The translations under genes and the position numbers were made by a program. From the NCBI RefSeq assembly GCF_030127145.1, contig NZ_CP126158.1, positions 2,108,001-2,172,000 on the forward strand: a DNA stretch of 64,000 nucleotides. The letters are read 5' to 3'. The notes under the pieces were generated by a model. The model made no database searches. It saw nothing but the letters and a program-made list of their open reading frames with translations, and had not been told where the DNA came from. The stretch comes from Halobaculum halobium. Its GTDB lineage: Archaea > Halobacteriota > Halobacteria > Halobacteriales > Haloferacaceae. Positions 1 through 64,000 of the stretch are shown here, in pieces (position 1 is the stretch's first letter; the number at the start of each line of letters is the position of its first letter).

Positions 1-20
1 GTCCGTCGCGACGCGCCATC

Positions 21-1337
21 TCAGATCGCCTCCAGGAACGAGTCGAACGCGCCGCTCTCGGGGTGGACGTGCGCGTACGTGCCGAGCGTGCGGTACTCCG
101 TCAGGCCGTCCATCCCGTCGGCGATACCGTCGCCGCGGACCACCTCGAAGGCGAAGCGGGCGTCGTCGTCGACCTCCGCCGAGGAGTAGTGGAACTCGTG
201 GCCGCGGCGGGTCTCGCCCGCACGGGCGGTGAGCGCGTCGTCGCGGGCGCGGAGCTCGACGTGGTCGAGCGCCTGATAGCGGTCGTGCATCCGCACGTCC
301 GCGGGGAGCACGCCGGCCAGCTCGTGGGTGTCGCCGTCGGCGGTCGTCAGCGTCTCCGAGAGCGCCATCAGTCCGCCGCACTCCCCGAGCACGGAGAGGC
401 CCTCGCTCGCCCGGTCGCCCAGTTCCGCGAGCGCGTCGCTGTCGGCGAGCGCGGGCGCGTGGAGCTCCGGGTAGCCGCCGGGGAGGTAGACGGCGTCGCA
501 CTCGGGGAGCGGGTCGCCGCGCGTCGGCGCGAACGTGACCACGTCTGCACCCTCGCGAAGGCGCTCCAGCGTCGCCGGGTAGCGGAACGCGAAGGCGGCG
601 TCGTCGGCGACCGCGACCCGCGTTCCAGCCGGCGATCCCGAGTCGGTCCCGCCTTCGTGGTCCCGTTCGGGCGGCTGTGGCGGTTCGCGCGCGAGGTCGG
701 CCAGCGCCTCGGCGTCGAGGCGCTCGGCTGCGGCGTCGAGCGCGTCCGTCGGGAGCGGCGACTCCGCGCCCATGTGGAGGCCGAGGTGGCGGTCGGGGAT
801 CTCCAGATCCGGGTTCGGTGGGATCCGACCGAAGTAGGCTATCCCCTCGGGCAGCGCCTCGCGGATGCCACGCTCGTGGCGACCGCCGTGAGCGCGCTGG
901 GCGATCACACCCGCGACCTCGATGTCGCGGTCGGCGTGGGCGGCGTACTCGCGAAAGCCCAGCGCGGTCGCGGCGACGCTCTCCATGCCGGCCTTCGCGT
1001 CGACGACGAGCACGACCGGGAGATCGAGCGCCTCGGCGACCCGGGCCGTGCTGGAGCCGTCGCCGTCGTACAGTCCCATCACGCCCTCAACCACACACAG
1101 GTCGCCCTCGCCGCGGTGGTAGTTCCGCCGAACTCCTCCCTCGCCTTGCAGCCAGGTGTCGAGCGTCCGCGAGGGGACCCCGGCGACGGCCTCGTGGTGG
1201 CTCGGGTCGATGAAGTCCGGTCCCGCCTTGGCCGGTTGGACCGCGTAGCCGGCGGCGTCGAGCGCCCGGATCGCCGCCAGCGTCGCCACGGTCTTCCCGA
1301 CGCCGGAGGCGGTGCCGCCGAGGACGAGCCCCCTCAC
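21..1337 (-). CDS. cobB: Cobyrinate a,c-diamide synthase (CbiA/CobB)
   Basis: ATP- and glutamine-dependent amidation of the a and c side chains of cobyrinate during cobalamin synthesis, in the cytoplasm. The 438-residue protein begins with a dethiobiotin-synthetase-like P-loop ([10 protein letters not shown], residues 7-16) and ends with a class I glutamine amidotransferase domain whose nucleophilic Cys is about residue 320 (GECGG) with the His near residue 385 (HEFHYS). The length fits the family. The start is GTG at 1337, sharing a GTGA overlap with the cobT stop, so translation of the two is probably coupled. The neighbouring cobT and btuCDF genes support a B12 role. Family assignment is secure; whether the anaerobic or aerobic route substrate is used cannot be read here. 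Confidence 0.95.
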
Positions 1338-2368
1338 GGACCGCCCTCCGGCGGCTCCGCCGGCTCCACGGCCGGCCCGTCCCCCGCGAGCAGGCGGTCG
1401 TACACCTCGACGATCCGCTCGCGGAGGTCGGCCATCGAGGCCGTCGACTCGTCGATCAGCCGGAGCGCGCCGCCCATCGCGACGCCCTCCTTCGCCTCGC
1501 CGGCGACGTACGCGTCCATCGCGGGGTGATCGACCGCGTCGAACCCGGGGTCGGTGACCACGAGGTCGACGCCCAGCGAGTCGGCGAGGCCGGCGACCCC
1601 GGCGGAGTCGTCGGCGGCGACGAACGACGTCGTCGCGAGCGTCAGCGGCGCGTCCACGCCCGCGTGGCGGACCAGCGCCGCCGCGGCGGCGAGCTGCGTG
1701 CCGCCCGCGAGCGTCACTTCGGTTCCGGACTCCACGGCGCCCGCGGTCAGCCCCGCGACCGCCGCAAGCACGGGGTCGCCGACGGCTCCGACCGCCGTCA
1801 GGGGGTCGCCCGCGGCGTCACCGGGCGCGAGCCCGCTGGCGTCAAGCCCCTCGTCGACGACCCGCCGCTTCAGGTCGAGAGGATTCTCGGGCAGCGACGA
1901 CGACACCGCCGGTTCCTCGCCCAGCGCGGTCAACACCCCGAGAGCGGTGGTCGTGCCCCCGGGAATCGTCTCGCCGATCACGACGCGATCGTCCGGGAGT
2001 GCGGCCCCGAACTCGCGCGCTCGTTCGTACGTCGCCTCGGCGTCGGGGACCGCGGTCGGCTCGCGGACGTCGGCGCCCGCCCCGGCGCCCACGTCGACCG
2101 CGGGTGAGCCCGTCCGCCCGGCGATGCCCGCGTCGACGCCGAGCGTGTCGAAGCCGAGCAGTTCCCGCGCGGCTCGGGTGACGACCGCCGGCGTCGGACA
2201 GCCCGTCGGACTCACCGGCACGACCGGCGCGAGCGTCGGCTCGCCGTGGACCAACACGTCCAGGTCCGCGCCGGGGGTGTGACGCATCAGATCCGGGTCG
2301 GCGCCGGCCGCGCTGATCCCCGGAATCTTCGCGGTCTCGGTCGTTCCGGCGACGAGGACGAGTCTCAC
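1334..2368 (-). CDS. cobT: Nicotinate-nucleotide-dimethylbenzimidazole phosphoribosyltransferase-like CobT (archaeal family)
   Basis: Archaeal-type CobT family protein (344 residues) of cobalamin lower-ligand (nucleotide loop) assembly. The N-terminus ([19 protein letters not shown]) and glycine-rich stretches ([30 protein letters not shown]) match the archaeal branch, which differs from bacterial CobT. The base actually activated in this organism is not evident. The start is GTG at 2368. A core promoter (GTTATACC, about 2453-2460 on the minus strand) lies too far upstream for a leaderless cobT start but sits 27 nt before a 21-codon ORF whose stop overlaps this GTG. cobB follows with a 4-base overlap. 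Confidence 0.9.
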
Positions 2369-2430
2369 GCTCGCTCCCCGTGCGGAGCCGGCGAGTCCGC
2401 CCCGCGGTCGACCGTCGATGACTGCTGCAT
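2365..2430 (-). CDS. Possible 21-codon leader ORF overlapping cobT
   Basis: Short ORF starting ATG at 2430 and ending in a TGA that overlaps the cobT GTG start (GTGA at 2365-2368). Its ATG is 27 nt from the best TATA-like element, so a leaderless transcript would begin at this ORF rather than at cobT. The predicted peptide (starts [10 protein letters not shown]) resembles nothing I recognise. It could serve for translational coupling, or be a chance ORF in a short 5' leader. Confidence 0.3.
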
Positions 2431-2571
2431 GCCACTACGAGACGCGGCGGGCGGTATAACAATTATGAGTACATTAGCACAAGTTCGGTTGAATCGCGAC
2501 GGAACGGGCCCCGCTGTCCACGGGTCTCCCCGGCCGTTCCTCGTCGGTTCTCCGGCGTCGTCGCCGCAGGT

Positions 2572-3462
2572 TCACTCCGTTCGATCGCCGTCGCCATCGC
2601 GCAGCGCCGTCACCATCGGCGACCCGACCGCGGGGTCGTCGTTGACGGCCGTGCGGACGCCGAACGCCGACGCGAGGGCGTCGTCGGAGAGCACCGCTCG
2701 CGGCGTGCCGGTCGCTCGCACCTCGCCGCCCGCCAGGAGCACGAGTCGGTCGCACACCCGCGCGGCGAGGTTCAGGTCGTGGATCGCCGCGAGTGCGGCC
2801 TTCCCGTCGTCGACGGCCTCCCGGACGAGTTCGAGCGTTCGGACCTGGTGGTTGATGTCGAGGCTGGCGGTCGGCTCGTCGAGCAAGAGCGCGGGCGTCT
2901 CGGCGGCCAGCGCCCGGGCGAACAGCACGCGCTGGCGCTCGCCGCCCGACAGCGTCGTCACCGAGCGGTCGGCGAACTCGCGGACCTCGGCGCGGTCCAT
3001 CGCCCGGCGGATCGCCTCGCGGTCGGCCTCGGTCGTCGTCCCGAACCGAGAGACGTAGGCGGTCCGCCCCATCTCGACGATCGACTCCACGGGGAACTCG
3101 AACGCCGTGTTCGTCTCCTGGGGCACGGTCGCGACGCGGCGGGCAACCTCGCGCTGGGACAGCGCCCGCCGGTCGGTGCCGTCGAGTTCGACCGCGCCGC
3201 CGTCGATTCCGAGCGTGCCGTTGCAGGCGGCGATCAGCGTCGTCTTGCCGGCGCCGTTGGGGCCGACGAGCCCGACGAGTTCGCCGCGGTCCACGGAGAG
3301 GGAGACGCCGTCGAGGACGCGCTCGCCGCCCCGGGAGACGACGAGGTCGCGGACGGCGATCAGCGAGGGACCGTCGTCGCGGTCGCCGGGGCGGTCGGTG
3401 TCGCTGTCTCGGTTCGCGGTCCGATCGGCGTCGCCGTCGACTTCCTCGCGCCGCTCGCTCAC
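2572..3462 (-). CDS. btuD: Cobalamin ABC transporter ATP-binding protein BtuD
   Basis: ATPase of the FecCD/BtuCD-type importer, energising cobalamin uptake. The 296-residue protein has Walker A GPNGAGKT (67-74), signature LSGGERQR (171-178), Walker B LLLDEP (about 192-197) and the H-loop His in AIHD (226-229). A highly acidic, low-complexity N-terminal extension of about 30 residues precedes the ABC domain, typical of haloarchaea. The GTG start at 3462 overlaps the btuC stop as GTGA, which decides the start even though the frame stays open far upstream through btuC. Cobalamin is inferred from the neighbouring cob genes; siderophore importers share this fold, so the substrate is likely but not proven. 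Confidence 0.92.
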   Translation of the reverse strand: MSERREEVDGDADRTANRDSDTDRPGDRDDGPSLIAVRDLVVSRGGERVLDGVSLSVDRGELVGLVGPNGAGKTTLIAACNGTLGIDGGAVELDGTDRRALSQREVARRVATVPQETNTAFEFPVESIVEMGRTAYVSRFGTTTEADREAIRRAMDRAEVREFADRSVTTLSGGERQRVLFARALAAETPALLLDEPTASLDINHQVRTLELVREAVDDGKAALAAIHDLNLAARVCDRLVLLAGGEVRATGTPRAVLSDDALASAFGVRTAVNDDPAVGSPMVTALRDGDGDRTE

Positions 3463-4598
3463 AGGTCGTACACCTCCCGCGTGCGCAGCAGGTACAGGAA
3501 GAAGGGGGCGCCGACGGCCGCCGTCACGATACCGACCGGCAGCTCCGCGACGCCCGAGCGCGCGAACGTGTCGGCGGCGACGAGGAAGCTCCCGCCCGCG
3601 AGCGCGCTCGTCGGCAGCAGCACGCGGTGGTCCGGGCCGACGAGCAGGCGGACGCCGTGGGGGACGATGAGGCCGACGAAGCCGATGACGCCGGAGACGG
3701 CGACCGCAGCGCCCGTCAACACCGACGAGACGGCAAGCAGGACCCGCTTGCTCCGCTCGGCATCGACGCCGAGGGCGACGGCGTCCGTCTCGCCGAGCAG
3801 GAGCACGTTCAGGTCGCGGGCGTACGCGAACAACACGAGCGTCAGCGCGGGGACGACCACGGCGACGACGGCCACCTCCGACCAGCTCGCGCCGCTGAGG
3901 TGACCCATCAGCCAGTACGTCACCCGGCGGATCGACTCCCCGGAGTGGAGCAGGAGATACGAGACGACGGCACCTAAGAACGTCTGGACGGCGACGCCCG
4001 CGAGCAGCAGCGTCGCCACGGGCGTGCGACCGTCGCGGCTGGCGATGAGGTAGACGCCGAAGCCGGCGACGAGCGCGCCCGAGAAGGCGGCGATCTGGAG
4101 CCCCGCGCCGTCGACCAACAGCGGCCGAAGCGGCCCGAGCAGCGCCAGCACGCTGGCGGGGGCGACGATCCACGAGACGGCGCCGACGGCCGCGCCCGAG
4201 GAGACGCCGATGATCCCCGGGTCGGCCATCGGGTTGCGGAAGAAGCCCTGCATCACCGTGCCGGCGGTCCCGAGTCCGACGCCGACGAACGCCGCGAGGA
4301 GGATCCGCGGGAGCCGGACCCGCATCACGATCGCCTCGTGCGTGCTCGACACCGGAAACGCGAACGGGTGGGCGAACTCCACCCGAAGCGGGAGTCCGGC
4401 AGTCAGCGGACCGCCCGCGACGGCGGTGGAAGCCCACTCGACGCTCACCGGGACCGCGACGGCGTTGGCGACGACGGCCACCACGGTGTCGGCGGGGACC
4501 GACACCGGACCGATGCCGGCGCTCACCGTCACGACGCCGACGAGGAGCGCGAACAGGGCGGCCGAGTAGCCGGCGGTGCGACGCCAGACGCGTGTCAC
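3459..4598 (-). CDS. btuC: Cobalamin ABC transporter permease BtuC
   Basis: FecCD-family membrane permease (379 residues) with about ten hydrophobic segments; the first follows MTRVWRRTAGYS directly. Conserved family stretches include MQGFFRNPMADPGIIGVSSGA and the C-terminal GLIVPHGVRLLVGPDHR region that contacts the ATPase. It would pass substrate from BtuF through the membrane to the cytoplasm. The GTG start at 4598 faces btuF across about 60 bases holding a palindromic AT-rich element. It overlaps btuD by four bases, so btuC-btuD form one operon divergent from btuF. A loop of about 45 residues between the first two segments is longer than in bacterial BtuC. Confidence 0.92.
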   Translation of the reverse strand: MTRVWRRTAGYSAALFALLVGVVTVSAGIGPVSVPADTVVAVVANAVAVPVSVEWASTAVAGGPLTAGLPLRVEFAHPFAFPVSSTHEAIVMRVRLPRILLAAFVGVGLGTAGTVMQGFFRNPMADPGIIGVSSGAAVGAVSWIVAPASVLALLGPLRPLLVDGAGLQIAAFSGALVAGFGVYLIASRDGRTPVATLLLAGVAVQTFLGAVVSYLLLHSGESIRRVTYWLMGHLSGASWSEVAVVAVVVPALTLVLFAYARDLNVLLLGETDAVALGVDAERSKRVLLAVSSVLTGAAVAVSGVIGFVGLIVPHGVRLLVGPDHRVLLPTSALAGGSFLVAADTFARSGVAELPVGIVTAAVGAPFFLYLLRTREVYDL

Positions 4599-4656
4599 GA
4601 ACTCAAGGCTGTTTGCATTAGGTAAATATTTATTGTCTTGTCCGGTGGCCTTGACC
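4599..4656. promoter_or_regulatory. Divergent btuCD/btuF promoter region
   Basis: Short AT-rich region between the divergent transport genes. It contains the sequence GGTAAATATTTATT at 4621-4634, whose core AAATATTT is self-complementary and can act as a TATA box in both directions: it lies about 27 nt from the btuC GTG (4598) and about 28 nt from the btuF GTG (4657). This would give two leaderless transcripts from one shared element. Confidence 0.55.
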
Positions 4657-5880
4657 GTGACACGACGGACACGGACGCTGTTGATCGCGACGCTGTTGAT
4701 GGTCGCCGCGGCGGTGCCCGCGGTCGGGGCCGCGGCCGCCGAGCCGTCCGCGCAGGTGGCACCGAACGGCGGACACGACGCTGTCGCCGGCGCACAGCCC
4801 GCACTCGGTTCGACCGGTGCGTCGAACGCGCAAACGCAGGCCGACTGCGGCTTCCCCTACACGGCCACGGACGCGACTGGGACCGAGGTGACCCTCGACG
4901 AACGCCCCGAACGAGTCACGACACTGAACCCCAGCGCCGCACAGACGATGTGGGAGATCGGCGGCGAGTCGCAGGTCGTCGGCGTGAGCCAGTTCGCGCT
5001 GTACCTCGAGGGCGCCGACTCCCGGACGAACGTCTCGGCGGCCGGCTTCGGCGTGAGCGTGGAGAAGGTCGTGGGCACGAACCCCGACCTCGTGCTCGCG
5101 CCGAACGCGACCTCCGTCGAGACGGTGCGGACGCTGCGCGATGCGGGCCTGACAGTGTTCCACTTCGAGGAGTCGACGACGGTCGCGGGCGTGCGCGAGA
5201 AGACGACGCTCATCGGCCGCCTCACCGGCAACTGTGAGGGCGCCGCCGAGGCGAACGCGTGGATGGACGCGAACGTCGAGGCGGCGACCGAGGCGACCGC
5301 CGACGCCGAGGACGTGCGCGTGCTGTACCCGCTGGGCGGCGGCTACATCGCCGGCAGCGAGACGTTCATCTCCGCGATGATCGACACCGCCGGCGGCACG
5401 AACGTCGCCGCCGAACGCAACCTGACCGGCTACCCGCAGATCAACGACGAGGTCGTCCTCGAGCTCGCGCCCGAGTACCTCGTCGTCACGGGCTCCTCGT
5501 CGTACCTCCTCGGGCAGGAGCCGTACGCGAGCACGCCCGCCGTCGAGAACAACAACACCGTCTCGGTGGACCGCAACTGGATGAACCAGCCCGCGCCGCG
5601 CTCGGTCGTGATGGGCGTGCGGACGCTGACCGAAGGGTTCCACCCCGAGGCGGCCGCCGAGGCCGACTTCCAGACGCGTGAGGAGGCGGTCGCCGCGATG
5701 GAGACCGAGACGCCGACCGCGACCGAGAGCCAGCCGATCACTGACACGCCGTCGACGACGACGACCGCGGCCGTCGACGACACGCCCGCTGCCACCGAGA
5801 CCTCCGGCCCCGGCTTCGGCGTCGCGCTCGCGGTGCTTGCGGTGCTCGGGTCCGCGCTGCTGGCGCGTCGCGAACGATAG
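4657..5880 (+). CDS. btuF: Cobalamin-binding protein BtuF with PGF-CTERM-type anchor
   Basis: Extracellular substrate-binding protein (about 407 residues). A hydrophobic signal peptide follows VTRRTRTLLIATLL; the periplasmic-binding fold typical of BtuF/FhuD starts near the motif TLDERPERVTTLNPSAAQ. After a Thr/Glu-rich linker the C-terminus has PGFG, one hydrophobic helix and a basic tail (ARRER), the PGF-CTERM arrangement processed by archaeosortase and lipid-anchored in haloarchaea. The GTG at 4657 is chosen because the signal peptide begins there and a TATA element lies about 28 nt upstream; the frame is open back to 4576. It is divergent from btuC and btuD, with which it forms the importer. 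Confidence 0.92.
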   Translation: MTRRTRTLLIATLLMVAAAVPAVGAAAAEPSAQVAPNGGHDAVAGAQPALGSTGASNAQTQADCGFPYTATDATGTEVTLDERPERVTTLNPSAAQTMWEIGGESQVVGVSQFALYLEGADSRTNVSAAGFGVSVEKVVGTNPDLVLAPNATSVETVRTLRDAGLTVFHFEESTTVAGVREKTTLIGRLTGNCEGAAEANAWMDANVEAATEATADAEDVRVLYPLGGGYIAGSETFISAMIDTAGGTNVAAERNLTGYPQINDEVVLELAPEYLVVTGSSSYLLGQEPYASTPAVENNNTVSVDRNWMNQPAPRSVVMGVRTLTEGFHPEAAAEADFQTREEAVAAMETETPTATESQPITDTPSTTTTAAVDDTPAATETSGPGFGVALAVLAVLGSALLARRER

Positions 5881-5954
5881 CTCGGGAACGCCACGCCGCG
5901 GGTTCCTGTACCGAGTCGAGCGGTTTTATTTTCTACACGAGAGATCAGTCGCAC

Positions 5955-6428
5955 ATGAGCGCGAGCCCCACCGAGCGTCTCCGCGAAAACGCGACGGGCG
6001 TCGTCAGCACGCTCGTCACCGGAATCTGGCTGGCGGCCATGTTCACCGGGCAAGACTGGTGGCTCGCGGCGCTGCTGTTCGGCTACATCGTCGTCGTCCC
6101 GTTGACGGCGATGCTGTTCGGCGACGAGGACGACATCGAGGAGTGGTGGGACGAGGAAGTCAAGGGGGTCGAGGGGCTCGACGACTCGGACGGGGGGACC
6201 GACGGCCGTCCCGAGGAGCCGCCGACCGACCCGGACACGCGCGACGCGCTCGACACCCTCCGCGACCGCTACGCACGTGGGGACCTCACCGACGAGCAGT
6301 TCGAACGGAAACTCGACCGCCTGCTGGAGACCGAGTCGCTGGAGGACGCGGAGGATCGCAGGCACCGTGAGCGCGATCGGCGGGGACGCGAACGCGACGC
6401 CGACCGCGATCTCGAACGCGACCGGTAG
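5955..6428 (+). CDS. SHOCT-domain membrane protein
   Basis: Protein of 157 residues with two hydrophobic segments (about 16-32 and 36-55), an acidic linker, then a SHOCT motif ([19 protein letters not shown], about 100-118) and a highly charged Arg/Glu/Asp tail. SHOCT domains are short C-terminal modules of unknown or oligomerising role. The start at 5955 lies about 28 nt after the TATA-like GGTTTTATTTTC, consistent with a leaderless transcript. The specific function is unknown. A second SHOCT protein occurs at 35374. Confidence 0.85.
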
Positions 6429-6493
6429 CTGGCTGCCCGCCTCGCCTCGGCGCCGATAGCACCCTTTTTCCGCGCGGGCGCCGCCCCTCCGGT

Positions 6494-6775
6494 ATGGTCG
6501 AGAACGTCCTCTACCCCGCGTACTTCGACGCCGCCCTGACCCGGGCCGAGGGGCGTCGCGTCCCCGAGGACCTCGCGGTGTCGGAGCCGACGGTCGACGA
6601 GATCGCACAGGCCGTCCAGCAAGTCGGGTACGACGCCAAGATCGAACGCGACAAGACGTACAGCCGGGAGTACGAGCCTCGCGGGCGCGTGGTCGTCACG
6701 GGCACCGAGGAGACCGCGAAGAACGACCTCGTGCAGGCGGTGGGCGCCTACCTCGGGGTCATCCGCGGGGACTGA
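6494..6775 (+). CDS. srp19: Signal recognition particle subunit SRP19
   Basis: RNA-binding protein (93 residues) that clamps helices 6 and 8 of 7S RNA and allows SRP54 to assemble for co-translational targeting. The N-terminus ([22 protein letters not shown]) and the block [18 protein letters not shown] are the conserved archaeal SRP19 features. The size is normal. gar1 follows after 20 bases on the same strand, a pairing I recall from other haloarchaea. Confidence 0.93.
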
Positions 6776-6795
6776 CGCGCCGCCGTGGTGGTTCG

Positions 6796-7026
6796 ATGAA
6801 GCGCGTCGGCGAGGTGGTCCGGACCGCTCAGGGGCTCGCGGTCGTCCGCGTTCCCGAGGGCACCGAGCCGGCCCGCGTCGGCAGCGAGGTCGTCGACGAG
6901 TCGCTCTCGGCGGTCGGCCGCGTCGTCGACGTGTTCGGCCCGGTCGAGCGCCCGTACGTCGCGGTGTCGCCGACGGACCGCTCGCGATTGACGGCGCTGC
7001 TCGGCGCCAAGCTGTACGCGCGGTAG
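6796..7026 (+). CDS. gar1: H/ACA ribonucleoprotein subunit Gar1
   Basis: Small beta-barrel protein (76 residues) that binds Cbf5 in H/ACA particles guiding rRNA pseudouridylation. The conserved core GRVVDVFGPVERPYVAVSP is present at about residues 41-59. The protein is as short as other archaeal Gar1 and lacks the eukaryotic glycine/arginine-rich tails. It is 20 bases downstream of srp19 and probably cotranscribed with it. Confidence 0.88.
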   Translation: MKRVGEVVRTAQGLAVVRVPEGTEPARVGSEVVDESLSAVGRVVDVFGPVERPYVAVSPTDRSRLTALLGAKLYAR

Positions 7027-7116
7027 GCGGCGTCGGTCGACGGCCGCCCGCCCCGGCCTTCCCCCGCGCCCGTCCCGTCAGGCTTTACCTGCGGCGTCGC
7101 AAATCCCGGTTCAACG

Positions 7117-8634
7117 ATGGCACGAGCAGCCGAACGGGCCGAGTTGGTGCCCGTCATCGGGCTGGAGGTCCACGTCCAGCTCGAGACGGACACCAAGATC
7201 TTCTGCGGGTGTTCCACCGACCCCGCCGAGGAGGAGGAGCCCAACACGCGCGTCTGTCCCACCTGTCTCGGGCTCCCGGGAGCCCTCCCGGTACTCAACG
7301 AGGCGGCCGTCGAGGCGGCCGTCAAGGTGGGCAAGGCGCTCGACGCCGACATCCCCGAGGAGACCCGGTTTCACCGGAAGAACTACTACTACCCCGACCT
7401 CCCCAAGAACTTCCAGATCACCCAGTACGACGCGCCGCTGTGTGCCGACGGGGAACTGGAGTTCTCCCACGAAGGCACGCGCCGCACCGTGAACGTCCGC
7501 CGCGCCCACCTGGAGGAGGACCCCGGGAGCCTGCGCCACGTCCGAGAGGGCCCCGCCGATCTCGACGTGCGCACCACGTCGGTCGACCGCGCCGACTACT
7601 CGCTGGTCGATTACAACCGCGCGGGCACGCCGCTGATGGAGGTCGTCACCGAACCGGACTTCCGCGATCCCAAGGAGGTACGGGCCTTCCTGGAGAAGCT
7701 CGAGGAGGTGCTGGAGTACCTCGGCGTGTTCGACGCCGGCCGCGACGGCAGCCTCCGCATCGACGCGAACCTCTCGATGGTCGAGGCGGGCGAGGTCGAC
7801 GACGACGGCCGCATCGACGAGGACGTGCTCGACTCCGCCAACCGCACCGAGGTCAAGAACATCTCCAGCCACAAGGGCGCCGAGCAGGCACTCGCGTACG
7901 AGCGAAACCGACAGGAGAACCAACTCAAGCGCGGGAAGGCCGTCGAACAGGAGACGCGCCACTTCAACGAGACACACGGCAACACCGTCTCGATGCGCTC
8001 GAAGGAGGAGGAGAAGGACTACCGCTACTTCCGGGAGGCCGACCTCCCCGCGCTGCAGGTGTCCGACTGGAAGGAGCGGATCGCCATCCCGGAGCTCCCG
8101 GACGCCCGCCGCGAGCGCTTCCGCGAGGAGTACGGGCTCGACCAGGAGGCTGCCTCGAAGCTCACGTCCCGCAAGGCCGTCGCCGACTTCTACGAGGAGG
8201 TCGCCGAGGAGTTCGACCCGGACCTCGCGGCGGCGTGGGTCGCCGACACCCTGCTGGGCGAACTGAACTACCGCGACATGGCCGTCGAGGACGTGACCGA
8301 TCGCCTCGACGAGTTCACCCGGCTGATCGAACTTGTCGCCACGGAGGAAGTGACGACGAAGAACGCCGAGGAGGTCGTTCTCCGCGCGATGCTCGACGAG
8401 GGGCTCGGCCCCGACGAGGTCATCGAGCGCGAGGATCTCGGCACCGCCGGCGACGACGAGGTCGCCGCCGCCGTCGAGGAAGCGATCGACGAGAACCCCG
8501 ACGCAGTCGACGACTACCGCGCCGGCGAGGGCGGCGCGATCAACTTCCTCGTCGGACAGGTGATGCAGAAGACCGGCGGCTCGGCGGCGCCCGACGACGT
8601 GAACGCGATGCTGCGCGATCGGCTGGACGAGTAG
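7117..8634 (+). CDS. gatB: Aspartyl/glutamyl-tRNA amidotransferase subunit B
   Basis: GatB (505 residues) of the GatCAB complex, which converts mischarged Asp-tRNA(Asn) or Glu-tRNA(Gln) to the amide using ammonia from GatA. The N-terminal block VPVIGLEVHVQLETDTKIFCGC and the Zn-coordinating CGCS...CPTCLGLPG cysteines are intact, as are the kinase-like core (KNYYYPDLPKNFQITQYD) and the C-terminal helical and YqeY-type tail domains. A core promoter (GGCTTTACC) lies about 30 nt upstream. The other subunits are not in this window. The non-discriminating role would fit the archaeal-type AspRS at 28834. Confidence 0.97.
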   Translation: MARAAERAELVPVIGLEVHVQLETDTKIFCGCSTDPAEEEEPNTRVCPTCLGLPGALPVLNEAAVEAAVKVGKALDADIPEETRFHRKNYYYPDLPKNFQITQYDAPLCADGELEFSHEGTRRTVNVRRAHLEEDPGSLRHVREGPADLDVRTTSVDRADYSLVDYNRAGTPLMEVVTEPDFRDPKEVRAFLEKLEEVLEYLGVFDAGRDGSLRIDANLSMVEAGEVDDDGRIDEDVLDSANRTEVKNISSHKGAEQALAYERNRQENQLKRGKAVEQETRHFNETHGNTVSMRSKEEEKDYRYFREADLPALQVSDWKERIAIPELPDARRERFREEYGLDQEAASKLTSRKAVADFYEEVAEEFDPDLAAAWVADTLLGELNYRDMAVEDVTDRLDEFTRLIELVATEEVTTKNAEEVVLRAMLDEGLGPDEVIEREDLGTAGDDEVAAAVEEAIDENPDAVDDYRAGEGGAINFLVGQVMQKTGGSAAPDDVNAMLRDRLDE

Positions 8635-8684
8635 TCGCCCACACGATCCACGCGTCGCGTCCGCCCCGTCTTCTCCGCTTCAGT

Positions 8685-9155
8685 TCACATCCCGCCATCT
8701 CCTGAGTCGCGGGTCGTCATAACGATCCCGCTGAACAGCATCAGCGCCGCGAGCGCGACCATGCCGAGGTCCCAGCCCATGCCGGCGGTCGCAGTCGATC
8801 CCATGCCGCCCATGGTCCCCATCCCGCCGCTCGTGCCGCCGGTCATCCCCATCGAGCCAGTCATCCCGGTCGCTCCGAGCGCCTGGAGCAGCAACATCAC
8901 CAGCGAGTAGGCGATCATCAGCGGCCCGCTCGCGCTCCCGAGTCTGTCTGCCGCGGGAGTCAACAACACTACGCCGTGGACCACGACGACGACGCCGATG
9001 GCGAGCATTACCCACCCAGCGGCGCCGATTCCGGTCGACCCCATCGTTCCGGTCGACCCCATCATGCCGCCACCGACGCTCGCCGCCACCAGCGAGTACA
9101 CGCCGGAGGTGATCGCGATCGCCGCGCCGTACAGCCGGGTCGTCGAGCCGTCCAT
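8685..9155 (-). CDS. Small Gly/Met-rich membrane protein, unknown function
   Basis: Protein of 156 residues with four predicted hydrophobic segments (about 8-30, 42-67, 79-97, 130-150). The loops are unusually rich in Gly, Met, Ser and Thr (for example GGGMMGSTGTMGSTGIG and the stretch before the last helix). The start ATG at 9155 is chosen because the hydrophobic protein begins there; the frame is open further upstream but reads as Arg-rich shadow. The Met-rich loops might bind a soft metal, but nothing else supports this. No family recognised. Confidence 0.65.
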   Translation of the reverse strand: MDGSTTRLYGAAIAITSGVYSLVAASVGGGMMGSTGTMGSTGIGAAGWVMLAIGVVVVVHGVVLLTPAADRLGSASGPLMIAYSLVMLLLQALGATGMTGSMGMTGGTSGGMGTMGGMGSTATAGMGWDLGMVALAALMLFSGIVMTTRDSGDGGM

Positions 9156-9213
9156 GCCGTGGAGTTCGGGCGCCGCCCGCTTGGATACTCCGGCCGCGGC
9201 GACGGGGCCTCTG

Positions 9214-10734
9214 TCAGTCGTCGGTCGCGGGGTCGCCCTCGCCGTCGTCGGCGGGCGGGGCGGCGCTCGGCGCCGAATCGCGGTTGGCGTTCGCCGGTCC
9301 GCCGCCCCGGTCGCCGCCCTGTTCGTCCTCCTCGCGCTCGACCACGCCCTCGGTCCACGTGCCGCGGAGGAACCACAGCGCCCCGACCACCAGCGATCCG
9401 ACCGCGCCGAACGTCCACGCCCACCAGAGCCCGTCGGGGCCCAATCCAAGCCCCGACACCGGGCCGATCCCCGGGACGACGACGGTAAACGAGTACGCCA
9501 GCACGACGGCCGCGGGGATTCGCAGGCCCCACCGCGACAACAGCGACAGCCCCATCGCCGTGCGGGTGTCGCCGGCGCCGCGGAACGCCCCTTGCAGCAC
9601 CATCAGCCCGCCGAACGCTGCCCACGCGGGCGCGGTGATCCGCAGGAAGGAGACGCCCTCCTCCACGACGGCGGCGTCGTTCACGAACACCCGGATCGCC
9701 ATCGCGGGGACGAACCAGACGACGGCGCCCGCGAGCGCCAGCACCGCCATCGTGCCGCCGGTACCGGTCCAGGCGACTCGGCTCGCGCGGTCGGGCGTGT
9801 CGGCGCCGAGGTTCTGGCCGACGCCGGTCGCCGTCGCCTGTCCGACCGCGCCGGCGACGGTCCAGGAGACGGACATCAGCCGGACGCCGACGCCGTAGGC
9901 GGCGGTCGCGGCCGGGCCGAACCGCGCGACCAGCGCGGCCATCGCCACCGCGGCGAACGAGCGGGCCCAACCGTCGAGGGTGCCCGGATACCCCACGTCG
10001 ACGAGTTTACGCAGCAGCGCGGGGTTCGGGCGGAGGTCGCCGACGTGGAGCTGGATCCCCCAGTCGCCCTTCACGAGCACGTAGATTCCCGCGACGGCGG
10101 CGAGCGCCCGCGCGATGAACGTCGCGATCGCGGCGCCCTGGGTCCCCATCGCGGGGATCGGTCCGAACCCGAGGATGAACACGGGGTCGATGACGATGTT
10201 GACGCCGGCGGAAGCGGCGACCAGCCACATCGCGGTTTTCGTGTCGCCGGCGCCCTGCAGCGACGCGCGAAACGCGAAAAACAGGAACGTGAGCGGCAGG
10301 GTGAGGAAGATCACCTCGATGTACGCCAGCGCCTCCGTGAACACGACTCCCTCCGCGCCGATCCACTGCAGGAGGGGGCGACGAGCCAACAGCCCGACGG
10401 CCGCCAGCACGACCGAGACGCCGATCGCTAACAGCGTCGTCTGGCCGACCACCTCGTCGGCGCGGCGGTCCTCGCCGGCGCCGACGTGCTGGGAGACGAG
10501 CGCGATGGTCGCGGCGGTCAGCCCCATCGCCGTCGAGACGAACATCCACGAGAGCGGGAACATGAGCGACACGGCGGCGACGGCCTCCGGGCTGACGCGA
10601 CCGACCCAGAACACGTCCGCGAGGTTGTAGAGCGTCTGGAGGAGGTTGCCGAGCACGAGGGGCCACGCGAGGCTGAACAACCGCGGCGTCACCGCCCCCT
10701 CGGTCATGTCGACGCGCGCGTCGGTGTTCGCCAT
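9214..10734 (-). CDS. MATE-family multidrug/cation antiporter
   Basis: Integral membrane exporter (506 residues) with twelve predicted helices in two homologous halves: the N-terminal half has LFSLAWPLVLGNLLQTLYNLADVFWVGR and the C-terminal half repeats the pattern around RVAWTGTGG and GAFRGAGDTRTAM. These are typical NorM/DinF features. It exchanges organic compounds for Na+ or H+. A charged tail of about 55 residues ends the protein, typical of haloarchaea. The ATG at 10734 starts it. It stands alone; the substrate cannot be deduced. Confidence 0.92.
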   Translation of the reverse strand: MANTDARVDMTEGAVTPRLFSLAWPLVLGNLLQTLYNLADVFWVGRVSPEAVAAVSLMFPLSWMFVSTAMGLTAATIALVSQHVGAGEDRRADEVVGQTTLLAIGVSVVLAAVGLLARRPLLQWIGAEGVVFTEALAYIEVIFLTLPLTFLFFAFRASLQGAGDTKTAMWLVAASAGVNIVIDPVFILGFGPIPAMGTQGAAIATFIARALAAVAGIYVLVKGDWGIQLHVGDLRPNPALLRKLVDVGYPGTLDGWARSFAAVAMAALVARFGPAATAAYGVGVRLMSVSWTVAGAVGQATATGVGQNLGADTPDRASRVAWTGTGGTMAVLALAGAVVWFVPAMAIRVFVNDAAVVEEGVSFLRITAPAWAAFGGLMVLQGAFRGAGDTRTAMGLSLLSRWGLRIPAAVVLAYSFTVVVPGIGPVSGLGLGPDGLWWAWTFGAVGSLVVGALWFLRGTWTEGVVEREEDEQGGDRGGGPANANRDSAPSAAPPADDGEGDPATDD

Positions 10735-10801
10735 GCGGGTCTCTATCGGTTCGGAGGTTCGCTAGCGCCTAACAGTTGTGGAGGCGGTCGCCGCGGCCGG
10801 A

Positions 10802-10819
10802 ACCGGGCGTCCGCCCGGT
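10802..10819. terminator. GC-rich hairpin after the gene at 10840
   Basis: Perfect inverted repeat ACCGGGCG-TC-CGCCCGGT of 8-base arms, placed 20-40 bases beyond the stop of the minus-strand gene at 10840. It may help end transcription or protect the 3' end. Archaeal termination depends mainly on T-tracts, which are absent here, so the role is uncertain. Confidence 0.35.
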
Positions 10820-10839
10820 CCTCCGGCGGGAACTGGCTG

Positions 10840-11541
10840 TTACGATCCCCGGACGCTGTCGCGACCGACCTGATACAGCGTGAGCGCGCCGAACAGGACC
10901 GAAAGCGCCTCGAGCGCGCGTTCGACGCCGGGTTGCTCGGAGTAGCCGTCGTGGATCTCGTCTTCGGAGACGATCACGTAGCCGCCGTCGTGGCGGTAGA
11001 TACGTTCGCTTCCGAAGAACCGCACCGGCTCGTTCCTGCGGACCGACTCGCCGTCGAGGGCTCGCCGGATCGCCGGCGGTGCGCGGTCGGCGTCCCGCGA
11101 CACGTCGTCGAGCGCCGTTTCGGGGTCGACGCGGTCGAGGCCGAACACGAACGACCCGTTCGCCTCGTCGTAGTCGATCGTCCGCTCGTACACCGGGCCG
11201 GCGATCCCGAAGACGACGTAGTCGGCTCCCGCGACCTGCGGCGCGCCGTTGTACCCGCCGAGTCCGGGGTAATCGACGCTGACAGTCCCGTTTTGCAGGC
11301 GCGATTCGAGGTAGCACCCCCGGTCGTGGTCGAGGAGAGACGACCGCGAGAAACACGCGATCCGGTCGGTCGGGCCGCGCCAATACCCGCGCTCGGTCAC
11401 CGCGATCTCGCCGCCGTCGACGGTGATGTCGACGGTTCTGTACTCGTAGTCGGGCCCCGTCAGATCCAGTGGCGGCCCCCACAGCGGTGCCGTCACGAGG
11501 AGGAGGGCCAGCGCGAGGCGGGCGCGCGAGCGGGCGTCCAT
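10840..11541 (-). CDS. Uncharacterised membrane-anchored extracellular protein
   Basis: Protein of 233 residues with an N-terminal hydrophobic segment (RLALALLLVTAPLWG, about 7-21) resembling a signal or anchor, a middle domain of about 180 residues carrying two Cys (about 63 and 77) that could form an extracellular disulfide, and a short hydrophobic segment near the C-terminus (LEALSVLFGALTLYQVG). The predicted topology is a beta-rich domain outside the cell. No family is recognised. It sits between the MATE gene and znuB on the same strand without overlap. Confidence 0.7.
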   Translation of the reverse strand: MDARSRARLALALLLVTAPLWGPPLDLTGPDYEYRTVDITVDGGEIAVTERGYWRGPTDRIACFSRSSLLDHDRGCYLESRLQNGTVSVDYPGLGGYNGAPQVAGADYVVFGIAGPVYERTIDYDEANGSFVFGLDRVDPETALDDVSRDADRAPPAIRRALDGESVRRNEPVRFFGSERIYRHDGGYVIVSEDEIHDGYSEQPGVERALEALSVLFGALTLYQVGRDSVRGS

Positions 11542-11604
11542 GAGGTGGCTCGTCCCGGGTTCGGCATGAACGGGACGGTCGGCCGAGGCCTCGCGTCGGC
11601 CGCG

Positions 11605-12633
11605 TCACTCGGCGTCGTCGCCGCGGACCTCGCCCGTCCGGCCCCGATCCGACCGCGGAGCGGCGAGGCGAGCACGGAGCGTCGTCGCCGCGACCACCGC
11701 GACGTACCCCGCGATGGCGACGAGCACGATCGTCCCGCCGGCGGCCACGTCGTACCAGTACGACAGCGAGACGCCCGCAAGCGTTGCGACGAACCCGGCG
11801 CCGACGCTCGCCGCGATCGCCCGCCTGAATCCCGTCACGGGCGCCGCGGTGGCGACGGGAATCACGAGCATGGCGGCGACGAGGATCACGCCCATGATCT
11901 GCATCGCGCCGACCACGACGACCGCGGTCAACACCGCGAGCAGGCGGTTGTATCGCGTCACGTCGATCCCGGCGGCGCGAGCACCGACCTCGTCGAAGGT
12001 GACGTACACGAGCGGCCGGTACGCCGCTCCGACGGCGAGGCCAACGACGACGGTCATCGCCAGCAGGATACCGGCGTTCGCCCGCGAGACGGTCGCCAGC
12101 GACCCGAACAGGTAGGCGTTGATCCCGACGGCGATGCCACCGTCGGCGGCGGTGATGAGGACGCTCCCGACCGCGAACGACCCGGTGAGCACGATTGCGA
12201 GCGAGGTGTCCCGATAGGCGCCGGCGTAGTCGACGAGCGTCTGCACGACCAGCGCGGCGAGGGCGGCGACGACCAGCGCGGTCGCCAGCGGCGGCACCGA
12301 GACCGCAAAGACCGCGTTGGCGAACAGGCCCGCGGCGACGCCGGCGAAGGCGGCGTGCGCGAGCGTGTCGCCGATCATCGCCATCTCGCGGTGCACGAGG
12401 AAACTCCCGACGAGCGGGCCGACGATCGCGACGCACACCGCCGCGAGGTACGCCCGCTGCATGAACGGCGAGGCGAGTATGTCGACGCCCGTCGCACCCG
12501 CGAGAACGTCGAGGAGGCCGCCCCACAGGTCGTCGAGCACGAACCCGAGCGCCTGATCGCCCGCGCTCGCCAGCGGGACAGCGCTGTCGCCGGCGACGGT
12601 GAGCGAATCGCTCCGGATGACGTCTCCCTGCAT
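11605..12633 (-). CDS. znuB: Zinc ABC transporter permease ZnuB
   Basis: ABC-3 family permease (342 residues) with about eight to nine hydrophobic segments. The family stretch HREMAMIGDTLAHAAFAGVAAG follows the first helix, and GAMQIMGVILVAAMLVIPVATA is the conserved later helix pair. It imports Zn2+ (or Mn2+) together with ZnuC and ZnuA. The C-terminus ends in a charged tail. It begins two bases after the znuC stop, so the three genes form one operon read znuA-znuC-znuB. An N-terminal extension of about 45 residues precedes the first membrane helix. Confidence 0.92.
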   Translation of the reverse strand: MQGDVIRSDSLTVAGDSAVPLASAGDQALGFVLDDLWGGLLDVLAGATGVDILASPFMQRAYLAAVCVAIVGPLVGSFLVHREMAMIGDTLAHAAFAGVAAGLFANAVFAVSVPPLATALVVAALAALVVQTLVDYAGAYRDTSLAIVLTGSFAVGSVLITAADGGIAVGINAYLFGSLATVSRANAGILLAMTVVVGLAVGAAYRPLVYVTFDEVGARAAGIDVTRYNRLLAVLTAVVVVGAMQIMGVILVAAMLVIPVATAAPVTGFRRAIAASVGAGFVATLAGVSLSYWYDVAAGGTIVLVAIAGYVAVVAATTLRARLAAPRSDRGRTGEVRGDDAE

Positions 12634-12635
12634 GC

Positions 12636-13376
12636 TCAGTGATCGTGGGCGAGCACGTGCTGTGCGTTCCCGTACGCCTCCGCGAGCGCGTCGGTCTCGA
12701 CGAACGCCTCGGGGTCGCCGTGGAAGAACAGCTCCCGGTTGAGGCAGGCGATCTCGGTGGCGTGGGTCGTGACGACGCCGATGTCGTGTTCGATGAGCAC
12801 GATCGTCATCCCCTCGTCGTTCAGCTCGTGGAGGAGGTCGTAGAACGCCTCTCGCGACTCGGCGTCGACGCCGACTGTCGGCTCGTCGAGCGCGAGCAGG
12901 TCCGCCTCGGCGGCGAGGGCCCGCGCGATGAACGCCCGTTGGCGCTGGCCGCCCGAGAGCCTCCCGATCCGGCGGTCGGCGATGTCGGCTATCCCGACGC
13001 GGTCGAGGGCGTCAGCGATCGCCGTCCGGTCCTCGTCGCGGAACCGCCCGAAGTACCGATGCGGGTACCGACCCATCCGGACGACCTCCTCGACGGTGAT
13101 CGGCATCTCGTCGGCGGCCTCGCCCACGTCCTGCGGGACGTAGCCGACGCGCTCGCCGTGGGCGCGGTCGGCCGCGGGGTCGCCGAACAGCGCGACGCTC
13201 CCGCTGTCGGGACGGCGAAGCCCGATCACCAGTTCCAGCAGCGTCGTCTTCCCCGACCCGTTCGGGCCGACGAGCCCGAGGAACTCGCCCGCCTCGACCG
13301 TCAGCGACACGTCCTCGACCACCGGCCGGCCGCCGTAGGCGAACGTCACGTCGCGCACCTCGACCGCCGCGGTCAT
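12636..13376 (-). CDS. znuC: Zinc ABC transporter ATP-binding protein ZnuC
   Basis: ATPase of the zinc importer, 246 residues. It carries Walker A GPNGSGKT (37-44), the signature LSGGQRQR (139-146), Walker B LLALDEP (about 159-165) and an IEHD H-loop. The start ATG at 13376 overlaps the znuA TGA as ATGA, and this overlap is used to reject the longer upstream reading. The C-terminus (EAYGNAQHVLAHDH) is slightly His-rich. Metal specificity comes from the ZnuA partner. Confidence 0.93.
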   Translation of the reverse strand: MTAAVEVRDVTFAYGGRPVVEDVSLTVEAGEFLGLVGPNGSGKTTLLELVIGLRRPDSGSVALFGDPAADRAHGERVGYVPQDVGEAADEMPITVEEVVRMGRYPHRYFGRFRDEDRTAIADALDRVGIADIADRRIGRLSGGQRQRAFIARALAAEADLLALDEPTVGVDAESREAFYDLLHELNDEGMTIVLIEHDIGVVTTHATEIACLNRELFFHGDPEAFVETDALAEAYGNAQHVLAHDH

Positions 13377-14470
13377 CGGCTCAGGACCCGGTCCAGCGTC
13401 GGGACGTTCACCTCGCGCATCACGTCGAGGTACCCCCAGTCGTTCTCGGCCCACTCGTCGGTCAGGCCGGGCATCGCCGTGAGCGGGAGTACCGCCTCTG
13501 CGTCCGTCTCGGCGACGAGTTGGTCTGCGGCGCGCTGTGACTCCAGCGGGTCCGCACAGACGTACCGGACGCCATGCTCCGCGATCACCTCCTGCGCGCG
13601 TTCGATGTCCCGGGTGGTCGGCTGGTCGTCGGGCGAGAGTCCGGTGAGCGCTTCGACGTGCAGGCCGTAGCGGTCGCCGAGGTACTGGAACGAGTTGTGT
13701 CCGGCCACGAGGAGCACTCGCTCACCCGCGTCGGCGACGAGGGACTCGATCCGTTCGTCGAGGGCGGTCAGCTCCTCGCGCAACGCCGCCGCGTTGGCGG
13801 CGTGGGCCTCAGAGCCGTCGGGGTTCGCCTCCGTCAGTGCCGCCTCCACGGTGTCGACGGCGTCAGCGACGCGAAGGGGGTCCATCCAGAAGTGCGGATC
13901 GTACTCTCCGGCGTGTCGGTCGTGGTCGTCGTCGCCCTCGTCGTGGTCGTCGTGGTGTTCGGTTTCTGTGTGGTCGTCGTGGTGCTCGGTTTCGGTGTGA
14001 TCGCCCTCGTGGTACTCGTCGTCGTCGTGTTCGTCGCCGCCGTGGTCGTGGCCGTGCTCGCCGGTCGCCGGCAACAGGGCCACGTCGGCGCTGGCGTCGA
14101 CGGTGTCCACGGCGGCGTCGTCGGCCGCGAGGTCCGCGGCGACGTCGTCGACCCACGGCTGGAACCCCGTCATTCCGTGGACGAGGAGGTCGGCCGCGCG
14201 GATCGACTCGCGGACGCGCGGCCCCGGCTCCCAGCCGTGGCCGTGCTGGCCGACCGGGACCAGCAGGTCCGTGCTCGTCGCGTCGCCGGCGACCGCGCTC
14301 GCGACGTCGCCGAAGACGAAGAACGTCGCCTGCGCGGTCGCGTCGCCGTCGCTCCCTGTCCCGCCCCCGTCCGAATCGCCGCTTCCGGGCCGGGAGCCCA
14401 AACAGCCCGCCAGCGCGCCCGCACCGATCGCGCCGACGGATCCGATGACGGCTCGTCGCGTGCGTTCCAT
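13373..14470 (-). CDS. znuA: Zinc-binding lipoprotein ZnuA with His-rich loop
   Basis: Cluster A-1 metal-binding protein (365 residues). The N-terminus has a twin-arginine motif (ERTRRAVIG) and a lipobox ending in Cys23 (LAGC), so it is probably exported by Tat and lipid-anchored. A His/Asp/Glu-rich loop at about residues 145-195 contains a tandem 9-residue repeat (HTETEHHDD twice); such loops mark the zinc rather than the manganese branch. The block EYDPHFWMDP follows, with the next His ligand in VAGHNSFQYLGDRYGL. The ATG start at 14470 lies about 30 nt from an ATATTAA element. Confidence 0.94.
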   Translation of the reverse strand: MERTRRAVIGSVGAIGAGALAGCLGSRPGSGDSDGGGTGSDGDATAQATFFVFGDVASAVAGDATSTDLLVPVGQHGHGWEPGPRVRESIRAADLLVHGMTGFQPWVDDVAADLAADDAAVDTVDASADVALLPATGEHGHDHGGDEHDDDEYHEGDHTETEHHDDHTETEHHDDHDEGDDDHDRHAGEYDPHFWMDPLRVADAVDTVEAALTEANPDGSEAHAANAAALREELTALDERIESLVADAGERVLLVAGHNSFQYLGDRYGLHVEALTGLSPDDQPTTRDIERAQEVIAEHGVRYVCADPLESQRAADQLVAETDAEAVLPLTAMPGLTDEWAENDWGYLDVMREVNVPTLDRVLSR

Positions 14471-14476
14471 CTCTGG

Positions 14477-14504
14477 ATATTAAATTAGGGCTCAAGAATA
14501 TTAA
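14477..14504 (-). promoter_or_regulatory. znuA: znuA promoter with repeated ATATTAA
   Basis: AT-rich island upstream of znuA. The heptamer ATATTAA occurs at 14477-14483 and again at 14498-14504, 21 bases apart, i.e. two helical turns. The distal copy is at TATA distance from the znuA ATG; the proximal copy lies between it and the start, where a metal-dependent repressor could sit. The regulator is not in this window. Confidence 0.4.
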
Positions 14505-14610
14505 CTTTGCCATTCGAGAGTAGACTTTGTTAGTAATCTCTGGTGGCGGGCTACCGGCACGTCGCGCCGGCGGGCAAAAGGCGAAGCCCCCGTATCTCGG
14601 TGTGTCAGGT

Positions 14611-16062
14611 ATGACCGACACGTCAGCGCCCGCGAGCGCGGCCGACGATGCGATCCGCGAGCGCCTCGACGACTACCGCGAGTCCCTGTTCGACCTCCTG
14701 CGCCTGCGCACCGTCAGCGCCACCGGCGAGGGGATGGACGACGGCGCCGACGCGACTCGCGACCTGCTGGCCGATCACGGCCTCGACGCCCGACGCATCG
14801 AGACGGACCGCTACCCCCTCGTTTACGGCGAGCGCGTCGCCGAGGACCCCGACGCGCCGACGGTCGTGTTCTACGGCCACTACGACGTGCAGCCCGCCGA
14901 ACACCCCGACCAGTGGGCGTCGCCGCCGTTCGAGCCGACGGTGCGCGACGGGGCGATCTACTGCCGCGGCGCCGGCGACAACAAGGGCCAGTTCGCGGCT
15001 CACGCGTTCGCGGTGGACGCCCTCGTCCGCGCCGACGCCGTGCCTGACGTGACGGTCAAGCTCCTGATCGAGGGCGGAGAAGAGAGCGGGAGTCTCGGAC
15101 TGAAGTCGTACCTCGATAGCGACGGAGCCGACCCAGAGTCCGACGCCGACGCCCCCGCGGCGGCGATCCGCGACGCCGATCTGGTGTACGTCGCCGACGG
15201 TCCACAGCACCGCTCCGGGCGACCCACCCTGATATACGGTAACCGCGGGATCCTCACGTTCCAGTTGGACCTCGAAACCGCGAACGCGGACCTCCACTCC
15301 GGCAACTTCGGCGGCCCGGTGCCCAACGCCGCGACGGAACTCGCGGAGGTCGTCGCCTCGTTCACGGAGTACGGTGACGAGACGGACTCCGATCGGGGCT
15401 ACCCCTCCGGGGGCGACCGCGTCGCAGTCGACGGGTTCCACGACGGCACCGACGTGACGGAGGCGGACCGCGAACTGGTCGCGGCGCTCCCGGACGACGC
15501 CGACGAGGTGCGCGAGGAGTTGGACCTCACCCACTTCGCGACCGAGCGCGACTACTACGAGCGCCTGCTGTTGGAGCCGACGATCACCGTCAACGGCCTC
15601 GACGCGGGCTATCAGGGGGACGGGAGCAAGACGGTCATCCCGCGGGCGGCGACGGCGAAACTGGACTCGCGGCTGGTGCCCGGACAGGACCCCGATACCG
15701 TCTTCGAGCGCATCGAGGAGCACGTCGCCGGCGTCCACCCCGACGTGGCGGTGACGAAGGGGACCGGGTTCCCGCCGATGAAAACGCCCGTCGACACCCC
15801 GGCGGCACCGCCCGTGCTGGATACGCTGTCGGCCGTGTGGGACGCCGACCCGGTCGAGTTGCCCGTGCTCGGCGGATCGCTCCCGGCGGCGTTCTTCCGT
15901 CGGGTCGACGCGCTCGCGGACGTTCCCGTGCTCGTGGTGCCGTACGCGAACCCAGACCAGGGCAACCACTCGCCAAACGAGCACCTGGACTTGGACTGCT
16001 TCGAGAACGGGATCCGGACGACGGCGGCGTTTCTGGAGCGCGTCGCCGACGCGGACCTGTAG
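14611..16062 (+). CDS. M20-family metallopeptidase (dipeptidase-like)
   Basis: Cytoplasmic di-zinc peptidase or deacylase of 483 residues. Metal and catalytic motifs are present: FYGHYDVQP (His about 90, catalytic Asp about 92), GAGDNKGQ (bridging Asp) and EGGEESGS (catalytic Glu pair). A dimerisation insert separates the two halves of the catalytic domain, as in carnosinase-like M20 members. The ATG at 14611 is chosen over the upstream open frame because the conserved protein begins near it. The substrate is unknown; the family includes dipeptidases and amino-acid deacylases. The S9 peptidase follows 70 bases later. Confidence 0.9.
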   Translation: MTDTSAPASAADDAIRERLDDYRESLFDLLRLRTVSATGEGMDDGADATRDLLADHGLDARRIETDRYPLVYGERVAEDPDAPTVVFYGHYDVQPAEHPDQWASPPFEPTVRDGAIYCRGAGDNKGQFAAHAFAVDALVRADAVPDVTVKLLIEGGEESGSLGLKSYLDSDGADPESDADAPAAAIRDADLVYVADGPQHRSGRPTLIYGNRGILTFQLDLETANADLHSGNFGGPVPNAATELAEVVASFTEYGDETDSDRGYPSGGDRVAVDGFHDGTDVTEADRELVAALPDDADEVREELDLTHFATERDYYERLLLEPTITVNGLDAGYQGDGSKTVIPRAATAKLDSRLVPGQDPDTVFERIEEHVAGVHPDVAVTKGTGFPPMKTPVDTPAAPPVLDTLSAVWDADPVELPVLGGSLPAAFFRRVDALADVPVLVVPYANPDQGNHSPNEHLDLDCFENGIRTTAAFLERVADADL

Positions 16063-16064
16063 TC

Positions 16065-16084
16065 GGAGTCGCCGCCCCGACTCC
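16065..16084 (+). terminator. Inverted repeat after the M20 peptidase gene
   Basis: GGAGTCG (16065-16071) and CGACTCC (16078-16084) form a 7-base stem with a 6-base loop immediately after the stop codon. It could help end or stabilise the transcript; no clear T-tract follows. Confidence 0.35.
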
Positions 16085-16132
16085 CTCGCCGCCTGCCGAA
16101 TGTTTTAGCCGCGAGGCGCACGCCGTGAGCGT

Positions 16133-18016
16133 ATGCCCGACACAGTAGATGCCGGCGGCTACGGCGTCGCCCGCTTCCTCGCGATCGAACACGTCGACTC
16201 TCCCACGTTCACCCCGGAAGGCCGCCTCCTCGTTCTCGCAGACACCTCCGGCACGCCGCAGGTGTGGACCGCCGACGAGCCCGGCGCGTGGCCGTCGCGG
16301 CTCACGCCGTACGAGGAGCGGGTCTCCGCACTCGCGGCCTCGCCCGCCGACGAGTCGTTCGTGTACGCCATGGACCGCGGGAGCGACGAGCGCGACCAAC
16401 TCATCCACTACGATCTCGCCACGGGCGTCGAGCGCCCGCTCACGGACGACCCCGAGTCGAAACACGCGTGGGGCGCGTGGGGTCCCGACGGCGACCGGGT
16501 CGCCTACACGGCTAACCGCGAGGACGACGGCCGGTTCGACGTGTACGTGCAGGAGGTGGGGAGCCCGGAAGAGCAGGCGGGCGACCCCGAGCGCGTGTAC
16601 GAGGGCCCCGGCGGCTGGCTGAACGTCGCCGCGTTCGGCCCCGAGGGTCGCCGGCTCGTGCTCACGAAGGCGCACTCCAGCTACGACGAGGATCTGTTCG
16701 TGCTCGATCTCGACTCCGGGAACACACGGACACTCTCGGACGGTTCCGAGGCGACGTACTCGCACGTCCACTTCGACGGCGAGGGCGGACTGCTGTGTGT
16801 GACGAACCGCGATAGCGACACCGCCTACGTCGGCTGCCTTTCGCTCGAATCTGGCGCGGTGACGCCCGTCGCTGGCTACGATGACGCGACGGGCGAACCC
16901 GGCTCCGACGCCTGGGACGTGGACGCCCTCGCGTTCGACCGCGACACCGGGCGGCTCGCGTACACCGTCAACGAGGGCGGCTACTCGTCGCTGCACGCCG
17001 GAACCCTCGCCGGCGCCGTCGCCGACGCCGGCGGCGAGCCGAGAGTCGACCCCGTCGACACCCCCGCGGTCGACGGCATCGCCTCGGATCTGACGTTCGG
17101 GTCGGACGCCCAGGGGCTCGCGTTCACGCACACGTCGCCGACGGATCCGTACGGCGTCAACGTCTGTGAGTTCGGGAGCGACGCCGCGACCGACTGGACG
17201 CCCGTCGGTCGCAACGGACTCCCCGGCGCGGCGTTTCACGAGCCGGAGACGATCCGCTACGAGACGTTCGACGGGCGCGATATCCCGGCGTACTGGACGC
17301 TGCCGCCGGGCGTCGATCCCGACGATCCGGACGAGCAACTGCCCGCCATCGTCGACATCCACGGGGGGCCCGAACACCAGCGTCGGCCCTGGTTCTATCC
17401 CACCAAACAGTACTTCCTGAACCGGGGGTACGCGGTGCTGGAGCCGAACGTGCGCGGGTCGTCGGGCTACGGGACGGCGTACGCGCACCTCGACGACGTG
17501 GAACAGCGCATGGACTCGGTCGCCGACGTCGCCGCCGGCGTCGAGTGGCTCCACGGGCAGCCGGCCGTCGACGACGACCGAATCGTCGCGTACGGACGCT
17601 CCTACGGGGGATTCATGGTGCTCGCGGCGATCACCGAGTATCCGGAGCTGTGGGCCGCTGCCGTCGACTTCGTCGGCATCGCGGACTTCACAACCTTCCT
17701 GGAGAACACCGGAGAGTGGCGCCGGAGTCACCGCGAGGCCGAGTACGGCAGCCTGGAAGACGACTACGAGTTCCTGAAGGAGATCTCGCCGCTGACCAGC
17801 ATCGAGGCGGTCAGTTGTCCGCTGTTCGTCCAGCACGGCGCCAACGACCCGCGCGTGCCGGTCGGCGAGGCCGAGCAGGTCGCCGAGGCGGTCCGCGAGC
17901 GGGGCGTCCCCGTCGAGACGCTGATCTTCGAGGACGAGGGGCACCACACGACGAGCCGCGAGAACCTCATCGAGGAGTTCGAAGCGATCGCGGCGTTCCT
18001 TGACGAACACGTCTGA
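16133..18016 (+). CDS. S9-family prolyl oligopeptidase / acylaminoacyl peptidase
   Basis: Serine peptidase of 627 residues: an N-terminal seven-bladed beta-propeller (about 1-370) with WD-like repeats, then an alpha/beta hydrolase domain. The nucleophile Ser490 is in GRSYGGF, the acid is probably in HGANDPRVP (about 572) and the His is in EDEGHH (about 605). IVDIHGGPEHQ marks the oxyanion region. It probably trims peptides or removes N-acylated residues in the cytoplasm. A TATA-like TGTTTTAGC lies about 30 nt upstream of the ATG, so the gene probably has its own promoter despite the neighbouring peptidase. Confidence 0.93.
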   Translation: MPDTVDAGGYGVARFLAIEHVDSPTFTPEGRLLVLADTSGTPQVWTADEPGAWPSRLTPYEERVSALAASPADESFVYAMDRGSDERDQLIHYDLATGVERPLTDDPESKHAWGAWGPDGDRVAYTANREDDGRFDVYVQEVGSPEEQAGDPERVYEGPGGWLNVAAFGPEGRRLVLTKAHSSYDEDLFVLDLDSGNTRTLSDGSEATYSHVHFDGEGGLLCVTNRDSDTAYVGCLSLESGAVTPVAGYDDATGEPGSDAWDVDALAFDRDTGRLAYTVNEGGYSSLHAGTLAGAVADAGGEPRVDPVDTPAVDGIASDLTFGSDAQGLAFTHTSPTDPYGVNVCEFGSDAATDWTPVGRNGLPGAAFHEPETIRYETFDGRDIPAYWTLPPGVDPDDPDEQLPAIVDIHGGPEHQRRPWFYPTKQYFLNRGYAVLEPNVRGSSGYGTAYAHLDDVEQRMDSVADVAAGVEWLHGQPAVDDDRIVAYGRSYGGFMVLAAITEYPELWAAAVDFVGIADFTTFLENTGEWRRSHREAEYGSLEDDYEFLKEISPLTSIEAVSCPLFVQHGANDPRVPVGEAEQVAEAVRERGVPVETLIFEDEGHHTTSRENLIEEFEAIAAFLDEHV

Positions 18017-18097
18017 GCGGCGACGCTGTCGATCGTGTGCCGTGCGCTGCAATCGCCACACGTGTTTATGAGATCACATGTTGAACAGCGATCTGCC

Positions 18098-19192
18098 ATG
18101 ACCAGCGCAGCGACGCGGTCGCTCGCGGCCGTGCTCGTCGTCTTCGTCCTCGTGACGGGCGCGAGCGCGCCCGCGGCGGCCGCGGAGTCACAGATAGGCG
18201 GGACAGTCGTCGTCGCAGCGGGTGAGACGATCAGCGACGACCTCGACGCGGTCGGCGGCACCGTGATCGTCCGCGGAACGGTCGACGGCGACGTGAACGC
18301 GGTCGGCGGCACGGTCGTGATCGCAGAGCCGGGCGTCGTCACGGGCGATCTCACCGGCAGCGCCGGCGCCGTGACCGTCGAGGGACGCGTCGGGGGCTCG
18401 GTGGAACTCGCGACCGGGTCGTTCACGCTTCGTCAGTCGGGCGAGGTCGGCGGTGACATCGACGTGGCCGGCGGCGAGGTCGTGCTCGACGGCGCGGTCG
18501 GCGGGACGGCTACCGTCGCCGCCGAGACGCTCCGCGTCGGCTCGACGGCGTCGATCGACGGCGACCTCCGTCACGACGTGCAGACGCTCGCCAACGAGGG
18601 ACAAGTCGCCGGCGAGGTGCGCGCCGTCGACCTCGGTAACACGGGGTTCGGCGGGTTCGGTTTCACCGTCCCGACGTGGATCAGCGTGCTGTACACCGTT
18701 CTCGCGCACCTCGCACTCGGCGCCGTCCTCCTGCTCGTCGTCCCGGGGTTCGTGCGCGAGGTCGAAACCACCGGGGTCACACGCGCTCCCGCCAGCGGCG
18801 GCGTGGGGCTGGCGACGCTGGTGCTTGCGCCGATACTCTTGGTGCTGCTTGCAATCACGATCGTCGGGATCCCGCTTGCGCTCTTGGGCGCAGCAGCGTA
18901 CGGGCTGTTAGTCTGGATCGGCCTCGTGCTCGGCGCGTACGTCCTCGGACGCCGGGGGCTGCGTGCGCTCGATCGCGACGAGGGCTCCGCTGCGCGGTGG
19001 ATCGCGCTCGTTGTCGGCGTGCTCCTCGTCGGACTCTCGCAGTTCGTTCCCGGCGGCGGCCTGTTCCGGCTCGCGCTCACGGTCGTCGGCGCGGGCGCGG
19101 TGGTCCTCGCGCTCAACGCACGTCGAACCGGGCGCCGTGGTGATGAGCCCACGGAGCCGGAGGTGGGCGGAACCGGCGACGCGACGGCGTAA
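18098..19192 (+). CDS. Bactofilin-like polymer-forming membrane protein
   Basis: Protein of 364 residues with an N-terminal signal peptide (about 1-30), then a beta-helical domain made of short repeats such as GGTVIVRGTVDGDVNAVGG, characteristic of polymer-forming (bactofilin/DUF583) proteins, then four predicted membrane helices (about 195-330) and a charged tail. The signal peptide would place the beta-helix outside the cell, unlike cytosolic bacterial bactofilins. The start ATG at 18098 is 30 nt after a GTTTATGA element. A role in cell-surface scaffolding is inference only. Confidence 0.8.
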   Translation: MTSAATRSLAAVLVVFVLVTGASAPAAAAESQIGGTVVVAAGETISDDLDAVGGTVIVRGTVDGDVNAVGGTVVIAEPGVVTGDLTGSAGAVTVEGRVGGSVELATGSFTLRQSGEVGGDIDVAGGEVVLDGAVGGTATVAAETLRVGSTASIDGDLRHDVQTLANEGQVAGEVRAVDLGNTGFGGFGFTVPTWISVLYTVLAHLALGAVLLLVVPGFVREVETTGVTRAPASGGVGLATLVLAPILLVLLAITIVGIPLALLGAAAYGLLVWIGLVLGAYVLGRRGLRALDRDEGSAARWIALVVGVLLVGLSQFVPGGGLFRLALTVVGAGAVVLALNARRTGRRGDEPTEPEVGGTGDATA

Positions 19193-19218
19193 CCCGCGGG
19201 TCGACCCCTGCGCTCCGA

Positions 19219-19971
19219 CTACGTCGGTTTCTCCAGCGTCCACACCTGCGTCGTGTCATCGTCCGCGAGCGGCTCGCCGCCGAAGCCGCCGGCGAGCGAC
19301 CCCGAGGCGAACGGGGAGTCGTCGACCAGCGTCTCGACGAGGCGCTTCGGAAGCATCGCGAGTTCGAAGGCGTCCGCGAGGACTACGTCGCCCTCCGGCG
19401 TCACCACCTCCCGCTCGACGCGGAACAGCTGTTCGACGGGGTCGGTCACGGTCGTCCGCGACCGGACGGCGTACGCCCGTCCCGCCCGCTCGACGGTCGT
19501 CTCCTCCCACTCGTCGTACGTCTCACAGATCACGTCGAAGTCCGGAACGAACACGTCGAAGACGAACCGACCGCCGGGCGCGAGCGCGTCGTGGACGCTT
19601 GAGAGCGTCGCTCGTAGGTCCGGAAGCGTCCGCGCGAACTGCAGCGAGTTGTACGGGCAGATCACGAGGTCGTACGCACGGTCGGGGTCGAGGGCGGTCA
19701 TATCGGCCTCGCGGACTGAGGGATCGAGCCCCTCCGAGCGGGCCTTCGACCGGAGTCTGTCGAGCCGCTCGGCGCTCAGGTCGACGCCGTCGGCGTCGAC
19801 GCCGGCCCGGAGGAGCGGGAGGTGGATCCGACCGGTGCCGCAGGCGAGCTCCAACGTCGGGCCGCCCGCCTCGATCGCGCGATCGACGTAGAACGCCACG
19901 TCGTCGCGCTCGCCGTCCCGATGACGGAGGTCGTACAGCTCCGCCTCGGTGATCGCGGAGTCGTCGCGCAT
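19219..19971 (-). CDS. Class I SAM-dependent methyltransferase
   Basis: Methyltransferase-fold protein of 250 residues. Motif I is GPTLELACGTGRIHLPLL with the acidic residue of motif II in GVDLSAERLDRLR; motif IV is YDLVICPYNSLQF; the post-motif loop is ALAPGGRFVFDVFVP. The C-terminal half contains a beta-rich part found in small-molecule methyltransferases. Nothing in the sequence or neighbours names the substrate. It is monocistronic, with a TATA-like GATTAATCC about 25 nt upstream. Confidence 0.85.
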   Translation of the reverse strand: MRDDSAITEAELYDLRHRDGERDDVAFYVDRAIEAGGPTLELACGTGRIHLPLLRAGVDADGVDLSAERLDRLRSKARSEGLDPSVREADMTALDPDRAYDLVICPYNSLQFARTLPDLRATLSSVHDALAPGGRFVFDVFVPDFDVICETYDEWEETTVERAGRAYAVRSRTTVTDPVEQLFRVEREVVTPEGDVVLADAFELAMLPKRLVETLVDDSPFASGSLAGGFGGEPLADDDTTQVWTLEKPT

Positions 19972-20053
19972 ACTGGCCAGTCCGGCGCCGGCCGATTAAT
20001 CCCTCGGTGAGCGTGTGACCGATGAACAGGGGGAAGAGTTCCGGCCCGGCACC

Positions 20054-20797
20054 TCACCACCCGTTCTCGATGTCCTCGTTCAGCGCCTCCAGGATCCGCT
20101 TGGTCGTGTTCTCCACCACCTGCTCCATGAACTCGGGATCGGAGTTCGTCGGGTCGCCCAGGCCGCCCAACTCGGTCACGTCCGAGAAGTAGGTCCACGA
20201 GCGCGTCTCCGGGAGGTCGTCGGCCTCCTGCGGCGCTTTCTTCTCGGATTTCACGAGGTCGTCGCGGACGAGCTCGACGAAGCTCGTCTCGTGGTCGCCG
20301 GCGTGGCCCCACCCCTCGCCGAAGTGCTCCTCCAACTCGTCGCGTCCGAAGTCTGTCCAGTGAACGAAGTGGGCGCCGATATCGTGGTCGCGATTGAGGC
20401 GGTCGCTGGCGAGCGCGAGCGCCTGCTTGTTGCCGCCGTGACAGTTGAGAAACAGCACGCGCTCGGCGCCGTGTTCCGCGAGGGAGCTGCCGATGTCGAT
20501 CAGCGCCTGCTTGTACGTGTCCTGCGAGAGGGTGACGGTCCCAGGGAACGGCATGTGGTGCTCGCTGTACCCGTACGGGAGCGTCGGCGCGCGAAGGAGG
20601 TCGAGGCCGTGGTCGGGCGCCGTCTCCACGAGGGCCGCAGAGAGGTGCTCGGCGCGGAGGCTGTCGGTGGAGAGGGGGAGGTGAACGGAGTGCTGTTCGG
20701 TGCTGCCGGTGGGGACGACGACCGCGTCGGCGCTCAGGAAGGCGTCGCCGGCGTCCTCCCAGGTCATCGTCGCGAGGTCGTGTTCGGTCTCGGGCAT
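20054..20797 (-). CDS. Creatininase-family amidohydrolase
   Basis: Creatininase/ArfB-type metal amidohydrolase, 247 residues. Metal-binding motifs are GSTEQHSVHLPLSTD (Glu, His and Asp ligands, about 32-46), NCHGGN (about 119-124) and a C-terminal ETSF Glu. In archaea this fold includes the formamidopyrimidine hydrolase of F420/riboflavin synthesis (ArfB) as well as enzymes of unknown substrate. The sequence does not distinguish these. The neighbouring methyltransferase is on the same strand, but 82 bases with a promoter separate them. Confidence 0.88.
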   Translation of the reverse strand: MPETEHDLATMTWEDAGDAFLSADAVVVPTGSTEQHSVHLPLSTDSLRAEHLSAALVETAPDHGLDLLRAPTLPYGYSEHHMPFPGTVTLSQDTYKQALIDIGSSLAEHGAERVLFLNCHGGNKQALALASDRLNRDHDIGAHFVHWTDFGRDELEEHFGEGWGHAGDHETSFVELVRDDLVKSEKKAPQEADDLPETRSWTYFSDVTELGGLGDPTNSDPEFMEQVVENTTKRILEALNEDIENGW

Positions 20798-20926
20798 ACC
20801 GGTCCGGCGGCGGCCGGAGTGATACTCCTTCGGGAAGCGGCACGGGAGGTCCGGACCGGCGCGCGAGCGGGCTCACGGCGTGCGATGGCCCAGCGGGTTG
20901 AAGTCGCGCCGGCGCGACTCGCGACC

Positions 20927-22441
20927 ATGAACGACGAGGACCGCGCCGCGGCGGCCGACCTCATTCGGCGGACGATGCGGCGCGACCGGCTCCCCGGCGT
21001 CAGCGTCGCCGTCGTCGACCGCGACGGCGTCCGCTACGCCGAGGGGTTCGGCGCCCGCGACCTCGCAGGGAACCGGCCGGCGACGCCCGCGACGCTGTAC
21101 GGCGTCGGCTCGGTCACCAAGTCGGTGACCGCGCTGGCGACCGCACAACTGGCCGAGGCGGGGATGTTGGACTTCGAGGACCCCGTGTCAGACCACCTCG
21201 ACGTGGACCTGGGAAGTGACCCAGAGGACCCGATCCGGCTGCGACACCTCCTGTCGCACGCCTCGGGGCTCCCGTCGCTGGCGACGAGCGAGGCGCTCAT
21301 CGGCCGGCGGCTCCGCCGCGACACCGACACCCTTCCGCTGTCGACGCCGGCGGATTTCCGGGCGCACGTCGAGGGCGCGGTCGGTTCGGCCGGCGGCGGT
21401 TCGGCGGGTGGGTCGACGACCGCGGGCGACGAGCGCGTCGGCGCCCCGGGCGAGCGGTTCGCCTACAGCAACGAGGGGTACGTCCTCTTGGGCGACGTGA
21501 TCGAGGCGTGCACCGGCCGCCCGTACGACCGGTACGTCGCCGAACACGTCCTCGATCCGCTGGGACTCGACCGGGCCACCTTCGACGACACGGCGTTCGC
21601 GATGGACGACGATCACGCCACCATGTACCTGCGCGAGGACCGGGGACCCGGCTCGGGACCCGCCCGCGACGGGGGCGACGTCGGAGGCCGGGACGACCTC
21701 GCGGCGGCGTCGGTCCCCGTCCGCGAACTGTCGCGGCCGGCGGGCGGCCTGTTCACCTCGGTCGAGGGGCTCGGGCGATACGCCCGCCTCATGTTGAACG
21801 ACGGCCGCATCGACGGTCGCGAGGTCGTCTCGCCCGAGTCGGTCGCGACGCTCGTCGAGGACCGCGTCGACACGCCCGGCGGCCCGTACGGGTTCGGCTG
21901 GCGCACCCGCGAGTCGTGCGGCCGGGAACTGGTCGGCCACTCCGGCTCCATCGCCGTCTCGACTGCGTACGTCGGCTTCAGCCCCGAGGCGGGGCTGGGC
22001 GTCGCCGTCGCCGCGAACGCCGCGCCCGGCTATCCGCTGGTCCGGCTCGGCGAGGGAGTGTTCGCGTGCGCGCTCGGGGAGGAGCCCGCGGCGGCGGTCC
22101 CCTTCTTCGAGCGTCGCCGGCGATTCGACCGCCTGACCGGCGAGTACGCCTCCTACCGGGGTGTCAAGCGCGCGGTCGTCGTCCGCGACGGGGGCGGGCT
22201 CCGGGTCGAACTGGCCGGCCCGCTCGGCGGCGAGTCGCTGCCGCTGACTGACGCCCCGGGCGACGACCCCTTTGCGTTCCTCACGCCCAACGAGGCGGGC
22301 GAGCGGGTGCCGGTCGAGTTCCGCGTCGGCGACGGGGGCGGCGACGACGGCGCCGGGGCGGACGCCGACCGCGGGGTCGACCTGCTGTACGATCGCTGGC
22401 ACCTCCACAAGGTCGCGGACGACCCCGGCAAGCTCCCGTAA
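20927..22441 (+). CDS. Serine hydrolase of the beta-lactamase (class C/DD-peptidase) family
   Basis: Penicillin-binding-protein-like hydrolase, 504 residues. The nucleophile motif SVTK is at 62-65 (Ser62), the second motif is YSNEGY and the third is HSG near residue 340. A C-terminal domain of about 130 residues follows, as in esterase-type members. No signal peptide is visible, so it is probably cytoplasmic. Haloarchaea lack peptidoglycan, so an esterase or peptidase role is more likely than cell-wall work. The start could also be ATG at 20885; 20927 is nearer the conserved fold. Confidence 0.88.
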   Translation: MNDEDRAAAADLIRRTMRRDRLPGVSVAVVDRDGVRYAEGFGARDLAGNRPATPATLYGVGSVTKSVTALATAQLAEAGMLDFEDPVSDHLDVDLGSDPEDPIRLRHLLSHASGLPSLATSEALIGRRLRRDTDTLPLSTPADFRAHVEGAVGSAGGGSAGGSTTAGDERVGAPGERFAYSNEGYVLLGDVIEACTGRPYDRYVAEHVLDPLGLDRATFDDTAFAMDDDHATMYLREDRGPGSGPARDGGDVGGRDDLAAASVPVRELSRPAGGLFTSVEGLGRYARLMLNDGRIDGREVVSPESVATLVEDRVDTPGGPYGFGWRTRESCGRELVGHSGSIAVSTAYVGFSPEAGLGVAVAANAAPGYPLVRLGEGVFACALGEEPAAAVPFFERRRRFDRLTGEYASYRGVKRAVVVRDGGGLRVELAGPLGGESLPLTDAPGDDPFAFLTPNEAGERVPVEFRVGDGGGDDGAGADADRGVDLLYDRWHLHKVADDPGKLP

Positions 22442-22561
22442 CCGCGCTCCCCAACGCGCCGGTGGAGCCGCGATCCCGTCGCGGCGCGGTCGACGGAGCG
22501 ACCGTGTGACCGCGACCCGCGAAAGGGTTACAAAGGGATTCGGCATACTCTCCGGCAACTG

Positions 22562-25099
22562 ATGGAACTGATCGTCACCGAGAAAGACAACGCCGCCCGG
22601 CGCCTCTCGGAGATCCTCTCGAACGGGGACTTCGACACCGAGCGACGCGCCGGCGTCAACGTCTACCGCTGGGGTGGCACCCGCTGTATCGGGCTCTCGG
22701 GCCACGTCGTCGCGGTGGACTTCCCGCCGGAGTACGACGACTGGCGCGACGTGGAGCCGGTCGAACTCATCGACGCCCCCGTCCGCAAGCGCCCGACCCA
22801 AGAGGGGATCGTGCGGGCGCTGCGGCTGCTGTCGCGGGACGCCGACCGCGTCGTCATCGCGACCGACTACGACCGCGAGGGCGAGTTGATCGGCAAGGAG
22901 GCGTACGAGCTGATCCGCGAGGTCAACGAGGACGCCCCGGTCGACCGCGTGCGCTTCTCGTCGATCACCGAGCGCGAGGTGACCGAGGCGTTCGAGGACC
23001 GCGACGAGATCGACTTCGACCTGGCGGCGGCGGGCGAGGCCCGCCAGATCATCGACCTCATCTGGGGGGCGTCGCTGACGCGGTTCCTCTCGCTGTCGGC
23101 CCGCCAGCTCGGCGACGACTTCATCTCCGTCGGTCGGGTGCAGGGGCCGACGCTCAAGCTGATCGTCGACCGCGAGCGCGAGATCGAGGCGTTCGACCCC
23201 GAGGACTACTGGGAGCTGTTCGCCGACCTGCTGAAGCGCGAGGGCGAGGAGACGGACGCGGAGGACTCGTTCGAGGCGCAGTACTTCTACGAGGACGACG
23301 ACGGCACCGAGGCCGAGCGCGTCTGGGACGAGGCGACCGCCGACGCCGTCTACGACCGGCTGCGGGAGGCCGAGTCGGCGACGGCCTCGTCGGTTCGTCG
23401 CCGCCGGCGCACGGACGAGCCGCCGGCGCCGTTCAACACGACGCAGTTCATCCGCGCGGCCTCGTCGATCGGCTACTCGGCCCAGCGGGCGATGAGCATG
23501 GCCGAGGACCTCTACACGGCCGGGTTCATCACCTACCCCCGCACCGACAACACCGTCTACCCCGAGGACCTCGACGAGCGCGAACTGCTGGAGGAGCTGT
23601 CGATGGGCCGGCAGTTCGGCGACGACGCCGAGTCCCTGCTCGACCTGGACGACATCACCCCGACCGAGGGCGACGAGGAGACAACCGACCACCCGCCGAT
23701 CCACCCGACCGGCGAGCTGCCGGCGCCCTCGGAGGTCAGCGACGACGAGTGGGAGGTGTACGAGCTGGTCGTGCGGCGGTTCCTCGCGACCTGTGCCCCC
23801 GACGCCGAGTGGGAGCACCTCCGCGTCGTCACCGAGGTCGACGAGGGCGACGACGCCGTCGGCGTCGACGACGGCGCCCTGCGGCTGAAGTCCAACGGCA
23901 AGCGGCTCACCGAGGAGGGGTACCACGCGGTGTACCCGTACTTCTCGACCAACGAGAGCTACGTCCCCGACGTGACCGAGGGCGAGGCGCTGGGGATCGT
24001 GGACACGGCCTTCGAGGCCAAGCAGACCCAACCGCCGCGTCGGTACGGCCAGTCGCGGCTCATCGAGACGATGGAGGACATGGGCATCGGGACGAAGGCG
24101 ACGCGCCACGACGTGATCCAAAAGCTGTACGACCGCGGCTACATCGAGAGCGATCCGCCGCGACCGACGGGGCTCGCGAAGGCGGTCGTGAAGGCGAGCG
24201 AGGAGTTCGCCGACCGCATCGTGAGCGACGAGATGACCGCCCAACTCGAGGCGGACATGCAGGCGATCGCTTCGGGAGAGAAGGCGTTCGACGAGGTCGC
24301 CGACGAGTCCCGCGAGATGCTCTCGCGGGTGTTCGATGAGCTGGTCGAGTCGCGAGAGGAGGTGGGCGACCACCTCCAGAAGTCGCTGAAGGCGGACAAA
24401 CAGCTCGGACCGTGTCCCGAGTGCGGCGACACCCTCCTCGTGCGTAAGTCGCGGGCCGGGTCGTACTTCGTCGGCTGCGACGGCTACCCCGACTGCGAGT
24501 ACACCCTCCCGCTGCCGTCGACGGGCAAGCCGCTCATCCTCGACGAGGTGTGCGAGGACCACGAGCTGAACCACGTGAAGATGCTCGCCGGGCGCAAGAC
24601 GTTCGTCCACGGCTGCCCGCAGTGTCAGGCCGACGAGGCCGACGAGGAGGAGGACGAAGTGATCGGCGTCTGTCCAGACTGCGGGGAGGAGCACGGCGGC
24701 GACCTCGCCATCAAGCGCCTGCGCTCGGGATCGCGGCTCGTGGGGTGTACGCGGTACCCCGACTGCGACTACTCGCTGCCGCTGCCGCGTCGAGGCGAGA
24801 TCGAGGTGACCGACGAGACCTGCGAGGAACACGACCTCCCGCATCTCGTCGTCCACTCGGGCGACGAGCCGTGGGAACTGGGCTGTCCGATCTGCAACTA
24901 CCGGGAGTACCAGTCCCGGCAGGCGGGGTCGGAACTGGAGGCGATCGAGGGGATCGGCGAGAAGACCGCCGAGAAGCTGAAGGACGCCGGCGTCGACGAC
25001 GTGTCCTCGCTCAAGGAGATGGAGCCGGACGCGCTCGCCAACGAACTGGACGGGGTCGGACCGGACACGGTGCGCGGCTGGCAGGCCAAAGCCGACTAA
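22562..25099 (+). CDS. topA: DNA topoisomerase I (type IA)
   Basis: Relaxes negative supercoils through a covalent 5'-phosphotyrosine intermediate. The 845-residue protein opens with the Toprim domain (ELIVTEKDNAARRLSEIL; acidic DYDREGE), then the gate domains with catalytic Tyr325 in FITYPRTDN. The C-terminal part has four zinc-finger-like units of alternating CPECG...GCDGYPDC and CEDHELNH...CPQC type, followed by a terminal helix-hairpin-helix domain (about 795-845). The length and order match euryarchaeal TopA. No reverse gyrase features are present. It is monocistronic. Confidence 0.97.
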   Translation: MELIVTEKDNAARRLSEILSNGDFDTERRAGVNVYRWGGTRCIGLSGHVVAVDFPPEYDDWRDVEPVELIDAPVRKRPTQEGIVRALRLLSRDADRVVIATDYDREGELIGKEAYELIREVNEDAPVDRVRFSSITEREVTEAFEDRDEIDFDLAAAGEARQIIDLIWGASLTRFLSLSARQLGDDFISVGRVQGPTLKLIVDREREIEAFDPEDYWELFADLLKREGEETDAEDSFEAQYFYEDDDGTEAERVWDEATADAVYDRLREAESATASSVRRRRRTDEPPAPFNTTQFIRAASSIGYSAQRAMSMAEDLYTAGFITYPRTDNTVYPEDLDERELLEELSMGRQFGDDAESLLDLDDITPTEGDEETTDHPPIHPTGELPAPSEVSDDEWEVYELVVRRFLATCAPDAEWEHLRVVTEVDEGDDAVGVDDGALRLKSNGKRLTEEGYHAVYPYFSTNESYVPDVTEGEALGIVDTAFEAKQTQPPRRYGQSRLIETMEDMGIGTKATRHDVIQKLYDRGYIESDPPRPTGLAKAVVKASEEFADRIVSDEMTAQLEADMQAIASGEKAFDEVADESREMLSRVFDELVESREEVGDHLQKSLKADKQLGPCPECGDTLLVRKSRAGSYFVGCDGYPDCEYTLPLPSTGKPLILDEVCEDHELNHVKMLAGRKTFVHGCPQCQADEADEEEDEVIGVCPDCGEEHGGDLAIKRLRSGSRLVGCTRYPDCDYSLPLPRRGEIEVTDETCEEHDLPHLVVHSGDEPWELGCPICNYREYQSRQAGSELEAIEGIGEKTAEKLKDAGVDDVSSLKEMEPDALANELDGVGPDTVRGWQAKAD

Positions 25100-25204
25100 C
25101 ACCGTCTCTCTCTCCGTACTGAGTCGTCCGATCGATAGTCTTCACTGTTTCCTCCGCTCGACCCGCCGAACGCTTATTTCTCCGGTCGCCCGTTACACCG
25201 GACG

Positions 25205-25387
25205 ATGGGGTTCTTCGAACGGATGGGGCGGCAGGTCGAACAGTTCAAACAGACCGCGAAGAACGAGGCTGAACAGCACGCGGACTACCGCTGTCGGGCC
25301 TGCGAAGAACGGTTTCAAACGGACTACGACGAGTGCCCCGAGTGCGGGGCCGCGACGGTCGAGTCGACGACGGACGAGGAAGAGTGA
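25205..25387 (+). CDS. Small zinc-ribbon protein, unknown function
   Basis: Protein of 60 residues: an amphipathic N-terminal half (MGFFERMGRQVEQFKQTAKN) and a C-terminal zinc ribbon with CRAC (about 30-33) and CPEC (about 44-47), then an acidic tail. One of at least five separate small Cys-pair proteins in this window. The ATG lies 28 nt after a CTTATTTC element, supporting a leaderless transcript and a real gene. The target is unknown; RNA, DNA or protein binding is possible. Confidence 0.75.
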   Translation: MGFFERMGRQVEQFKQTAKNEAEQHADYRCRACEERFQTDYDECPECGAATVESTTDEEE

Positions 25388-25490
25388 ACGCGCGAGGCGA
25401 CTCGCCTCGTGTACCCGCAAGCGGACACACGTTTCCGACCTGCCGTCAAACAGTCAGTACCTTTATCAGCAACTGAACGAGTGTTCAGCC

Positions 25491-26315
25491 GTGGCCCTCC
25501 AGACCGCGCTCCGACGGACGCCATCGACGCTGGCATCCAACCCTGTCCTGTTCGTGCCCGTTCTCCTGTTGACGCTGGTGCAGGTGCCGCAACTGCTCCT
25601 CCAGTCGAGCGCGCCGCTCGTCGCGAGCCTCGTCTCGCTGGCGGCGTCGGCGCTGTACCTCGTCGCGGTGCCGTTCATGCAGGCGGGGCTCATCGGCATG
25701 GCCGACGAGGCGCTCGACAGGCGCACGTCGCTGTCGACGTTCGTCGCCGCCGGGAAGGAGCACTTCGTCTCCGTGTTCGTGGTGTACCTGATCCTGCTCG
25801 CCGTGAACATCGTGCTCGGCATGATCGCGTTCGTCGCCGGCATCATCGGCGTGGTGGGCCTCCTCGGCTCGATGCCCACGGGTGCGCCCGACCCCGGCGG
25901 GGTGAACGTCGCGCTGTTGGCCGCCGTCGCCGTCGTGCTGCTCGCGGTCGTGCTCGCGTACCTCGTCGTCGCGTTCCTGATCCAGTTTTACGGGCAGGCG
26001 ATCGTAATCGACGACTACGGCCCGATCGATTCGATCACGCACAGCGCCGGCGTCGTGCGCCGCAACGTGGTGAGCGTCCTCGGGTACTCGCTGCTCGTCG
26101 GCGTGCTCGCGGGCGCGTTCGGGGCCGTCGTCGGCCTCGGGTCGGCGCTGGCAGCGCCGCAGTTCGCCGCGGGCGGGACCGTCGACCCGTTCGTCGTTTC
26201 GCTGCCGTCGCTCGGGGCGGTCGCGATCTCCGCGGTGACGGTCGTGCTCGGGACGCTGTTCGGCGGGTTCTTCGGGACGCTGTCGGTGGCGTACTACCGC
26301 GAACTGACGGCGTGA
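25491..26315 (+). CDS. Multi-pass membrane protein of unknown function
   Basis: Protein of 274 residues with about six hydrophobic segments and little loop sequence, resembling the haloarchaeal family with a glycerophosphodiesterase-type membrane domain but lacking any catalytic domain. The conserved-looking central part is FIQFYGQAIVIDDYGPIDSI followed by a hydrophobic pair. The start is GTG at 25491, about 30 nt after CTTTATCA. It is monocistronic. It may be a transport or lipid-handling protein; there is no direct evidence. Confidence 0.75.
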   Translation: MALQTALRRTPSTLASNPVLFVPVLLLTLVQVPQLLLQSSAPLVASLVSLAASALYLVAVPFMQAGLIGMADEALDRRTSLSTFVAAGKEHFVSVFVVYLILLAVNIVLGMIAFVAGIIGVVGLLGSMPTGAPDPGGVNVALLAAVAVVLLAVVLAYLVVAFLIQFYGQAIVIDDYGPIDSITHSAGVVRRNVVSVLGYSLLVGVLAGAFGAVVGLGSALAAPQFAAGGTVDPFVVSLPSLGAVAISAVTVVLGTLFGGFFGTLSVAYYRELTA

Positions 26316-26534
26316 GTACGGGCGTCGATCCCGGGTTGCGGTGCAGCCGCGGAATCGTTCGTATCGCCACTACCTCTTCCCCCGGCCTATCGGAGCACCA
26401 TCCTGCACGGCTCTCTCCGTCAATACCGAGCCGTGATCGGATTTTCGACGCCATCGGCCGTCGACCCGAATCGATCGCCTCGACCCACCCGCATCCGCGC
26501 CCTTTTTAGCGCTCTGCATACCATCCCCACCAAC

Positions 26535-27257
26535 ATGAGCGCGCCGTGGGACGAGTGGGACCACATCCTCAAGATCGACCCGGACAAAGAGTTGCACGCC
26601 GACGAGACGTTCGCGGACGCCTGTAAGACCGGCACGGACGCTATCGAGATCGGCGGCACGCTCGACGTGACCTCCGAGAAGGCCACCCGCGTCATCGAGG
26701 CGTGCAAGGAGCACAACGTCCCGCTGTACCAAGAGCCGTCGAACCCGGCGGTCGTCGTCGACGACGAGGCCCTCGACGGCTACCTCATCCCGACGGTGTT
26801 CAACGCCGACGACCCGTTCTGGATCACCGGCGCCCACAAGGAGTGGGTGCGCATCGCCGACGACCTCGACTGGGACCGCACCCACACCGAGGCGTACATC
26901 GTGCTCAACCCCGACGCCTCCGCCGCCGAGCTCACCGGCGCCGACTGCGACCTCACGCCCGACGAGGTCGGCGCGTACGCCCGCGTCGCCGAGAAGATGT
27001 TCGGCCAGGACATCGTCTACGTCGAGTACTCCGGCACCCTCGGCGACCGCGAGACGGTGAAGGCCGCCCACGACGCGCTCGACGACTCCACGCTCTTCTA
27101 CGGCGGCGGCGTCCACGACTACGACGACGCCTACGCGATGGGCGAGGTGGCCGACGCGGTCGTCGTCGGCGACCTGCTCCACGACGAGGGCGCCGACGCC
27201 GTCCGCGAGACCGTCGAGGGCGTCAAGGACGCCCACGCCGAGATCGCCGACGCCTGA
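26535..27257 (+). CDS. Geranylgeranylglyceryl phosphate synthase
   Basis: Prenyltransferase (240 residues) that makes the first ether bond of archaeal lipids by joining sn-glycerol-1-phosphate to geranylgeranyl diphosphate. It has the TIM-barrel family blocks [36 protein letters not shown] and YVEYSGT, with the phosphate-binding FYGGGVHDY and [12 protein letters not shown] at the C-terminus. The GTG-free ATG start at 26535 lies 27 nt after CCTTTTTAGCG, which rejects the longer upstream reading. It is cytoplasmic or membrane-associated and expected to be essential. Confidence 0.94.
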
Positions 27258-27362
27258 GCCGCCCGGTCGCGCGCGTCGACGCACTGCCCGGGTCTCTCGC
27301 GCCCGCGCGGTCGCTCACAGGTATCGCTCTCGTTTTGCTGTTCGGCTCATCGCCCTGTCGGC

Positions 27363-28655
27363 TCACGTCTCGCCGTCGTCGTCGCCGAGCCACGGGAACC
27401 GGAGGGTGACGACGCTGCCGCCGCCCTCGCGGTCCGAGACGGCCGTGACGCCGCCCACCGTGTCGACGATCCAGTGGACCACCCACAGTCCCATGCCGGA
27501 ACTGGACTCCAGCGCGTCCTCGCCCCCCTCCTCGAGCACGGTGCGCTCGCGGTCGGGAAAGCCCGGGCCGTCGTCGGCGACCGCCACCTCGACGACCCCG
27601 CCGGCGCCGAGTCGGTCGCCGAACTCGGCGTCGGGACCGAGTGAGTCGGTGGCATCGGCGTCCGCGAGCGTCTCGTCGGGACGGACGCGCACGACGACCT
27701 CGACGGTCGGGTCCGACCGCCCGGCGTGCTCGACGGCGTTCTCGACGACGTTGTGGACGGCCGACTCCAGCAGGTCGTGCCCCGGGACGAGCGCCCGCAC
27801 GTCGTCCGACTCCGCCCGGATCGACACCGAGGCCTCGGGGTGGTCGCGGGCGACAGTGCCGACGACGCGCTCGGCGACGAGTGCGAGATCGGTCGCCCCC
27901 TCGATCGTCTCGTCGCCGAGCACCGCGTCCTCGGCGAGGCGAGCGTGGTCGCTCAGCCGCTCGATCCGCTCGGCGCGGGCCTCGATCCCGTCGAGATACT
28001 CGGCGATGTCGGCGTCGCCCTCGCGGCGCGCGTGGTCGAGGTAGCCCGCGATCACCGTGAGGTCGTTGCGAACGTCGTGGCGCAACACCCGGTTGAGAAC
28101 GGTCAACACCTCGACGAGGCGCTCGTAGCGGGCGGTCGCCTCCTCGGCCTCGGTCGTGCGCATCCGGACGCGCACGTCGCCGATGCCGACGGCGGCGCCG
28201 AAGACGACGCCGCCGCAGGCCCAGCCGCCGGCCGCGGCCGGCGAGAACGAGTCGAGCGCCCCGACGGCTGCGCTGTACGCCTGCATCACCACCGCGCCCA
28301 CGACCAGCGGGATCACCCCGACGACGAGCCAGCCGGCGAGACGGGCGTGGTGCTCGCGGGGCAGGTCCACGCGGGCGACCCACGTGAGCACGACGCCGTA
28401 GGCCCACACCGCACACAGCGGACCGACGAGCCCCAACACGATCGACCCCGGGCTCCGACCGGCCGAAGTGAACGCCAGCGTCGCGGTGCCGACGACGAGC
28501 GCGCCGGTGAACGCGCCGCTTGCTGCCAGCGCTCCGGAGAACCACGCCGGTCCCCCGGTGTCGTCGACGTCGGCGTCGACTTCGCGCTCGCCGGGTACAG
28601 TCGCCTCGCTGTCGGCATCGCTGTTGTGCCCCCCGGCCCGGCCCGCGTTCGTCAC
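27363..28655 (-). CDS. Membrane sensor histidine kinase
   Basis: HisKA/HATPase_c sensor kinase of about 430 residues. Four to five hydrophobic segments occupy about 35-155; the phospho-acceptor is His193 in LRHDVRNDLTVIAGYLD. The ATP-binding domain has the N box NVVENAVEHAG, the G1 box DDGPGF and the G2 box GMGLWVV. No PAS or GAF domain and no receiver domain are present, and no response regulator lies nearby. The GTG at 28655 is preferred because a TATA element (CGCTTATCC, about 28679-28687) lies 28 nt upstream; the frame is open to ATG at 28751. The signal is unknown. Confidence 0.9.
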   Translation of the reverse strand: MTNAGRAGGHNSDADSEATVPGEREVDADVDDTGGPAWFSGALAASGAFTGALVVGTATLAFTSAGRSPGSIVLGLVGPLCAVWAYGVVLTWVARVDLPREHHARLAGWLVVGVIPLVVGAVVMQAYSAAVGALDSFSPAAAGGWACGGVVFGAAVGIGDVRVRMRTTEAEEATARYERLVEVLTVLNRVLRHDVRNDLTVIAGYLDHARREGDADIAEYLDGIEARAERIERLSDHARLAEDAVLGDETIEGATDLALVAERVVGTVARDHPEASVSIRAESDDVRALVPGHDLLESAVHNVVENAVEHAGRSDPTVEVVVRVRPDETLADADATDSLGPDAEFGDRLGAGGVVEVAVADDGPGFPDRERTVLEEGGEDALESSSGMGLWVVHWIVDTVGGVTAVSDREGGGSVVTLRFPWLGDDDGET

Positions 28656-28833
28656 TGCGGGTCGATTCGACCCCTGACGGATAAGCGTACCTTCCCAGCT
28701 ATCACCGCGTGCGACGAGGGCTCGATCCCGCTGGACGATCGTCCCCTCCAACCCCGAACCTCGTGGTAACCGTTCGCGAGGGGTGAGAACAGGGATCGAC
28801 CGAGTTTAAAGCCTCGCGCCGGAACCAACCGGT

Positions 28834-30138
28834 ATGCACGGTCGAACGTACACGGCTGACGCGACCCCCGGCGAGGCGGCCACTGTCGCCGGCTGGGTCC
28901 ACGAAACTCGCGATCTGGGCGGCATCGCGTTCCTGATCCTCCGCGACAAGACCGGGAAGATCCAGGTGAAACTGGAGAAAGACGAGATGGACGAGGCGAT
29001 GGTCGACACCGGCCTCGACGCGCACCGCGAATCCGTCCTGAAGGTCGAGGGCGACGTGAAAGAGGAGCCACGCGCGCCCACCGGCGTCGAGGTCGTCCCG
29101 ACGGACATCGAGGTCGTCGCGCCTGCTGACCCCGAACTCCCGCTCGACCCCTCCGGAAAGGTCGACGCGGAGCTGCCGACCCGACTCGACAACCGCACGC
29201 TCGACCTCCGCAAGCCGTCGGTGCAGGCGGTCTTCGAGATCCGCGCGGAGCTGCTTCGCGCCGTCCGCGACGCCTTCCGGAGCCACGACGCCACCGAGAT
29301 CAACACGCCGAAGATCGTCGCCACCGGGACGGAGGGCGGCACCGAGCTGTTCCCCATCTCCTACTTCGGCGAGGAGGCGTTCATGAACCAGAGCCCACAG
29401 CTGTTCAAGCAGCTCATGGCCGGTTCCAACCTCGAACGCGTCTTCGAGATCGGCCCGATCTTCCGCGCCGAGGAGCACAACACGCCGCGCCACCTCAACG
29501 AGGCCCACTCCATCGACTTCGAGGGCGCCTTCTGCGACCACACCGAGGCGATGGACGTCGCCGAGGCGGTCACGAAGGCTGCCTACGAGGCCGTCGCCGA
29601 GAACTGCGCCGACGAGCTGGAGGAGCTCGGCATCGCCGAGGAGTTCGCGGTCCCCTCGGGCGACTTCCCGCGCCTGAGCTACCAGGAGGCGCTCGACCGC
29701 GTCAACGCGACGGGCGAGCTCGACGAGCACCTCGTGTGGGGCGACGACCTCTCGACGGAGGCCGAGCACGTGCTCGGGCAGGAGGTCGGCGAGCACTACT
29801 TCATCACCGACTGGCCCTCGGAGGTCAAGCCGTTCTACATCAAGGACCACGACGACGACGACGAGAAGTCGACCGGCTTCGACATGATGCACCCGCGCAT
29901 GGAGCTGGTGTCGGGCGGCCAGCGCGAGCACCGCCACGAGCAGCTCATCGCCGGCTTCGAGCAGCAGGGGCTCGACCCCGAGGAGTTCGAGTACTACACC
30001 AAGATGTTCCGCTACGGTATGCCGCCCCACGCCGGCTGGGGGATGGGCGCCGAGCGCCTCCTCATGACGATGCTCGATCTGGACAACATCCGCGAGGCCG
30101 TGCTCTTCCCGCGCGACCGCCAGCGGCTCTCGCCGTAA
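28834..30138 (+). CDS. aspS: Aspartyl-tRNA synthetase
   Basis: Class IIb aminoacyl-tRNA synthetase, 434 residues, of the archaeal/eukaryal type. An N-terminal OB-fold anticodon-binding domain (about 15-105) is followed by the catalytic core: motif 2 is [14 protein letters not shown] and motif 3 is [14 protein letters not shown]. The 434-residue length excludes the larger bacterial form. A non-discriminating enzyme feeding Asp-tRNA(Asn) to GatCAB is likely, since gatB is present in this window, but this is inference. The ATG follows GTTTAAAG by about 28 nt. Confidence 0.97.
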
Positions 30139-30189
30139 TCGGTCGCGAGCGTCGTCGCCGCGGCGTCCGCGGACCGGTCGCGACGCGAC

Positions 30190-30753
30190 TCACCTGACAC
30201 GCTCGTTCTCGCCGGCGTCGCCGCGCCGCCAGCGCGCCACCTCGGCGCCGCAGTCGACACACTCGGTGATCAGCTGTGACTCGTCGTCGGACGCGCGTTC
30301 GATCGACACCGCGACCTCGTCGCCGCAGGCGGGACAGTCGTCGCGCTTCAACTGCTCGCCGTACGCCAGCGGCGCGCCCAGCGCGAGCGCGGTCACTCTC
30401 CCGTCGCTGCGGTTCCACCCGCGCTGGAACTGCCCCGGCGGGACCCGGATCGCCTCCATCGGCCCGACCTCGATCTCCCGTCGCTCCGCGGATTCCCCGG
30501 GGTCAGCCGAGCCGACGGGGTCGGCCGAATTCCCGGGCTCGGGACCGACGACCCACGTCGCCGTCCCCGACAGCACGACGAACACCTCCTCTTGCACCTC
30601 GTGGTTGTGGTAGGCGAACGCGAAGGAGTCGCCCGGCGCGAGTTCGTAGTAGTTGATCGCGAGGTCCTCGCAGCCGAGCGGCTCGGTGAGGTGGCGCATC
30701 ACCGCGGCCGGCTGCAGGGAGTTGTCGAGGTCGTCGACGACGACGTGATCCAT
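30190..30753 (-). CDS. Cupin protein with C-terminal zinc ribbon
   Basis: Protein of 187 residues. A cupin barrel occupies about 25-110, with metal ligands in the HNHEVQEEVFVVLSG motif (two His and a Glu). A C-terminal zinc ribbon has CPAC (about 143-146) and CVDC (about 168-171). A short acidic and glycine-rich insert (about 70-90) lies in the barrel. The start ATG at 30753 is chosen because the cupin begins there; the open frame upstream is Arg-rich shadow. The function is unknown; the combination suggests a regulator or metal sensor rather than an enzyme. Confidence 0.8.
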   Translation of the reverse strand: MDHVVVDDLDNSLQPAAVMRHLTEPLGCEDLAINYYELAPGDSFAFAYHNHEVQEEVFVVLSGTATWVVGPEPGNSADPVGSADPGESAERREIEVGPMEAIRVPPGQFQRGWNRSDGRVTALALGAPLAYGEQLKRDDCPACGDEVAVSIERASDDESQLITECVDCGAEVARWRRGDAGENERVR

Positions 30754-30904
30754 GCGTTGACGAGTCGCACGGACGGGCAAAAGCGCGCGGGTCTCGGCCG
30801 TCGCCGCGCCGCCGCCCCACACCGCCGGCGCGCTGTCGACGCTGACCCGGGCCGAACTCAGTCGCCGGCGTCGCCGCCGAAGCGACCGGCGGGAACCGAA
30901 ACCC

Positions 30905-30934
30905 ATACTCGCGCCCCGGCAGTTGCGCGAGTAT
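30905..30934. repeat. 10-bp perfect inverted repeat across the pantoate kinase start
   Basis: Arms ATACTCGCGC (30905-30914) and GCGCGAGTAT (30925-30934) are separated by ten bases, centre-to-centre 20 bases or two helical turns. The left arm lies at TATA position for a leaderless transcript; the right arm contains the first two bases of the pantoate kinase ATG. This fits an operator, or an RNA hairpin if transcription starts further upstream. Confidence 0.55.
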
Positions 30935-31798
30935 GGACGAGGCGACCGCGTTCGCGCCGGGCCACGTCACCGCCTTCTTCGCGCCGTACCCCGACCGCGA
31001 CCCCGCGCGCGCCGGTTCGCGCGGCGCCGGACTCGCGCTGTCGGACGGCGTCGAGGTGACGGTCCGACCGGCCGACGACGCGGACACGGCCGACGACGGG
31101 CCGACTACTGGGACCGACCTGAAACTGGACGGCGTCCCCGCCGAGGTGGAGCCCGTCGAGCGGGTCCTCGGGGAGTTGAACGTCGCCGCCGAAGTCGAGG
31201 TCGACAGCGACGTGCCCGTCGGCGCGGGCTTCGGGGTCTCGGGGGCGGCCGCGTTGGCGACGGCCTTCGCCGCGAACGCCGTGTTCGGACTGGAGCGCTC
31301 GGAAAACGACCTCGTGCGCGTCGCCCACGCCGCAGAAGCCGCCGCCGGTACCGGTCTCGGCGACGTGGTCGGCCAGTTCCGCGGGGGACTCCCGGTCCGA
31401 CTGGAGCCGGGCGCTCCCGGCTACGGCCGCATGGACGGCGTACCGGCGCGTCCCCGCGTCGAGTACGTCTCCTTCGGCGAACTCTCGACCGAGCGCGTGC
31501 TCGGCGGGGACCTCGATCCCGTCCGCGAGGCGGGGAGGTGGCGCTGACGCGGCTGATGCGCGCGCCCGACGAGCTGGAACTGCTGGCGGCCGGCCGGGAA
31601 TTCGCCGGCGAGGCCGGCCTGCTGGTGCCCGAGGTCGCCGAGGCCGTCGAGGCCGTCGAGGCCGAGGGCGGACTCGCGTCGATGGCGATGCTCGGCCGCA
31701 CGGTGTACGCGCTCGGCACCGGGCTCACCGACGCCGGCTACGACGCCGCGGCGTGTTCGGTCCATCCGACGGGGGCGACGCTCGCCACCGAGGAGTAG
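30933..31798 (+). pseudogene. Pantoate kinase (GHMP family), interrupted by a one-base frameshift
   Basis: Archaeal route to CoA: phosphorylates pantoate to 4-phosphopantoate, used by the enzyme encoded next. Reading from 30933 gives the N-terminal 195 or so residues, with FAPGHVTAFF and the GHMP ATP-binding motif PVGAGFGVSGAAAL, and then stops at 31547. The remaining 87 or so residues (LTRLMRAPDELELLAAGR to SVHPTGATLATEE) continue in another frame from about 31537 to 31798. Adding one G to the GGGG at 31532-31535 restores a single 288-residue protein (junction EAGEVALTRL). Because CoA synthesis needs this step, a sequencing error is the leading explanation; a true recent mutation is the alternative. 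Confidence 0.85.
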
Positions 31799-31847
31799 AC
31801 CGCTCCGAGTGGATGCGCTTTTCGCACCCCGGGTTCGATCCGGAGAC

Positions 31848-32666
31848 ATGACCGAGGACGCGCCGGACGAATCCGGCGACGGCGACGCCACCGACCCCGA
31901 GGTCCCCGCGGACCCCGAGCACGAGTCGGAGATCCCCGAGGACCACCCGCGCTACCAGTCGCTGCTCACGCGCCACCGCATCGAACACGGAGTCGACTTG
32001 GGCATCACCTCAAAGCAGGGGCTCATCGCGGAGGGCCGCGGCGAGGCGTTCGACTACCTGCTCGGGGAGGAGACGCTCCCCTCGGCCGACGCCGCCGCCC
32101 GCGCCGCCGCCGCGTACCTCCTGCTGGCCGAGCACCCGGTGCTCTCGGTGAACGGCAACGTCGCGGCGCTGGTGCCCGGCGAAATCGTCGAGCTCGCCGC
32201 GGCGACGGGCGCCGACATCGAGGTGAACCTGTTCAACCGCACCCCCGAGCGAATGGAGGCGATCGCCGAGCACCTCCGCGAGCACGGCGCGAGCGAGGTG
32301 AAAGGCCTCACCGCGGACGGCCGCATTCCCGGCTTGAGCCACGAGCGCGCGAAGGTGGACGCCGACGGCATCGGCGACGCCGACGTGGTCGTCGTGCCGC
32401 TGGAGGACGGCGACCGTGCGGAGGCGCTGGGCGCGATGGGGAAGACCGAGATCGTGATCGACCTGAACCCGATGAGCCGCTCCGCGCAGGTCGCCGCGGT
32501 TCCCATCGTCGACAACATCATCCGCGCCGTTCCCAATATCACCCGCCACGCCGAGGAACTGGCCGACGCGAGCGACGACGAACTGCGGGACATAACCGCG
32601 TCGTTCGACCGGGAGGCCGCGCTGGCGGAGGCCGAGCGGGCGATCCGCGAGGGCGACCTGGACTGA
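31848..32666 (+). CDS. 4-phosphopantoate-beta-alanine ligase (phosphopantothenate synthetase)
   Basis: ATP-dependent ligation of 4-phosphopantoate with beta-alanine giving 4'-phosphopantothenate, the archaeal alternative to pantothenate synthetase plus pantothenate kinase. The 272-residue protein has an acidic N-terminus (about 1-35), then the family core: SLLTRHRIEHGVDLGITSKQ, VNGNVAALVPGE, VNLFNRTPERM and IDLNPMSRSAQ. It follows pantoate kinase by 49 bases, matching their consecutive pathway steps. The ATG at 31848 is about 30 nt after a CGCTTTTCGC element. Confidence 0.94.
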   Translation: MTEDAPDESGDGDATDPEVPADPEHESEIPEDHPRYQSLLTRHRIEHGVDLGITSKQGLIAEGRGEAFDYLLGEETLPSADAAARAAAAYLLLAEHPVLSVNGNVAALVPGEIVELAAATGADIEVNLFNRTPERMEAIAEHLREHGASEVKGLTADGRIPGLSHERAKVDADGIGDADVVVVPLEDGDRAEALGAMGKTEIVIDLNPMSRSAQVAAVPIVDNIIRAVPNITRHAEELADASDDELRDITASFDREAALAEAERAIREGDLD

Positions 32667-32788
32667 ATTCGAGGGCGACGACCCGGATCGAGCGAGGCGG
32701 GGACTTTCGCGGTCGCGGTCGCGACGGGCCCTTCGATCGCTCAGAACCGAAACAGCTACTATCGACTCGCGACTCCCACACCGATCCG

Positions 32789-33340
32789 ATGCCCGACATC
32801 CGCGGCGTTGCCCTCGGCGCCATCCGCCACCCGGCCACCGGCGAGTACCTCGTCCAGCGGCTCCCCGGAACTGACGACACCCACTTTCACCGCTTCATCG
32901 GCGGGGGGATCCACGTCGGCGAGGCGAGCGACGCGGCGCTGGAGCGGGAGTTCCGCGAGGAACTGGGCGTCGCCGTCGAGGCCGGCCCGGCGGTCTGTAC
33001 CGTCGAAAACCTGTTCGAGTGGGGCGGCGACTCCCACCACGAGTTCGCGATCGTGCGCGAGGCGACGTTCGCCGACGATTCGCTGTACGATCGCGATCGA
33101 TTCACCGGCGTCGAGGACGACGGCGGCGACGATGGCGGCGACGACGACCGATTCGAGTACGAGGCGTACTGGCGCTCGTTGACGGCGTTGCGGGCGGCCG
33201 ACGCGCCCTTCTTCCCCGTCGGCGTCGCCGACGCGGTCGCGGTCGACGGGCACACGCACGTCGTCAGTCCACTCGACGCGGACGCCGGGGCCGTCGCCGA
33301 CGCGGTCACCGGTGCCGACACTGACGCCGTCGACGAGTGA
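32789..33340 (+). CDS. NUDIX hydrolase
   Basis: Nucleoside-diphosphate-linked pyrophosphatase family member, 183 residues. The Nudix box is complete: GGIHVGE followed by REFREELGV (about 35-57), with the Glu residues that bind divalent metal. An acidic Asp/Gly insert (about 108-118) and a C-terminal acidic tail are haloarchaeal features. The substrate is not evident. It is a single gene between phosphopantothenate synthetase and the convergent oxidoreductase. Confidence 0.88.
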   Translation: MPDIRGVALGAIRHPATGEYLVQRLPGTDDTHFHRFIGGGIHVGEASDAALEREFREELGVAVEAGPAVCTVENLFEWGGDSHHEFAIVREATFADDSLYDRDRFTGVEDDGGDDGGDDDRFEYEAYWRSLTALRAADAPFFPVGVADAVAVDGHTHVVSPLDADAGAVADAVTGADTDAVDE

Positions 33341-34447
33341 TCAGTCGAACCCCGATAGCAGCGTCACGAGCCACTGCATCGCGTCCCCTCGCTCGCGCAC
33401 CTCTACCGATTCGACCCACTTCACCCACTGGAACCCTCGTCGCCCCGGTGCGACCAGCCGCGCGGGCGCGCCGTGACCGTGCGAGAGCGGTTCGCCGCGA
33501 ACGTGCGTCGCCACCAGCGCCTCGCGCGCCTCGTCGATCGGGAGCGACCACCGGTAGCCCGTCACCGACGTGAACCGCACGTAGCGCGCGCGTTCGCCGT
33601 CCGCGCCTGCCGAGTCGAGCAGGTCGCCGACGCGGACGCCGCCCCAGCGCTGGTGGGTGTACCACCCGGAGGTGCAGTCGAGCGTCGCCGCCAGTTCCGC
33701 GTCGGGGTCGCCGCCGCCGATCGCTTCGAACGGGAGGTCGAGTTCCTGATCGACCAGCCCCCGTACCGAGAGCGACCACGACTCGCGGTCGACGGGGTCG
33801 GGGTCGTCGGCGACCCACGAGGTCACCGGGAAGCCGCCGCCCTCCGTCTCGGTGTCGTAGAGGTCTCCGGTCGGTTTCGACCCCGTGAAGCGACGACCCG
33901 CCCCGCCGAGGACGCGGTCGGCCGTTTCGGTCGCGCGCCAGGCGACGGTCCCGGCGACGAGCAGCGCGCCCGTCCGCAGCGCCGCGCGCCGGTCGAGGTC
34001 CACGTCGCGCGGGGAGTGGTACCGGCCCCGGAGGTGCCACAGCACCAGCGGGACGAGCAGCAGACCGAGGCCGACGTGGAGGTTGAGCGTCGTCCACGCG
34101 AGCACCGGGACGTTGCCGCCGAGCACCCAGAAGACGCCCGTTCCGAGGGAAGCGAGCGTCACGACCGCCTGCAGCACCGAGAGCGGGGTGAAGCGATCCC
34201 ACGCCGCCGCAGTCGTGACCCGCCGACGGACGCGGTACAGCTTGAACGCGACGAGCGCCGCGAGCGTCAGCCCGACCGTCGAGTGGAGCCAGAACACCCA
34301 CGCACCGCTCGGCGTCCCGCGGGTGAACGAGTACAGCCCGGAGACCACTTCGACGGCGACAGAGACCGCGATGGCCCAGTCGACGACGCGGGCCGGCGGC
34401 TCGCTCGCGCGCAGGGAGCGCACGACGGCCCCGCGGAGGCGACTCAT
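33341..34447 (-). CDS. Membrane-anchored molybdopterin oxidoreductase (sulfite-oxidase fold fused to cytochrome-b-like domain)
   Basis: Protein of 368 residues. The N-terminal half has four predicted helices with His residues suited to haem b (H55 in WLHSTVG; H124, H138 and H144 in the LNLHVG...WHLRGRYH region). The C-terminal half is the sulfite-oxidase-type molybdopterin domain, with Mo-ligand Cys258 in LDCTSGWYTHQRWGGV and the pocket SHGHGAPARL. In many bacteria the related MsrP and MsrQ are two proteins; here both functions appear fused. No signal peptide precedes the first helix. The physiological substrate is unknown. ATG 34474 is an alternative start. Confidence 0.85.
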   Translation of the reverse strand: MSRLRGAVVRSLRASEPPARVVDWAIAVSVAVEVVSGLYSFTRGTPSGAWVFWLHSTVGLTLAALVAFKLYRVRRRVTTAAAWDRFTPLSVLQAVVTLASLGTGVFWVLGGNVPVLAWTTLNLHVGLGLLLVPLVLWHLRGRYHSPRDVDLDRRAALRTGALLVAGTVAWRATETADRVLGGAGRRFTGSKPTGDLYDTETEGGGFPVTSWVADDPDPVDRESWSLSVRGLVDQELDLPFEAIGGGDPDAELAATLDCTSGWYTHQRWGGVRVGDLLDSAGADGERARYVRFTSVTGYRWSLPIDEAREALVATHVRGEPLSHGHGAPARLVAPGRRGFQWVKWVESVEVRERGDAMQWLVTLLSGFD

Positions 34448-34610
34448 GTCCGATCGGAGGGGCCGGATCGACATAGGTTCGTGGCCGCTCGTCGCCCGCG
34501 ATGCCCCCGGCCACCGTCCGCAACGTCCCCGCCGGTCGCCTGCAACGCCCGCGGCGGGGACCGCGACCGCGACGGCAACGCACAAGTCCCGCTCGGTCGT
34601 CGTCCCGTGC

Positions 34611-35345
34611 ATGCCAGTCGCACTCGTCACCGGTTCGTCGCGCGGTATCGGCGCGGCGATCGCCGAACGCTTCGCCGCCGACGGTTACGACGTCGCCGTC
34701 AACTACCACACCTCCGAGGACGCCGCCGAGGAGACGGCCGACGCGGTCCGCGCACACGGCCAGGACGCCCTCGTCGTCGGCGCGGACGTCGCCGACCCCG
34801 ACGCCGCGGCGCGTCTCGTCGACGCCGCGGTCGACGACCTCGGCGGCCTCGATCACGTGGTCAACAACGCTGGCATCGACCAGCACGTCTACACCGAGGA
34901 GCTCTCACCCGACGATTTCGACCGCGTGATGGACACGAACGTCAACTCGGTGTTCAACGTCACCAAGGCGGCGCTGGGGACCCTCCGCGACAGCGACGCC
35001 GAACCCACGCCCTCGGTCACCAACGTCTCGTCGATCCTCGCGTACACCGGCGCGCCGATCGAGGTCCACTACGCCGGATCGAAGGGGGCGATCATCTCGA
35101 TCACGAAGAGTCACGCCCGCGACTTCGCCCCCGATGTCCGGGTGAACGCGGTCGCGCCGGGGCACGTCGAGACGGACATGACGAGCGACCGCAGCGAGGC
35201 CGAGAAACGAGAAGAACTGGCGGAGATCCCGATGGGGTACTACGGCCAGCCGGCGGACATCGCGGAGGCGGTCGCGTACCTCCGCGACGCGCGGTTCGTC
35301 ACCGGGGAGACGCTCAACGTGAACGGCGGGGAGTTGATGCGGTAG
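34611..35345 (+). CDS. Short-chain dehydrogenase/reductase (FabG-like)
   Basis: NAD(P)-dependent oxidoreductase of 244 residues. It has the nucleotide motif TGSSRGIG (7-14), NNAG (about 85-88), catalytic Ser in NVSSIL, and YAGSK with catalytic Tyr and Lys. The C-terminal VTGETLNVNGGELM matches 3-oxoacyl-[ACP] reductase-like SDRs. Haloarchaea do not use type II fatty-acid synthesis as a main route, so the true substrate is open. The ATG at 34611 is the natural start; the frame is open upstream but without conserved sequence. Confidence 0.9.
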   Translation: MPVALVTGSSRGIGAAIAERFAADGYDVAVNYHTSEDAAEETADAVRAHGQDALVVGADVADPDAAARLVDAAVDDLGGLDHVVNNAGIDQHVYTEELSPDDFDRVMDTNVNSVFNVTKAALGTLRDSDAEPTPSVTNVSSILAYTGAPIEVHYAGSKGAIISITKSHARDFAPDVRVNAVAPGHVETDMTSDRSEAEKREELAEIPMGYYGQPADIAEAVAYLRDARFVTGETLNVNGGELMR

Positions 35346-35373
35346 CGCGTCTCAGCCGCGTACCGACGCGACC

Positions 35374-35715
35374 TCACTCGCCGCGCAGCCACTGCCGGCG
35401 CACCTCGTACTCCTCCTCGTCGAGTTCGCCGCGGGCGTACCGGCGATCGAGCACGTTGCGGGCGTCGGCGTCCCGCTCGTCGCTGCCGGCTCGGGTCGCC
35501 AGCGTGACGGCGCCGTAGACGATCGCGCCGAGGACGGCGAGCATCACGAGCAGACCCAGCAGCCCTCCCCAGGCGCCGGCCCACGGGAACAGGCCGCCGC
35601 CCATCGTCCCGCCGGCCCACCCGCCGCCCGCCATGCCGCCGCCCGTTCCGGGTCCCATCGGTCCGTGCGGACCGGCCTGTGCGAGCACGTCGAGCAGTGT
35701 GACCATCGTGTTCAT
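35374..35715 (-). CDS. Small SHOCT-domain membrane protein
   Basis: Protein of 113 residues: a Gly/Met/Pro-rich N-terminal region (about 14-42, repeated GGGMAGGGW-like units), one membrane helix (about 48-72) and a C-terminal SHOCT motif (LDRRYARGELDEEEYEVRR). The start ATG at 35715 has a second ATG three codons later. The orientation is convergent with the SDR gene. The function is unknown; the second SHOCT protein in this window has a different architecture. Confidence 0.85.
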   Translation of the reverse strand: MNTMVTLLDVLAQAGPHGPMGPGTGGGMAGGGWAGGTMGGGLFPWAGAWGGLLGLLVMLAVLGAIVYGAVTLATRAGSDERDADARNVLDRRYARGELDEEEYEVRRQWLRGE

Positions 35716-35822
35716 TTACAGTTGTGTATTTGGGCATCAAGGCTGTCTGCGTTACGACGGTTCTCGGATGCTGGGACTCGCGTTCCGGCGAGGCGGTCCG
35801 ACAGCTCCGGCCGCGGATCCGC

Positions 35823-36974
35823 CTACAGCGCCGACTCGATCCGATCGAGCCCCTCCGCCAGCCGGTCCATCGAGTTGGCGAACGAGAGCCGAAGCTGACC
35901 CTGTCCGGCCTCGCCGAAGCCGTCGCCCGGCGCGAGCACGACCCCGGCCTCGCGGCACAGGCGCTTCGCCAGCGGGAGGCTGGCTTCGTCGGTGTCGGGG
36001 TCGAGGAACGCGTAGAACGCCCCCTCCGGCTCTGGCGCGGTGACGCCGTCCATGTCCGCCAGGCGGTCGGCGACGTAGCCGCGACGCTCGCGGAAGGCGT
36101 CGTACATCGCCTCGACGGGCGCTTGCGGGCCGGTGAGCGCGGCGATCGCGGCGTGTTGCGCCACGCTGCCGGTGCAGGCGGTGGTCGACTCCCGGATCTT
36201 CGTCGCCTCGTCGACGACCGTCGGGTCGCCGGCGAGCCAGCCGACGCGCCAGCCCGTCATCGCGTACGTCTTCGAGCAGGAGCCGACCGTGAGCACGTGC
36301 TCGGGGTGGCCGGTCAGCGCCGCGATCCCGGTCGGGTCGCGGTCGTACGTTAGCTTCGCGTACACCTCGTCGGCGATGACGTACGCGTCGTGCTCGGCGG
36401 CGGCGTCGACGACCGCCCGGACCTCCTCGGGGTCGGCGACGCGGCCCGTGGGGTTGGAGGGCGAACAGAGGACCACGAGCGAGGTGTCGTCGCTCATCTC
36501 GGCGATCAGCGTGTCGGCGTCCAGGTCGTAATCTGGCGCGGGCATCGGCACCTCGACCGGCGTCGCGTCCGCGAGTCTGGCCTGCGTCCAGTAGTTCGGC
36601 CACGACGGCGACGGGAGGAGGACCTCGCTATCGGGCTCGACGGTCGCGAGGAACGCGAGGTGGAGCGCCTCCATTCCCCCGGTCGTGGTCAGGACCTCGT
36701 CGGGCGCGTGGCGCACGTCGTACTCGCGCGCGAGGGTGTCGCTGATCGCCTCCCGAAGCTCCGGGAGCCCCGCGTTGGAGGTGTAGTGGGTGTGCCCGCC
36801 GCGGGCGGCCGCGACCGCGGCGTCGACGACGTGTTCGGGCGTGTCGAAGTCCGGTTCGCCAACCTCGAGGCGGACGAGATCGCGGCCCTCGCGCTCCAAC
36901 TCCTGGGCGAGATCGAACATCTCGCGGATGCGCGAGCGGTCGCACGCTCGCACGCGGGCGGTGGGTTCGTGCAT
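35823..36974 (-). CDS. Class I/II PLP-dependent aminotransferase
   Basis: Fold-type I aminotransferase of 383 residues, cytoplasmic. The PLP Schiff-base Lys is K235 in GSCSKTYAMTGWR. Other family features are VGEPDF (about 38-43), the TTGGMEALHLAF cofactor region, the SPSNPTG loop and the DEVY Asp. C-terminal LRLSFANS carries the substrate carboxylate Arg. It probably acts on aspartate, aromatic or branched amino acids; the exact specificity cannot be assigned. The ATG at 36974 is supported because conserved sequence starts right after it. Confidence 0.9.
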   Translation of the reverse strand: MHEPTARVRACDRSRIREMFDLAQELEREGRDLVRLEVGEPDFDTPEHVVDAAVAAARGGHTHYTSNAGLPELREAISDTLAREYDVRHAPDEVLTTTGGMEALHLAFLATVEPDSEVLLPSPSWPNYWTQARLADATPVEVPMPAPDYDLDADTLIAEMSDDTSLVVLCSPSNPTGRVADPEEVRAVVDAAAEHDAYVIADEVYAKLTYDRDPTGIAALTGHPEHVLTVGSCSKTYAMTGWRVGWLAGDPTVVDEATKIRESTTACTGSVAQHAAIAALTGPQAPVEAMYDAFRERRGYVADRLADMDGVTAPEPEGAFYAFLDPDTDEASLPLAKRLCREAGVVLAPGDGFGEAGQGQLRLSFANSMDRLAEGLDRIESAL

Positions 36975-37231
36975 GCCGAGAGTGTTCGCCCGCGAGCGTT
37001 TCAAGCTACGTGTGGGGGCAGAGTGGAGCGTACGTGCGGGAGCGGAGCGTCCGTGAGAGGGCGGAGCGGAGATCGGTCGGCCTACCGAGGCACGGCGTCG
37101 ACCCGACGCGCCGGCGACGGCGGAGCGGACGCTCGCCGGCGGATCTGGCCGCCGGAGCGATACCGACCGAATACGAGCCATTTCGTCCGGGTAACGAAGC
37201 ACCGTGACCGATTCGTCTCTCCCGGATACCC
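36975..37231. other. Gap between divergent genes, no gene seen
   Basis: This 257-base region separates the aminotransferase and the phosphatase-like gene. It is rich in repeats of GAGCGGAG type around 37040-37070 and contains the promoters of both flanking genes. No RNA gene or conserved coding was recognised. Confidence 0.4.
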
Positions 37232-38353
37232 ATGCCGTCGTTCAACCGAACCGACTCGGGGTACAGTCGCCGCGGCGTCCTCCGTGGACTCGCGGGTGCA
37301 GGGATCGGCGTCGCCGGGACGGCCGGCGCGACGGCGGCGGGCGACGACGGCGACGGGGCCCGCCCGACCGTCCTCACGCAGAACGTCTACTTCGGAATCG
37401 ACTTCTCGCGGCTGCTCGCGGCGGACTCGGTGCGCGCGTTCCGACGGATCGTCGGCGAGTTCGTCGACGAGATCGAGCCGCGGGTGTACCGCGCCCGCGC
37501 CGACGCGGTTGCCGCGGCTGCCGCGGCCGCCGACGCGGACGTGATCGCGCTCCAGGAGGCGACGCTGTTCCGGATCCAGCGCCCCAGCGACTACGGCTCG
37601 CAGGGGAGCGCCGCCGCGGAGGAGGTCGTCGACCTGCTCGACGAGGTCGACGCCGCGCTGGCCGACCGGGGGCTCGACTTCCGGCGCGCCGCGGTGACGA
37701 CGACCAGCGACGCCGAACTCCCGGCGACCACCGACGGCGGGACGGCAGACCTCCGAGTCACCGACCGAAACGCGGTGCTCGTGCGCGAGGGACTCGACGT
37801 TGACAGCGTCGAGACCGACACCTTCGCCGCGAGCCCCTCGATCCGGATGCCGGACACCGACCAGACCGTCGCGCTCCGACGCGGGTACGCTCGCGCGGAC
37901 GTGTCGATCGGAGGCGGCACGGTTGCGGCCGTCTCGACGCACCTGGAGTCGGTGTCGTCTGTTCTGCGCGTCCTCCAGGCGTCGGAGCTCGTCGAGGCCC
38001 TTCCGACCGATCGGCCGGTGTTGCTCGGCGGGGACTTCAACAGCGGTCCCGGGACCGAGCCGGCCGCCTACGACCTCCTGACGGACACGTTCTCCGACCC
38101 GTTCGTCCGGCTGGACCCGTCGGGCGAGGGCCACACCTGCTGTCAGGACCCGGACCTCAGAAACGACCGCTCGCAGTTGAACCGCCGGATCGACGGCGTC
38201 CTCCGACGCGGCGCTCTCCGGGCCACCTCGGTCGGTCGCGTGAACCACCGCCGCGCCGACCAGATCGACGTCCGCGACCGCGACGAGGACCGAACGGCCA
38301 CCCTCTGGCCGTCGGACCACGCCGGCGTCGTCGCGACCTTCCGCTCGGCGTGA
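37232..38353 (+). CDS. Tat-exported endonuclease/exonuclease/phosphatase-family protein
   Basis: Protein of 373 residues with an N-terminal twin-arginine signal (YSRRGVLRGLAGAGIGV, about 11-27). The DNase I-like fold follows: an early Asn in TQNVYFG, the metal Glu in IALQEAT, then GGDFNSGPG and the terminal SDHAGVVATF His motif. It is predicted to be exported folded and to act as a phosphodiesterase, perhaps on nucleic acid, a phospholipid or an inositol phosphate outside the cell. The substrate is not evident. Confidence 0.88.
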   Translation: MPSFNRTDSGYSRRGVLRGLAGAGIGVAGTAGATAAGDDGDGARPTVLTQNVYFGIDFSRLLAADSVRAFRRIVGEFVDEIEPRVYRARADAVAAAAAAADADVIALQEATLFRIQRPSDYGSQGSAAAEEVVDLLDEVDAALADRGLDFRRAAVTTTSDAELPATTDGGTADLRVTDRNAVLVREGLDVDSVETDTFAASPSIRMPDTDQTVALRRGYARADVSIGGGTVAAVSTHLESVSSVLRVLQASELVEALPTDRPVLLGGDFNSGPGTEPAAYDLLTDTFSDPFVRLDPSGEGHTCCQDPDLRNDRSQLNRRIDGVLRRGALRATSVGRVNHRRADQIDVRDRDEDRTATLWPSDHAGVVATFRSA

Positions 38354-38492
38354 GCGACCGCGGGTCGGCCGCCACCGCCGCTTCCGGTCGGCGACGGCCC
38401 CTGGATCGCGGGCTCTGTCTGCCGCCGCGCCCGCGTCGCCTCCGCCAAGCACCGTACCTTTATGTCACTTGTCCGTTTCCTGCTGTGACCGT

Positions 38493-38654
38493 ATGGTAGA
38501 CTGCGTACGCTGTGAGACGGACATGGGAACGGTCGAGACGGCGACTCACTGCACGGAGTGTCGAACCGGGCCGCTCTGTTCGAGTTGCTGGGGGGTCTCC
38601 GTCGAGCGGCCGGCGGGGACGTTTTGTGCTGACTGCTTGGACGACATGGAATAG
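38493..38654 (+). CDS. Small Cys-rich zinc-binding protein
   Basis: Protein of 53 residues with four Cys-pair motifs (CVRC, CTEC, CSSC, CADC, between about 3 and 48), probably binding two zinc ions. The ATG at 38493 is about 30 nt after CTTTATG, indicating a leaderless transcript; the codon at 38469 upstream is a TTG and unlikely. Function unknown. It belongs to the set of small zinc proteins scattered in this window. Confidence 0.72.
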   Translation: MVDCVRCETDMGTVETATHCTECRTGPLCSSCWGVSVERPAGTFCADCLDDME

Positions 38655-38672
38655 GCGCCCGGAAGTCCGGGG

Positions 38673-39716
38673 TCAGCGATCAACTCGCCCGGCCGACGCG
38701 TCGGACGCGAGCTCCGCTGGCGGCCCGCCGGACAGCCGATCCCGGTCGTGCGACTCGGTGAAGTCGATGTCCGGTCCGGTCGGCACGAGCCGCTTGGGAT
38801 TCAGGCTCTCGTGGGAGCCGTAGTAGTGACGGGTGATGTGGTCCATGTTCACCGTCTTCGCGACGCCGGGCGTCTGGTAGACGTCCTTCGTGTACTCCCA
38901 GAGGTGCTCGTACTCGTGGACCCCGCGGCGATTGCACCGGAAATGGGTGTGGTAGACGTGATCGAAGCGGACCAGCGTCGCGAACATCGCCACGTCGGCC
39001 TCCGTGAGGCGGTCGCCCGCGAGATACCGTCGGTCAGCGAGGAGCTCGTCGTACTCGTCGAGCGCGTCGAACAACTCGTTGACCGCCTCGTCGTACGCCT
39101 CCTGGGTGTTCGCGAACCCCGCGCGGTAGACGCCGTTGTTGATCCGCGGGTAGATGTCCGCGATGCGCTCGTCCACCGCCTCGCGGGAGCCCACCGGCCA
39201 GAGGTCGACCCCGTTGCCGAGGTCGTCGAAGGCGGTGTCGAGCATCCGCATGATCTCCTCGCTCTCGTTGTTGACGATGGTCTCGCGCTCTTTGTCCCAC
39301 AACACGGGCACGGTCACGCGGCCGGTGTATTCGCCGTCGGCCCGCCGGTAGATCTCTCGGAGGTAGTCAGCGCCGTACAGGGGGTCGGGCTGTTCCTCGG
39401 AGAACTCCCAGCCGTCGTCGTACCGCTCCGGTTGGGTGAGCGACAGCGAGATCGCGTCCTCCAGCCCCTTCAGCGCGCGCGTCAGCGCGACGCGATGGGC
39501 CCACGGGCACGCCCGGCAGATGTACACGTGGTACCGGTCGGCCTCGGCCGGGAACTCCGGGTTGTCGACGGGATCGGCGCCCGGCTCCGGGACCGAGCCG
39601 TCGATCCAGTCGCGGAAACTCGTCTCGCTTCGCTCGAACTCGCCGGAGTCGCCCGTGTCGCGGCGGACGCCGGTGCGCCACTCGCCGTCGACGAGCATGT
39701 TGGTCGCGTCGCTCAT
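38673..39716 (-). CDS. Glutathione S-transferase-family protein (glutathionyl-hydroquinone-reductase type)
   Basis: Omega-like GST/Ecm4-family protein of 347 residues. The N-terminal thioredoxin-like domain has the redox Cys70 in RACPWAHR; the C-terminal helical domain carries LTEADVAMFATLVRFDHVYHTHFRC. Homologues reduce glutathionyl-hydroquinones. Haloarchaea generally use gamma-glutamylcysteine instead of glutathione, so the natural thiol is probably different. The gene is monocistronic; the ATG at 39716 is preceded by a TATA-like region about 30 nt away. Confidence 0.9.
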   Translation of the reverse strand: MSDATNMLVDGEWRTGVRRDTGDSGEFERSETSFRDWIDGSVPEPGADPVDNPEFPAEADRYHVYICRACPWAHRVALTRALKGLEDAISLSLTQPERYDDGWEFSEEQPDPLYGADYLREIYRRADGEYTGRVTVPVLWDKERETIVNNESEEIMRMLDTAFDDLGNGVDLWPVGSREAVDERIADIYPRINNGVYRAGFANTQEAYDEAVNELFDALDEYDELLADRRYLAGDRLTEADVAMFATLVRFDHVYHTHFRCNRRGVHEYEHLWEYTKDVYQTPGVAKTVNMDHITRHYYGSHESLNPKRLVPTGPDIDFTESHDRDRLSGGPPAELASDASAGRVDR

Positions 39717-39862
39717 TCGTCGTGACCTATCCTGTGCCGCCAGACGCTAAAGCCGTGTGGCGTCGGAAGCATCCGCTGTGCGGCCGCTCGTCCTCGACGG
39801 CCTGGAGATATATTCTGAAACACGGGAAATGAATTATAGTGGTGCGGACGGATCGCCGCGAC

Positions 39863-40021
39863 ATGGGACGCAAGTGCCAGAACTGCGGGGGGACAGTGAC
39901 GGAGCAGTACGCCCGAGTGTTCGCGCCCGACACGGCGGCCGGGCCGCGGGTGTGTCCGAACTGCGAAGACCTCGTGCGCGACGGCGCGAGCGTCCGCGAG
40001 GCGCGGGCGAACCGGGGGTAG
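39863..40021 (+). CDS. Small zinc-finger protein
   Basis: Protein of 52 residues: CQNC (5-8) and CPNC (about 33-36) form one zinc site; the C-terminus is Arg/Glu-rich. A TATA-like AATTATAG lies 28 nt before the ATG at 39863, which is preferred to the in-frame GTG at 39839 because it suits a leaderless transcript. The protein resembles a haloarchaeal small zinc-finger family; I give no gene name. It is near, and convergent with, a methyltransferase operon. Confidence 0.7.
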   Translation: MGRKCQNCGGTVTEQYARVFAPDTAAGPRVCPNCEDLVRDGASVREARANRG

Positions 40022-40048
40022 TACGTCTCCGCTCCGACACGCCGCGCG

Positions 40049-40741
40049 CTACTCGACGGTCCCCGCGCTGACCCGACCGAACCCGCCAGCGAGCGTCCGG
40101 TACGTTGCGTCCGCGCACGCCTCTCGAAGCGCGCGGTGTGCGGCGGCGACGCGCTCGTCCTGCACGGCCGCCGGCGACCGCCCCAGCGACTGCGCGGTTC
40201 CGGGCGGAGATCCGCCCCGCACGAACAGGCGGAACGCCGGGTTCAGCGCCCGCCAGCCCGCCCGCGCCGTCCGCGCCAGATCCAACAGCGCGATGCGCCC
40301 GCCCGGACCGACGAGGTCGGCCCACCCGCGCACGGCGGCGGCGGGATCGGCGAGCATCCCGGCGACGAACGCCCCGCAACAGGCGTCGACCGCCTCGGCG
40401 CGAAGCGGCGGCCGCGTCGCGTCGCCGCACACGAGGCGGCCGGGATCGCCGCGGGCGGCGCCGCGCTCGCGGGCGACGCGGAGCACGCCGGGCGAGAAGT
40501 CGACCCCGACGTAGGCGCCCTCGGGGCCGAGCGCGCGCTCGACGTAGGGGCGGTTCGCCGCGGTGCCGCAGCCGAACTCCACGACCGTGGCGCCCGGCGC
40601 GGGGTCGAGCGCGTCGACGAGCGCCTCGCGGAGCCGACCCACGACCGGGCCGCGCCTGGCGAGCACGTCGTAGAGCCGAGCGAGGCGGCTGTAGAACTCC
40701 GGCGCCGACAGCGACGCCGGCTGGAGCAGCGGGGTCACCAC
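40049..40741 (-). CDS. SAM-dependent methyltransferase
   Basis: Class I methyltransferase of 230 residues, UbiE/Methyltransf_11-like. Motif I is VVEFGCGTAANRPYV, with the acidic motif in YVGVDFSPGVLRVA, and motif IV is AVDACCGAFV. The C-terminus lacks a recognisable extra domain. The gene follows the ThiR regulator by two bases and probably shares its transcript. Methyl acceptor unknown. Confidence 0.85.
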   Translation of the reverse strand: MVTPLLQPASLSAPEFYSRLARLYDVLARRGPVVGRLREALVDALDPAPGATVVEFGCGTAANRPYVERALGPEGAYVGVDFSPGVLRVARERGAARGDPGRLVCGDATRPPLRAEAVDACCGAFVAGMLADPAAAVRGWADLVGPGGRIALLDLARTARAGWRALNPAFRLFVRGGSPPGTAQSLGRSPAAVQDERVAAAHRALREACADATYRTLAGGFGRVSAGTVE

Positions 40742-40743
40742 GG

Positions 40744-41670
40744 CTACAGGAGCGCGCGGACCGTCCGGGCGACCGTCGGCGCGTCCGGACCGACGAGGTA
40801 CAACACCGGCTCGACGCCGACGCCGCCGGTCTGGTAGACGGCGACCGACTCGGACTCGGGGCCCGCATCAGCCAGCGCGTCCCGAACGGGGTCGTCGGCG
40901 GCGCCGGCGTCGGTCTCGCCGTACTCGCGGGGGCGGAACTCGACGGTCGCCGCGCCGTCGGACTTGAGGGCGGCCACGAGGTCGGGGTCGTAGCGGACGT
41001 TCACCGCCGCGCGGGCGTCGACGCCCGCGGCCCGCGCCGACAGCAGCACGCCGGCGACGTGCTCGCTGACGCCGAACTCGGGGTCGCTCGGGACGCGGGC
41101 GGTCCCCTTCACGTCGAATATCCGCCCCGGGACGGCCGCCACGTCGTCGATGTCGGCGGCGTCGGGCACGCACTCCACGAGGTTCGAGCCGACGTTCGGG
41201 ATGAGCCCCGCGAACCCCGAGGCCGCGGTGAGCGTGCGGACGCCCCGGCGCAGCGACGAGAGCGTCCGCTCGCGGTCGCGCAGCCCGCTGTCGGGGTCGT
41301 GGACCGCGAAGTCGTACTCGGCGCCCGCCAGCTCGGGCATCGCCGCCTCGTGCAGCTCCGCGAGCAGGTCGCCGGCCTCCAGCCGCCGGATCAGCACCTC
41401 TACCTCCACGAGCGCGCCGACGCGACTCAGATCGCCCGAGGCGAGCCCCTCGGCGACGCGATCGACAGCCTCGCGAACGCGCTCGTCGTCGGCGACGCGG
41501 TCGTTCGTCGCCACGTCGCCGTGGGCGTACTTCGACACCGCCGACTGGCTGATGCCGAGCGCGTCGGCGACCTCCCGCTGGGTCAGGTCGCGCTCGCGCA
41601 GCGCCTCCGCCAGCATCGCGCGAACGGTCGGGAGGAACTCGTCGACGACCACCTCCTCGATGAACCTCAT
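40744..41670 (-). CDS. HTH regulator with ThiN domain (ThiR-like)
   Basis: Protein of 308 residues. An N-terminal helix-turn-helix ([21 protein letters not shown], about 29-49) is followed by a linker and a C-terminal thiamine-phosphate-synthase-like (ThiN) domain from about residue 125. In haloarchaea, HTH-ThiN proteins act as sensors of thiamine phosphate that control thiamine genes (ThiR). Lacking a ThiD part, it is more likely a regulator than an enzyme. No thiamine genes are near. The ATG at 41670 overlaps the dcd stop. Confidence 0.9.
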
Positions 41671-42284
41671 CGCTCGGGCTCCTCGGACGGGGATCCGGCG
41701 TCGCCGCCGCCGAACTCGGGGTCGTCGCCGATGCGGGAGGCCTGCGGCCCGGACTGCCCCTGGTACTTCGAGCCTCGCTCGGCGCCGTAGGGCCGGTCAG
41801 CGGGCGTCTTCAGCTCCGTGAAGGTGAGCTGCGAGATGCGCATCCCCGGCGAGAGCGCGACGGGCGCGTTCCCCAGGTTCGACAGTTCGAGGGTGATCTG
41901 GCCGCGGTACCCCGGGTCGCACAAGCCCGCGGTCGCGTGGACCACGATCGCGAGCCGGCCCAGCGAGGACCGGCCCTCGACGTGGGCGACGATGTCGTCG
42001 GGGATGGCGACCGTCTCCTTGGTGGTGCCGAGGACGAAATCGCCGGGGTGGAGAATGAAGTCGTCGCCCTCGGGGACGTGCGTCTCCTCGACGTACTCGT
42101 CGACCTCGCGGGCGTCGTTCGGATGGATACACGGGATGTTAGTCCGGCGGAACTCCAGGAACTCCGAGCCGAGCCGGAGGTCGACGCTGGCCGGCTGGAC
42201 CTGCGTGTCCACGTCGTCGAGCGGGTCGACGACGAGGTCGCCGTCCCGGAGCCGCGCGAGGATGTCGGTGTCCGAGAGTATCAT
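41667..42284 (-). CDS. dcd: dCTP deaminase
   Basis: Deaminates dCTP to dUTP, supplying the dTMP pathway; 205 residues. It has the trimer-forming beta fold: [12 protein letters not shown] at the start, the [14 protein letters not shown] motif, the catalytic Glu in TLELSNLG and the [10 protein letters not shown] and GLCDPGYRG motifs. The start ATG at 42284 is clear and the C-terminal 20 residues are a haloarchaeal acidic extension. It overlaps the ThiR-like regulator by four bases (ATGA); the two appear translationally coupled. Confidence 0.94.
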
Positions 42285-42372
42285 TACCTGAACGCGCGGT
42301 CGCACCGGGCGTAAAGCTCCCGCATCAGGGCGGGCCCGGGGGCGCCGCGGGCGGGACAAGAGCCGGCAACGG

Positions 42373-42413
42373 GCGGGGATCGATGGTCGGAAACGGCGGG
42401 GATCGATGGTCGG
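42373..42413. repeat. Tandem 18-base direct repeat
   Basis: GCGGGGATCGATGGTCGG occurs at 42373-42390 and exactly again at 42396-42413, a period of 23 bases. It lies between the dcd promoter and the Yip1 gene stop. No gene is seen in this stretch. Confidence 0.75.
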
Positions 42414-42433
42414 CGATCGGAGCGGCTTCCGGG

Positions 42434-43150
42434 TCAGAACAGTTCGAACAACAGCCCGATCGCGGTGAGGGCGCCGACGATCCATGCGGCCGTCCCCACC
42501 GAGAGGTCGCGGGCGTCGGCCAGCCCGTACGTCCGGATCACGCCCGCCCAGACCGCGACGACGGCGGCCGCGAGCAGGCCGATCACCTCGACCCCGCCGA
42601 TCGCCGACTGGAGGGCGCTCACGGCGCTCTCCGGTTCCTCCGGCAGCGCGGCCGTCCGGAGCCGGTGTATGACCAGTGCGCCGACCGCGAGCAGGCGCGC
42701 GAGACTCGGCGTCATCCCCCAGCCGGCGACCGCGAGCGTGTCGGCGAACGAGCCCTCGCCGTCGGCGAGCGCGCTCGCGGCGTGGAGGGTGCCGCCCTGC
42801 ACGAGCCAGAACACCGGGACGAGTACCACGGCGGCCGGCGGGAGCCACGAGAGCTCCTCGGCGACGAGCGCGCCCAGGCTCCGCTGGACCTCCTTCGGCT
42901 CGCCGCAGCCGCTCGGGGTGTCGTCGAGGACCGAGTCCTCACAGAAGGCGTCGCCCGGATACGCCGGGTTATCGACGGTGATCGGCACGTCGAGGGCGGC
43001 GGCGAACTCGCCGAGAAAGACGGCCAGGCCGCCGGCGGTGACGAGGGTGACGACCGCGACGGCGGCGGCCGCGTGGGCGAACGGCGGCGAGCCGTCGTGG
43101 CGCTCGAAGTAGCTGTCCGGGCGGAGGAGGGGCGTGCGGGGACGTGACAT
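42434..43150 (-). CDS. Yip1-family membrane protein
   Basis: Protein of 238 residues with about five hydrophobic segments, starting at about residue 27 after a short acidic/basic N-terminus. An extracytoplasmic loop (about 55-90) contains two Cys ([13 protein letters not shown]) that may form a disulfide. The second half resembles Yip1-domain proteins, which in archaea have no known role. It is monocistronic and divergent from pth2. Confidence 0.75.
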
Positions 43151-43242
43151 CGGCAGCGATCCTCGGCCGCGCGGTAAATTCCTTTCCGTCGACTGCCCGC
43201 GCAGTGCGACACGCTTTCGGTCGCGCTTCCCGCACGCCGGGT

Positions 43243-43587
43243 ATGAGCATGAAGCAGGCCATCGTCGTCCGCACCGATCTGGGGATGGGGACGGGGAAGC
43301 TGGCCGCGCAGGTCGCGCACGCGTCGCTGTCGGCGTACGAGGACACCGGCGCGAAAACGCGCAAGGCGTGGAAGGGCGAGGGACAGAAGAAGGTCGTCCT
43401 GAAGGCGGCGGGGGAGTCGCAGATCTTCGAGTTGGCCGACCGCGCCGAGCGCGAGGGGCTCCCGAACGCGGTCGTCCGCGACGCCGGACACACGCAGCTC
43501 GACCCCGGAACGGTGACGACGCTCGCGGTCGGGCCCGGCGAGGAGTCGATCGTCGACAAGGTGACCGGCGACCTCTCGCTGTACTGA
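43243..43587 (+). CDS. pth2: Peptidyl-tRNA hydrolase Pth2
   Basis: Releases peptidyl-tRNAs that drop off ribosomes; the archaeal/eukaryotic type, 114 residues. The family signatures are [26 protein letters not shown] with the catalytic Lys, and [19 protein letters not shown]. The ATG at 43243 is the natural start, with the upstream frame non-conserved. It overlaps truD by one base (TGATG), so the two are coupled. Confidence 0.95.
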
Positions 43588-44981
43588 TGCGGGAGGCCCA
43601 CCCCCGCGAACGCGCAACCGGCGTCGACTACTACGTCAGCGACGCCGACGGCGTCGGCGGGCGCCTCCGCGTCGCGCCCGAGGACTTCCGGGTCCGCGAG
43701 CGCGAACGGATGGACCCCGAGCCGCTCGACGCCCACGAGGGCTCGTACCCGTTCCTCCTCCTCCGGGCGACGCTGCGCGGGTGGGACACGAACGACTTCG
43801 CGAGCGCCCTCTCGAACGCGATGAGCGCCAGCCGCGAGCGCGTCTCGTGGGCCGGCACCAAGGACAAGCACGCGGTCACGACGCAGCTGTTCACCGTCCG
43901 CGACGCCGACCCCGAGGAGATTCCGGCCCTCGACGGCGCCGAGATCGAGGTGCTCGGGCGGGTCGGGCGCGACCTCTCCTTCGGCGACCTCGCGGGCAAC
44001 GAGTTCGCGATCCGGGTTCGCGAGACCGAGGGCGACCCCGACCCGATCACCCGGGATCTGCGGGCGTTCGCCGCCGGCGCCGATCCCGCCGAAGAGGAGA
44101 CCGCGGACGAGGGCGCCGGCGACAGCGACGGGAACGGCGGCAGCGACGACACGGCGGTCCAGATCGCGGTGCCGAACTACTTCGGGCACCAGCGATTCGG
44201 GAGCCGCCGCCCGATCACCCACGAGGTCGGCCTCGCGGCGGTCCGCGGCGACTGGCGCGGCGCGGTGCTCGCGTACTGCGGCAACCCCTACGACACCGAA
44301 CCCGAGGACTCCCAGCGCGCCCGCGAGGTCGTCGAGGACCAGGCGGACGCGGACAGCCCCGACTGGAGCGCCGCGCTCGACGCGATGCCCGGTCGCCTGC
44401 GCTACGAGCGCTCGATGCTCCACCGCCTCGACGACGGCGCCGACTGGCGCGAGGCGCTGGAGGCGGTCCCGTCGAACCTCCAGCGGCTGTTCGTCAACGC
44501 CGCGCAGTCGTACGTGTTCAACCGGGTTCTCAGCGAGCGCCTCCGCCGCGGGCTGCCGTTCGCCCGGCCCGTCGAGGGCGACGTGGTCGCGTTCGTCGAG
44601 CGGGACACCGCGTTCCCGAAACCGGACATGGACCGCCTCCAGCGCGCGACAGCGGGGCGCGTCGACACGCTCGCGCGCCACTGCGAGCGCGGGCGGGCGT
44701 TCGTCACCGCGCCGCTCGTGGGGACTGAGACCGAATTAAGCGACGGTGAGCCCGGCGAGATCGAACGGGAGATCCTGCGGGAGTTAGCTGTCGACCCGGG
44801 CGACTTCGAGCTGCCGGGGGAATTCGCCTCCTCGGGGACCCGCCGAGCGGTCCTCCTCCCGACGGAGCTGACGGTCTCCGAAGACGAGGGCGACCCCGTG
44901 TTCGAGTTCGCGCTGCCGTCCGGGTCCTACGCGACGTCGGTGCTTCGCGAGTACATGAAACGGGACCCGGAACGGCTCTAG
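43587..44981 (+). CDS. truD: tRNA pseudouridine synthase TruD
   Basis: Forms pseudouridine 13 in tRNA. The 464-residue protein contains the catalytic Asp93 in [12 protein letters not shown] and the family blocks [13 protein letters not shown] and [17 protein letters not shown] large insertion domain between them is typical of TruD, and an acidic loop of about 25 residues ([10 protein letters not shown]...) is a haloarchaeal feature. The start overlaps the pth2 stop by one base. Other archaea also place truD near pth2. Confidence 0.95.
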
Positions 44982-45101
44982 GGCCGCCGCGACGGTCCCG
45001 GATGCGACCGCCTCCTCTGGGTCTCTCTACCCGGACCTATTTCTCGTGAACCGCCGAACGACGACCGTGACGCGACAGACCCACACGCGGGGGACCCGGC
45101 G

Positions 45102-45476
45102 ATGAACGCCACGGCGATCGACCACTTCGTGCTCACCGTCTCGGACGTGGCGGCGAGCTGTGAGTTCTACGAGTCGCTTGGCGCGGAGGTCGTGACCTTC
45201 GGGGACGACCGGAAGGCGGTCCGCTTCGGCGACCAGAAGATCAACCTCCACCCAACCGACGGCGACGTGACGCCCGTCGCGGCCGAGCCGACCGTCGGCG
45301 CCGGGGACTTCTGCCTGCTGACGGAGACGCCCATCGAGACCGTCGAGGCCGAACTGCGCGAGCGGGGGATCGAGATCGCGATGGGGCCGGTCGAACGCAC
45401 GGGCGCGGTGGCGCCGATCACGTCGGTGTACGTCCGCGACCCCGACGGCAACCTCGTCGAGATCGCGACGACCTGA
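45102..45476 (+). CDS. VOC-family (glyoxalase/dioxygenase-fold) protein
   Basis: Single-module vicinal oxygen chelate protein, 124 residues: DHFVLTVSDVAASCEFYESLG at the start gives the first His ligand, and VRDPDGNLVEIAT near the end gives the Glu ligand. The beta-alpha-beta-beta-beta pattern is complete for one half barrel, so it should work as a dimer. The substrate is unknown; virulence-factor-type and fosfomycin-resistance-type VOC proteins share this size. It is monocistronic. Confidence 0.88.
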   Translation: MNATAIDHFVLTVSDVAASCEFYESLGAEVVTFGDDRKAVRFGDQKINLHPTDGDVTPVAAEPTVGAGDFCLLTETPIETVEAELRERGIEIAMGPVERTGAVAPITSVYVRDPDGNLVEIATT

Positions 45477-45535
45477 CCGCCCGCGCGACGGGACGAACGA
45501 ACGCGCTTATCCTCGCGCCGTTCCTTCAGACGGTA

Positions 45536-46306
45536 ATGAACTGCCGGCGGTGTAGCTCGGCGCTCCGCAAGCCCGGGGACTACTGTCTCGCGTGCGACAC
45601 CGCCAACTGCGAGAGCGTCGTTGCCGAGTTCGGGGCCGATCGCGCGACGCTCACGATGCTCGGCTTCGAGCCCGAGCACCCGCCCGACGACTTCGACCCC
45701 GAGTCGCTGGTGCTCGGGGAGACGACGGTTACGACGATCCCAGACGACGGTGAGCGCACGGCGCAGGTCCACCTCCGGAACTTCGCCGGCCGCGTCGCCG
45801 ACGAGATCCGGCGCAAGCGCCCGGAGACGGTGTACGCCGCCGGCGAGCGCGCGCCCCTCCGGGAGGCCCGCGCGCAACTACACTACGAGTTCTACCGCGT
45901 TCCCGACGACGACCCCGTCGGCGCCGTCCTCGCCCGCCGCGGGGAGCCGGCGCTGGAGGTGGTCGACGCGCCGCCGGAGGCGAAGATCGGCGGGTCGCAC
46001 TCGACGCTCATCGGCGAGCGGACCGGGATGAAGGCGATCCTGACGGCGGCCGACCACCCGCACGTCAAGAAGGTGATCCCCGGCCCCATCGACGCCGGCG
46101 GATCGGGGTCGCGTACCGGCCTGCGCGCGAAGGTGACCCGCGCCGACAAACACGGGAACGTCCGGCTGCTCCTGCGCGACGGGTCGAGCGTGCAGGAGAA
46201 CCGCGTCGTCACGACCGCCGGCGACCGCGAGACTGGCGAGCGCGTCCGCGCGGACCTGAACGAGGTGCTGGAGGAGTCGGGGTTCGGCGAGAACGGGAGC
46301 CGGTAG
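45536..46306 (+). CDS. DUF2103 metal-binding protein
   Basis: Protein of 256 residues. An N-terminal zinc ribbon has CRRC (3-6), CLAC (about 18-21) and a further Cys at 26; the C-terminal half (KIGGSHSTLIGERTGMKAIL and HPHVKKVIPGPI) matches the archaeal DUF2103 domain, a predicted metal-binding family with no proven role. The C-terminal sequence is basic, RNA binding being one possibility. The ATG follows GCTTATCC by about 30 nt, so the transcript is likely leaderless. Confidence 0.85.
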   Translation: MNCRRCSSALRKPGDYCLACDTANCESVVAEFGADRATLTMLGFEPEHPPDDFDPESLVLGETTVTTIPDDGERTAQVHLRNFAGRVADEIRRKRPETVYAAGERAPLREARAQLHYEFYRVPDDDPVGAVLARRGEPALEVVDAPPEAKIGGSHSTLIGERTGMKAILTAADHPHVKKVIPGPIDAGGSGSRTGLRAKVTRADKHGNVRLLLRDGSSVQENRVVTTAGDRETGERVRADLNEVLEESGFGENGSR

Positions 46307-46353
46307 CCTCACGAACGCGCAACTGCGGCTGGGAGGACGTCGCCGGGGGACTG

Positions 46354-46842
46354 TCAGACGGTTCCCTGGTCGCCGGCGAGGCCGTGGTCGTCCGCGTCGG
46401 CGCGCGGGTCCGCGCGCTCGTACAGGGCGTGGAGCGTGAACGAGACGTTTCGCTTCCGGCAGCTGTCGCGGTAGGCCGCCAGCGCCTCGCGGTCGGGGAA
46501 CTGGACGCGGAAGTCCCACCCGGTGTGATCGCCGCTCGCGGACACCGGGCGGGCGCCGGTGGCGGCGAACACGTGGGAGGCGGTTCGCTGCGTCGTCTCG
46601 GGCGCGAGCGTCGCCCGGTAGAACCGGAAGTCCGGCCCCTCGCCGAGGACGCGGACGTCCTCGACGGAGCCGTCGTTGCCGAGGGCGTCCTCGAAGCGAG
46701 TCAGGTCGTCGCCGCGGGCGAAGAACTCGATGCGCGTCGTGTCGCCCTCGACTGTCCGCTCGAGATCGGCGGTCACCTCGGGGGCGGCCGCGAGGGCGTC
46801 GCGGAGAACTGGCGTCGACAGCGTGAATTCGGCGATGAGCAT
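46354..46842 (-). CDS. Bat-like (HTH_10 family) protein lacking its helix-turn-helix
   Basis: Protein of 162 residues. Its N-terminus (MLIAEFTLSTPVLRDALAAAPEV) and middle (FPDREALAAYRDSCRKRNVSFTLHALYE) match the sensory part of haloarchaeal bacterio-opsin-activator-type regulators, usually followed by a HTH_10 domain of about 50 residues. Here a stop comes directly after DDHGLAGDQGTV, exactly where the HTH would begin, and the opposing gene ends 47 bases further, so there is no room for it. Either a truncated regulator or an inhibitor/partner protein. Confidence 0.75.
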   Translation of the reverse strand: MLIAEFTLSTPVLRDALAAAPEVTADLERTVEGDTTRIEFFARGDDLTRFEDALGNDGSVEDVRVLGEGPDFRFYRATLAPETTQRTASHVFAATGARPVSASGDHTGWDFRVQFPDREALAAYRDSCRKRNVSFTLHALYERADPRADADDHGLAGDQGTV

Positions 46843-47015
46843 ACCGGCGGTCTCCTACCACTGTACCGACCAGCCACGGGCATAAAGTTGTGCCACGCGA
46901 CGACTGGCGCCGTCGTGTGTCCTGCGGTGGCGCGAGCGCCGACGGGAGCGCGCACCGCGGCGCGACGGGCTGAATTCGCGGGGTTTTTGACGCCCAACGG
47001 CGAAGTCGCCTCTAT

Positions 47016-47294
47016 ATGGCTGAACAGACGAAGGCGCGGAAGGTCGGCAGCGCCGGCCGCTTCGGCGCACGATACGGGCGCGTCGCCCGCAAGCGCGTGT
47101 CGGACATCGAAGCAGAAATGAACAACGCGACGGTCGACGGCGACTCGGTCAAGCGCATCGGGACCGGCATGTGGGTCAACGAGGAGACCGGCGAGACGTT
47201 CACCGGCGGCGCCTACCGGCCGGAGACGCCCGGCGGCCGCTCGGTCCGCCGCAGCATCCGCGCCGCGCTCGAAGACGAAAGCGCCGACGAGTAA
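47016..47294 (+). CDS. rpl37ae: 50S ribosomal protein L37Ae without zinc-binding cysteines
   Basis: Ribosomal protein of the large subunit, 92 residues. The N-terminus ([22 protein letters not shown]) and C-terminus ([22 protein letters not shown]) are characteristic L37Ae/eL43. The zinc-finger Cys pairs of the family are missing: the whole protein has no Cys, and the usual C-x2-C positions hold NNATVDGD and VNEETGE. It heads a conserved archaeal cluster with rpoP, pcc1 and pfdB. Confidence 0.92.
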
Positions 47295-47312
47295 TCCCCG
47301 GGTCTCACACAG

Positions 47313-47447
47313 ATGAGCTACAAGTGTTCCCGGTGCAAGCGCGACGTCGAGCTCGACGAGTACGGCGGCGTGCGTTGCCCGTACTGCGGACACCGCGTGC
47401 TCCTCAAGGAGCGCGCGCCCGTCGTGAAGGAAGTCGACGTCTCCTAA
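47313..47447 (+). CDS. rpoP: DNA-directed RNA polymerase subunit Rpo12 (RpoP)
   Basis: Smallest zinc-binding RNA polymerase subunit, 44 residues: [12 protein letters not shown] and [11 protein letters not shown] give the two zinc-ligand Cys pairs, and the C-terminus [13 protein letters not shown] completes the family. The gene lies 18 bases after rpl37ae and 16 before pcc1. Size and motifs match other archaeal Rpo12. Confidence 0.95.
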
Positions 47448-47463
47448 CTCGGGCGGGGTCCCC

Positions 47464-47724
47464 GTGTCCGACGCGTACGACCACCACGCGGTCCTTCGCT
47501 TCCCGTACCCCGACGAGCGGCGCGCCCGCGTCGTCCACGAGGCAATCGGCGTCGAGGTCGGCGCCATCGACGACGACCGATCGACGGCGACGACGGACCT
47601 CGACGGCAGCGCCGTCGCGGTAACCGTCCGCGCGCGAGACCTCGTCGCGCTCCGGGCGGGCGTCAACACGTGGACGCGGCTCGTCGAGACGGCCGAAACC
47701 GTCGCCGCGGCCGCAGAGTCGTAG
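47464..47724 (+). CDS. pcc1: KEOPS complex subunit Pcc1
   Basis: Dimerising subunit of the KEOPS complex that, with Kae1 and Bud32, makes threonylcarbamoyl-adenosine 37 in tRNA. The 86-residue protein begins from GTG at 47464. The region TATTDLDGSAVAVTVRARDLVALRAGVNTW fits the Pcc1/CTAG fold. The position between rpoP and prefoldin beta agrees with archaeal gene order. The other KEOPS subunits are not in this window. Confidence 0.9.
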   Translation: MSDAYDHHAVLRFPYPDERRARVVHEAIGVEVGAIDDDRSTATTDLDGSAVAVTVRARDLVALRAGVNTWTRLVETAETVAAAAES

Positions 47725-47811
47725 CGTCGCCGGTTTTCGCTCGTTCGCTCGCTCCGCTCGCCATCACATCCAATGGCCGGGCTTTTCACCCCGAAGCCCA
47801 ACTGCCTGAGT

Positions 47812-48213
47812 ATGCAGGGTAATCTGCCGCCGGAAGCACAAGAGAAGATCGAGGAACTGCAGGACCTTCAAGAGCAGGCCCAGCAGCTCGCCGAACAGAA
47901 GCAGTCCACGCAGACCTCGCTGACGGAGGCGCAGTCCGCGCTGGACGCGATGGAGGACATCGACGAGGACTCGACGATGTACCGCGAGGTCGGCGAGATC
48001 CTCGTCGAGACCGACTACGAGACCGCCTACGACGACCTCGAGGAGAAGGTCGACACGCTGGAGCTGCGCGCCGAACGCTTCGATTCCCAGGAGGAGAAGG
48101 TCCAGCAGCAGTTCGAGGACCTCCAGGAGGAGCTCCAGCAGATGCTGCAGGGCGGCGCGGGCGGCGGCCCGGCGGGCATGGGCCCCGGCGGCCCCGGCGC
48201 TGGCGGCGCGTAA
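47812..48213 (+). CDS. pfdB: Prefoldin subunit beta
   Basis: Subunit of the hexameric jellyfish-like chaperone delivering unfolded proteins to the thermosome; 133 residues. It has two coiled-coil helices (about 8-50 and 75-115) with the beta-hairpin [20 protein letters not shown] between them. A Gly/Pro/Met-rich tail follows. The ATG at 47812 is chosen because the family starts [14 protein letters not shown]; the in-frame ATG upstream at 47773 has no conserved sequence. Confidence 0.95.
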
Positions 48214-48216
48214 GCC

Positions 48217-48477
48217 GTGAGCGACGACCGCCCCGAGCCGACCGACGAGGAGGTCGTCGAGACCGCCTCCGAAGCGGCCGAAGGGGTCGTGCTCGCGCGG
48301 TATCGACAGTCTGAACTCCGAGACTTCGACGTGACCGTCTCGTTCGAGGACGGCGTGCTCGACGTGGACGTGTACGTCAATCCGCCGGCCGACGCCGAGG
48401 CGGACGCGGACGAAGTTGCCGAGGAAGCCGTTCGCGCGGCCCGCGACGCCGTCGACGAACTGTTCGGAGTCGCCTAA
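48217..48477 (+). CDS. DUF3194 protein
   Basis: Acidic protein of 86 residues next to prefoldin beta, three bases downstream. It has an alpha-beta pattern with the middle block DVTVSFEDGVLDVDVYVNPP. This family has no known function and accompanies pfdB in many archaea, suggesting a link with the prefoldin or KEOPS systems. The start is GTG at 48217. Confidence 0.85.
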   Translation: MSDDRPEPTDEEVVETASEAAEGVVLARYRQSELRDFDVTVSFEDGVLDVDVYVNPPADAEADADEVAEEAVRAARDAVDELFGVA

Positions 48478-48565
48478 CGCGGTCGTTCGCGATTCGATCG
48501 CTCCGGCCTTTTCTGGGTGCTACCTGGTACGAACGCTCAACCAGGTCCGTGCGGTGTGATATGAC

Positions 48566-48775
48566 ATGGCAGCCCGAGGAACCGGCGGGACGACCGCGCT
48601 CGACGTGTACCGCGACCGCCTCCGGGAGGCGCCCACTTGTCCGGAGTGCGGCTACACCGACAACGGCGGTGACTGGCAGACCGCCTACCGCGAGCGACAG
48701 CTCGTCTACAGGCACAGCTGTCCTCGCTGTGCGGCCGTCGAGACGCGTGTGTTCCGGCTCGACGGCGCGCGATAG
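48566..48775 (+). CDS. Small zinc-finger protein (HVO_0649-like)
   Basis: Protein of 69 residues with CPEC (about 25-28) and CPRC (about 52-55) forming one zinc ribbon; the sequence between has WQTAYRERQLVYRHS. From memory it resembles the haloarchaeal HVO_0649 family, whose gene sits near pfdB in Haloferax, and the same order here supports that. The function is unknown. Confidence 0.78.
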   Translation: MAARGTGGTTALDVYRDRLREAPTCPECGYTDNGGDWQTAYRERQLVYRHSCPRCAAVETRVFRLDGAR

Positions 48776-48892
48776 TCGCCGCGGGCGGGCCGTCGCGACC
48801 GCGTCGGCCGGCGGCGACTGGGCCGTCGATGACCGCTGGATCTGTCGGCCGACGATAGTAACGCTTAGGCGCGATTCCCTCCAAGAGCGGCT

Positions 48893-50359
48893 GTGACACC
48901 CGCAGGCGACTCGCCCTCACGCGGCGTCCTCCTGATAACGGTCGATTCGCTGCGCGCCGACGCACTCGGCCCGCACACGCCGACGCTGCGCGAGCTCGCA
49001 CGCCGCGGGACGGCCTTCGAGACGGCCGTCGCGGGCGGCAACTGGACGCCCTTCTCGTTTCCCGACCTCCTCGGTGCGCGCCCGGTGTTCGCCGACGCAT
49101 CGACGCCGGGACCGGCCGCCGATCCGACGCTCGCGGAGGCCCTGTCGTCGGCAGGCGTGCGCACCGCCGGCGTCAACGCCGGAAACGGCTTTCTCACGGA
49201 GTACTACGGCTACGACCGCGGTTTCGACGCGTTCGAGTCGTTCCTCGACGGCGCCCGCACGCCCGTCGGGCGCTTTCTCACCACCCACCCGACGGTCAAC
49301 GGCTGGGTGCAGTACCTCGGTTGGCCGCTCGGCAACGCGGCCGCGCGCCTCCGCGGACACGAGCGCCGCCACGCGGTCGACACGTCGCACCTCCACGCGC
49401 TCGAACGCCGGGCGCTCGACGCGGTCGACGCCGCCGCCGCGGACGACGATCAGCCGTTCTTCCTGTGGCTCCACTACATGGACACGCACACGCCGTACGT
49501 CCCCGCGCCGCGGCACGTCCGCGCGGTCACCGACGGCGAGATCGGGTCGTTCCAGACGCTGCTCGGGCACCTCCGCGCCGGGCTCGGCAAGGAGGTCGAC
49601 GAGGGGACGCTCCGCACCCTACGGGCGCTGTACGACGCTGCGGCCCGGCAGGTCGACGAGTCTGTCGAGCGCGTGCTCGGGGAGCTCTCGGCGGCGGGGC
49701 TGCGCGACGAGACCACCGTGATACTGGCGGGTGACCACGGTGAGGAGTTCCTCGACCACGGCCACCTCGCGCACTACCCGAAGCTGTACGATGAACTCGT
49801 CCGCGTTCCGTTCATCGTCGACCACCCGGGTGCGCCGGCCCGACGCGAGTCGGCGCCGGTGCCGCTTCGGGACGTTCCGCCGACCGTCTGCGACGCGCTG
49901 GGGGTCGAGGCGCCCGCGGCGTTCGCCGGCGAGAGCCTCCTGCCGACGGTGACCGAAGCCACTCCGCCCGAGCGCGGGCCGGTCACCTCGATCGCGTTGC
50001 GCGGCGAGTCGGTGACGAGCCAGCCCATCCCCCGCCGGCTCGGCGACGGCACGCCGCTCGTCTCGGCCCGGACCCGCGAGTGGACGTACATCCGCGAACC
50101 GGACGGTGAGGTCCGCGTATTCGACCGCAAGCGTGACCCCGGAGAGCGGGACCCGGTCGACCACGACCGCGTTCCGGCCGACGCGTTTCGCGACCTCGAA
50201 CGCGCGGCCGACGATCGCCTCGCGCTTCTCTCCGACGCCGGCGACGTGGGGACCGGAGATGACACCGGCGGTCACGACGGCGAGGGGGAGGCGACCGACG
50301 CGGACGACGAGGTGCCCGACGAGATCGGACGCCGACTCGACGCGCTCGGCTACCGCTGA
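48893..50359 (+). CDS. Sulfatase-superfamily protein without formylglycine motif
   Basis: Alkaline-phosphatase-superfamily hydrolase, 488 residues. Metal ligands appear in LLITVDSLRADAL (Asp near 18), MDTHTPY and AGDHGEE (Asp and His near 282). The position of the sulfatase C/S-x-P-x-R motif holds NWTPFSFPDLL, so formylglycine chemistry looks absent; Thr may be the nucleophile as in related phosphodiesterases. No signal peptide or anchor is visible. The start is GTG at 48893. Haloarchaeal relatives often lie in glycan regions, but none is nearby. Confidence 0.85.
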   Translation: MTPAGDSPSRGVLLITVDSLRADALGPHTPTLRELARRGTAFETAVAGGNWTPFSFPDLLGARPVFADASTPGPAADPTLAEALSSAGVRTAGVNAGNGFLTEYYGYDRGFDAFESFLDGARTPVGRFLTTHPTVNGWVQYLGWPLGNAAARLRGHERRHAVDTSHLHALERRALDAVDAAAADDDQPFFLWLHYMDTHTPYVPAPRHVRAVTDGEIGSFQTLLGHLRAGLGKEVDEGTLRTLRALYDAAARQVDESVERVLGELSAAGLRDETTVILAGDHGEEFLDHGHLAHYPKLYDELVRVPFIVDHPGAPARRESAPVPLRDVPPTVCDALGVEAPAAFAGESLLPTVTEATPPERGPVTSIALRGESVTSQPIPRRLGDGTPLVSARTREWTYIREPDGEVRVFDRKRDPGERDPVDHDRVPADAFRDLERAADDRLALLSDAGDVGTGDDTGGHDGEGEATDADDEVPDEIGRRLDALGYR

Positions 50360-50419
50360 CGGCTAGATTTCACGCGGGCTGATCCGAACGTATTTGTACG
50401 AACCCGAGACAGCGGGTGT

Positions 50420-51193
50420 ATGGTCGAGGCGTTCGCGGTGGCGAGCGGGAAAGGTGGCACCGGCAAGACCACCTCCACGCTCGCGCTCGGGATGGCGCTC
50501 GCACGGCGGTACGACGTGACCGTCGTGGACGCCGACACGGGCATGGCGAACCTCTTGTTTCACGCCGGACTCGCGGACGCCCCAGTCACGCTTCAGGACC
50601 TGCTCGCCCCGGAGGGCGCCGACGGCGTCGACGTCACCGACGCCACGTACGAGCGTCACGGGATGCGCGTGGTCCCGTGCGGCACCAGCCTCGCGGGGTT
50701 CGAGCGGTCGGACCCGGCCCGGTTGCGGGCGGTCGTCGCCGAACTCGCCGCGGACACGGACGTGCTCCTGCTGGACTCGCCGGCGACGCTCGCGTCCAAG
50801 TCGGCGGTCCTGCCGATCGTGCTCGCCGACCGCGTGGTCGTCGTCACCCAGCCGACAATCCCAGCGCTCTCAGACGCGCTGAAGGTGCAGGAGTACGCCG
50901 CCTCCTACGGCACGGGGATCGCGGGCGTGCTATTCAACAAGGTCCGCGGCGACCTCGGCGCAGTCGGCGACCAGGCCGAGCGCTACTTCGACGGACCGAC
51001 GCTCGGGTCGATCCCCGAGAGCGACGCCGCCCGGGCCGCTCGCGACGCCGGCGAGCCGTTGGTAGCACACGCGCCCGACAGCGAGGCCGCCGAGGCGTAC
51101 CGCGCGGCGGCCGCCGGGATCGACCCGCGGCCCAACGCCGCCGGCGAGGTCGCCGACCGCTTCCGGAGCGCGGTCGTCCCCGAGCGCCCATGA
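50420..51193 (+). CDS. MinD/ParA-family ATPase
   Basis: Deviant Walker A ATPase of 257 residues: KGGTGKTT at 11-18, with TVVDADTGMANL (switch I region) and VLLLDSPA (Walker B). It lacks a clear C-terminal membrane-targeting helix of bacterial MinD. Several MinD homologues occur in haloarchaea; only some have known roles in positioning of surface machinery. The next gene overlaps by four bases (ATGA) and is probably a functional partner. A GTATTTGT element lies about 28 nt upstream of the ATG. Confidence 0.9.
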   Translation: MVEAFAVASGKGGTGKTTSTLALGMALARRYDVTVVDADTGMANLLFHAGLADAPVTLQDLLAPEGADGVDVTDATYERHGMRVVPCGTSLAGFERSDPARLRAVVAELAADTDVLLLDSPATLASKSAVLPIVLADRVVVVTQPTIPALSDALKVQEYAASYGTGIAGVLFNKVRGDLGAVGDQAERYFDGPTLGSIPESDAARAARDAGEPLVAHAPDSEAAEAYRAAAAGIDPRPNAAGEVADRFRSAVVPERP

Positions 51194-51792
51194 CCGGGGC
51201 CAACGGATCGACGCCGCCCGCGACCGCGCCCGTCCGCGAACACCTCCCCCGCGGCGACCTCGTCGGCGCCCGCGTCGCCACCGACTTCGCCGCCCCGCTG
51301 GCGGCGTCGCTCGAGGACGGACTCACCGGGTATCTCCGACTGGAGCCCGGCGACGCCCTGCTGGGCGCCGACGGGGGCGAGGCCGTGATCACGCTCGCGG
51401 ACGGGGTCCCCGTCCTGGCGTACGACGCCGGCGGCGACGCCGACGGCCCGGCGGCGCTGGCGGCGCTCGCGGGAACGACGCCCGTTCGCGTGGAGCGATA
51501 CCGGCTCCCCGCCGACGCGCTGGCGCCGCTACACGACACTTCGGACGGTCACAGCGAGCCCTTCCGGGTCGCCCCCGGGGCGCCGGCCCGCGAACTCACG
51601 GGCGACGAGGCGCTCGCTGAGCGAACCCGAGCGGCCGCGCCGCCGGAGCGCCGCGGCGCCGGCGGTGACCACGACGCGCTGGCGGCGTTTCTCGCCGACG
51701 AGGAGCGCGTCGAGGCGGTTCGCCGCGAGGCGCGGGCGGAAGCGCGGGCTCGCGCTGACGAGTGGGGGCTCGCCGATCAGCTCGCGGAGTAG
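51190..51792 (+). CDS. Unknown protein coupled to the MinD-like ATPase
   Basis: Protein of 200 residues with no family recognised. An N-terminal region (about 15-115) has an alpha/beta pattern with YLRLEPGDALLGADGGEAVITL, and the C-terminus (about 150-200) is a charged helix rich in Ala, Arg and Glu (VRREARAEARARADEWGL). The start overlaps the MinD-like stop as ATGA, so the two are translationally coupled; a role with that ATPase is inference. The charged helix could be a coiled-coil contact. Confidence 0.75.
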   Translation: MTGANGSTPPATAPVREHLPRGDLVGARVATDFAAPLAASLEDGLTGYLRLEPGDALLGADGGEAVITLADGVPVLAYDAGGDADGPAALAALAGTTPVRVERYRLPADALAPLHDTSDGHSEPFRVAPGAPARELTGDEALAERTRAAAPPERRGAGGDHDALAAFLADEERVEAVRREARAEARARADEWGLADQLAE

Positions 51793-51846
51793 CCGGGTCG
51801 CGGCGGAACCGGGGCAGCTACGGTCGCCGAGCCCCTCAGTCGGGCA

Positions 51847-52662
51847 GTGACGCTGCTCCGACTCTTGGCCGCCCGCGAGACGGCGGACTTCGCCGAGTGG
51901 TACCGGGCGGGCGCCGAGTACACCGACCGGGTCGCCGCAGGCATGGGGTTCGACCGCGACGGCGCCGACGCGACCGGCCGCGACCCGGTGGCTGAGCCGG
52001 GGCAGACGGTCGTCGCCCTCAGCGAGGGGCGGACCGATCTGTCGCCCGCGACGGCGGGGGTCGTCGCCGCGACGTACCTCGGCGACGCCGCCTTCGGCCG
52101 GCCGTTCCTGGCGTACACTCCACGGTGGTATCGGCTCGCGCTCGCCGGGCCGGTGGCGCTCGCGGCGCGTCGCCTCCGCCGGGTGGCGCGGCCGTTTCGC
52201 GATCGCACCGCCACCGGCGACGGCGGTGCGGGCGACGGTCGTACTGACCACGCGACGCCGGGTCGAGAGCCCGAGTTCACGCCGCCGTCGGGCCTCGCCG
52301 TCGGCGCCGACGCGGTCGCCGCCGTGCGCGACGCCGGTGGGATCGAGGCGTTCGAGCGATCGTTCGTGCTTGCGGACGCCGTGTTGCACACGGAGTGGTT
52401 CGCACACGTCGCCGGCGCCGCCGGGATCGTGGTGCCGGCGGACCTCGTCGAGCGCACGGTTCGCGAGTCCGCCGCCTACTACACCGGCCGCCGGGAGGAC
52501 CTCTCGCCGGACGTGTGTCGGTTCCAGCGGCTGCTGTTCGCCGACGATGCGTGGGTCCGGGACGTCGACACGAGCTATCGGCTGAACTCGGCGCTGTTCG
52601 GGGCCTGGGAGCGAATTCTCCGCGAGGAACGGCGCCGGCTCGACCGCGCGGACCGCGGGTGA
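51847..52662 (+). CDS. Unknown protein, third gene of the MinD-like cluster
   Basis: Protein of 271 residues, not recognised. It is mostly helical and soluble by composition; the residues TPRWYRLALAGPVALAARRL (about 90-110) are the only hydrophobic stretch. The C-terminal third has conserved-looking RFQRLLFADDAWVRDVDTSY. A disordered Gly/Asp-rich linker lies at about 120-145. The start is GTG at 51847, 54 bases after the previous gene, so cotranscription is possible. No enzyme motif is seen. Confidence 0.65.
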   Translation: MTLLRLLAARETADFAEWYRAGAEYTDRVAAGMGFDRDGADATGRDPVAEPGQTVVALSEGRTDLSPATAGVVAATYLGDAAFGRPFLAYTPRWYRLALAGPVALAARRLRRVARPFRDRTATGDGGAGDGRTDHATPGREPEFTPPSGLAVGADAVAAVRDAGGIEAFERSFVLADAVLHTEWFAHVAGAAGIVVPADLVERTVRESAAYYTGRREDLSPDVCRFQRLLFADDAWVRDVDTSYRLNSALFGAWERILREERRRLDRADRG

Positions 52663-52694
52663 CCGCAGCCGGGACCCGGTCGGTCGTGGACCCG

Positions 52695-52988
52695 TCAGCG
52701 GTCGGCCGCGTCGCTCGCGTGGCCGCGACCCAGCACCAGCGCGGTCGCGTGGGCGACGATCAGTCCGGCGACGAGGAGCGGTCGCGTCGAGGCGGCGCTC
52801 GATGCGAGCGCCGGGAGGTACGCCAGCGGGAGAAGGGCGGCGAGCCAGAAGGCGGCCGTCTCGCAGAGGCGAGCGGTTCGGTCGAGCGTGGCGGTCGCGT
52901 GGTCGGCCGCTCGGCGGGCGAACTGCGGCGCCGACACGTCGTCGGCACCGGGCGAGGGAATGGAGGGTGTTCGATCGGTCGTGGACAT
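52695..52988 (-). CDS. Small membrane protein, unknown function
   Basis: Protein of about 97 residues, convergent with the previous gene. An N-terminal soluble part with Pro/Ser/Asp is followed by two hydrophobic segments (about 47-67 and 71-89). The ATG at 52988 is preferred; an earlier in-frame ATG at 53024 would add 12 residues. No family recognised. Confidence 0.55.
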   Translation of the reverse strand: MSTTDRTPSIPSPGADDVSAPQFARRAADHATATLDRTARLCETAAFWLAALLPLAYLPALASSAASTRPLLVAGLIVAHATALVLGRGHASDAADR

Positions 52989-53282
52989 GGGTCGGGCGTA
53001 CCTGAACGCTGGCGCCCCGACCACCTATACCCGCCAGACCGTTGCGGGCGCTTCGCTCGGTTCACGACTGTTTGCATCCAAATCTGACGGGAGATCCGTC
53101 CGTTCACGACCGTTTCAGATCGGCGTAGACCGTTTATTCGGGGCGCTCGTCCGTTTTCGGCCCGGCCCCCGTCTCACATTTGTTCCCGTCTCTCCTCCGA
53201 CAGTTGGCGGGAGCGATCGTCTCACGTGTTCCGGCGCCGCGCTGCCGACCCACTTTTGCCCTCCCGGATCGACCGCCCGTCC
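52989..53282. promoter_or_regulatory. Long gap with three GACYGTTT direct repeats
   Basis: This 294-base stretch has no gene that I can support. GTTCACGACTGTTT at 53060-53073 and GTTCACGACCGTTT at 53102-53115 (13 of 14 identical, 42 bases apart), with a third GACCGTTT at 53128-53135 (20 bases later), are direct repeats on one face of the helix and may be binding sites. No RNA gene was recognised. Confidence 0.4.
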
Positions 53283-54020
53283 ATGCGAGACATCGACGGC
53301 GACGCGGTCGCTATCACGGGCGCGAGTTCGGGAATCGGCGCGGCGACGGCGCGGGCGCTCGCGGCGGCGGGCGTCGATCTGGCGCTGGGGGCCAGACGCG
53401 AGGGCCGGCTAACCGACCTCGCGTCCGAACTGGAAGCAGCACACGGCGTGAGCGTGGAGGCGACCGCGGTCGACGTGACCGAGCGCGAGCAGGTCGACGC
53501 GTTCGTCGAGGGGGCCGCGGAGGCGCTCGACGGCCTCGACGGCGTGGTCGTCAACGCCGGCGTCGGCCTCGACGGCGACCTCGATTCGATGTCGATGGAC
53601 GACTACCGCACGATGATGGACGTGAATGTCGACGGCGCCTTCCACACGGCGCGGGCGGCACTGCCGCAGCTTCGCGAGTCCGACGGAACCCTCGTGTTCG
53701 TCGCCAGTTTCGCCGGCGAGTACCCCCGACCCACCAATCCGGTGTACGCCGCGAGCAAGTGGTGGGTGCGCGGGTTCGCCCACAGTCTGGAGGGGAGCGT
53801 CGGCCCCGACGGCGTCGCCGTCAGCGTGATCAACCCCACCGAGGTTCGCACCGAGTTCGCCAGCGAACAGGGCGCGTCGTTCGAGGAACAGTTCGAGTCC
53901 GAGGACGTGACCGACCCCGACGCCATCGCCGACGGGATCCGCTTTTGTCTCTCGCAGGAGGGGACCGACACCGTCAGCGAGTTGGACCTCTACCGGCGCG
54001 ACAAGTTCTCCGGGTGGTAG
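53283..54020 (+). CDS. Short-chain dehydrogenase/reductase
   Basis: Classical SDR of 245 residues. The cofactor motif is TGASSGIG (12-19), NAG at about 86-88, catalytic Ser in VASFAGEY and catalytic Tyr/Lys in YAASKWW. The length and order are normal. A basic residue following the cofactor motif (ARREGRLTDLA) suggests NADP preference. The ATG at 53283 is natural. The substrate is unknown. Confidence 0.9.
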   Translation: MRDIDGDAVAITGASSGIGAATARALAAAGVDLALGARREGRLTDLASELEAAHGVSVEATAVDVTEREQVDAFVEGAAEALDGLDGVVVNAGVGLDGDLDSMSMDDYRTMMDVNVDGAFHTARAALPQLRESDGTLVFVASFAGEYPRPTNPVYAASKWWVRGFAHSLEGSVGPDGVAVSVINPTEVRTEFASEQGASFEEQFESEDVTDPDAIADGIRFCLSQEGTDTVSELDLYRRDKFSGW

Positions 54021-54167
54021 CGGCGGCCGCGCGGCGCCCGCGCGAAGCGACGACCGACGGCGTCACCGTCGGGGAAGCGCCGATGAAACACCCCGACACG
54101 GGGCGGTTGCTCGCCGCGGCTGTCCATCCGCGATCGATTCTTTCGTCCGTTCCGTGAGGATTCGACC

Positions 54168-54728
54168 ATGGACAGGACGGACAACGCCCACCGGCTGGTC
54201 GAGTGCACCGACTGTGACGCCCTCGCGGTCGGCGGGGACGAAATCCGGTGTTGCGGGTCCGCGATGACCCCGGCGGGCCGGCACGCCAACGGCCCGGGCG
54301 ACGGGTCGCCGCCGGCGTCGGACTCCGACGACCCTCCTGGGCCGGATCTGGACGACCTCCTCCGGGTCGTGTTCGGGATGTCGCCGGCGGAGTTGGACGT
54401 GTGCCTGTGCGTGATGGAGGACGGGACCCTCACCGTCGCGGAGCTGACCGAGCGCGTCGGCTACGACCGCAGCGTCGTGGCCCGCCACCTCAACCACCTC
54501 GCGGCGCTGGGCGTCGTTGAGAAGCGCAGACAGATCCTCGACCGCGGCGGCGACGCGTACGTCTACTCGCCGAAGTCGCCCGGGACGGTCCGGCGCCGCT
54601 TCCGCGAGTCGTTCCTTCAGTGGGCCGCCGGCGCGGCCGACCGCATCGACGACCTGAGCCGCGAGAAGGTCGAGGCGATCGCGGAGGCCGGGTCGGCGAC
54701 CGAGTGGACCGTCTTCCGAGAGCCGTAG
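54168..54728 (+). CDS. Winged-helix transcriptional regulator (TrmB/MarR-like)
   Basis: Protein of 186 residues. An N-terminal Cys-containing part has CTDC and RCCG (about 13-30), possibly one zinc site. A winged HTH follows (DLDDLLRVVFGMSPAELDVCL then LTERVGYDRSVVARHLNHLAALGVV, about 60-120). The C-terminal helix may be for dimers. No ligand domain is seen. The regulated genes are not identified; the nearest unassigned target is the opposing membrane protein gene. Confidence 0.8.
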   Translation: MDRTDNAHRLVECTDCDALAVGGDEIRCCGSAMTPAGRHANGPGDGSPPASDSDDPPGPDLDDLLRVVFGMSPAELDVCLCVMEDGTLTVAELTERVGYDRSVVARHLNHLAALGVVEKRRQILDRGGDAYVYSPKSPGTVRRRFRESFLQWAAGAADRIDDLSREKVEAIAEAGSATEWTVFREP

Positions 54729-54803
54729 CCGCCGGGATCGGGCCGAGCCGATCAGCGGACCAAGCCGATCGGCGACTCGATCGCCCCCGATCCAACCGGT
54801 GGA

Positions 54804-55277
54804 TCAGATCGAGCCGTCGACGGCGACGTAGGCGCCTCCCAGGACCAAGCCGTAGACCGCGTGCCACAGGAGCGACGGCGGCGCGAAGTTGGGGAACGGC
54901 GGGCTCGCCGGCGACCCCACCGCACCCAGCCACAGCGGCATGAGCAGCGCGGCCAGGACGACCCAGACGGCGACGCCCCAACCGACACCGAGCCCGGCGA
55001 CCTCGCCGGTCGAGTCGAGGTCGAGGGCGCCGGCGATCCCGGCGAATGCGACACCCAGTACTGCCCCGTGTGAGACGTGAACGACCATCCCCACGCCCGT
55101 GTTCGGCGGCGGCGCGAGCCCGTACAGCGACGGGATCGCCACCGCGATCACCGCCGCGTTCATCGCGAGCATCAGCGCCCCCATGACCAGGCCGCCGGCG
55201 ATCCCGCCGACGACACCGGCGCGCCAGTTTCCGGGTAGCGATTCGGTTCCGTGTGTGGTCTCGGTTGTCGTCGACAT
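54804..55277 (-). CDS. Small membrane protein, unknown function
   Basis: Protein of 157 residues with four hydrophobic segments, beginning near residue 22 after a Thr-rich N-terminus. It has a His pair in MVVHVSHGAV and one in LWHAVYGL, within predicted helices. The ATG at 55277 is preferred to a GTG at 55283. No family recognised; some haloarchaeal proteins of this size are annotated as histidine kinases, but no kinase motif exists here. Confidence 0.65.
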   Translation of the reverse strand: MSTTTETTHGTESLPGNWRAGVVGGIAGGLVMGALMLAMNAAVIAVAIPSLYGLAPPPNTGVGMVVHVSHGAVLGVAFAGIAGALDLDSTGEVAGLGVGWGVAVWVVLAALLMPLWLGAVGSPASPPFPNFAPPSLLWHAVYGLVLGGAYVAVDGSI

Positions 55278-55524
55278 GCGCACCCCGAAATCATTCGCTC
55301 ACGTACATCATGGCCCGTCGGCTGTTCGGAGCGCCGACGCGACGGCGACGGATTGATATAGGAGGTCGGCCGCTTCGGCGATTTCCCTCGTCGCCGTCGC
55401 GTGTGGCTGCCGCTGCGAGCGTGTCCGCCGCTGCGGGCGCGTCGAAGAACTGACCGACGGCAGGTCCGCGGGTCGCGACGCCGACCGCTCGTCGGTCGGC
55501 GCGTCAGTCCCGCGACTCCCGACC
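55278..55524. other. 247-base gap, no gene seen
   Basis: Region between the membrane protein and the DsrE gene. It contains a GATTGATATAGG element near 55353 but no convincing ORF on either strand. Possible 3' end or regulatory space. Confidence 0.3.
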
Positions 55525-55881
55525 TCAGAACGTGATGATCTCGTAGTCGTCGTCGACGAGACTCCGGATGCTGGGGTGGCCGTCGTGGTCGTCAAGCGTG
55601 GCGAGCCCGGACTCCGCGACGGCGTCCTCGACGCCGAAGGCGCCCGAACAGTAGTCACAGACCGACGTGTCGTCGCGGACCGTCTGGTAGAGTTCGTGGT
55701 AATCGCTGTCCTCGTCCTCGAGTTCGGGGATCCACTGCGTCCCCGCGCCGTCGAAGATGAGTTCGAGTTCGTCGCCGTCGTTCTCGGCGAACTCCTTGGC
55801 CGCCTCCAGCCCGTTCGCGAGGCGACCGAGATTCTCGTGTCCGTCAGTCCCTGCCAGAATGATGATGGCTGCGTTCGTCAT
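55525..55881 (-). CDS. DsrE-family protein
   Basis: Protein of 118 residues with the DsrE/DsrF fold: TNAAIIILAGTDGHENLGRLANGLEAA at the start, the beta-alpha pattern and a CDYC pair (about 74-77) at the position of the usual redox Cys, followed by AFGVEDAVAESG. Such proteins carry persulfide sulfur or act as small redox partners. No sulfur genes are near. It is monocistronic. Confidence 0.88.
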   Translation of the reverse strand: MTNAAIIILAGTDGHENLGRLANGLEAAKEFAENDGDELELIFDGAGTQWIPELEDEDSDYHELYQTVRDDTSVCDYCSGAFGVEDAVAESGLATLDDHDGHPSIRSLVDDDYEIITF

Positions 55882-56064
55882 GGCGAATGACTGTACCGCA
55901 AGCCGACGGTTAACTCGATTGTGGCCGTGCGGCGGCGGCGCGCTCGGGCGGTGCTTTTATCCAATCTCTCTCGTCGTCGGCGCGAACGACTGTCGGCGTC
56001 GCCTCTGTCTCGGATCGCGATAGCGGGCGCAACCTTATTGTCACACGTTATCAATACTCGCGCT

Positions 56065-56250
56065 ATGGGGATCGAATGCGCGATCTGGCGGACCTGTACC
56101 GGCGCGGAGGCGGTGGCACGCGCGAGCGACGTGTCGCCGCCGCGGTCGTTCCGCAACCGACCGGTCTGTCGGGCGTGTCTCGACGCGCTCGAGGCCGATC
56201 CGACGGTCTCCCTGGAGATCGCAGAGCGGTTCTCGGCGCGGCCCGCCTGA
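56065..56250 (+). CDS. Small Cys-containing protein
   Basis: Protein of 61 residues: Cys at 5 and 11 and a CRAC pair at about 35-38 make a probable zinc site. The rest (LDALEADPTVSLEIAERF) is helical. The ATG at 56065 is about 30 nt after CTTATTG, suggesting a leaderless transcript and a real small gene. Unknown function. Confidence 0.6.
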   Translation: MGIECAIWRTCTGAEAVARASDVSPPRSFRNRPVCRACLDALEADPTVSLEIAERFSARPA

Positions 56251-56324
56251 CCCGAGGCGAGAACCGCTGTCGATCAGGCGGGGTGTGACGCGTGACCCGT
56301 CGCTGTCGGGGAGGCGCAGCCCGA

Positions 56325-56726
56325 TCAGGCGTCCTCGGCTTCGATCTCGCCGTCGGGGTCGTCCGCCGCCTCGAGGAGGAGCACCGCACAGCCCATCAGC
56401 GCGACGTTCTTCAGGAAGTTGATCTTGTTCCCCTGGCGTTCGCCGCCCTCCTGCGTCCAGAAGTCGTGGATGACGGGCGTCGTGCTCGCGAAGAACACGA
56501 GCACCGCGCCCGCGGCGAGTCGGGGGAACCGCCACAGGAGGATCCCGACGTTCGCGACGAGCAGCATCCCCGTCGCGAACGGAACCATGACGTCGGGCAT
56601 CGGGACCCCCTTCTCCTCTGCGATCCCCACGCGCTTGTCGTTGTTCCGGAAGCCGTCGATCGCCATGTACGCGAGGATCCCGGCGTACATGAGTCGGCCG
56701 AGTCGGGAGGGAGCGTCGCCACCCAT
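56325..56726 (-). CDS. DoxX-family membrane protein
   Basis: Protein of 133 residues with four predicted hydrophobic segments; the pattern LGRLMYAGILAYMAIDGF at the start and the last helix KINFLKNVALMGCAVLLL are typical of DoxX/DoxD-related membrane proteins, some of which act in redox or thiosulfate handling. It follows the BNR-repeat gene by one base, so both share one operon. Confidence 0.85.
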   Translation of the reverse strand: MGGDAPSRLGRLMYAGILAYMAIDGFRNNDKRVGIAEEKGVPMPDVMVPFATGMLLVANVGILLWRFPRLAAGAVLVFFASTTPVIHDFWTQEGGERQGNKINFLKNVALMGCAVLLLEAADDPDGEIEAEDA

Positions 56727-56727
56727 C

Positions 56728-57774
56728 TCAGATCGCCTCGATCCGGCTCACGTTCGTCTCGACGCGCCCGACAGTCTGGTACTCGCCGTCGTCGCCGCGG
56801 CGGATGATCCGGCCCTCCACGTCGTCGCGGGCGTCGGGCACGTCGAACAGCCCCGAGCCGCACAGCACGTCGCCCTCGTGGACGGTCCACGTCTCGATCA
56901 CCTCGTGGGGCTCGCCGGGGTACGGCACGCGCTCGAAGTCGCGCCCGAAGTTGGTCGACTCGAACAGCGCCGTCTCGTGTTCGTCGTTCACCCACGCGGG
57001 CGGCGCCTCCTCGCCGCCGCAGAAGAACACCGTCCCGTCGTGGACGAACACCCGGCGGATGTACGAGAAGTCGTTTCCGGTGTCGACCCGGCTCCACGAG
57101 TCGCCGGCGTCGGTCGTCCGCCAGAGGCCGCCCTCGCCGACCGCGTGGCCGAGGCCGAGGTTCTCCAGGTCGTGGTCCAGATAGCCCGCCGTCGCGAGCC
57201 ACACGTCCTCGGAGATGGGGAGGATCTGGTGGATGTCGTCGACGATGGTGTCGCGGCGGTCGCGCCACGTCTGTCCCGCGTCGTCGCTCAGGTGGATCCC
57301 GCCGGCCTCGACGCCGGCGATGAGGCGCTCGGGGCGGCCCGGCACGGCTTCGAGCGCGCGCAACCGGGCGTAGTGAGGATCGATCGGCGACTCCCAGTGG
57401 CCCCGCGAGGGGAGGTCGCGAAAGCCCTTCAGCTCCGACCACGTCTCGCCCTCGTCGACCGAGCGGAACACGTACGGGTCGTTGGTGCCGGCGTACCACG
57501 CGCCGTCGCGGGTCGCCAGGATCGACCACACCTCGCTTTGCCCGGCGTGCCAGAACCGGTCGCCGAGCGGGACGCCGAGATCGGTCCAGGTGTCGCCGCC
57601 GTCGGTCGACCGGAACGCCCCTTCCGAGGAGGCCACGAACACGCCCTCGGCGTGATCGAACGTGCGGACCGCGGTGACGACACCGCACTCCAGCACGTGC
57701 TCCGGATCGTCTCGTTCGAACGGAACGTCGTCGACGCGGTACAGCCCCGCGTCGGTTCCGATCAACAGTGACAT
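56728..57774 (-). CDS. BNR/Asp-box beta-propeller protein
   Basis: Protein of 348 residues built from about five Asp-box repeats (S-x-D-x-G-x-T/S-W), for example SEGAFRSTDGGDTW, FRSVDEGETW, HLSDDAGQTW, WRTTDAGDSW, giving a Ycf48/sialidase-like propeller. No signal peptide is seen, so it is probably cytoplasmic; no glycosidase catalytic residues are apparent. The ATG at 57774 is preferred to TTG at 57786 because a TATA element (57799-57806) is then 27 nt away. A TetR-type operator candidate overlaps that promoter. Confidence 0.82.
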   Translation of the reverse strand: MSLLIGTDAGLYRVDDVPFERDDPEHVLECGVVTAVRTFDHAEGVFVASSEGAFRSTDGGDTWTDLGVPLGDRFWHAGQSEVWSILATRDGAWYAGTNDPYVFRSVDEGETWSELKGFRDLPSRGHWESPIDPHYARLRALEAVPGRPERLIAGVEAGGIHLSDDAGQTWRDRRDTIVDDIHQILPISEDVWLATAGYLDHDLENLGLGHAVGEGGLWRTTDAGDSWSRVDTGNDFSYIRRVFVHDGTVFFCGGEEAPPAWVNDEHETALFESTNFGRDFERVPYPGEPHEVIETWTVHEGDVLCGSGLFDVPDARDDVEGRIIRRGDDGEYQTVGRVETNVSRIEAI

Positions 57775-57807
57775 ATCGAGTGGCAACGCACCCCAGATAA
57801 TAAATAT

Positions 57808-57824
57808 TTACCAAACTGTAAACC
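57808..57824 (-). promoter_or_regulatory. Candidate TetR operator upstream of the BNR/DoxX operon
   Basis: TTACCA-AACT-GTAAACC, matching 13 of 17 bases of the element at 61354-61370. Read on the minus strand it abuts the TATA (AAATATTTATT) of the BNR gene, as does the other copy at its own promoter. It is also upstream of the divergent TatD-like gene. Confidence 0.5.
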
Positions 57825-57932
57825 GCTAAGTGCCGCCGCGATCATCGTCGATGCACCGACTCCGGCGGCTCCCACGCCGCCCCACGTGCCGCACCCGGTA
57901 CCCCATACCCGACACCGTGTGACCCACTTCCC

Positions 57933-58934
57933 ATGACCGACACTTACCCCACCGCTCGCCCGACGGACGCGACGTACCTGAACGAGGATCTCGACCTGCC
58001 GACGGAGCTGTTGAACACGCCCTGGATCGACGGCCACAATCACGCGCACACGCTCTCGTACGAGGACCGCGAGCGGTACGCCCTCTCGGGGTGTGCCGGG
58101 ATGGTGATGGTCTCCTCGGGCTACCACTGGACGCCGTACAAGCCCGTCCGCGCGTCGGACATCCGGTACCTCTGGGACGACGCAATCAACCGCCGCGCGG
58201 CTATCGAGCGCAACCACTTCTTCGAGGCGAGGCTCGGCCTCGGCGTCCACACCGGCGTCCGGATCGAGGACCCCGACGCGGTGCTGTCGGCGATGGACGA
58301 GTACTGCGAGCTTGACGAGGTCGCGGTCGTCGGCGAGACCGGCGTTACGCCGAGCCAACACGTCGAGGCGTGGGACCTGGACGAGCAGCGCGCCGTCGTC
58401 GAGGCGCAGTTGGCGATCGCCGCCGACCACGACCTCCCGGCGATCCTCCACACGCCGAACACGTCGCCGCCGGCGAAGCGCTCCTACCGCCCCGAACTCG
58501 GCACCCCGGGCTACGAGAAGAACCCCGGACTGGGGACCGAACCCGTGATCGACGGCGACAACCCCGCGCTGGAAGCCGTGAAGATCGACGTGGAGGCGGC
58601 CCACGACGCCGGCCTCCCCGAAGACCGGGTGATCGCCTCCCACGCCGACGAGAACAACACGGCGTACCTGATGGAGGAGACCGACTGCTACCTCAGCTAC
58701 ACTATCGGCCACTCGTGGCTCGTCGGCGTCGACGCCGCGACCGTCGCGAACGCGATCGACGAGTACGGCCCCGAGCGGATCATGATCGACACCGACTGCG
58801 CCAACGTCCTCCGAACGGACCCGTACGCGATCAAGCGGGCGATGTTCGAACTGTACCGCTACGGCATCGACGTGGAGGACATCCGGACCGTCGTGTGGGA
58901 GAATCCGAAGCAGGTGCTCGGGTTCGGGGAGTAA
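57933..58934 (+). CDS. TatD-like metal-dependent hydrolase
   Basis: TIM-barrel metallohydrolase of 333 residues. Metal-binding motifs are DGHNHAH (about 33-39), GETGV (about 134-138), ILHTPNTS (about 175), ASHADE and the C-terminal Asp in DTDCAN. It resembles the TatD/EboC branch, where substrate is unknown. It is divergent from the BNR-DoxX operon across a region with the candidate operator, and so probably belongs to the same regulon. The promoter on its own side is weak. Confidence 0.85.
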   Translation: MTDTYPTARPTDATYLNEDLDLPTELLNTPWIDGHNHAHTLSYEDRERYALSGCAGMVMVSSGYHWTPYKPVRASDIRYLWDDAINRRAAIERNHFFEARLGLGVHTGVRIEDPDAVLSAMDEYCELDEVAVVGETGVTPSQHVEAWDLDEQRAVVEAQLAIAADHDLPAILHTPNTSPPAKRSYRPELGTPGYEKNPGLGTEPVIDGDNPALEAVKIDVEAAHDAGLPEDRVIASHADENNTAYLMEETDCYLSYTIGHSWLVGVDAATVANAIDEYGPERIMIDTDCANVLRTDPYAIKRAMFELYRYGIDVEDIRTVVWENPKQVLGFGE

Positions 58935-59023
58935 GAACGGATCGCGGTCCGCGGGTCGGCCCAGGTTGACACCGTCGCGGTCGGATCGCGGTTCGCCTCG
59001 CTCGACCGGAGTATCGCCGTCGC

Positions 59024-59911
59024 CTACCGATACTCGCAGTCGTTCGTCAGTTCGCCCAGTCCCTCCACGCCGATCGTGACGGTGTCGCCGTCCTCCAGCA
59101 ACACCGGCGGCTCGCGGTAGACGCCGACGCCCGGCGGCGTCCCCGTGAAGATGAGATCGCCGGGATTCAGCGTGAACGCCTGACTACAGAAGGAGACCAG
59201 CTCGTCGATCCCGAAGATGAGCTGGTCGGTCGAGGAGTCCTGCAGGCGCTCGCCGTTCACCTCGGCGTAGATGTCGAGGTCGTGCGGGTCGTCGACCTCG
59301 TCGGCCGTCACCAGCTCCGGCCCGACCGGGGCGAACCCGTCGAGGCTCTTCCCGCGGACCCACTGGCCGTCGCCGTGCTGGAGGTCGCGGGCGGACACGT
59401 CGTTGCCGACGAGGTAGCCCGCGACGTGCTCCATCGCCTCGTCCTCGTCAACGCGGCGGGCCTCCTCGCCGATCACGACGACGAGTTCCGCCTCGTAATC
59501 GACCTTCTGTGTGTAGTCGGGGTCCCAGCCGATCGCGTCGTCCGGGCCCGCGACGGTCGTCGGGAACTTCGAGAACAACACCGGCGTCTCGGGGATCTCG
59601 TTGCCGCCCTCCTCGGCGTGATCGCGGTAGTTCAGCCCGACGCAGACCACCTTCTCGGGGTCGCTCACGGGCGCGTGCCTGTTCACTTCGGCGGCGTCGT
59701 ACAGGCCGGTGCCGGTCTCCTCGGCGTACTCGACGGCCAGCTCGGCCTTTCGTCGCCACTGCCAGTTCGCGAGCAGGTCAACGGTCCCGTCCGGAATCTC
59801 GACCCCCGCAGCCGCGCCGGCTTCCGGGAGGCGAACGATCGTGTCGTCGTCGAGGACGGCGCCGGTCCACGCGGCGTCGCCCTCGGGTGTGCTGTATTGT
59901 CCAAATCGCAT
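59024..59911 (-). CDS. Fumarylacetoacetate hydrolase-family protein
   Basis: FAH-fold enzyme of 295 residues, of the kind that hydrolyses acylpyruvates or decarboxylates/hydrates oxo acids in catabolic pathways. It has CVGLNYRDHAEE, the metal-ligand pair in KVDYEAELVVVIG, GNDVSARDLQ and FTGTPPGVGV. The gene follows the amidohydrolase by 50 bases, so the two likely share an operon. The N-terminal lid domain (about 1-85) is present. Confidence 0.92.
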   Translation of the reverse strand: MRFGQYSTPEGDAAWTGAVLDDDTIVRLPEAGAAAGVEIPDGTVDLLANWQWRRKAELAVEYAEETGTGLYDAAEVNRHAPVSDPEKVVCVGLNYRDHAEEGGNEIPETPVLFSKFPTTVAGPDDAIGWDPDYTQKVDYEAELVVVIGEEARRVDEDEAMEHVAGYLVGNDVSARDLQHGDGQWVRGKSLDGFAPVGPELVTADEVDDPHDLDIYAEVNGERLQDSSTDQLIFGIDELVSFCSQAFTLNPGDLIFTGTPPGVGVYREPPVLLEDGDTVTIGVEGLGELTNDCEYR

Positions 59912-59961
59912 GTGTGTCTGTGAACGCGTTCGGTGGGGAGCCTGCTGTCGTCGTGCCCGGT

Positions 59962-61317
59962 TCAGAGGTCGATCCCGGCCTCGTCGATGAGTCGGTAGCC
60001 CGATTCGACGAACCGGTCGAACTCGGAGTGGACGAGGTCGTTCGTCAGCTCGCCGTCCCGCTTGACCGGCTCGCCGTCGACGAGCACGGTGTCGATGTGC
60101 GAGGGGTCAGACTGGAAGACGATCGTCTGCACCGCCGAGTGCGACGGCGCGGTCATGAAGTCGTTCGCGTCGAGCACCACGAGGTCCGCGCGCTTGCCCG
60201 GCGTGAGCGTCCCGATTTCGTCGTCCAGCCCGAGCGCGCGGGCGCCCTCGATCGTCGCCATCTCCAGCGTGTCGCGGGCGGTGAGCCCGAGTTCGGTGAC
60301 CTCCTCGCCGGTCTCGAGGACCTCCTGGTTGCGGAACATCCGCTGGACCTGCATCCCGATCCGCATCTGGCTGCCCATGTCGCCGCTGATGTTCGAGCAG
60401 ACGTCGACGCCCCACGTCGGGCGCCCGCCCGCCTCCAGCACCTTCCCGGTGACGGGGATGCCGTGGCCCATCTGCATCTCGACTTCCGGCGTCGAGGAGA
60501 AGGAGACGCCCTGCTCGACGGCGTGGTCGATGTCCGCTTGCGTGAAGTGGTTCCCGTGGGCGACGTTCACGTCCGGGCCGAGCATGTCCGTGAGGGCGCC
60601 GAAGCCCTGGTACTCGGGGTTGTACTCCGAGGAGGTCCACTGCGCGGCGCCCATGTGGATGGTCGAGAGCGCGTCCAACTCCCGCGCGAGTTCCAGGTCG
60701 GCACGAGCCGTCTCGTCGGTGCAGAAATCCGGTCCTCGGAGCCCGAGCGCCAGGCTGAGCAGGTCGTCGTCGCGGATCTTCTCCTCGTTGAGCTCGCGGA
60801 TGTTCTCCTCCGGGAGCCCGACGTCGCTGTCGTACCACCACTTCGCCGCGTCGTCGCCCGGCGGGCCGTAGGTGTACACGGCGCGCAACCCGGCGTCCTG
60901 CAGCGCGTCGACGGCTCGCTCGCCGTGTTCGAGCGTGTTGGGGTACGACCAGTCGAGGGCGGTGGTCGTTCCCGTGTACAGCTTCTCGAAGGCGCCGAAG
61001 AGGCCGCCGAGGTACATGTCCTCGGGTCGGTAGAGCCCGGTGATGTTGCCGAGCATGTGGTCGAAGTACTCGTTCATCAGCGACCAGTCCCCGGCGATGC
61101 CCCTGACTTGGGTCTGTGCGAGGTGAATGTGTGAGTCGACGAGTCCGGGGAAGACGATCTTCCCCGAGGCGTCGATCACGTCGGCGTTCGCGTCCGAGAG
61201 GTCCTCGCCGACCTCGACGATCTCGCCGTCTTCGATCAGCACGTCGCCGCCGTCGACCTCGCCGATGTCCGGGTCGAGGGTGACGATCGTGCCATCCTTG
61301 ATGATCGTTTGTGCCAT
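59962..61317 (-). CDS. Amidohydrolase/chlorohydrolase-family metal hydrolase
   Basis: AHS-type TIM-barrel hydrolase of about 451 residues (AtzA/TrzF-like, also guanine/cytosine-deaminase-like). The first metal His pair is DSHIHLAQ, then IHMGAAQ and GNHFTQAD supply further His, and an Asp follows in GVDVCSNISGD. C-terminal GKRADLVVLD is the family tail. The substrate is unknown; an N-heterocycle amine or amide is typical. The promoter fits ATG 61317 or 61323; ATG 61332 is also in frame. It is divergent from the TetR gene and adjoins its candidate operator. Confidence 0.9.
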   Translation of the reverse strand: MAQTIIKDGTIVTLDPDIGEVDGGDVLIEDGEIVEVGEDLSDANADVIDASGKIVFPGLVDSHIHLAQTQVRGIAGDWSLMNEYFDHMLGNITGLYRPEDMYLGGLFGAFEKLYTGTTTALDWSYPNTLEHGERAVDALQDAGLRAVYTYGPPGDDAAKWWYDSDVGLPEENIRELNEEKIRDDDLLSLALGLRGPDFCTDETARADLELARELDALSTIHMGAAQWTSSEYNPEYQGFGALTDMLGPDVNVAHGNHFTQADIDHAVEQGVSFSSTPEVEMQMGHGIPVTGKVLEAGGRPTWGVDVCSNISGDMGSQMRIGMQVQRMFRNQEVLETGEEVTELGLTARDTLEMATIEGARALGLDDEIGTLTPGKRADLVVLDANDFMTAPSHSAVQTIVFQSDPSHIDTVLVDGEPVKRDGELTNDLVHSEFDRFVESGYRLIDEAGIDL

Positions 61318-61353
61318 GTCCATCGACAACATGGGTGTGTGGGTATGAAAGTA

Positions 61354-61370
61354 TTACCATCTGGTAAACC
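61354..61370. promoter_or_regulatory. Candidate TetR operator between the amidohydrolase and regulator genes
   Basis: TTACCA-TC-TGGTAA (61354-61367) is a perfect 6-base inverted repeat with two-base centre; the extended form TTACCA-N4-GTAAACC recurs at 57808-57824. It abuts the amidohydrolase TATA (GTAATAC) and is about 30 bases before the TetR TATA (GCTATATG), so the regulator could control both. Confidence 0.6.
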
Positions 61371-61426
61371 ACGGGCGGCCGCGGCGAGACAAAGTGCTAT
61401 ATGTGGCTCGGCGCAATCTCCCGGCA

Positions 61427-62056
61427 ATGAGCAAGTCGGACGAGGGGTCCGTTCCCGCGGACACTCGCGAGGATATCATGGAGGCGACGTTCCGCGCCCT
61501 CAGCGAGCACGGCTACTCCGCCCTCCGCATGCGCGACATCGGCGAGGAGATGGAGATGACGCGCCAGGTGATCCACTACCACTACGAGGGGAAGCAGGAC
61601 CTCATGTCGAGCTTCCTCGAGTACATCATCGACCAGTACGAGGGGAGCGTCGAGGTCGACGGCGACGCCCCGCCGCGGGAGGAACTGGAGGCCCGCGTCC
61701 ACCAGTGCCTGTTCGGCCCCGGGTTCGAGGAGTTCTCCCACTGGGACCGGATGAAAGTGTACCACGAGCTGTTCACCCACGCACAGAACGACGAGGAACA
61801 CCGCGCCATCTTCAACGAGCACTACGGCCGCATCCGCGGCAGCATCACCGAGGTCGTCGAGGATGGCATCGAGCGGGGCGTCTTCCGCGAGACCGACCCC
61901 GAGCGGGCGGGCCAGCTCATCACCGACATCATCCACGCCGCCCGCGGCCGCAAGCTCTCGCTGGGTCACGAGGACGCCCCCGAACAGGCGTGGCGCTCCA
62001 TCGACGAGTTCGTCGTCGACTCGCTGGTCGCCGACGGCGTCGACTCCGACGACTGA
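61427..62056 (+). CDS. TetR/AcrR-family transcriptional regulator
   Basis: Protein of 209 residues. The N-terminal HTH is TREDIMEATFRALSEHGYSALRMRDI with VIHYHYEGKQDL (about 13-60), and the C-terminal helical domain resembles ligand-binding TetR_C. The ATG at 61427 is 27 nt after GCTATATG, so the transcript is leaderless. It is divergent from the amidohydrolase-FAH operon and is the likely repressor of both candidate-operator promoters. The ligand is probably a substrate or intermediate of the cluster. Confidence 0.93.
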   Translation: MSKSDEGSVPADTREDIMEATFRALSEHGYSALRMRDIGEEMEMTRQVIHYHYEGKQDLMSSFLEYIIDQYEGSVEVDGDAPPREELEARVHQCLFGPGFEEFSHWDRMKVYHELFTHAQNDEEHRAIFNEHYGRIRGSITEVVEDGIERGVFRETDPERAGQLITDIIHAARGRKLSLGHEDAPEQAWRSIDEFVVDSLVADGVDSDD

Positions 62057-62100
62057 TCGGTCTCCCCCGGCACGACCGCCTGCTCCCCGTGCGCTCGCGC

Positions 62101-62513
62101 TCACTCGTCGATCACCCGCAGCCGCGGCTGTCTCTCGTCGTCGCCGTCGCGGAGGTCGAACGCCCCCGCGAACGCGACGCGGTCGCCGACGGCCGCCTCG
62201 CCGTCGACCTGCGCGATCAGACGCACGCCGTCGAAGTCGGCCAGCGCGAGCCGATTCGGCGCTCGAACGTCGCCGGGCGTCACCTCGACGCGGGTCACGG
62301 CCCGCACCGCTCCTCACCGAGTTCCGCAGTCGCGTGCGACGACGGCTCGCTCCCGCAGTCGGGGCACTGCGGCTTGGTGTAGTACCAGCGGCGCCCGCAC
62401 TCGCGACAGCCGAACGCGCGGTCGGCCGGTGGATCGCCGTCGCGGTCGTCGGCTCCCGCCCCCGATCCGCAGTCGTCGGCCCTCGTCCCCGGCCCGCGGT
62501 CGTGCCCGCTCAT
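62101..62513 (-). pseudogene. DUF35 protein (zinc ribbon + OB-fold), apparently split by a frameshift
   Basis: Two overlapping reading frames make one DUF35 protein. The first (ATG 62513, stop 62295, 72 residues) carries the zinc ribbon CRECG...CPDCG and ends ELGEERCGP. The second (frame from GTG 62307 to 62101) is the OB-fold: RAVTRVEVTPGDVRAPNRLALADF and VDGEAAVGDRVAF. One extra G near 62312 would join them as ELGEGAVRAVTRVEV, a normal junction. The ATG overlaps the thiolase stop as ATGA, so it is the third gene of that operon. Alternatively two real genes with a GTGA overlap at 62295-62298. Confidence 0.75.
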
Positions 62514-63664
62514 GCTTCGAGCATCGTGCAAACGCTGTTGTTCCCGAACCCGGCGACGTTGATCGCGAGCCCCCGCGCGGCCCCGTCGACGCGCCGCTCG
62601 TCGGAGAGGTCGCCGCGCAACTGCCACACGAGTTCGACGATCTGTGAGATCCCGGTCGCCCCCAGCGGGTGGCCGCGGGCCTTCAACCCGCCTCCGGGGT
62701 TCACCGGAAGCGCGCCGTCCAGCGCCGTCTCCCCGTCCATCGTCGCCTCCCATGCGGTCCCGGGCTCGTAGAAGCCCAGTTCCTCCAGTTCGATCAGCTC
62801 CAGCACGGTGAACGCGTCGTGGATGCACGCCACGTCCACGTCGTCGGGGGTGACGCCCGCGGCGTCGAACAGGCGCTCGCCGGCAACCCGGACGCTCTCG
62901 ATGGCCAGCGGGTCCGGCCGCTCGGCGACCGGGTGGGTACCGGTCGCGCTCGCGTGGGCCGTCACTCGGACGGCGTGATCGGTGTCGGCAACGGAATCGC
63001 CGCGCATCACGACGACCGCGGCCGCGCCGTCGCTCATCGGGCAGCAGTCGTACAGCCTGAGCGGCTCGGCGACGACCGGCGAGTCGAGCGCCTCCCCGAC
63101 GGCGACTTCGCGGCGGAACTGCGCGACCTCGTTGGCGACGGCGTTGCGGTGGTTCTTGGCAGCGACGGCCGCCAGCGCCTCCCGCGGAGCGTCGTAGCGG
63201 TCGAGGTACGCGCCGGCCGCCAGCCCGCCGAACGACGGGAGCGTGAGCCCCTGCGCGTACTCGCGGGAGTGCGTGAGCCTGCTGATGGCGTCGGTCACCC
63301 GGGAGGTGTCGGCGGCGGACATCCGCTCGGCGCCGACGACGAGCGCGACCTCCGAGGCGCCGCTCGCGACCGCCTCGATCCCGCGGTGGACCGCTGTCGC
63401 GCCGGTCGCGCTCGTGTTCTCGACGCGGTCGGCGCTGACGCCCTCGATCCCGAGCGCACCCGCGAGGGCGTTCGCGATCCCCGACTGTTGGCCCAGCGCC
63501 TCCGCCAGCGCGGTGCCCGCGTGCAGGGAGGTCACGTCGGAGCAGTCGACGCCGGCGTCGTCGACCGCTCGCCGGCACGCAGCCGCCGCCAGGTCGACGA
63601 GCGGGCGGTCGTCGGCGGACGTGAATCGAGTCATGCCGACGCCGGGCAACGCGATCTGATACAT
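62510..63664 (-). CDS. Thiolase-fold protein lacking the catalytic Cys (Ltp2/SCP-x-like)
   Basis: Non-condensing thiolase-superfamily protein, 384 residues. The usual nucleophile Cys region reads ENTSATG, with Ser85 where Cys is expected. The SCP-x motif CIHDAF (His282) and GHPLGATG (His332) remain; the last CxG motif is altered to GFGNNS. Thiolase-DUF35 pairs of the Ltp2-ChsH2 type act as aldolases in side-chain degradation, so this protein is more likely an aldolase or carbon-chain-cleaving enzyme than a thiolase. It overlaps the CoA-transferase gene by one base and the DUF35 gene by four. Confidence 0.88.
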   Translation of the reverse strand: MYQIALPGVGMTRFTSADDRPLVDLAAAACRRAVDDAGVDCSDVTSLHAGTALAEALGQQSGIANALAGALGIEGVSADRVENTSATGATAVHRGIEAVASGASEVALVVGAERMSAADTSRVTDAISRLTHSREYAQGLTLPSFGGLAAGAYLDRYDAPREALAAVAAKNHRNAVANEVAQFRREVAVGEALDSPVVAEPLRLYDCCPMSDGAAAVVVMRGDSVADTDHAVRVTAHASATGTHPVAERPDPLAIESVRVAGERLFDAAGVTPDDVDVACIHDAFTVLELIELEELGFYEPGTAWEATMDGETALDGALPVNPGGGLKARGHPLGATGISQIVELVWQLRGDLSDERRVDGAARGLAINVAGFGNNSVCTMLEA

Positions 63665-64000
63665 TAGCTGTCGTCGCTGCCGTCGCCGTCCGCTCCGGTC
63701 GCGTCGTCGCTGTCCGCGGCGTCGGCATCGCCGAAGATCCCCGCCGCCTCCAGTTCGTCGAGTTCCGCCTCGGAGTAGCCCAGCTCCGCGAACACCTCGC
63801 GGTTGTGCTCGCCGAGCAGCGGCGGCGCCCGGTCGAAGCCGCTCTCGCCGTTGGCGAACTTCAGCGGGTGCTCGATCACCGGTATCTCACCTAACTCTGG
63901 GTGTTCGATCTCCGAGACGGCGCCGCGGGCGTCGACCTGCGGGTTGTTCAGCGCCTCCTCGACCTCGTACACCGGGCCGGCGGGGACGCCGCCCTCCTCG
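63664..64000 (-). CDS. CaiB/BaiF-family CoA-transferase, C-terminal part (gene runs past the window end)
   Basis: Only the last 111 or so residues are in the window. The visible GGVPAGPVYEVEEAL and EIPVIEHPLKFA stretches are the family's C-terminal features: the GVPAGPV loop and the following helix, then an acidic haloarchaeal tail. Such enzymes move CoA between organic acids. It is first of the operon with the thiolase-like and DUF35 genes (TAATG overlap at 63662-63666). The N-terminal catalytic Asp is outside the window. Confidence 0.85.
   Translation of the reverse strand, partial: EEGGVPAGPVYEVEEALNNPQVDARGAVSEIEHPELGEIPVIEHPLKFANGESGFDRAPPLLGEHNREVFAELGYSEAELDELEAAGIFGDADAADSDDATGADGDGSDDS

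Follow-up and report, generated by a model that had tools for sequence, protein, structure and literature searches.

How archaea define their cell poles is largely open, and MinD2 of Haloferax volcanii is among the few known players. Its loss alters cell shape and motility and leaves arrays and motors misplaced (PMC11588486, 2024). In a second study, loss of MinD2 altered CetZ1 localisation and motility, and rods were normal at the early log stage (PMC11621097); the passages on shape in the two studies thus disagree. The adjacent gene, HVO_0596, is likely co-transcribed with minD2, and both are conserved together in haloarchaea (PMC11588486). AlphaFold 3 predicts a contact between HVO_0596 and MinD2 through both C-termini, with an iPTM of 0.83 (PMC11588486). 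Deletion of HVO_0596 left growth, shape and swimming unaffected, the protein showed diffuse localisation, and the authors concluded that their experiments indicate no direct MinD2-HVO_0596 interaction (PMC11588486). The role of the protein is therefore dispensable for shape and swimming under the conditions tested. The sections of the article that deal with HVO_0596 describe its function as unknown and mention no domain in it (PMC11588486). Among open-licence PubMed Central full texts, HVO_0596 occurs in this work only (preprint and article), and DUF2226, a family to which we return below, occurs in no paper.

We analysed a locus of the salt-loving archaeon Halobaculum halobium at positions 50420-52662 of a 64,000-nt stretch of NZ_CP126158.1, hereafter the window. 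The features discussed below are the following.

50391..50398, forward strand: TATA-like TATTTGTA, centred about 25 bases 5' of the minD2 ATG, by direct reading
50420..51193, forward strand: minD2, ATG start, a 257-aa MinD/ParA ATPase, taken to be the orthologue of HVO_0595
50447..50470, forward strand: GKGGTGKT at MinD2 residues 10-17, which we take to be a deviant Walker A motif, by direct reading
51137..51190, forward strand: conserved C-terminal tail of MinD2, AAGEVADRFRSAVVPERP, from tail comparison
51190..51193, forward strand: ATGA, an overlap of exactly four bases between the minD2 stop and the P2 start, by direct reading
51190..51792, forward strand: P2, 200 aa, presumed orthologue of HVO_0596 and probable dedicated partner of MinD2
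51247..51549, forward strand: N-terminal domain of P2, about residues 20-120 (23-115 in the model), mixed alpha/beta, by profile comparison distantly related to the N-terminal domain of DUF2226
51664..51765, forward strand: conserved C-terminal helical region of P2, residues 159-192, ending in RA-EW, from alignment and model
51847..52662, forward strand: P3, GTG start, 271 aa, predicted all-helical, judged a neighbour

A first-pass annotation had described a MinD/ParA ATPase, a 200-residue gene overlapping it by four bases and a 271-residue ORF 54 bases further on, with neither partner in a recognised family, and on all of these points our analysis agrees. The ATPase carries GKGGTGKT and scores 66.5 bits against PF01656, above the cut-off of 25.4. 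Neither P2 nor P3 has a Pfam or NCBIfam match at E 0.001, the one Pfam row for P3 lying at E 0.29. Searches of the P2 and P3 alignment members against Pfam, and of the profiles against PDB sequences, returned no named family and only stray rows at E >= 0.026. Of 148 family genomes, 131 contain P2 and 108 contain P3, and P2 was also found in 107 of 195 genomes of the order; because of this conservation we regard both as real genes. The spacing of -4 between MinD and P2 recurs in 70 of 80 named haloarchaeal loci, and the tail pattern VA.RF[RK][SA].V or a close variant in 72 of 76 MinD2 tails. The TATA-like element would fit a putative promoter with a transcript start at or near the minD2 ATG. 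The window contains no tRNA according to ARAGORN and no Rfam match at gathering scores.

Against the NCBIfam model minD_arch (TIGR01969) the ATPase reached 187 bits (E 3e-55), below the cut-off of 201.75. As a close relative of that family below its cut-off, it was therefore filed as a member of the MinD/ParA family and by orthology. Each of six named Haloferax genomes holds one match of 74% identity, directly upstream of a P2 orthologue; the remaining Haloferax matches lie at 30-41%, apart from one of 53% that covers residues 5-58 only. In each of the six genomes, 9.7-12.7 kb separate this Haloferax counterpart from the second FtsZ gene. In H. massiliensis the best-scoring and the second FtsZ genes are 142 kb and 10 kb away from it, and in H. 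marinum 134 kb and 13 kb, with further MinD genes 247 and 333 kb away on the opposite side; the longer distances are broken by contig ends in some genomes, and in three the next MinD gene is on one contig. In the H. volcanii numbering FtsZ1 is HVO_0717 and FtsZ2 HVO_0581 (PMC8406309), and MinD2, MinD4 and MinD1 are HVO_0595, HVO_0322 and HVO_0225 (PMC8406309, PMC11588486). Since the Haloferax spacing fits these gene numbers, the ATPase is taken to be the orthologue of HVO_0595 (MinD2) and P2 the counterpart of HVO_0596, on the basis of sister Haloferax species and gene order, H. volcanii itself standing outside the 80 loci. Gene order and partner in H. volcanii are identical to those of the window pair.

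Our preferred reading, with a probability of roughly 0.68, is that minD2 and P2 together make up a two-gene unit for positioning, which is what an older archaeal MinD/DUF2226-like module has been reduced to in haloarchaea, and that P3 is a neighbour. Co-occurrence is the first line of evidence. In the family set of 148 genomes (MinD2 at E <= 1e-60, P2 at E <= 0.001), MinD2 was present in 126 and P2 in 131; 126 genomes had both, none had MinD2 alone, 5 had P2 alone and 17 had neither, in counts that treat genomes without correction for phylogeny. The MinD2-negative status of G113 and G132, like the archaellin-negative status of G133 and G143 used further below, was taken from absence among the matches. 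P2 occurs without MinD2 in G003, G052, G054, G055 and G113, and the four of these that were inspected (all except G054) contain remnants only. G055 has lost MinD2 residues 1-107 and P2 residues 59-172, both genes are fragmented in G113 with 1.6 kb separating the P2 pieces, and G052 and G003 retain a P2 remnant with no MinD2 in the region. The P2 match in G054, an assembly of some 450 contigs, spans residues 16-152. Among the decayed loci, those of G052 and G055 retain an intact P3 and that of G003 has one with an in-frame stop; no P3 was found in the G113 region.

The order set of 195 genomes, which partly overlaps the family set, contained a MinD2-type protein (at least 64% identity) in 110 genomes, P2 in 107 and both in 105. 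Two genomes, G198 and G294, encode a full-length MinD2 with its tail kept and no detectable P2. These are two real exceptions to the pairing, and retention of the tail without P2 implies that the tail would serve more than P2. Also without P2 are G232 and G250, where the MinD2 frame leaves the family sequence after about residue 210, and G290, where MinD2 lies at a contig end. P2 alone is seen in G055, as remnants, and in G286, as a piece at a contig end. Across the 80 named loci, MinD is directly upstream of P2 on the same strand in 79 and the 80th starts at a contig end; in two of the 79, MinD2 and P2 share one frame. ORF clustering of these loci yielded MinD2/P2 as the sole group recurring in all 80 within the flanks. 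G026 has two MinD2 copies with a P2 after each, the second P2 being spread across three frames.

These patterns bear on a different reading, in which translational coupling and shared inheritance tie P2 to MinD2 without any action of P2 on it. The null phenotype of the HVO_0596 deletion, the diffuse protein and the authors' conclusion of no direct interaction (PMC11588486) are all as this would predict, as is the retention of MinD2 without P2 in G198 and G294. However, in two genomes MinD2 and P2 have decayed jointly while P3 survived, and, independently, gene order ties the P2 domain to MinD in other archaea, as described below, so that we consider a P2 without action on MinD2 unlikely. Joint decay, together with the presence of the domain beside MinD in methanogens, suggests that the partner matters.

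We then compared the distribution of MinD2 with that of P3. Among the 148 family genomes, 95 had both, 31 MinD2 only, 13 P3 only and 9 neither (Fisher p 0.12). A single undescribed positioning system made up of the three genes might be expected from the layout, P3 being on the same strand 54 bases after P2 in the window and following P2 in the downstream flank of 40 of the 80 named loci. Against such a system, P3 is absent from 31 of 126 genomes with MinD2, 13 of the 22 genomes that lack MinD2 have it, and it persists in G052 and G055 despite decay of MinD2 and P2. Moreover, in two genomes without MinD2 (G045 and G073) P3 stands beside the L37Ae, Pcc1-like and prefoldin genes, which in the window are located upstream. 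We therefore rejected P3 as a MinD2 partner, and a three-gene system seems to us highly improbable. Of the three-gene co-conservation that the first-pass annotation had put forward as a check, the part concerning P2 stood and the part concerning P3 did not. That the coupled gene is a conserved partner of the ATPase is borne out by P2 in 126 of 126 MinD2-bearing family genomes, by joint decay and by the domain near MinD elsewhere; the effector or cargo adaptor that the annotation saw in it is a candidate role for P2. The absence of a partner where MinD2 is present, which it had named as evidence to the contrary, was observed for P3; beside a full-length MinD2, P2 was missing only from G198 and G294 of the order set. 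Nor is the system undescribed, as the pair has been published as MinD2/HVO_0596 of Haloferax volcanii (PMC11588486). New here are the co-occurrence analysis of P2, the failure of P3 to track MinD2, the DUF2226-like kinship, the independent link to MinD in other archaea and the retention of the pair in 16 of 22 genomes with no detected archaellin.

An AlphaFold2 model of P2 (pLDDT 87.7, pTM 0.74) has a predicted alpha/beta domain and a C-terminal part that is helical, one long helix falling inside residues 159-192; the P3 model is all-helical (pLDDT 90.2). For neither protein did the PDB matches include a clear solved fold. The best values were Foldseek E 0.94 and Z 3.4 (67 residues, 4.3 A) for P2, and Foldseek E 0.36 and Z 3.6 (149 residues, 6.7 A) for P3. 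PDB sequence relatives of P2 or P3 were likewise not found, the best E being 0.033. Sequence set A1 comprised the window P2 and 20 of 29 other loci, 2 partial and 7 similar ones being dropped; A2 comprised the window and 56 of the 80 named loci; and A3 the window and 32 of 38 P3 rows, 2 of the 40 P3 matches being partial.

When 246 genomes of the phylum were searched with a P2 profile, 32 gave matches, a single one of them from outside the order (G336, E 1.2e-5). A domain profile, A4, was then built from the haloarchaeal and Methanocella-like groups and matched 73 of 392 genomes at E 0.01. Beyond the clear haloarchaeal P2 and four Methanocella-like genomes, 22 genomes had weak matches; distant matches were individually weak, with E between 1.6e-7 and 7e-3. 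One genome, G354, has a second weak A4 match. Comparison of profiles related P2 to the methanogen domain (probability 94%, E 1e-7) and to the Methanocella-like protein (probability 93). The methanogen domain was in turn related to DUF2226-type proteins (98%, E 1.5e-14), to which P2 itself was related at 79% and E 1.6e-5; the DUF2226-type profile comprised five proteins of one distant family, and the two of these that were scanned matched PF09987 at 3e-40 and 3e-25. None of 57 haloarchaeal P2 proteins matched PF09987 at E 1. Because the kinship is seen in profile-profile comparison only, we call P2 related to DUF2226 and not a member of it. DUF2226 (PF09987) is an archaeal family of unknown function, and the comparison covered its N-terminal domain; judged by profiles, the N-terminal domain of P2 is a distant relative of this domain. 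The same comparison gave 0.1% for P3 against the P2 domain, a negative control, and a relationship between the two was rejected.

PF14332 (DUF4388, which we take to be the same domain as PATAN) matched none of the 57 P2 proteins. Among the relatives, weak DUF4388 matches were obtained at E 0.0016 and 0.2, and in one LC7 protein at 0.048, all below the cut-off. Two further candidate similarities were discarded: a C-terminal helix common to the haloarchaeal and methanogen proteins (probability 0.1), and a P2-like N-terminal part of the Methanocella-like LC7 protein, which was seen by eye and not borne out by comparison (probability 0.8).

Outside haloarchaea, the gene order links the domain to MinD independently. 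The G336 cluster encodes a roadblock/LC7 protein (PF03259, 2.1e-6), a P2-like protein, a third protein and a MinD with 39% identity to that of the window, and this cluster is present in 4 of 4 genomes of the class to which G336 belongs. These are the Methanocella-like genomes, which their hydrogenase neighbours suggest to be probable relatives of Methanocella. We examined 20 of the 22 weak-match regions, leaving out G178 and G204 (same order, stops). In 15 of the 20, the 6.5-8 kb stretch also contains a MinD gene. These 15 come from five of the six families sampled, and the five regions without MinD make up the sixth family, in which the two scanned members match DUF2226. In 14 of the 15 the P2-like gene and MinD are on the same strand, 548-720 bases apart, the gap being occupied by an ORF of 164-208 residues with, by eye, a hydrophobic start; in the remaining one, G157, the two genes are convergent. 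Three examples of the small ORF had no Pfam match at E 0.001. To us the small ORF has a roadblock-like look, which is an impression only.

A separate LC7-like ORF was detected in 8 of the 20 regions (4 with MinD, 4 without), and Pfam scans of five of these eight gave Robl_LC7 in each, under the cut-off in L233. This linkage raises the possibility that P2 acts on MinD2 as a sensor or regulator and not as a cargo adaptor, its domain taking a signal, elsewhere from roadblock/LC7, and setting the place or time of MinD2 action. The linkage in all four Methanocella-like clusters and in the eight other regions would fit, and a regulator could be dispensable in the growth conditions tested. On the other hand, 12 of the 20 regions have no separate LC7-like ORF, and the LC7 linkage is known from non-haloarchaeal regions. 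We therefore regard a regulatory P2 as possible and somewhat doubtful.

We built two trees of MinD proteins. In the first, from which MinD matches shorter than 180 residues were left out and in which the methanogen MinDs were the P2-linked ones only, MinD2 and the P2-linked MinDs stood apart from the other sampled haloarchaeal MinDs (99/88). In the second, with ten near-copy or long-branch rows dropped and two added, two solved archaeal MinDs joined the P2-linked side and the larger group held (96/91). Both trees carried a long-branch warning, which in the second included the MinD2 group. The topology fits MinD2 as the haloarchaeal form of canonical archaeal MinD. As proof of an ancestral MinD-P2 link the tree was rejected: the solved MinDs on the P2-linked side, the P2-linked-only sampling and the long branches mean that it is only compatible with one.

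Gene layout, co-occurrence, joint decay, the domain relationship and the MinD link outside haloarchaea, all directly observed, lead us to the following model of the two-gene unit. MinD2 would be its ATP-switched part, and P2 a dedicated MinD2 cofactor that would be translated from the overlapping start codon. The C-terminal helix of P2 probably grips the C-terminal tail of MinD2, in line with the contact predicted by AlphaFold 3, and the DUF2226-like N-terminal domain may offer a docking surface for a cargo, a landmark or a signal. The older archaeal module would have comprised MinD, a DUF2226-like protein and a small protein whose N-terminus is hydrophobic, joined by roadblock/LC7 in several lineages. 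We infer from these comparisons that MinD2 and P2 bind in the cell, which of the two controls the other, what the N-terminal domain does, and that there was a single ancestral module from which they descend. In weighing the two-gene unit we counted against it the null HVO_0596 deletion, G198 and G294, the unrelated C-terminal helices and the weak distant matches, as well as the distant family whose five regions (of 20) have no MinD and the long-branch warning.

Similar arrangements are found in bacteria, where PATAN/roadblock (MglB-type) polarity modules likewise combine an NTPase with a roadblock partner (PMC11580455 for the PATAN proteins). The bacterial MglA/MglB NTPase is a Ras-like GTPase, whereas the archaeal clusters described here have MinD. 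FleN/MinD (arCOG00589) and roadblock (arCOG02603) genes each occur near archaeal type IV pilus loci (PMC4858521), and passages of that paper on these loci mention no P2-like domain and no MinD-P2-roadblock cluster. As a tentative conjecture, there may have been an ancient archaeal polarity module with MinD in place of an MglA-type GTPase, a DUF2226/PATAN-like adaptor, a roadblock protein and a membrane-anchored subunit. MinD2/P2 could then be its stripped-down descendant, placing CetZ1 and, where present, archaella and chemoreceptors. P2 has gained a domain, relatives and a testable docking model, and the methanogen roadblock proteins and small proteins with a hydrophobic start become candidates for the missing half of archaeal MinD function.

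Finally, we compared the distribution of the pair with that of archaellins. MinD2 is missing from 16 of 126 genomes with a PF01917 archaellin, and 16 of 22 genomes without a detected one have the MinD2/P2 pair (Fisher p 0.1). A strict tie of MinD2/P2 to swimming was rejected on these archaellin counts, in which absence of PF01917 does not prove non-motility. As 16 of the 22 archaellin-negative genomes keep the pair, it is unlikely to serve archaella only.

The first codon of P3, the 271-residue all-helical protein encoded downstream of MinD2 and its partner P2, was compared across P3 homologues. It is GTG in the window (51847) and in 14 of the 38 named haloarchaeal loci. The remaining 24 loci (L080, L082, L083 and 21 others), nearly all of them from Halorubrum, carry ATC at this position, and close inspection of five loci revealed no in-frame ATG, GTG or TTG near the ATC. 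From these sequence comparisons, it is possible that ATC serves as a conserved non-standard start codon of P3.

Upstream of minD2, the window contains the following genes:

47016-48477, L37Ae-like and Pcc1-like genes (both named by eye), prefoldin beta and DUF3194 genes (both named via Pfam)
48566-48775, HVO_0649-family zinc-finger gene (76.7 bits, above the cut-off of 70)
48893-50359, same strand as minD2, sulfatase/phosphodiesterase-like gene (Pfam), 60 bases 5′ of minD2

P3 adjoins most of the L37Ae/Pcc1/prefoldin/DUF3194 cluster in two genomes without MinD2. The zinc-finger family member lies close to minD2 in the window; by H. volcanii numbering, HVO_0649 itself is about 50 genes away from minD2.

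A single reading frame spans MinD2 and P2 in two loci. In Haloferax sulfurifontis (L075, 5143-6606), a C-run has one base more than its counterpart in relatives; in the other locus, from a haloarchaeal MAG (L134, 4807-6525), some residues at the junction of the two proteins are missing. These frames could be either natural fusions or assembly errors. Finally, one genome harbors two MinD2-P2 pairs (L218; G026:C1:51587-52884), and its second P2 copy is split across three frames.
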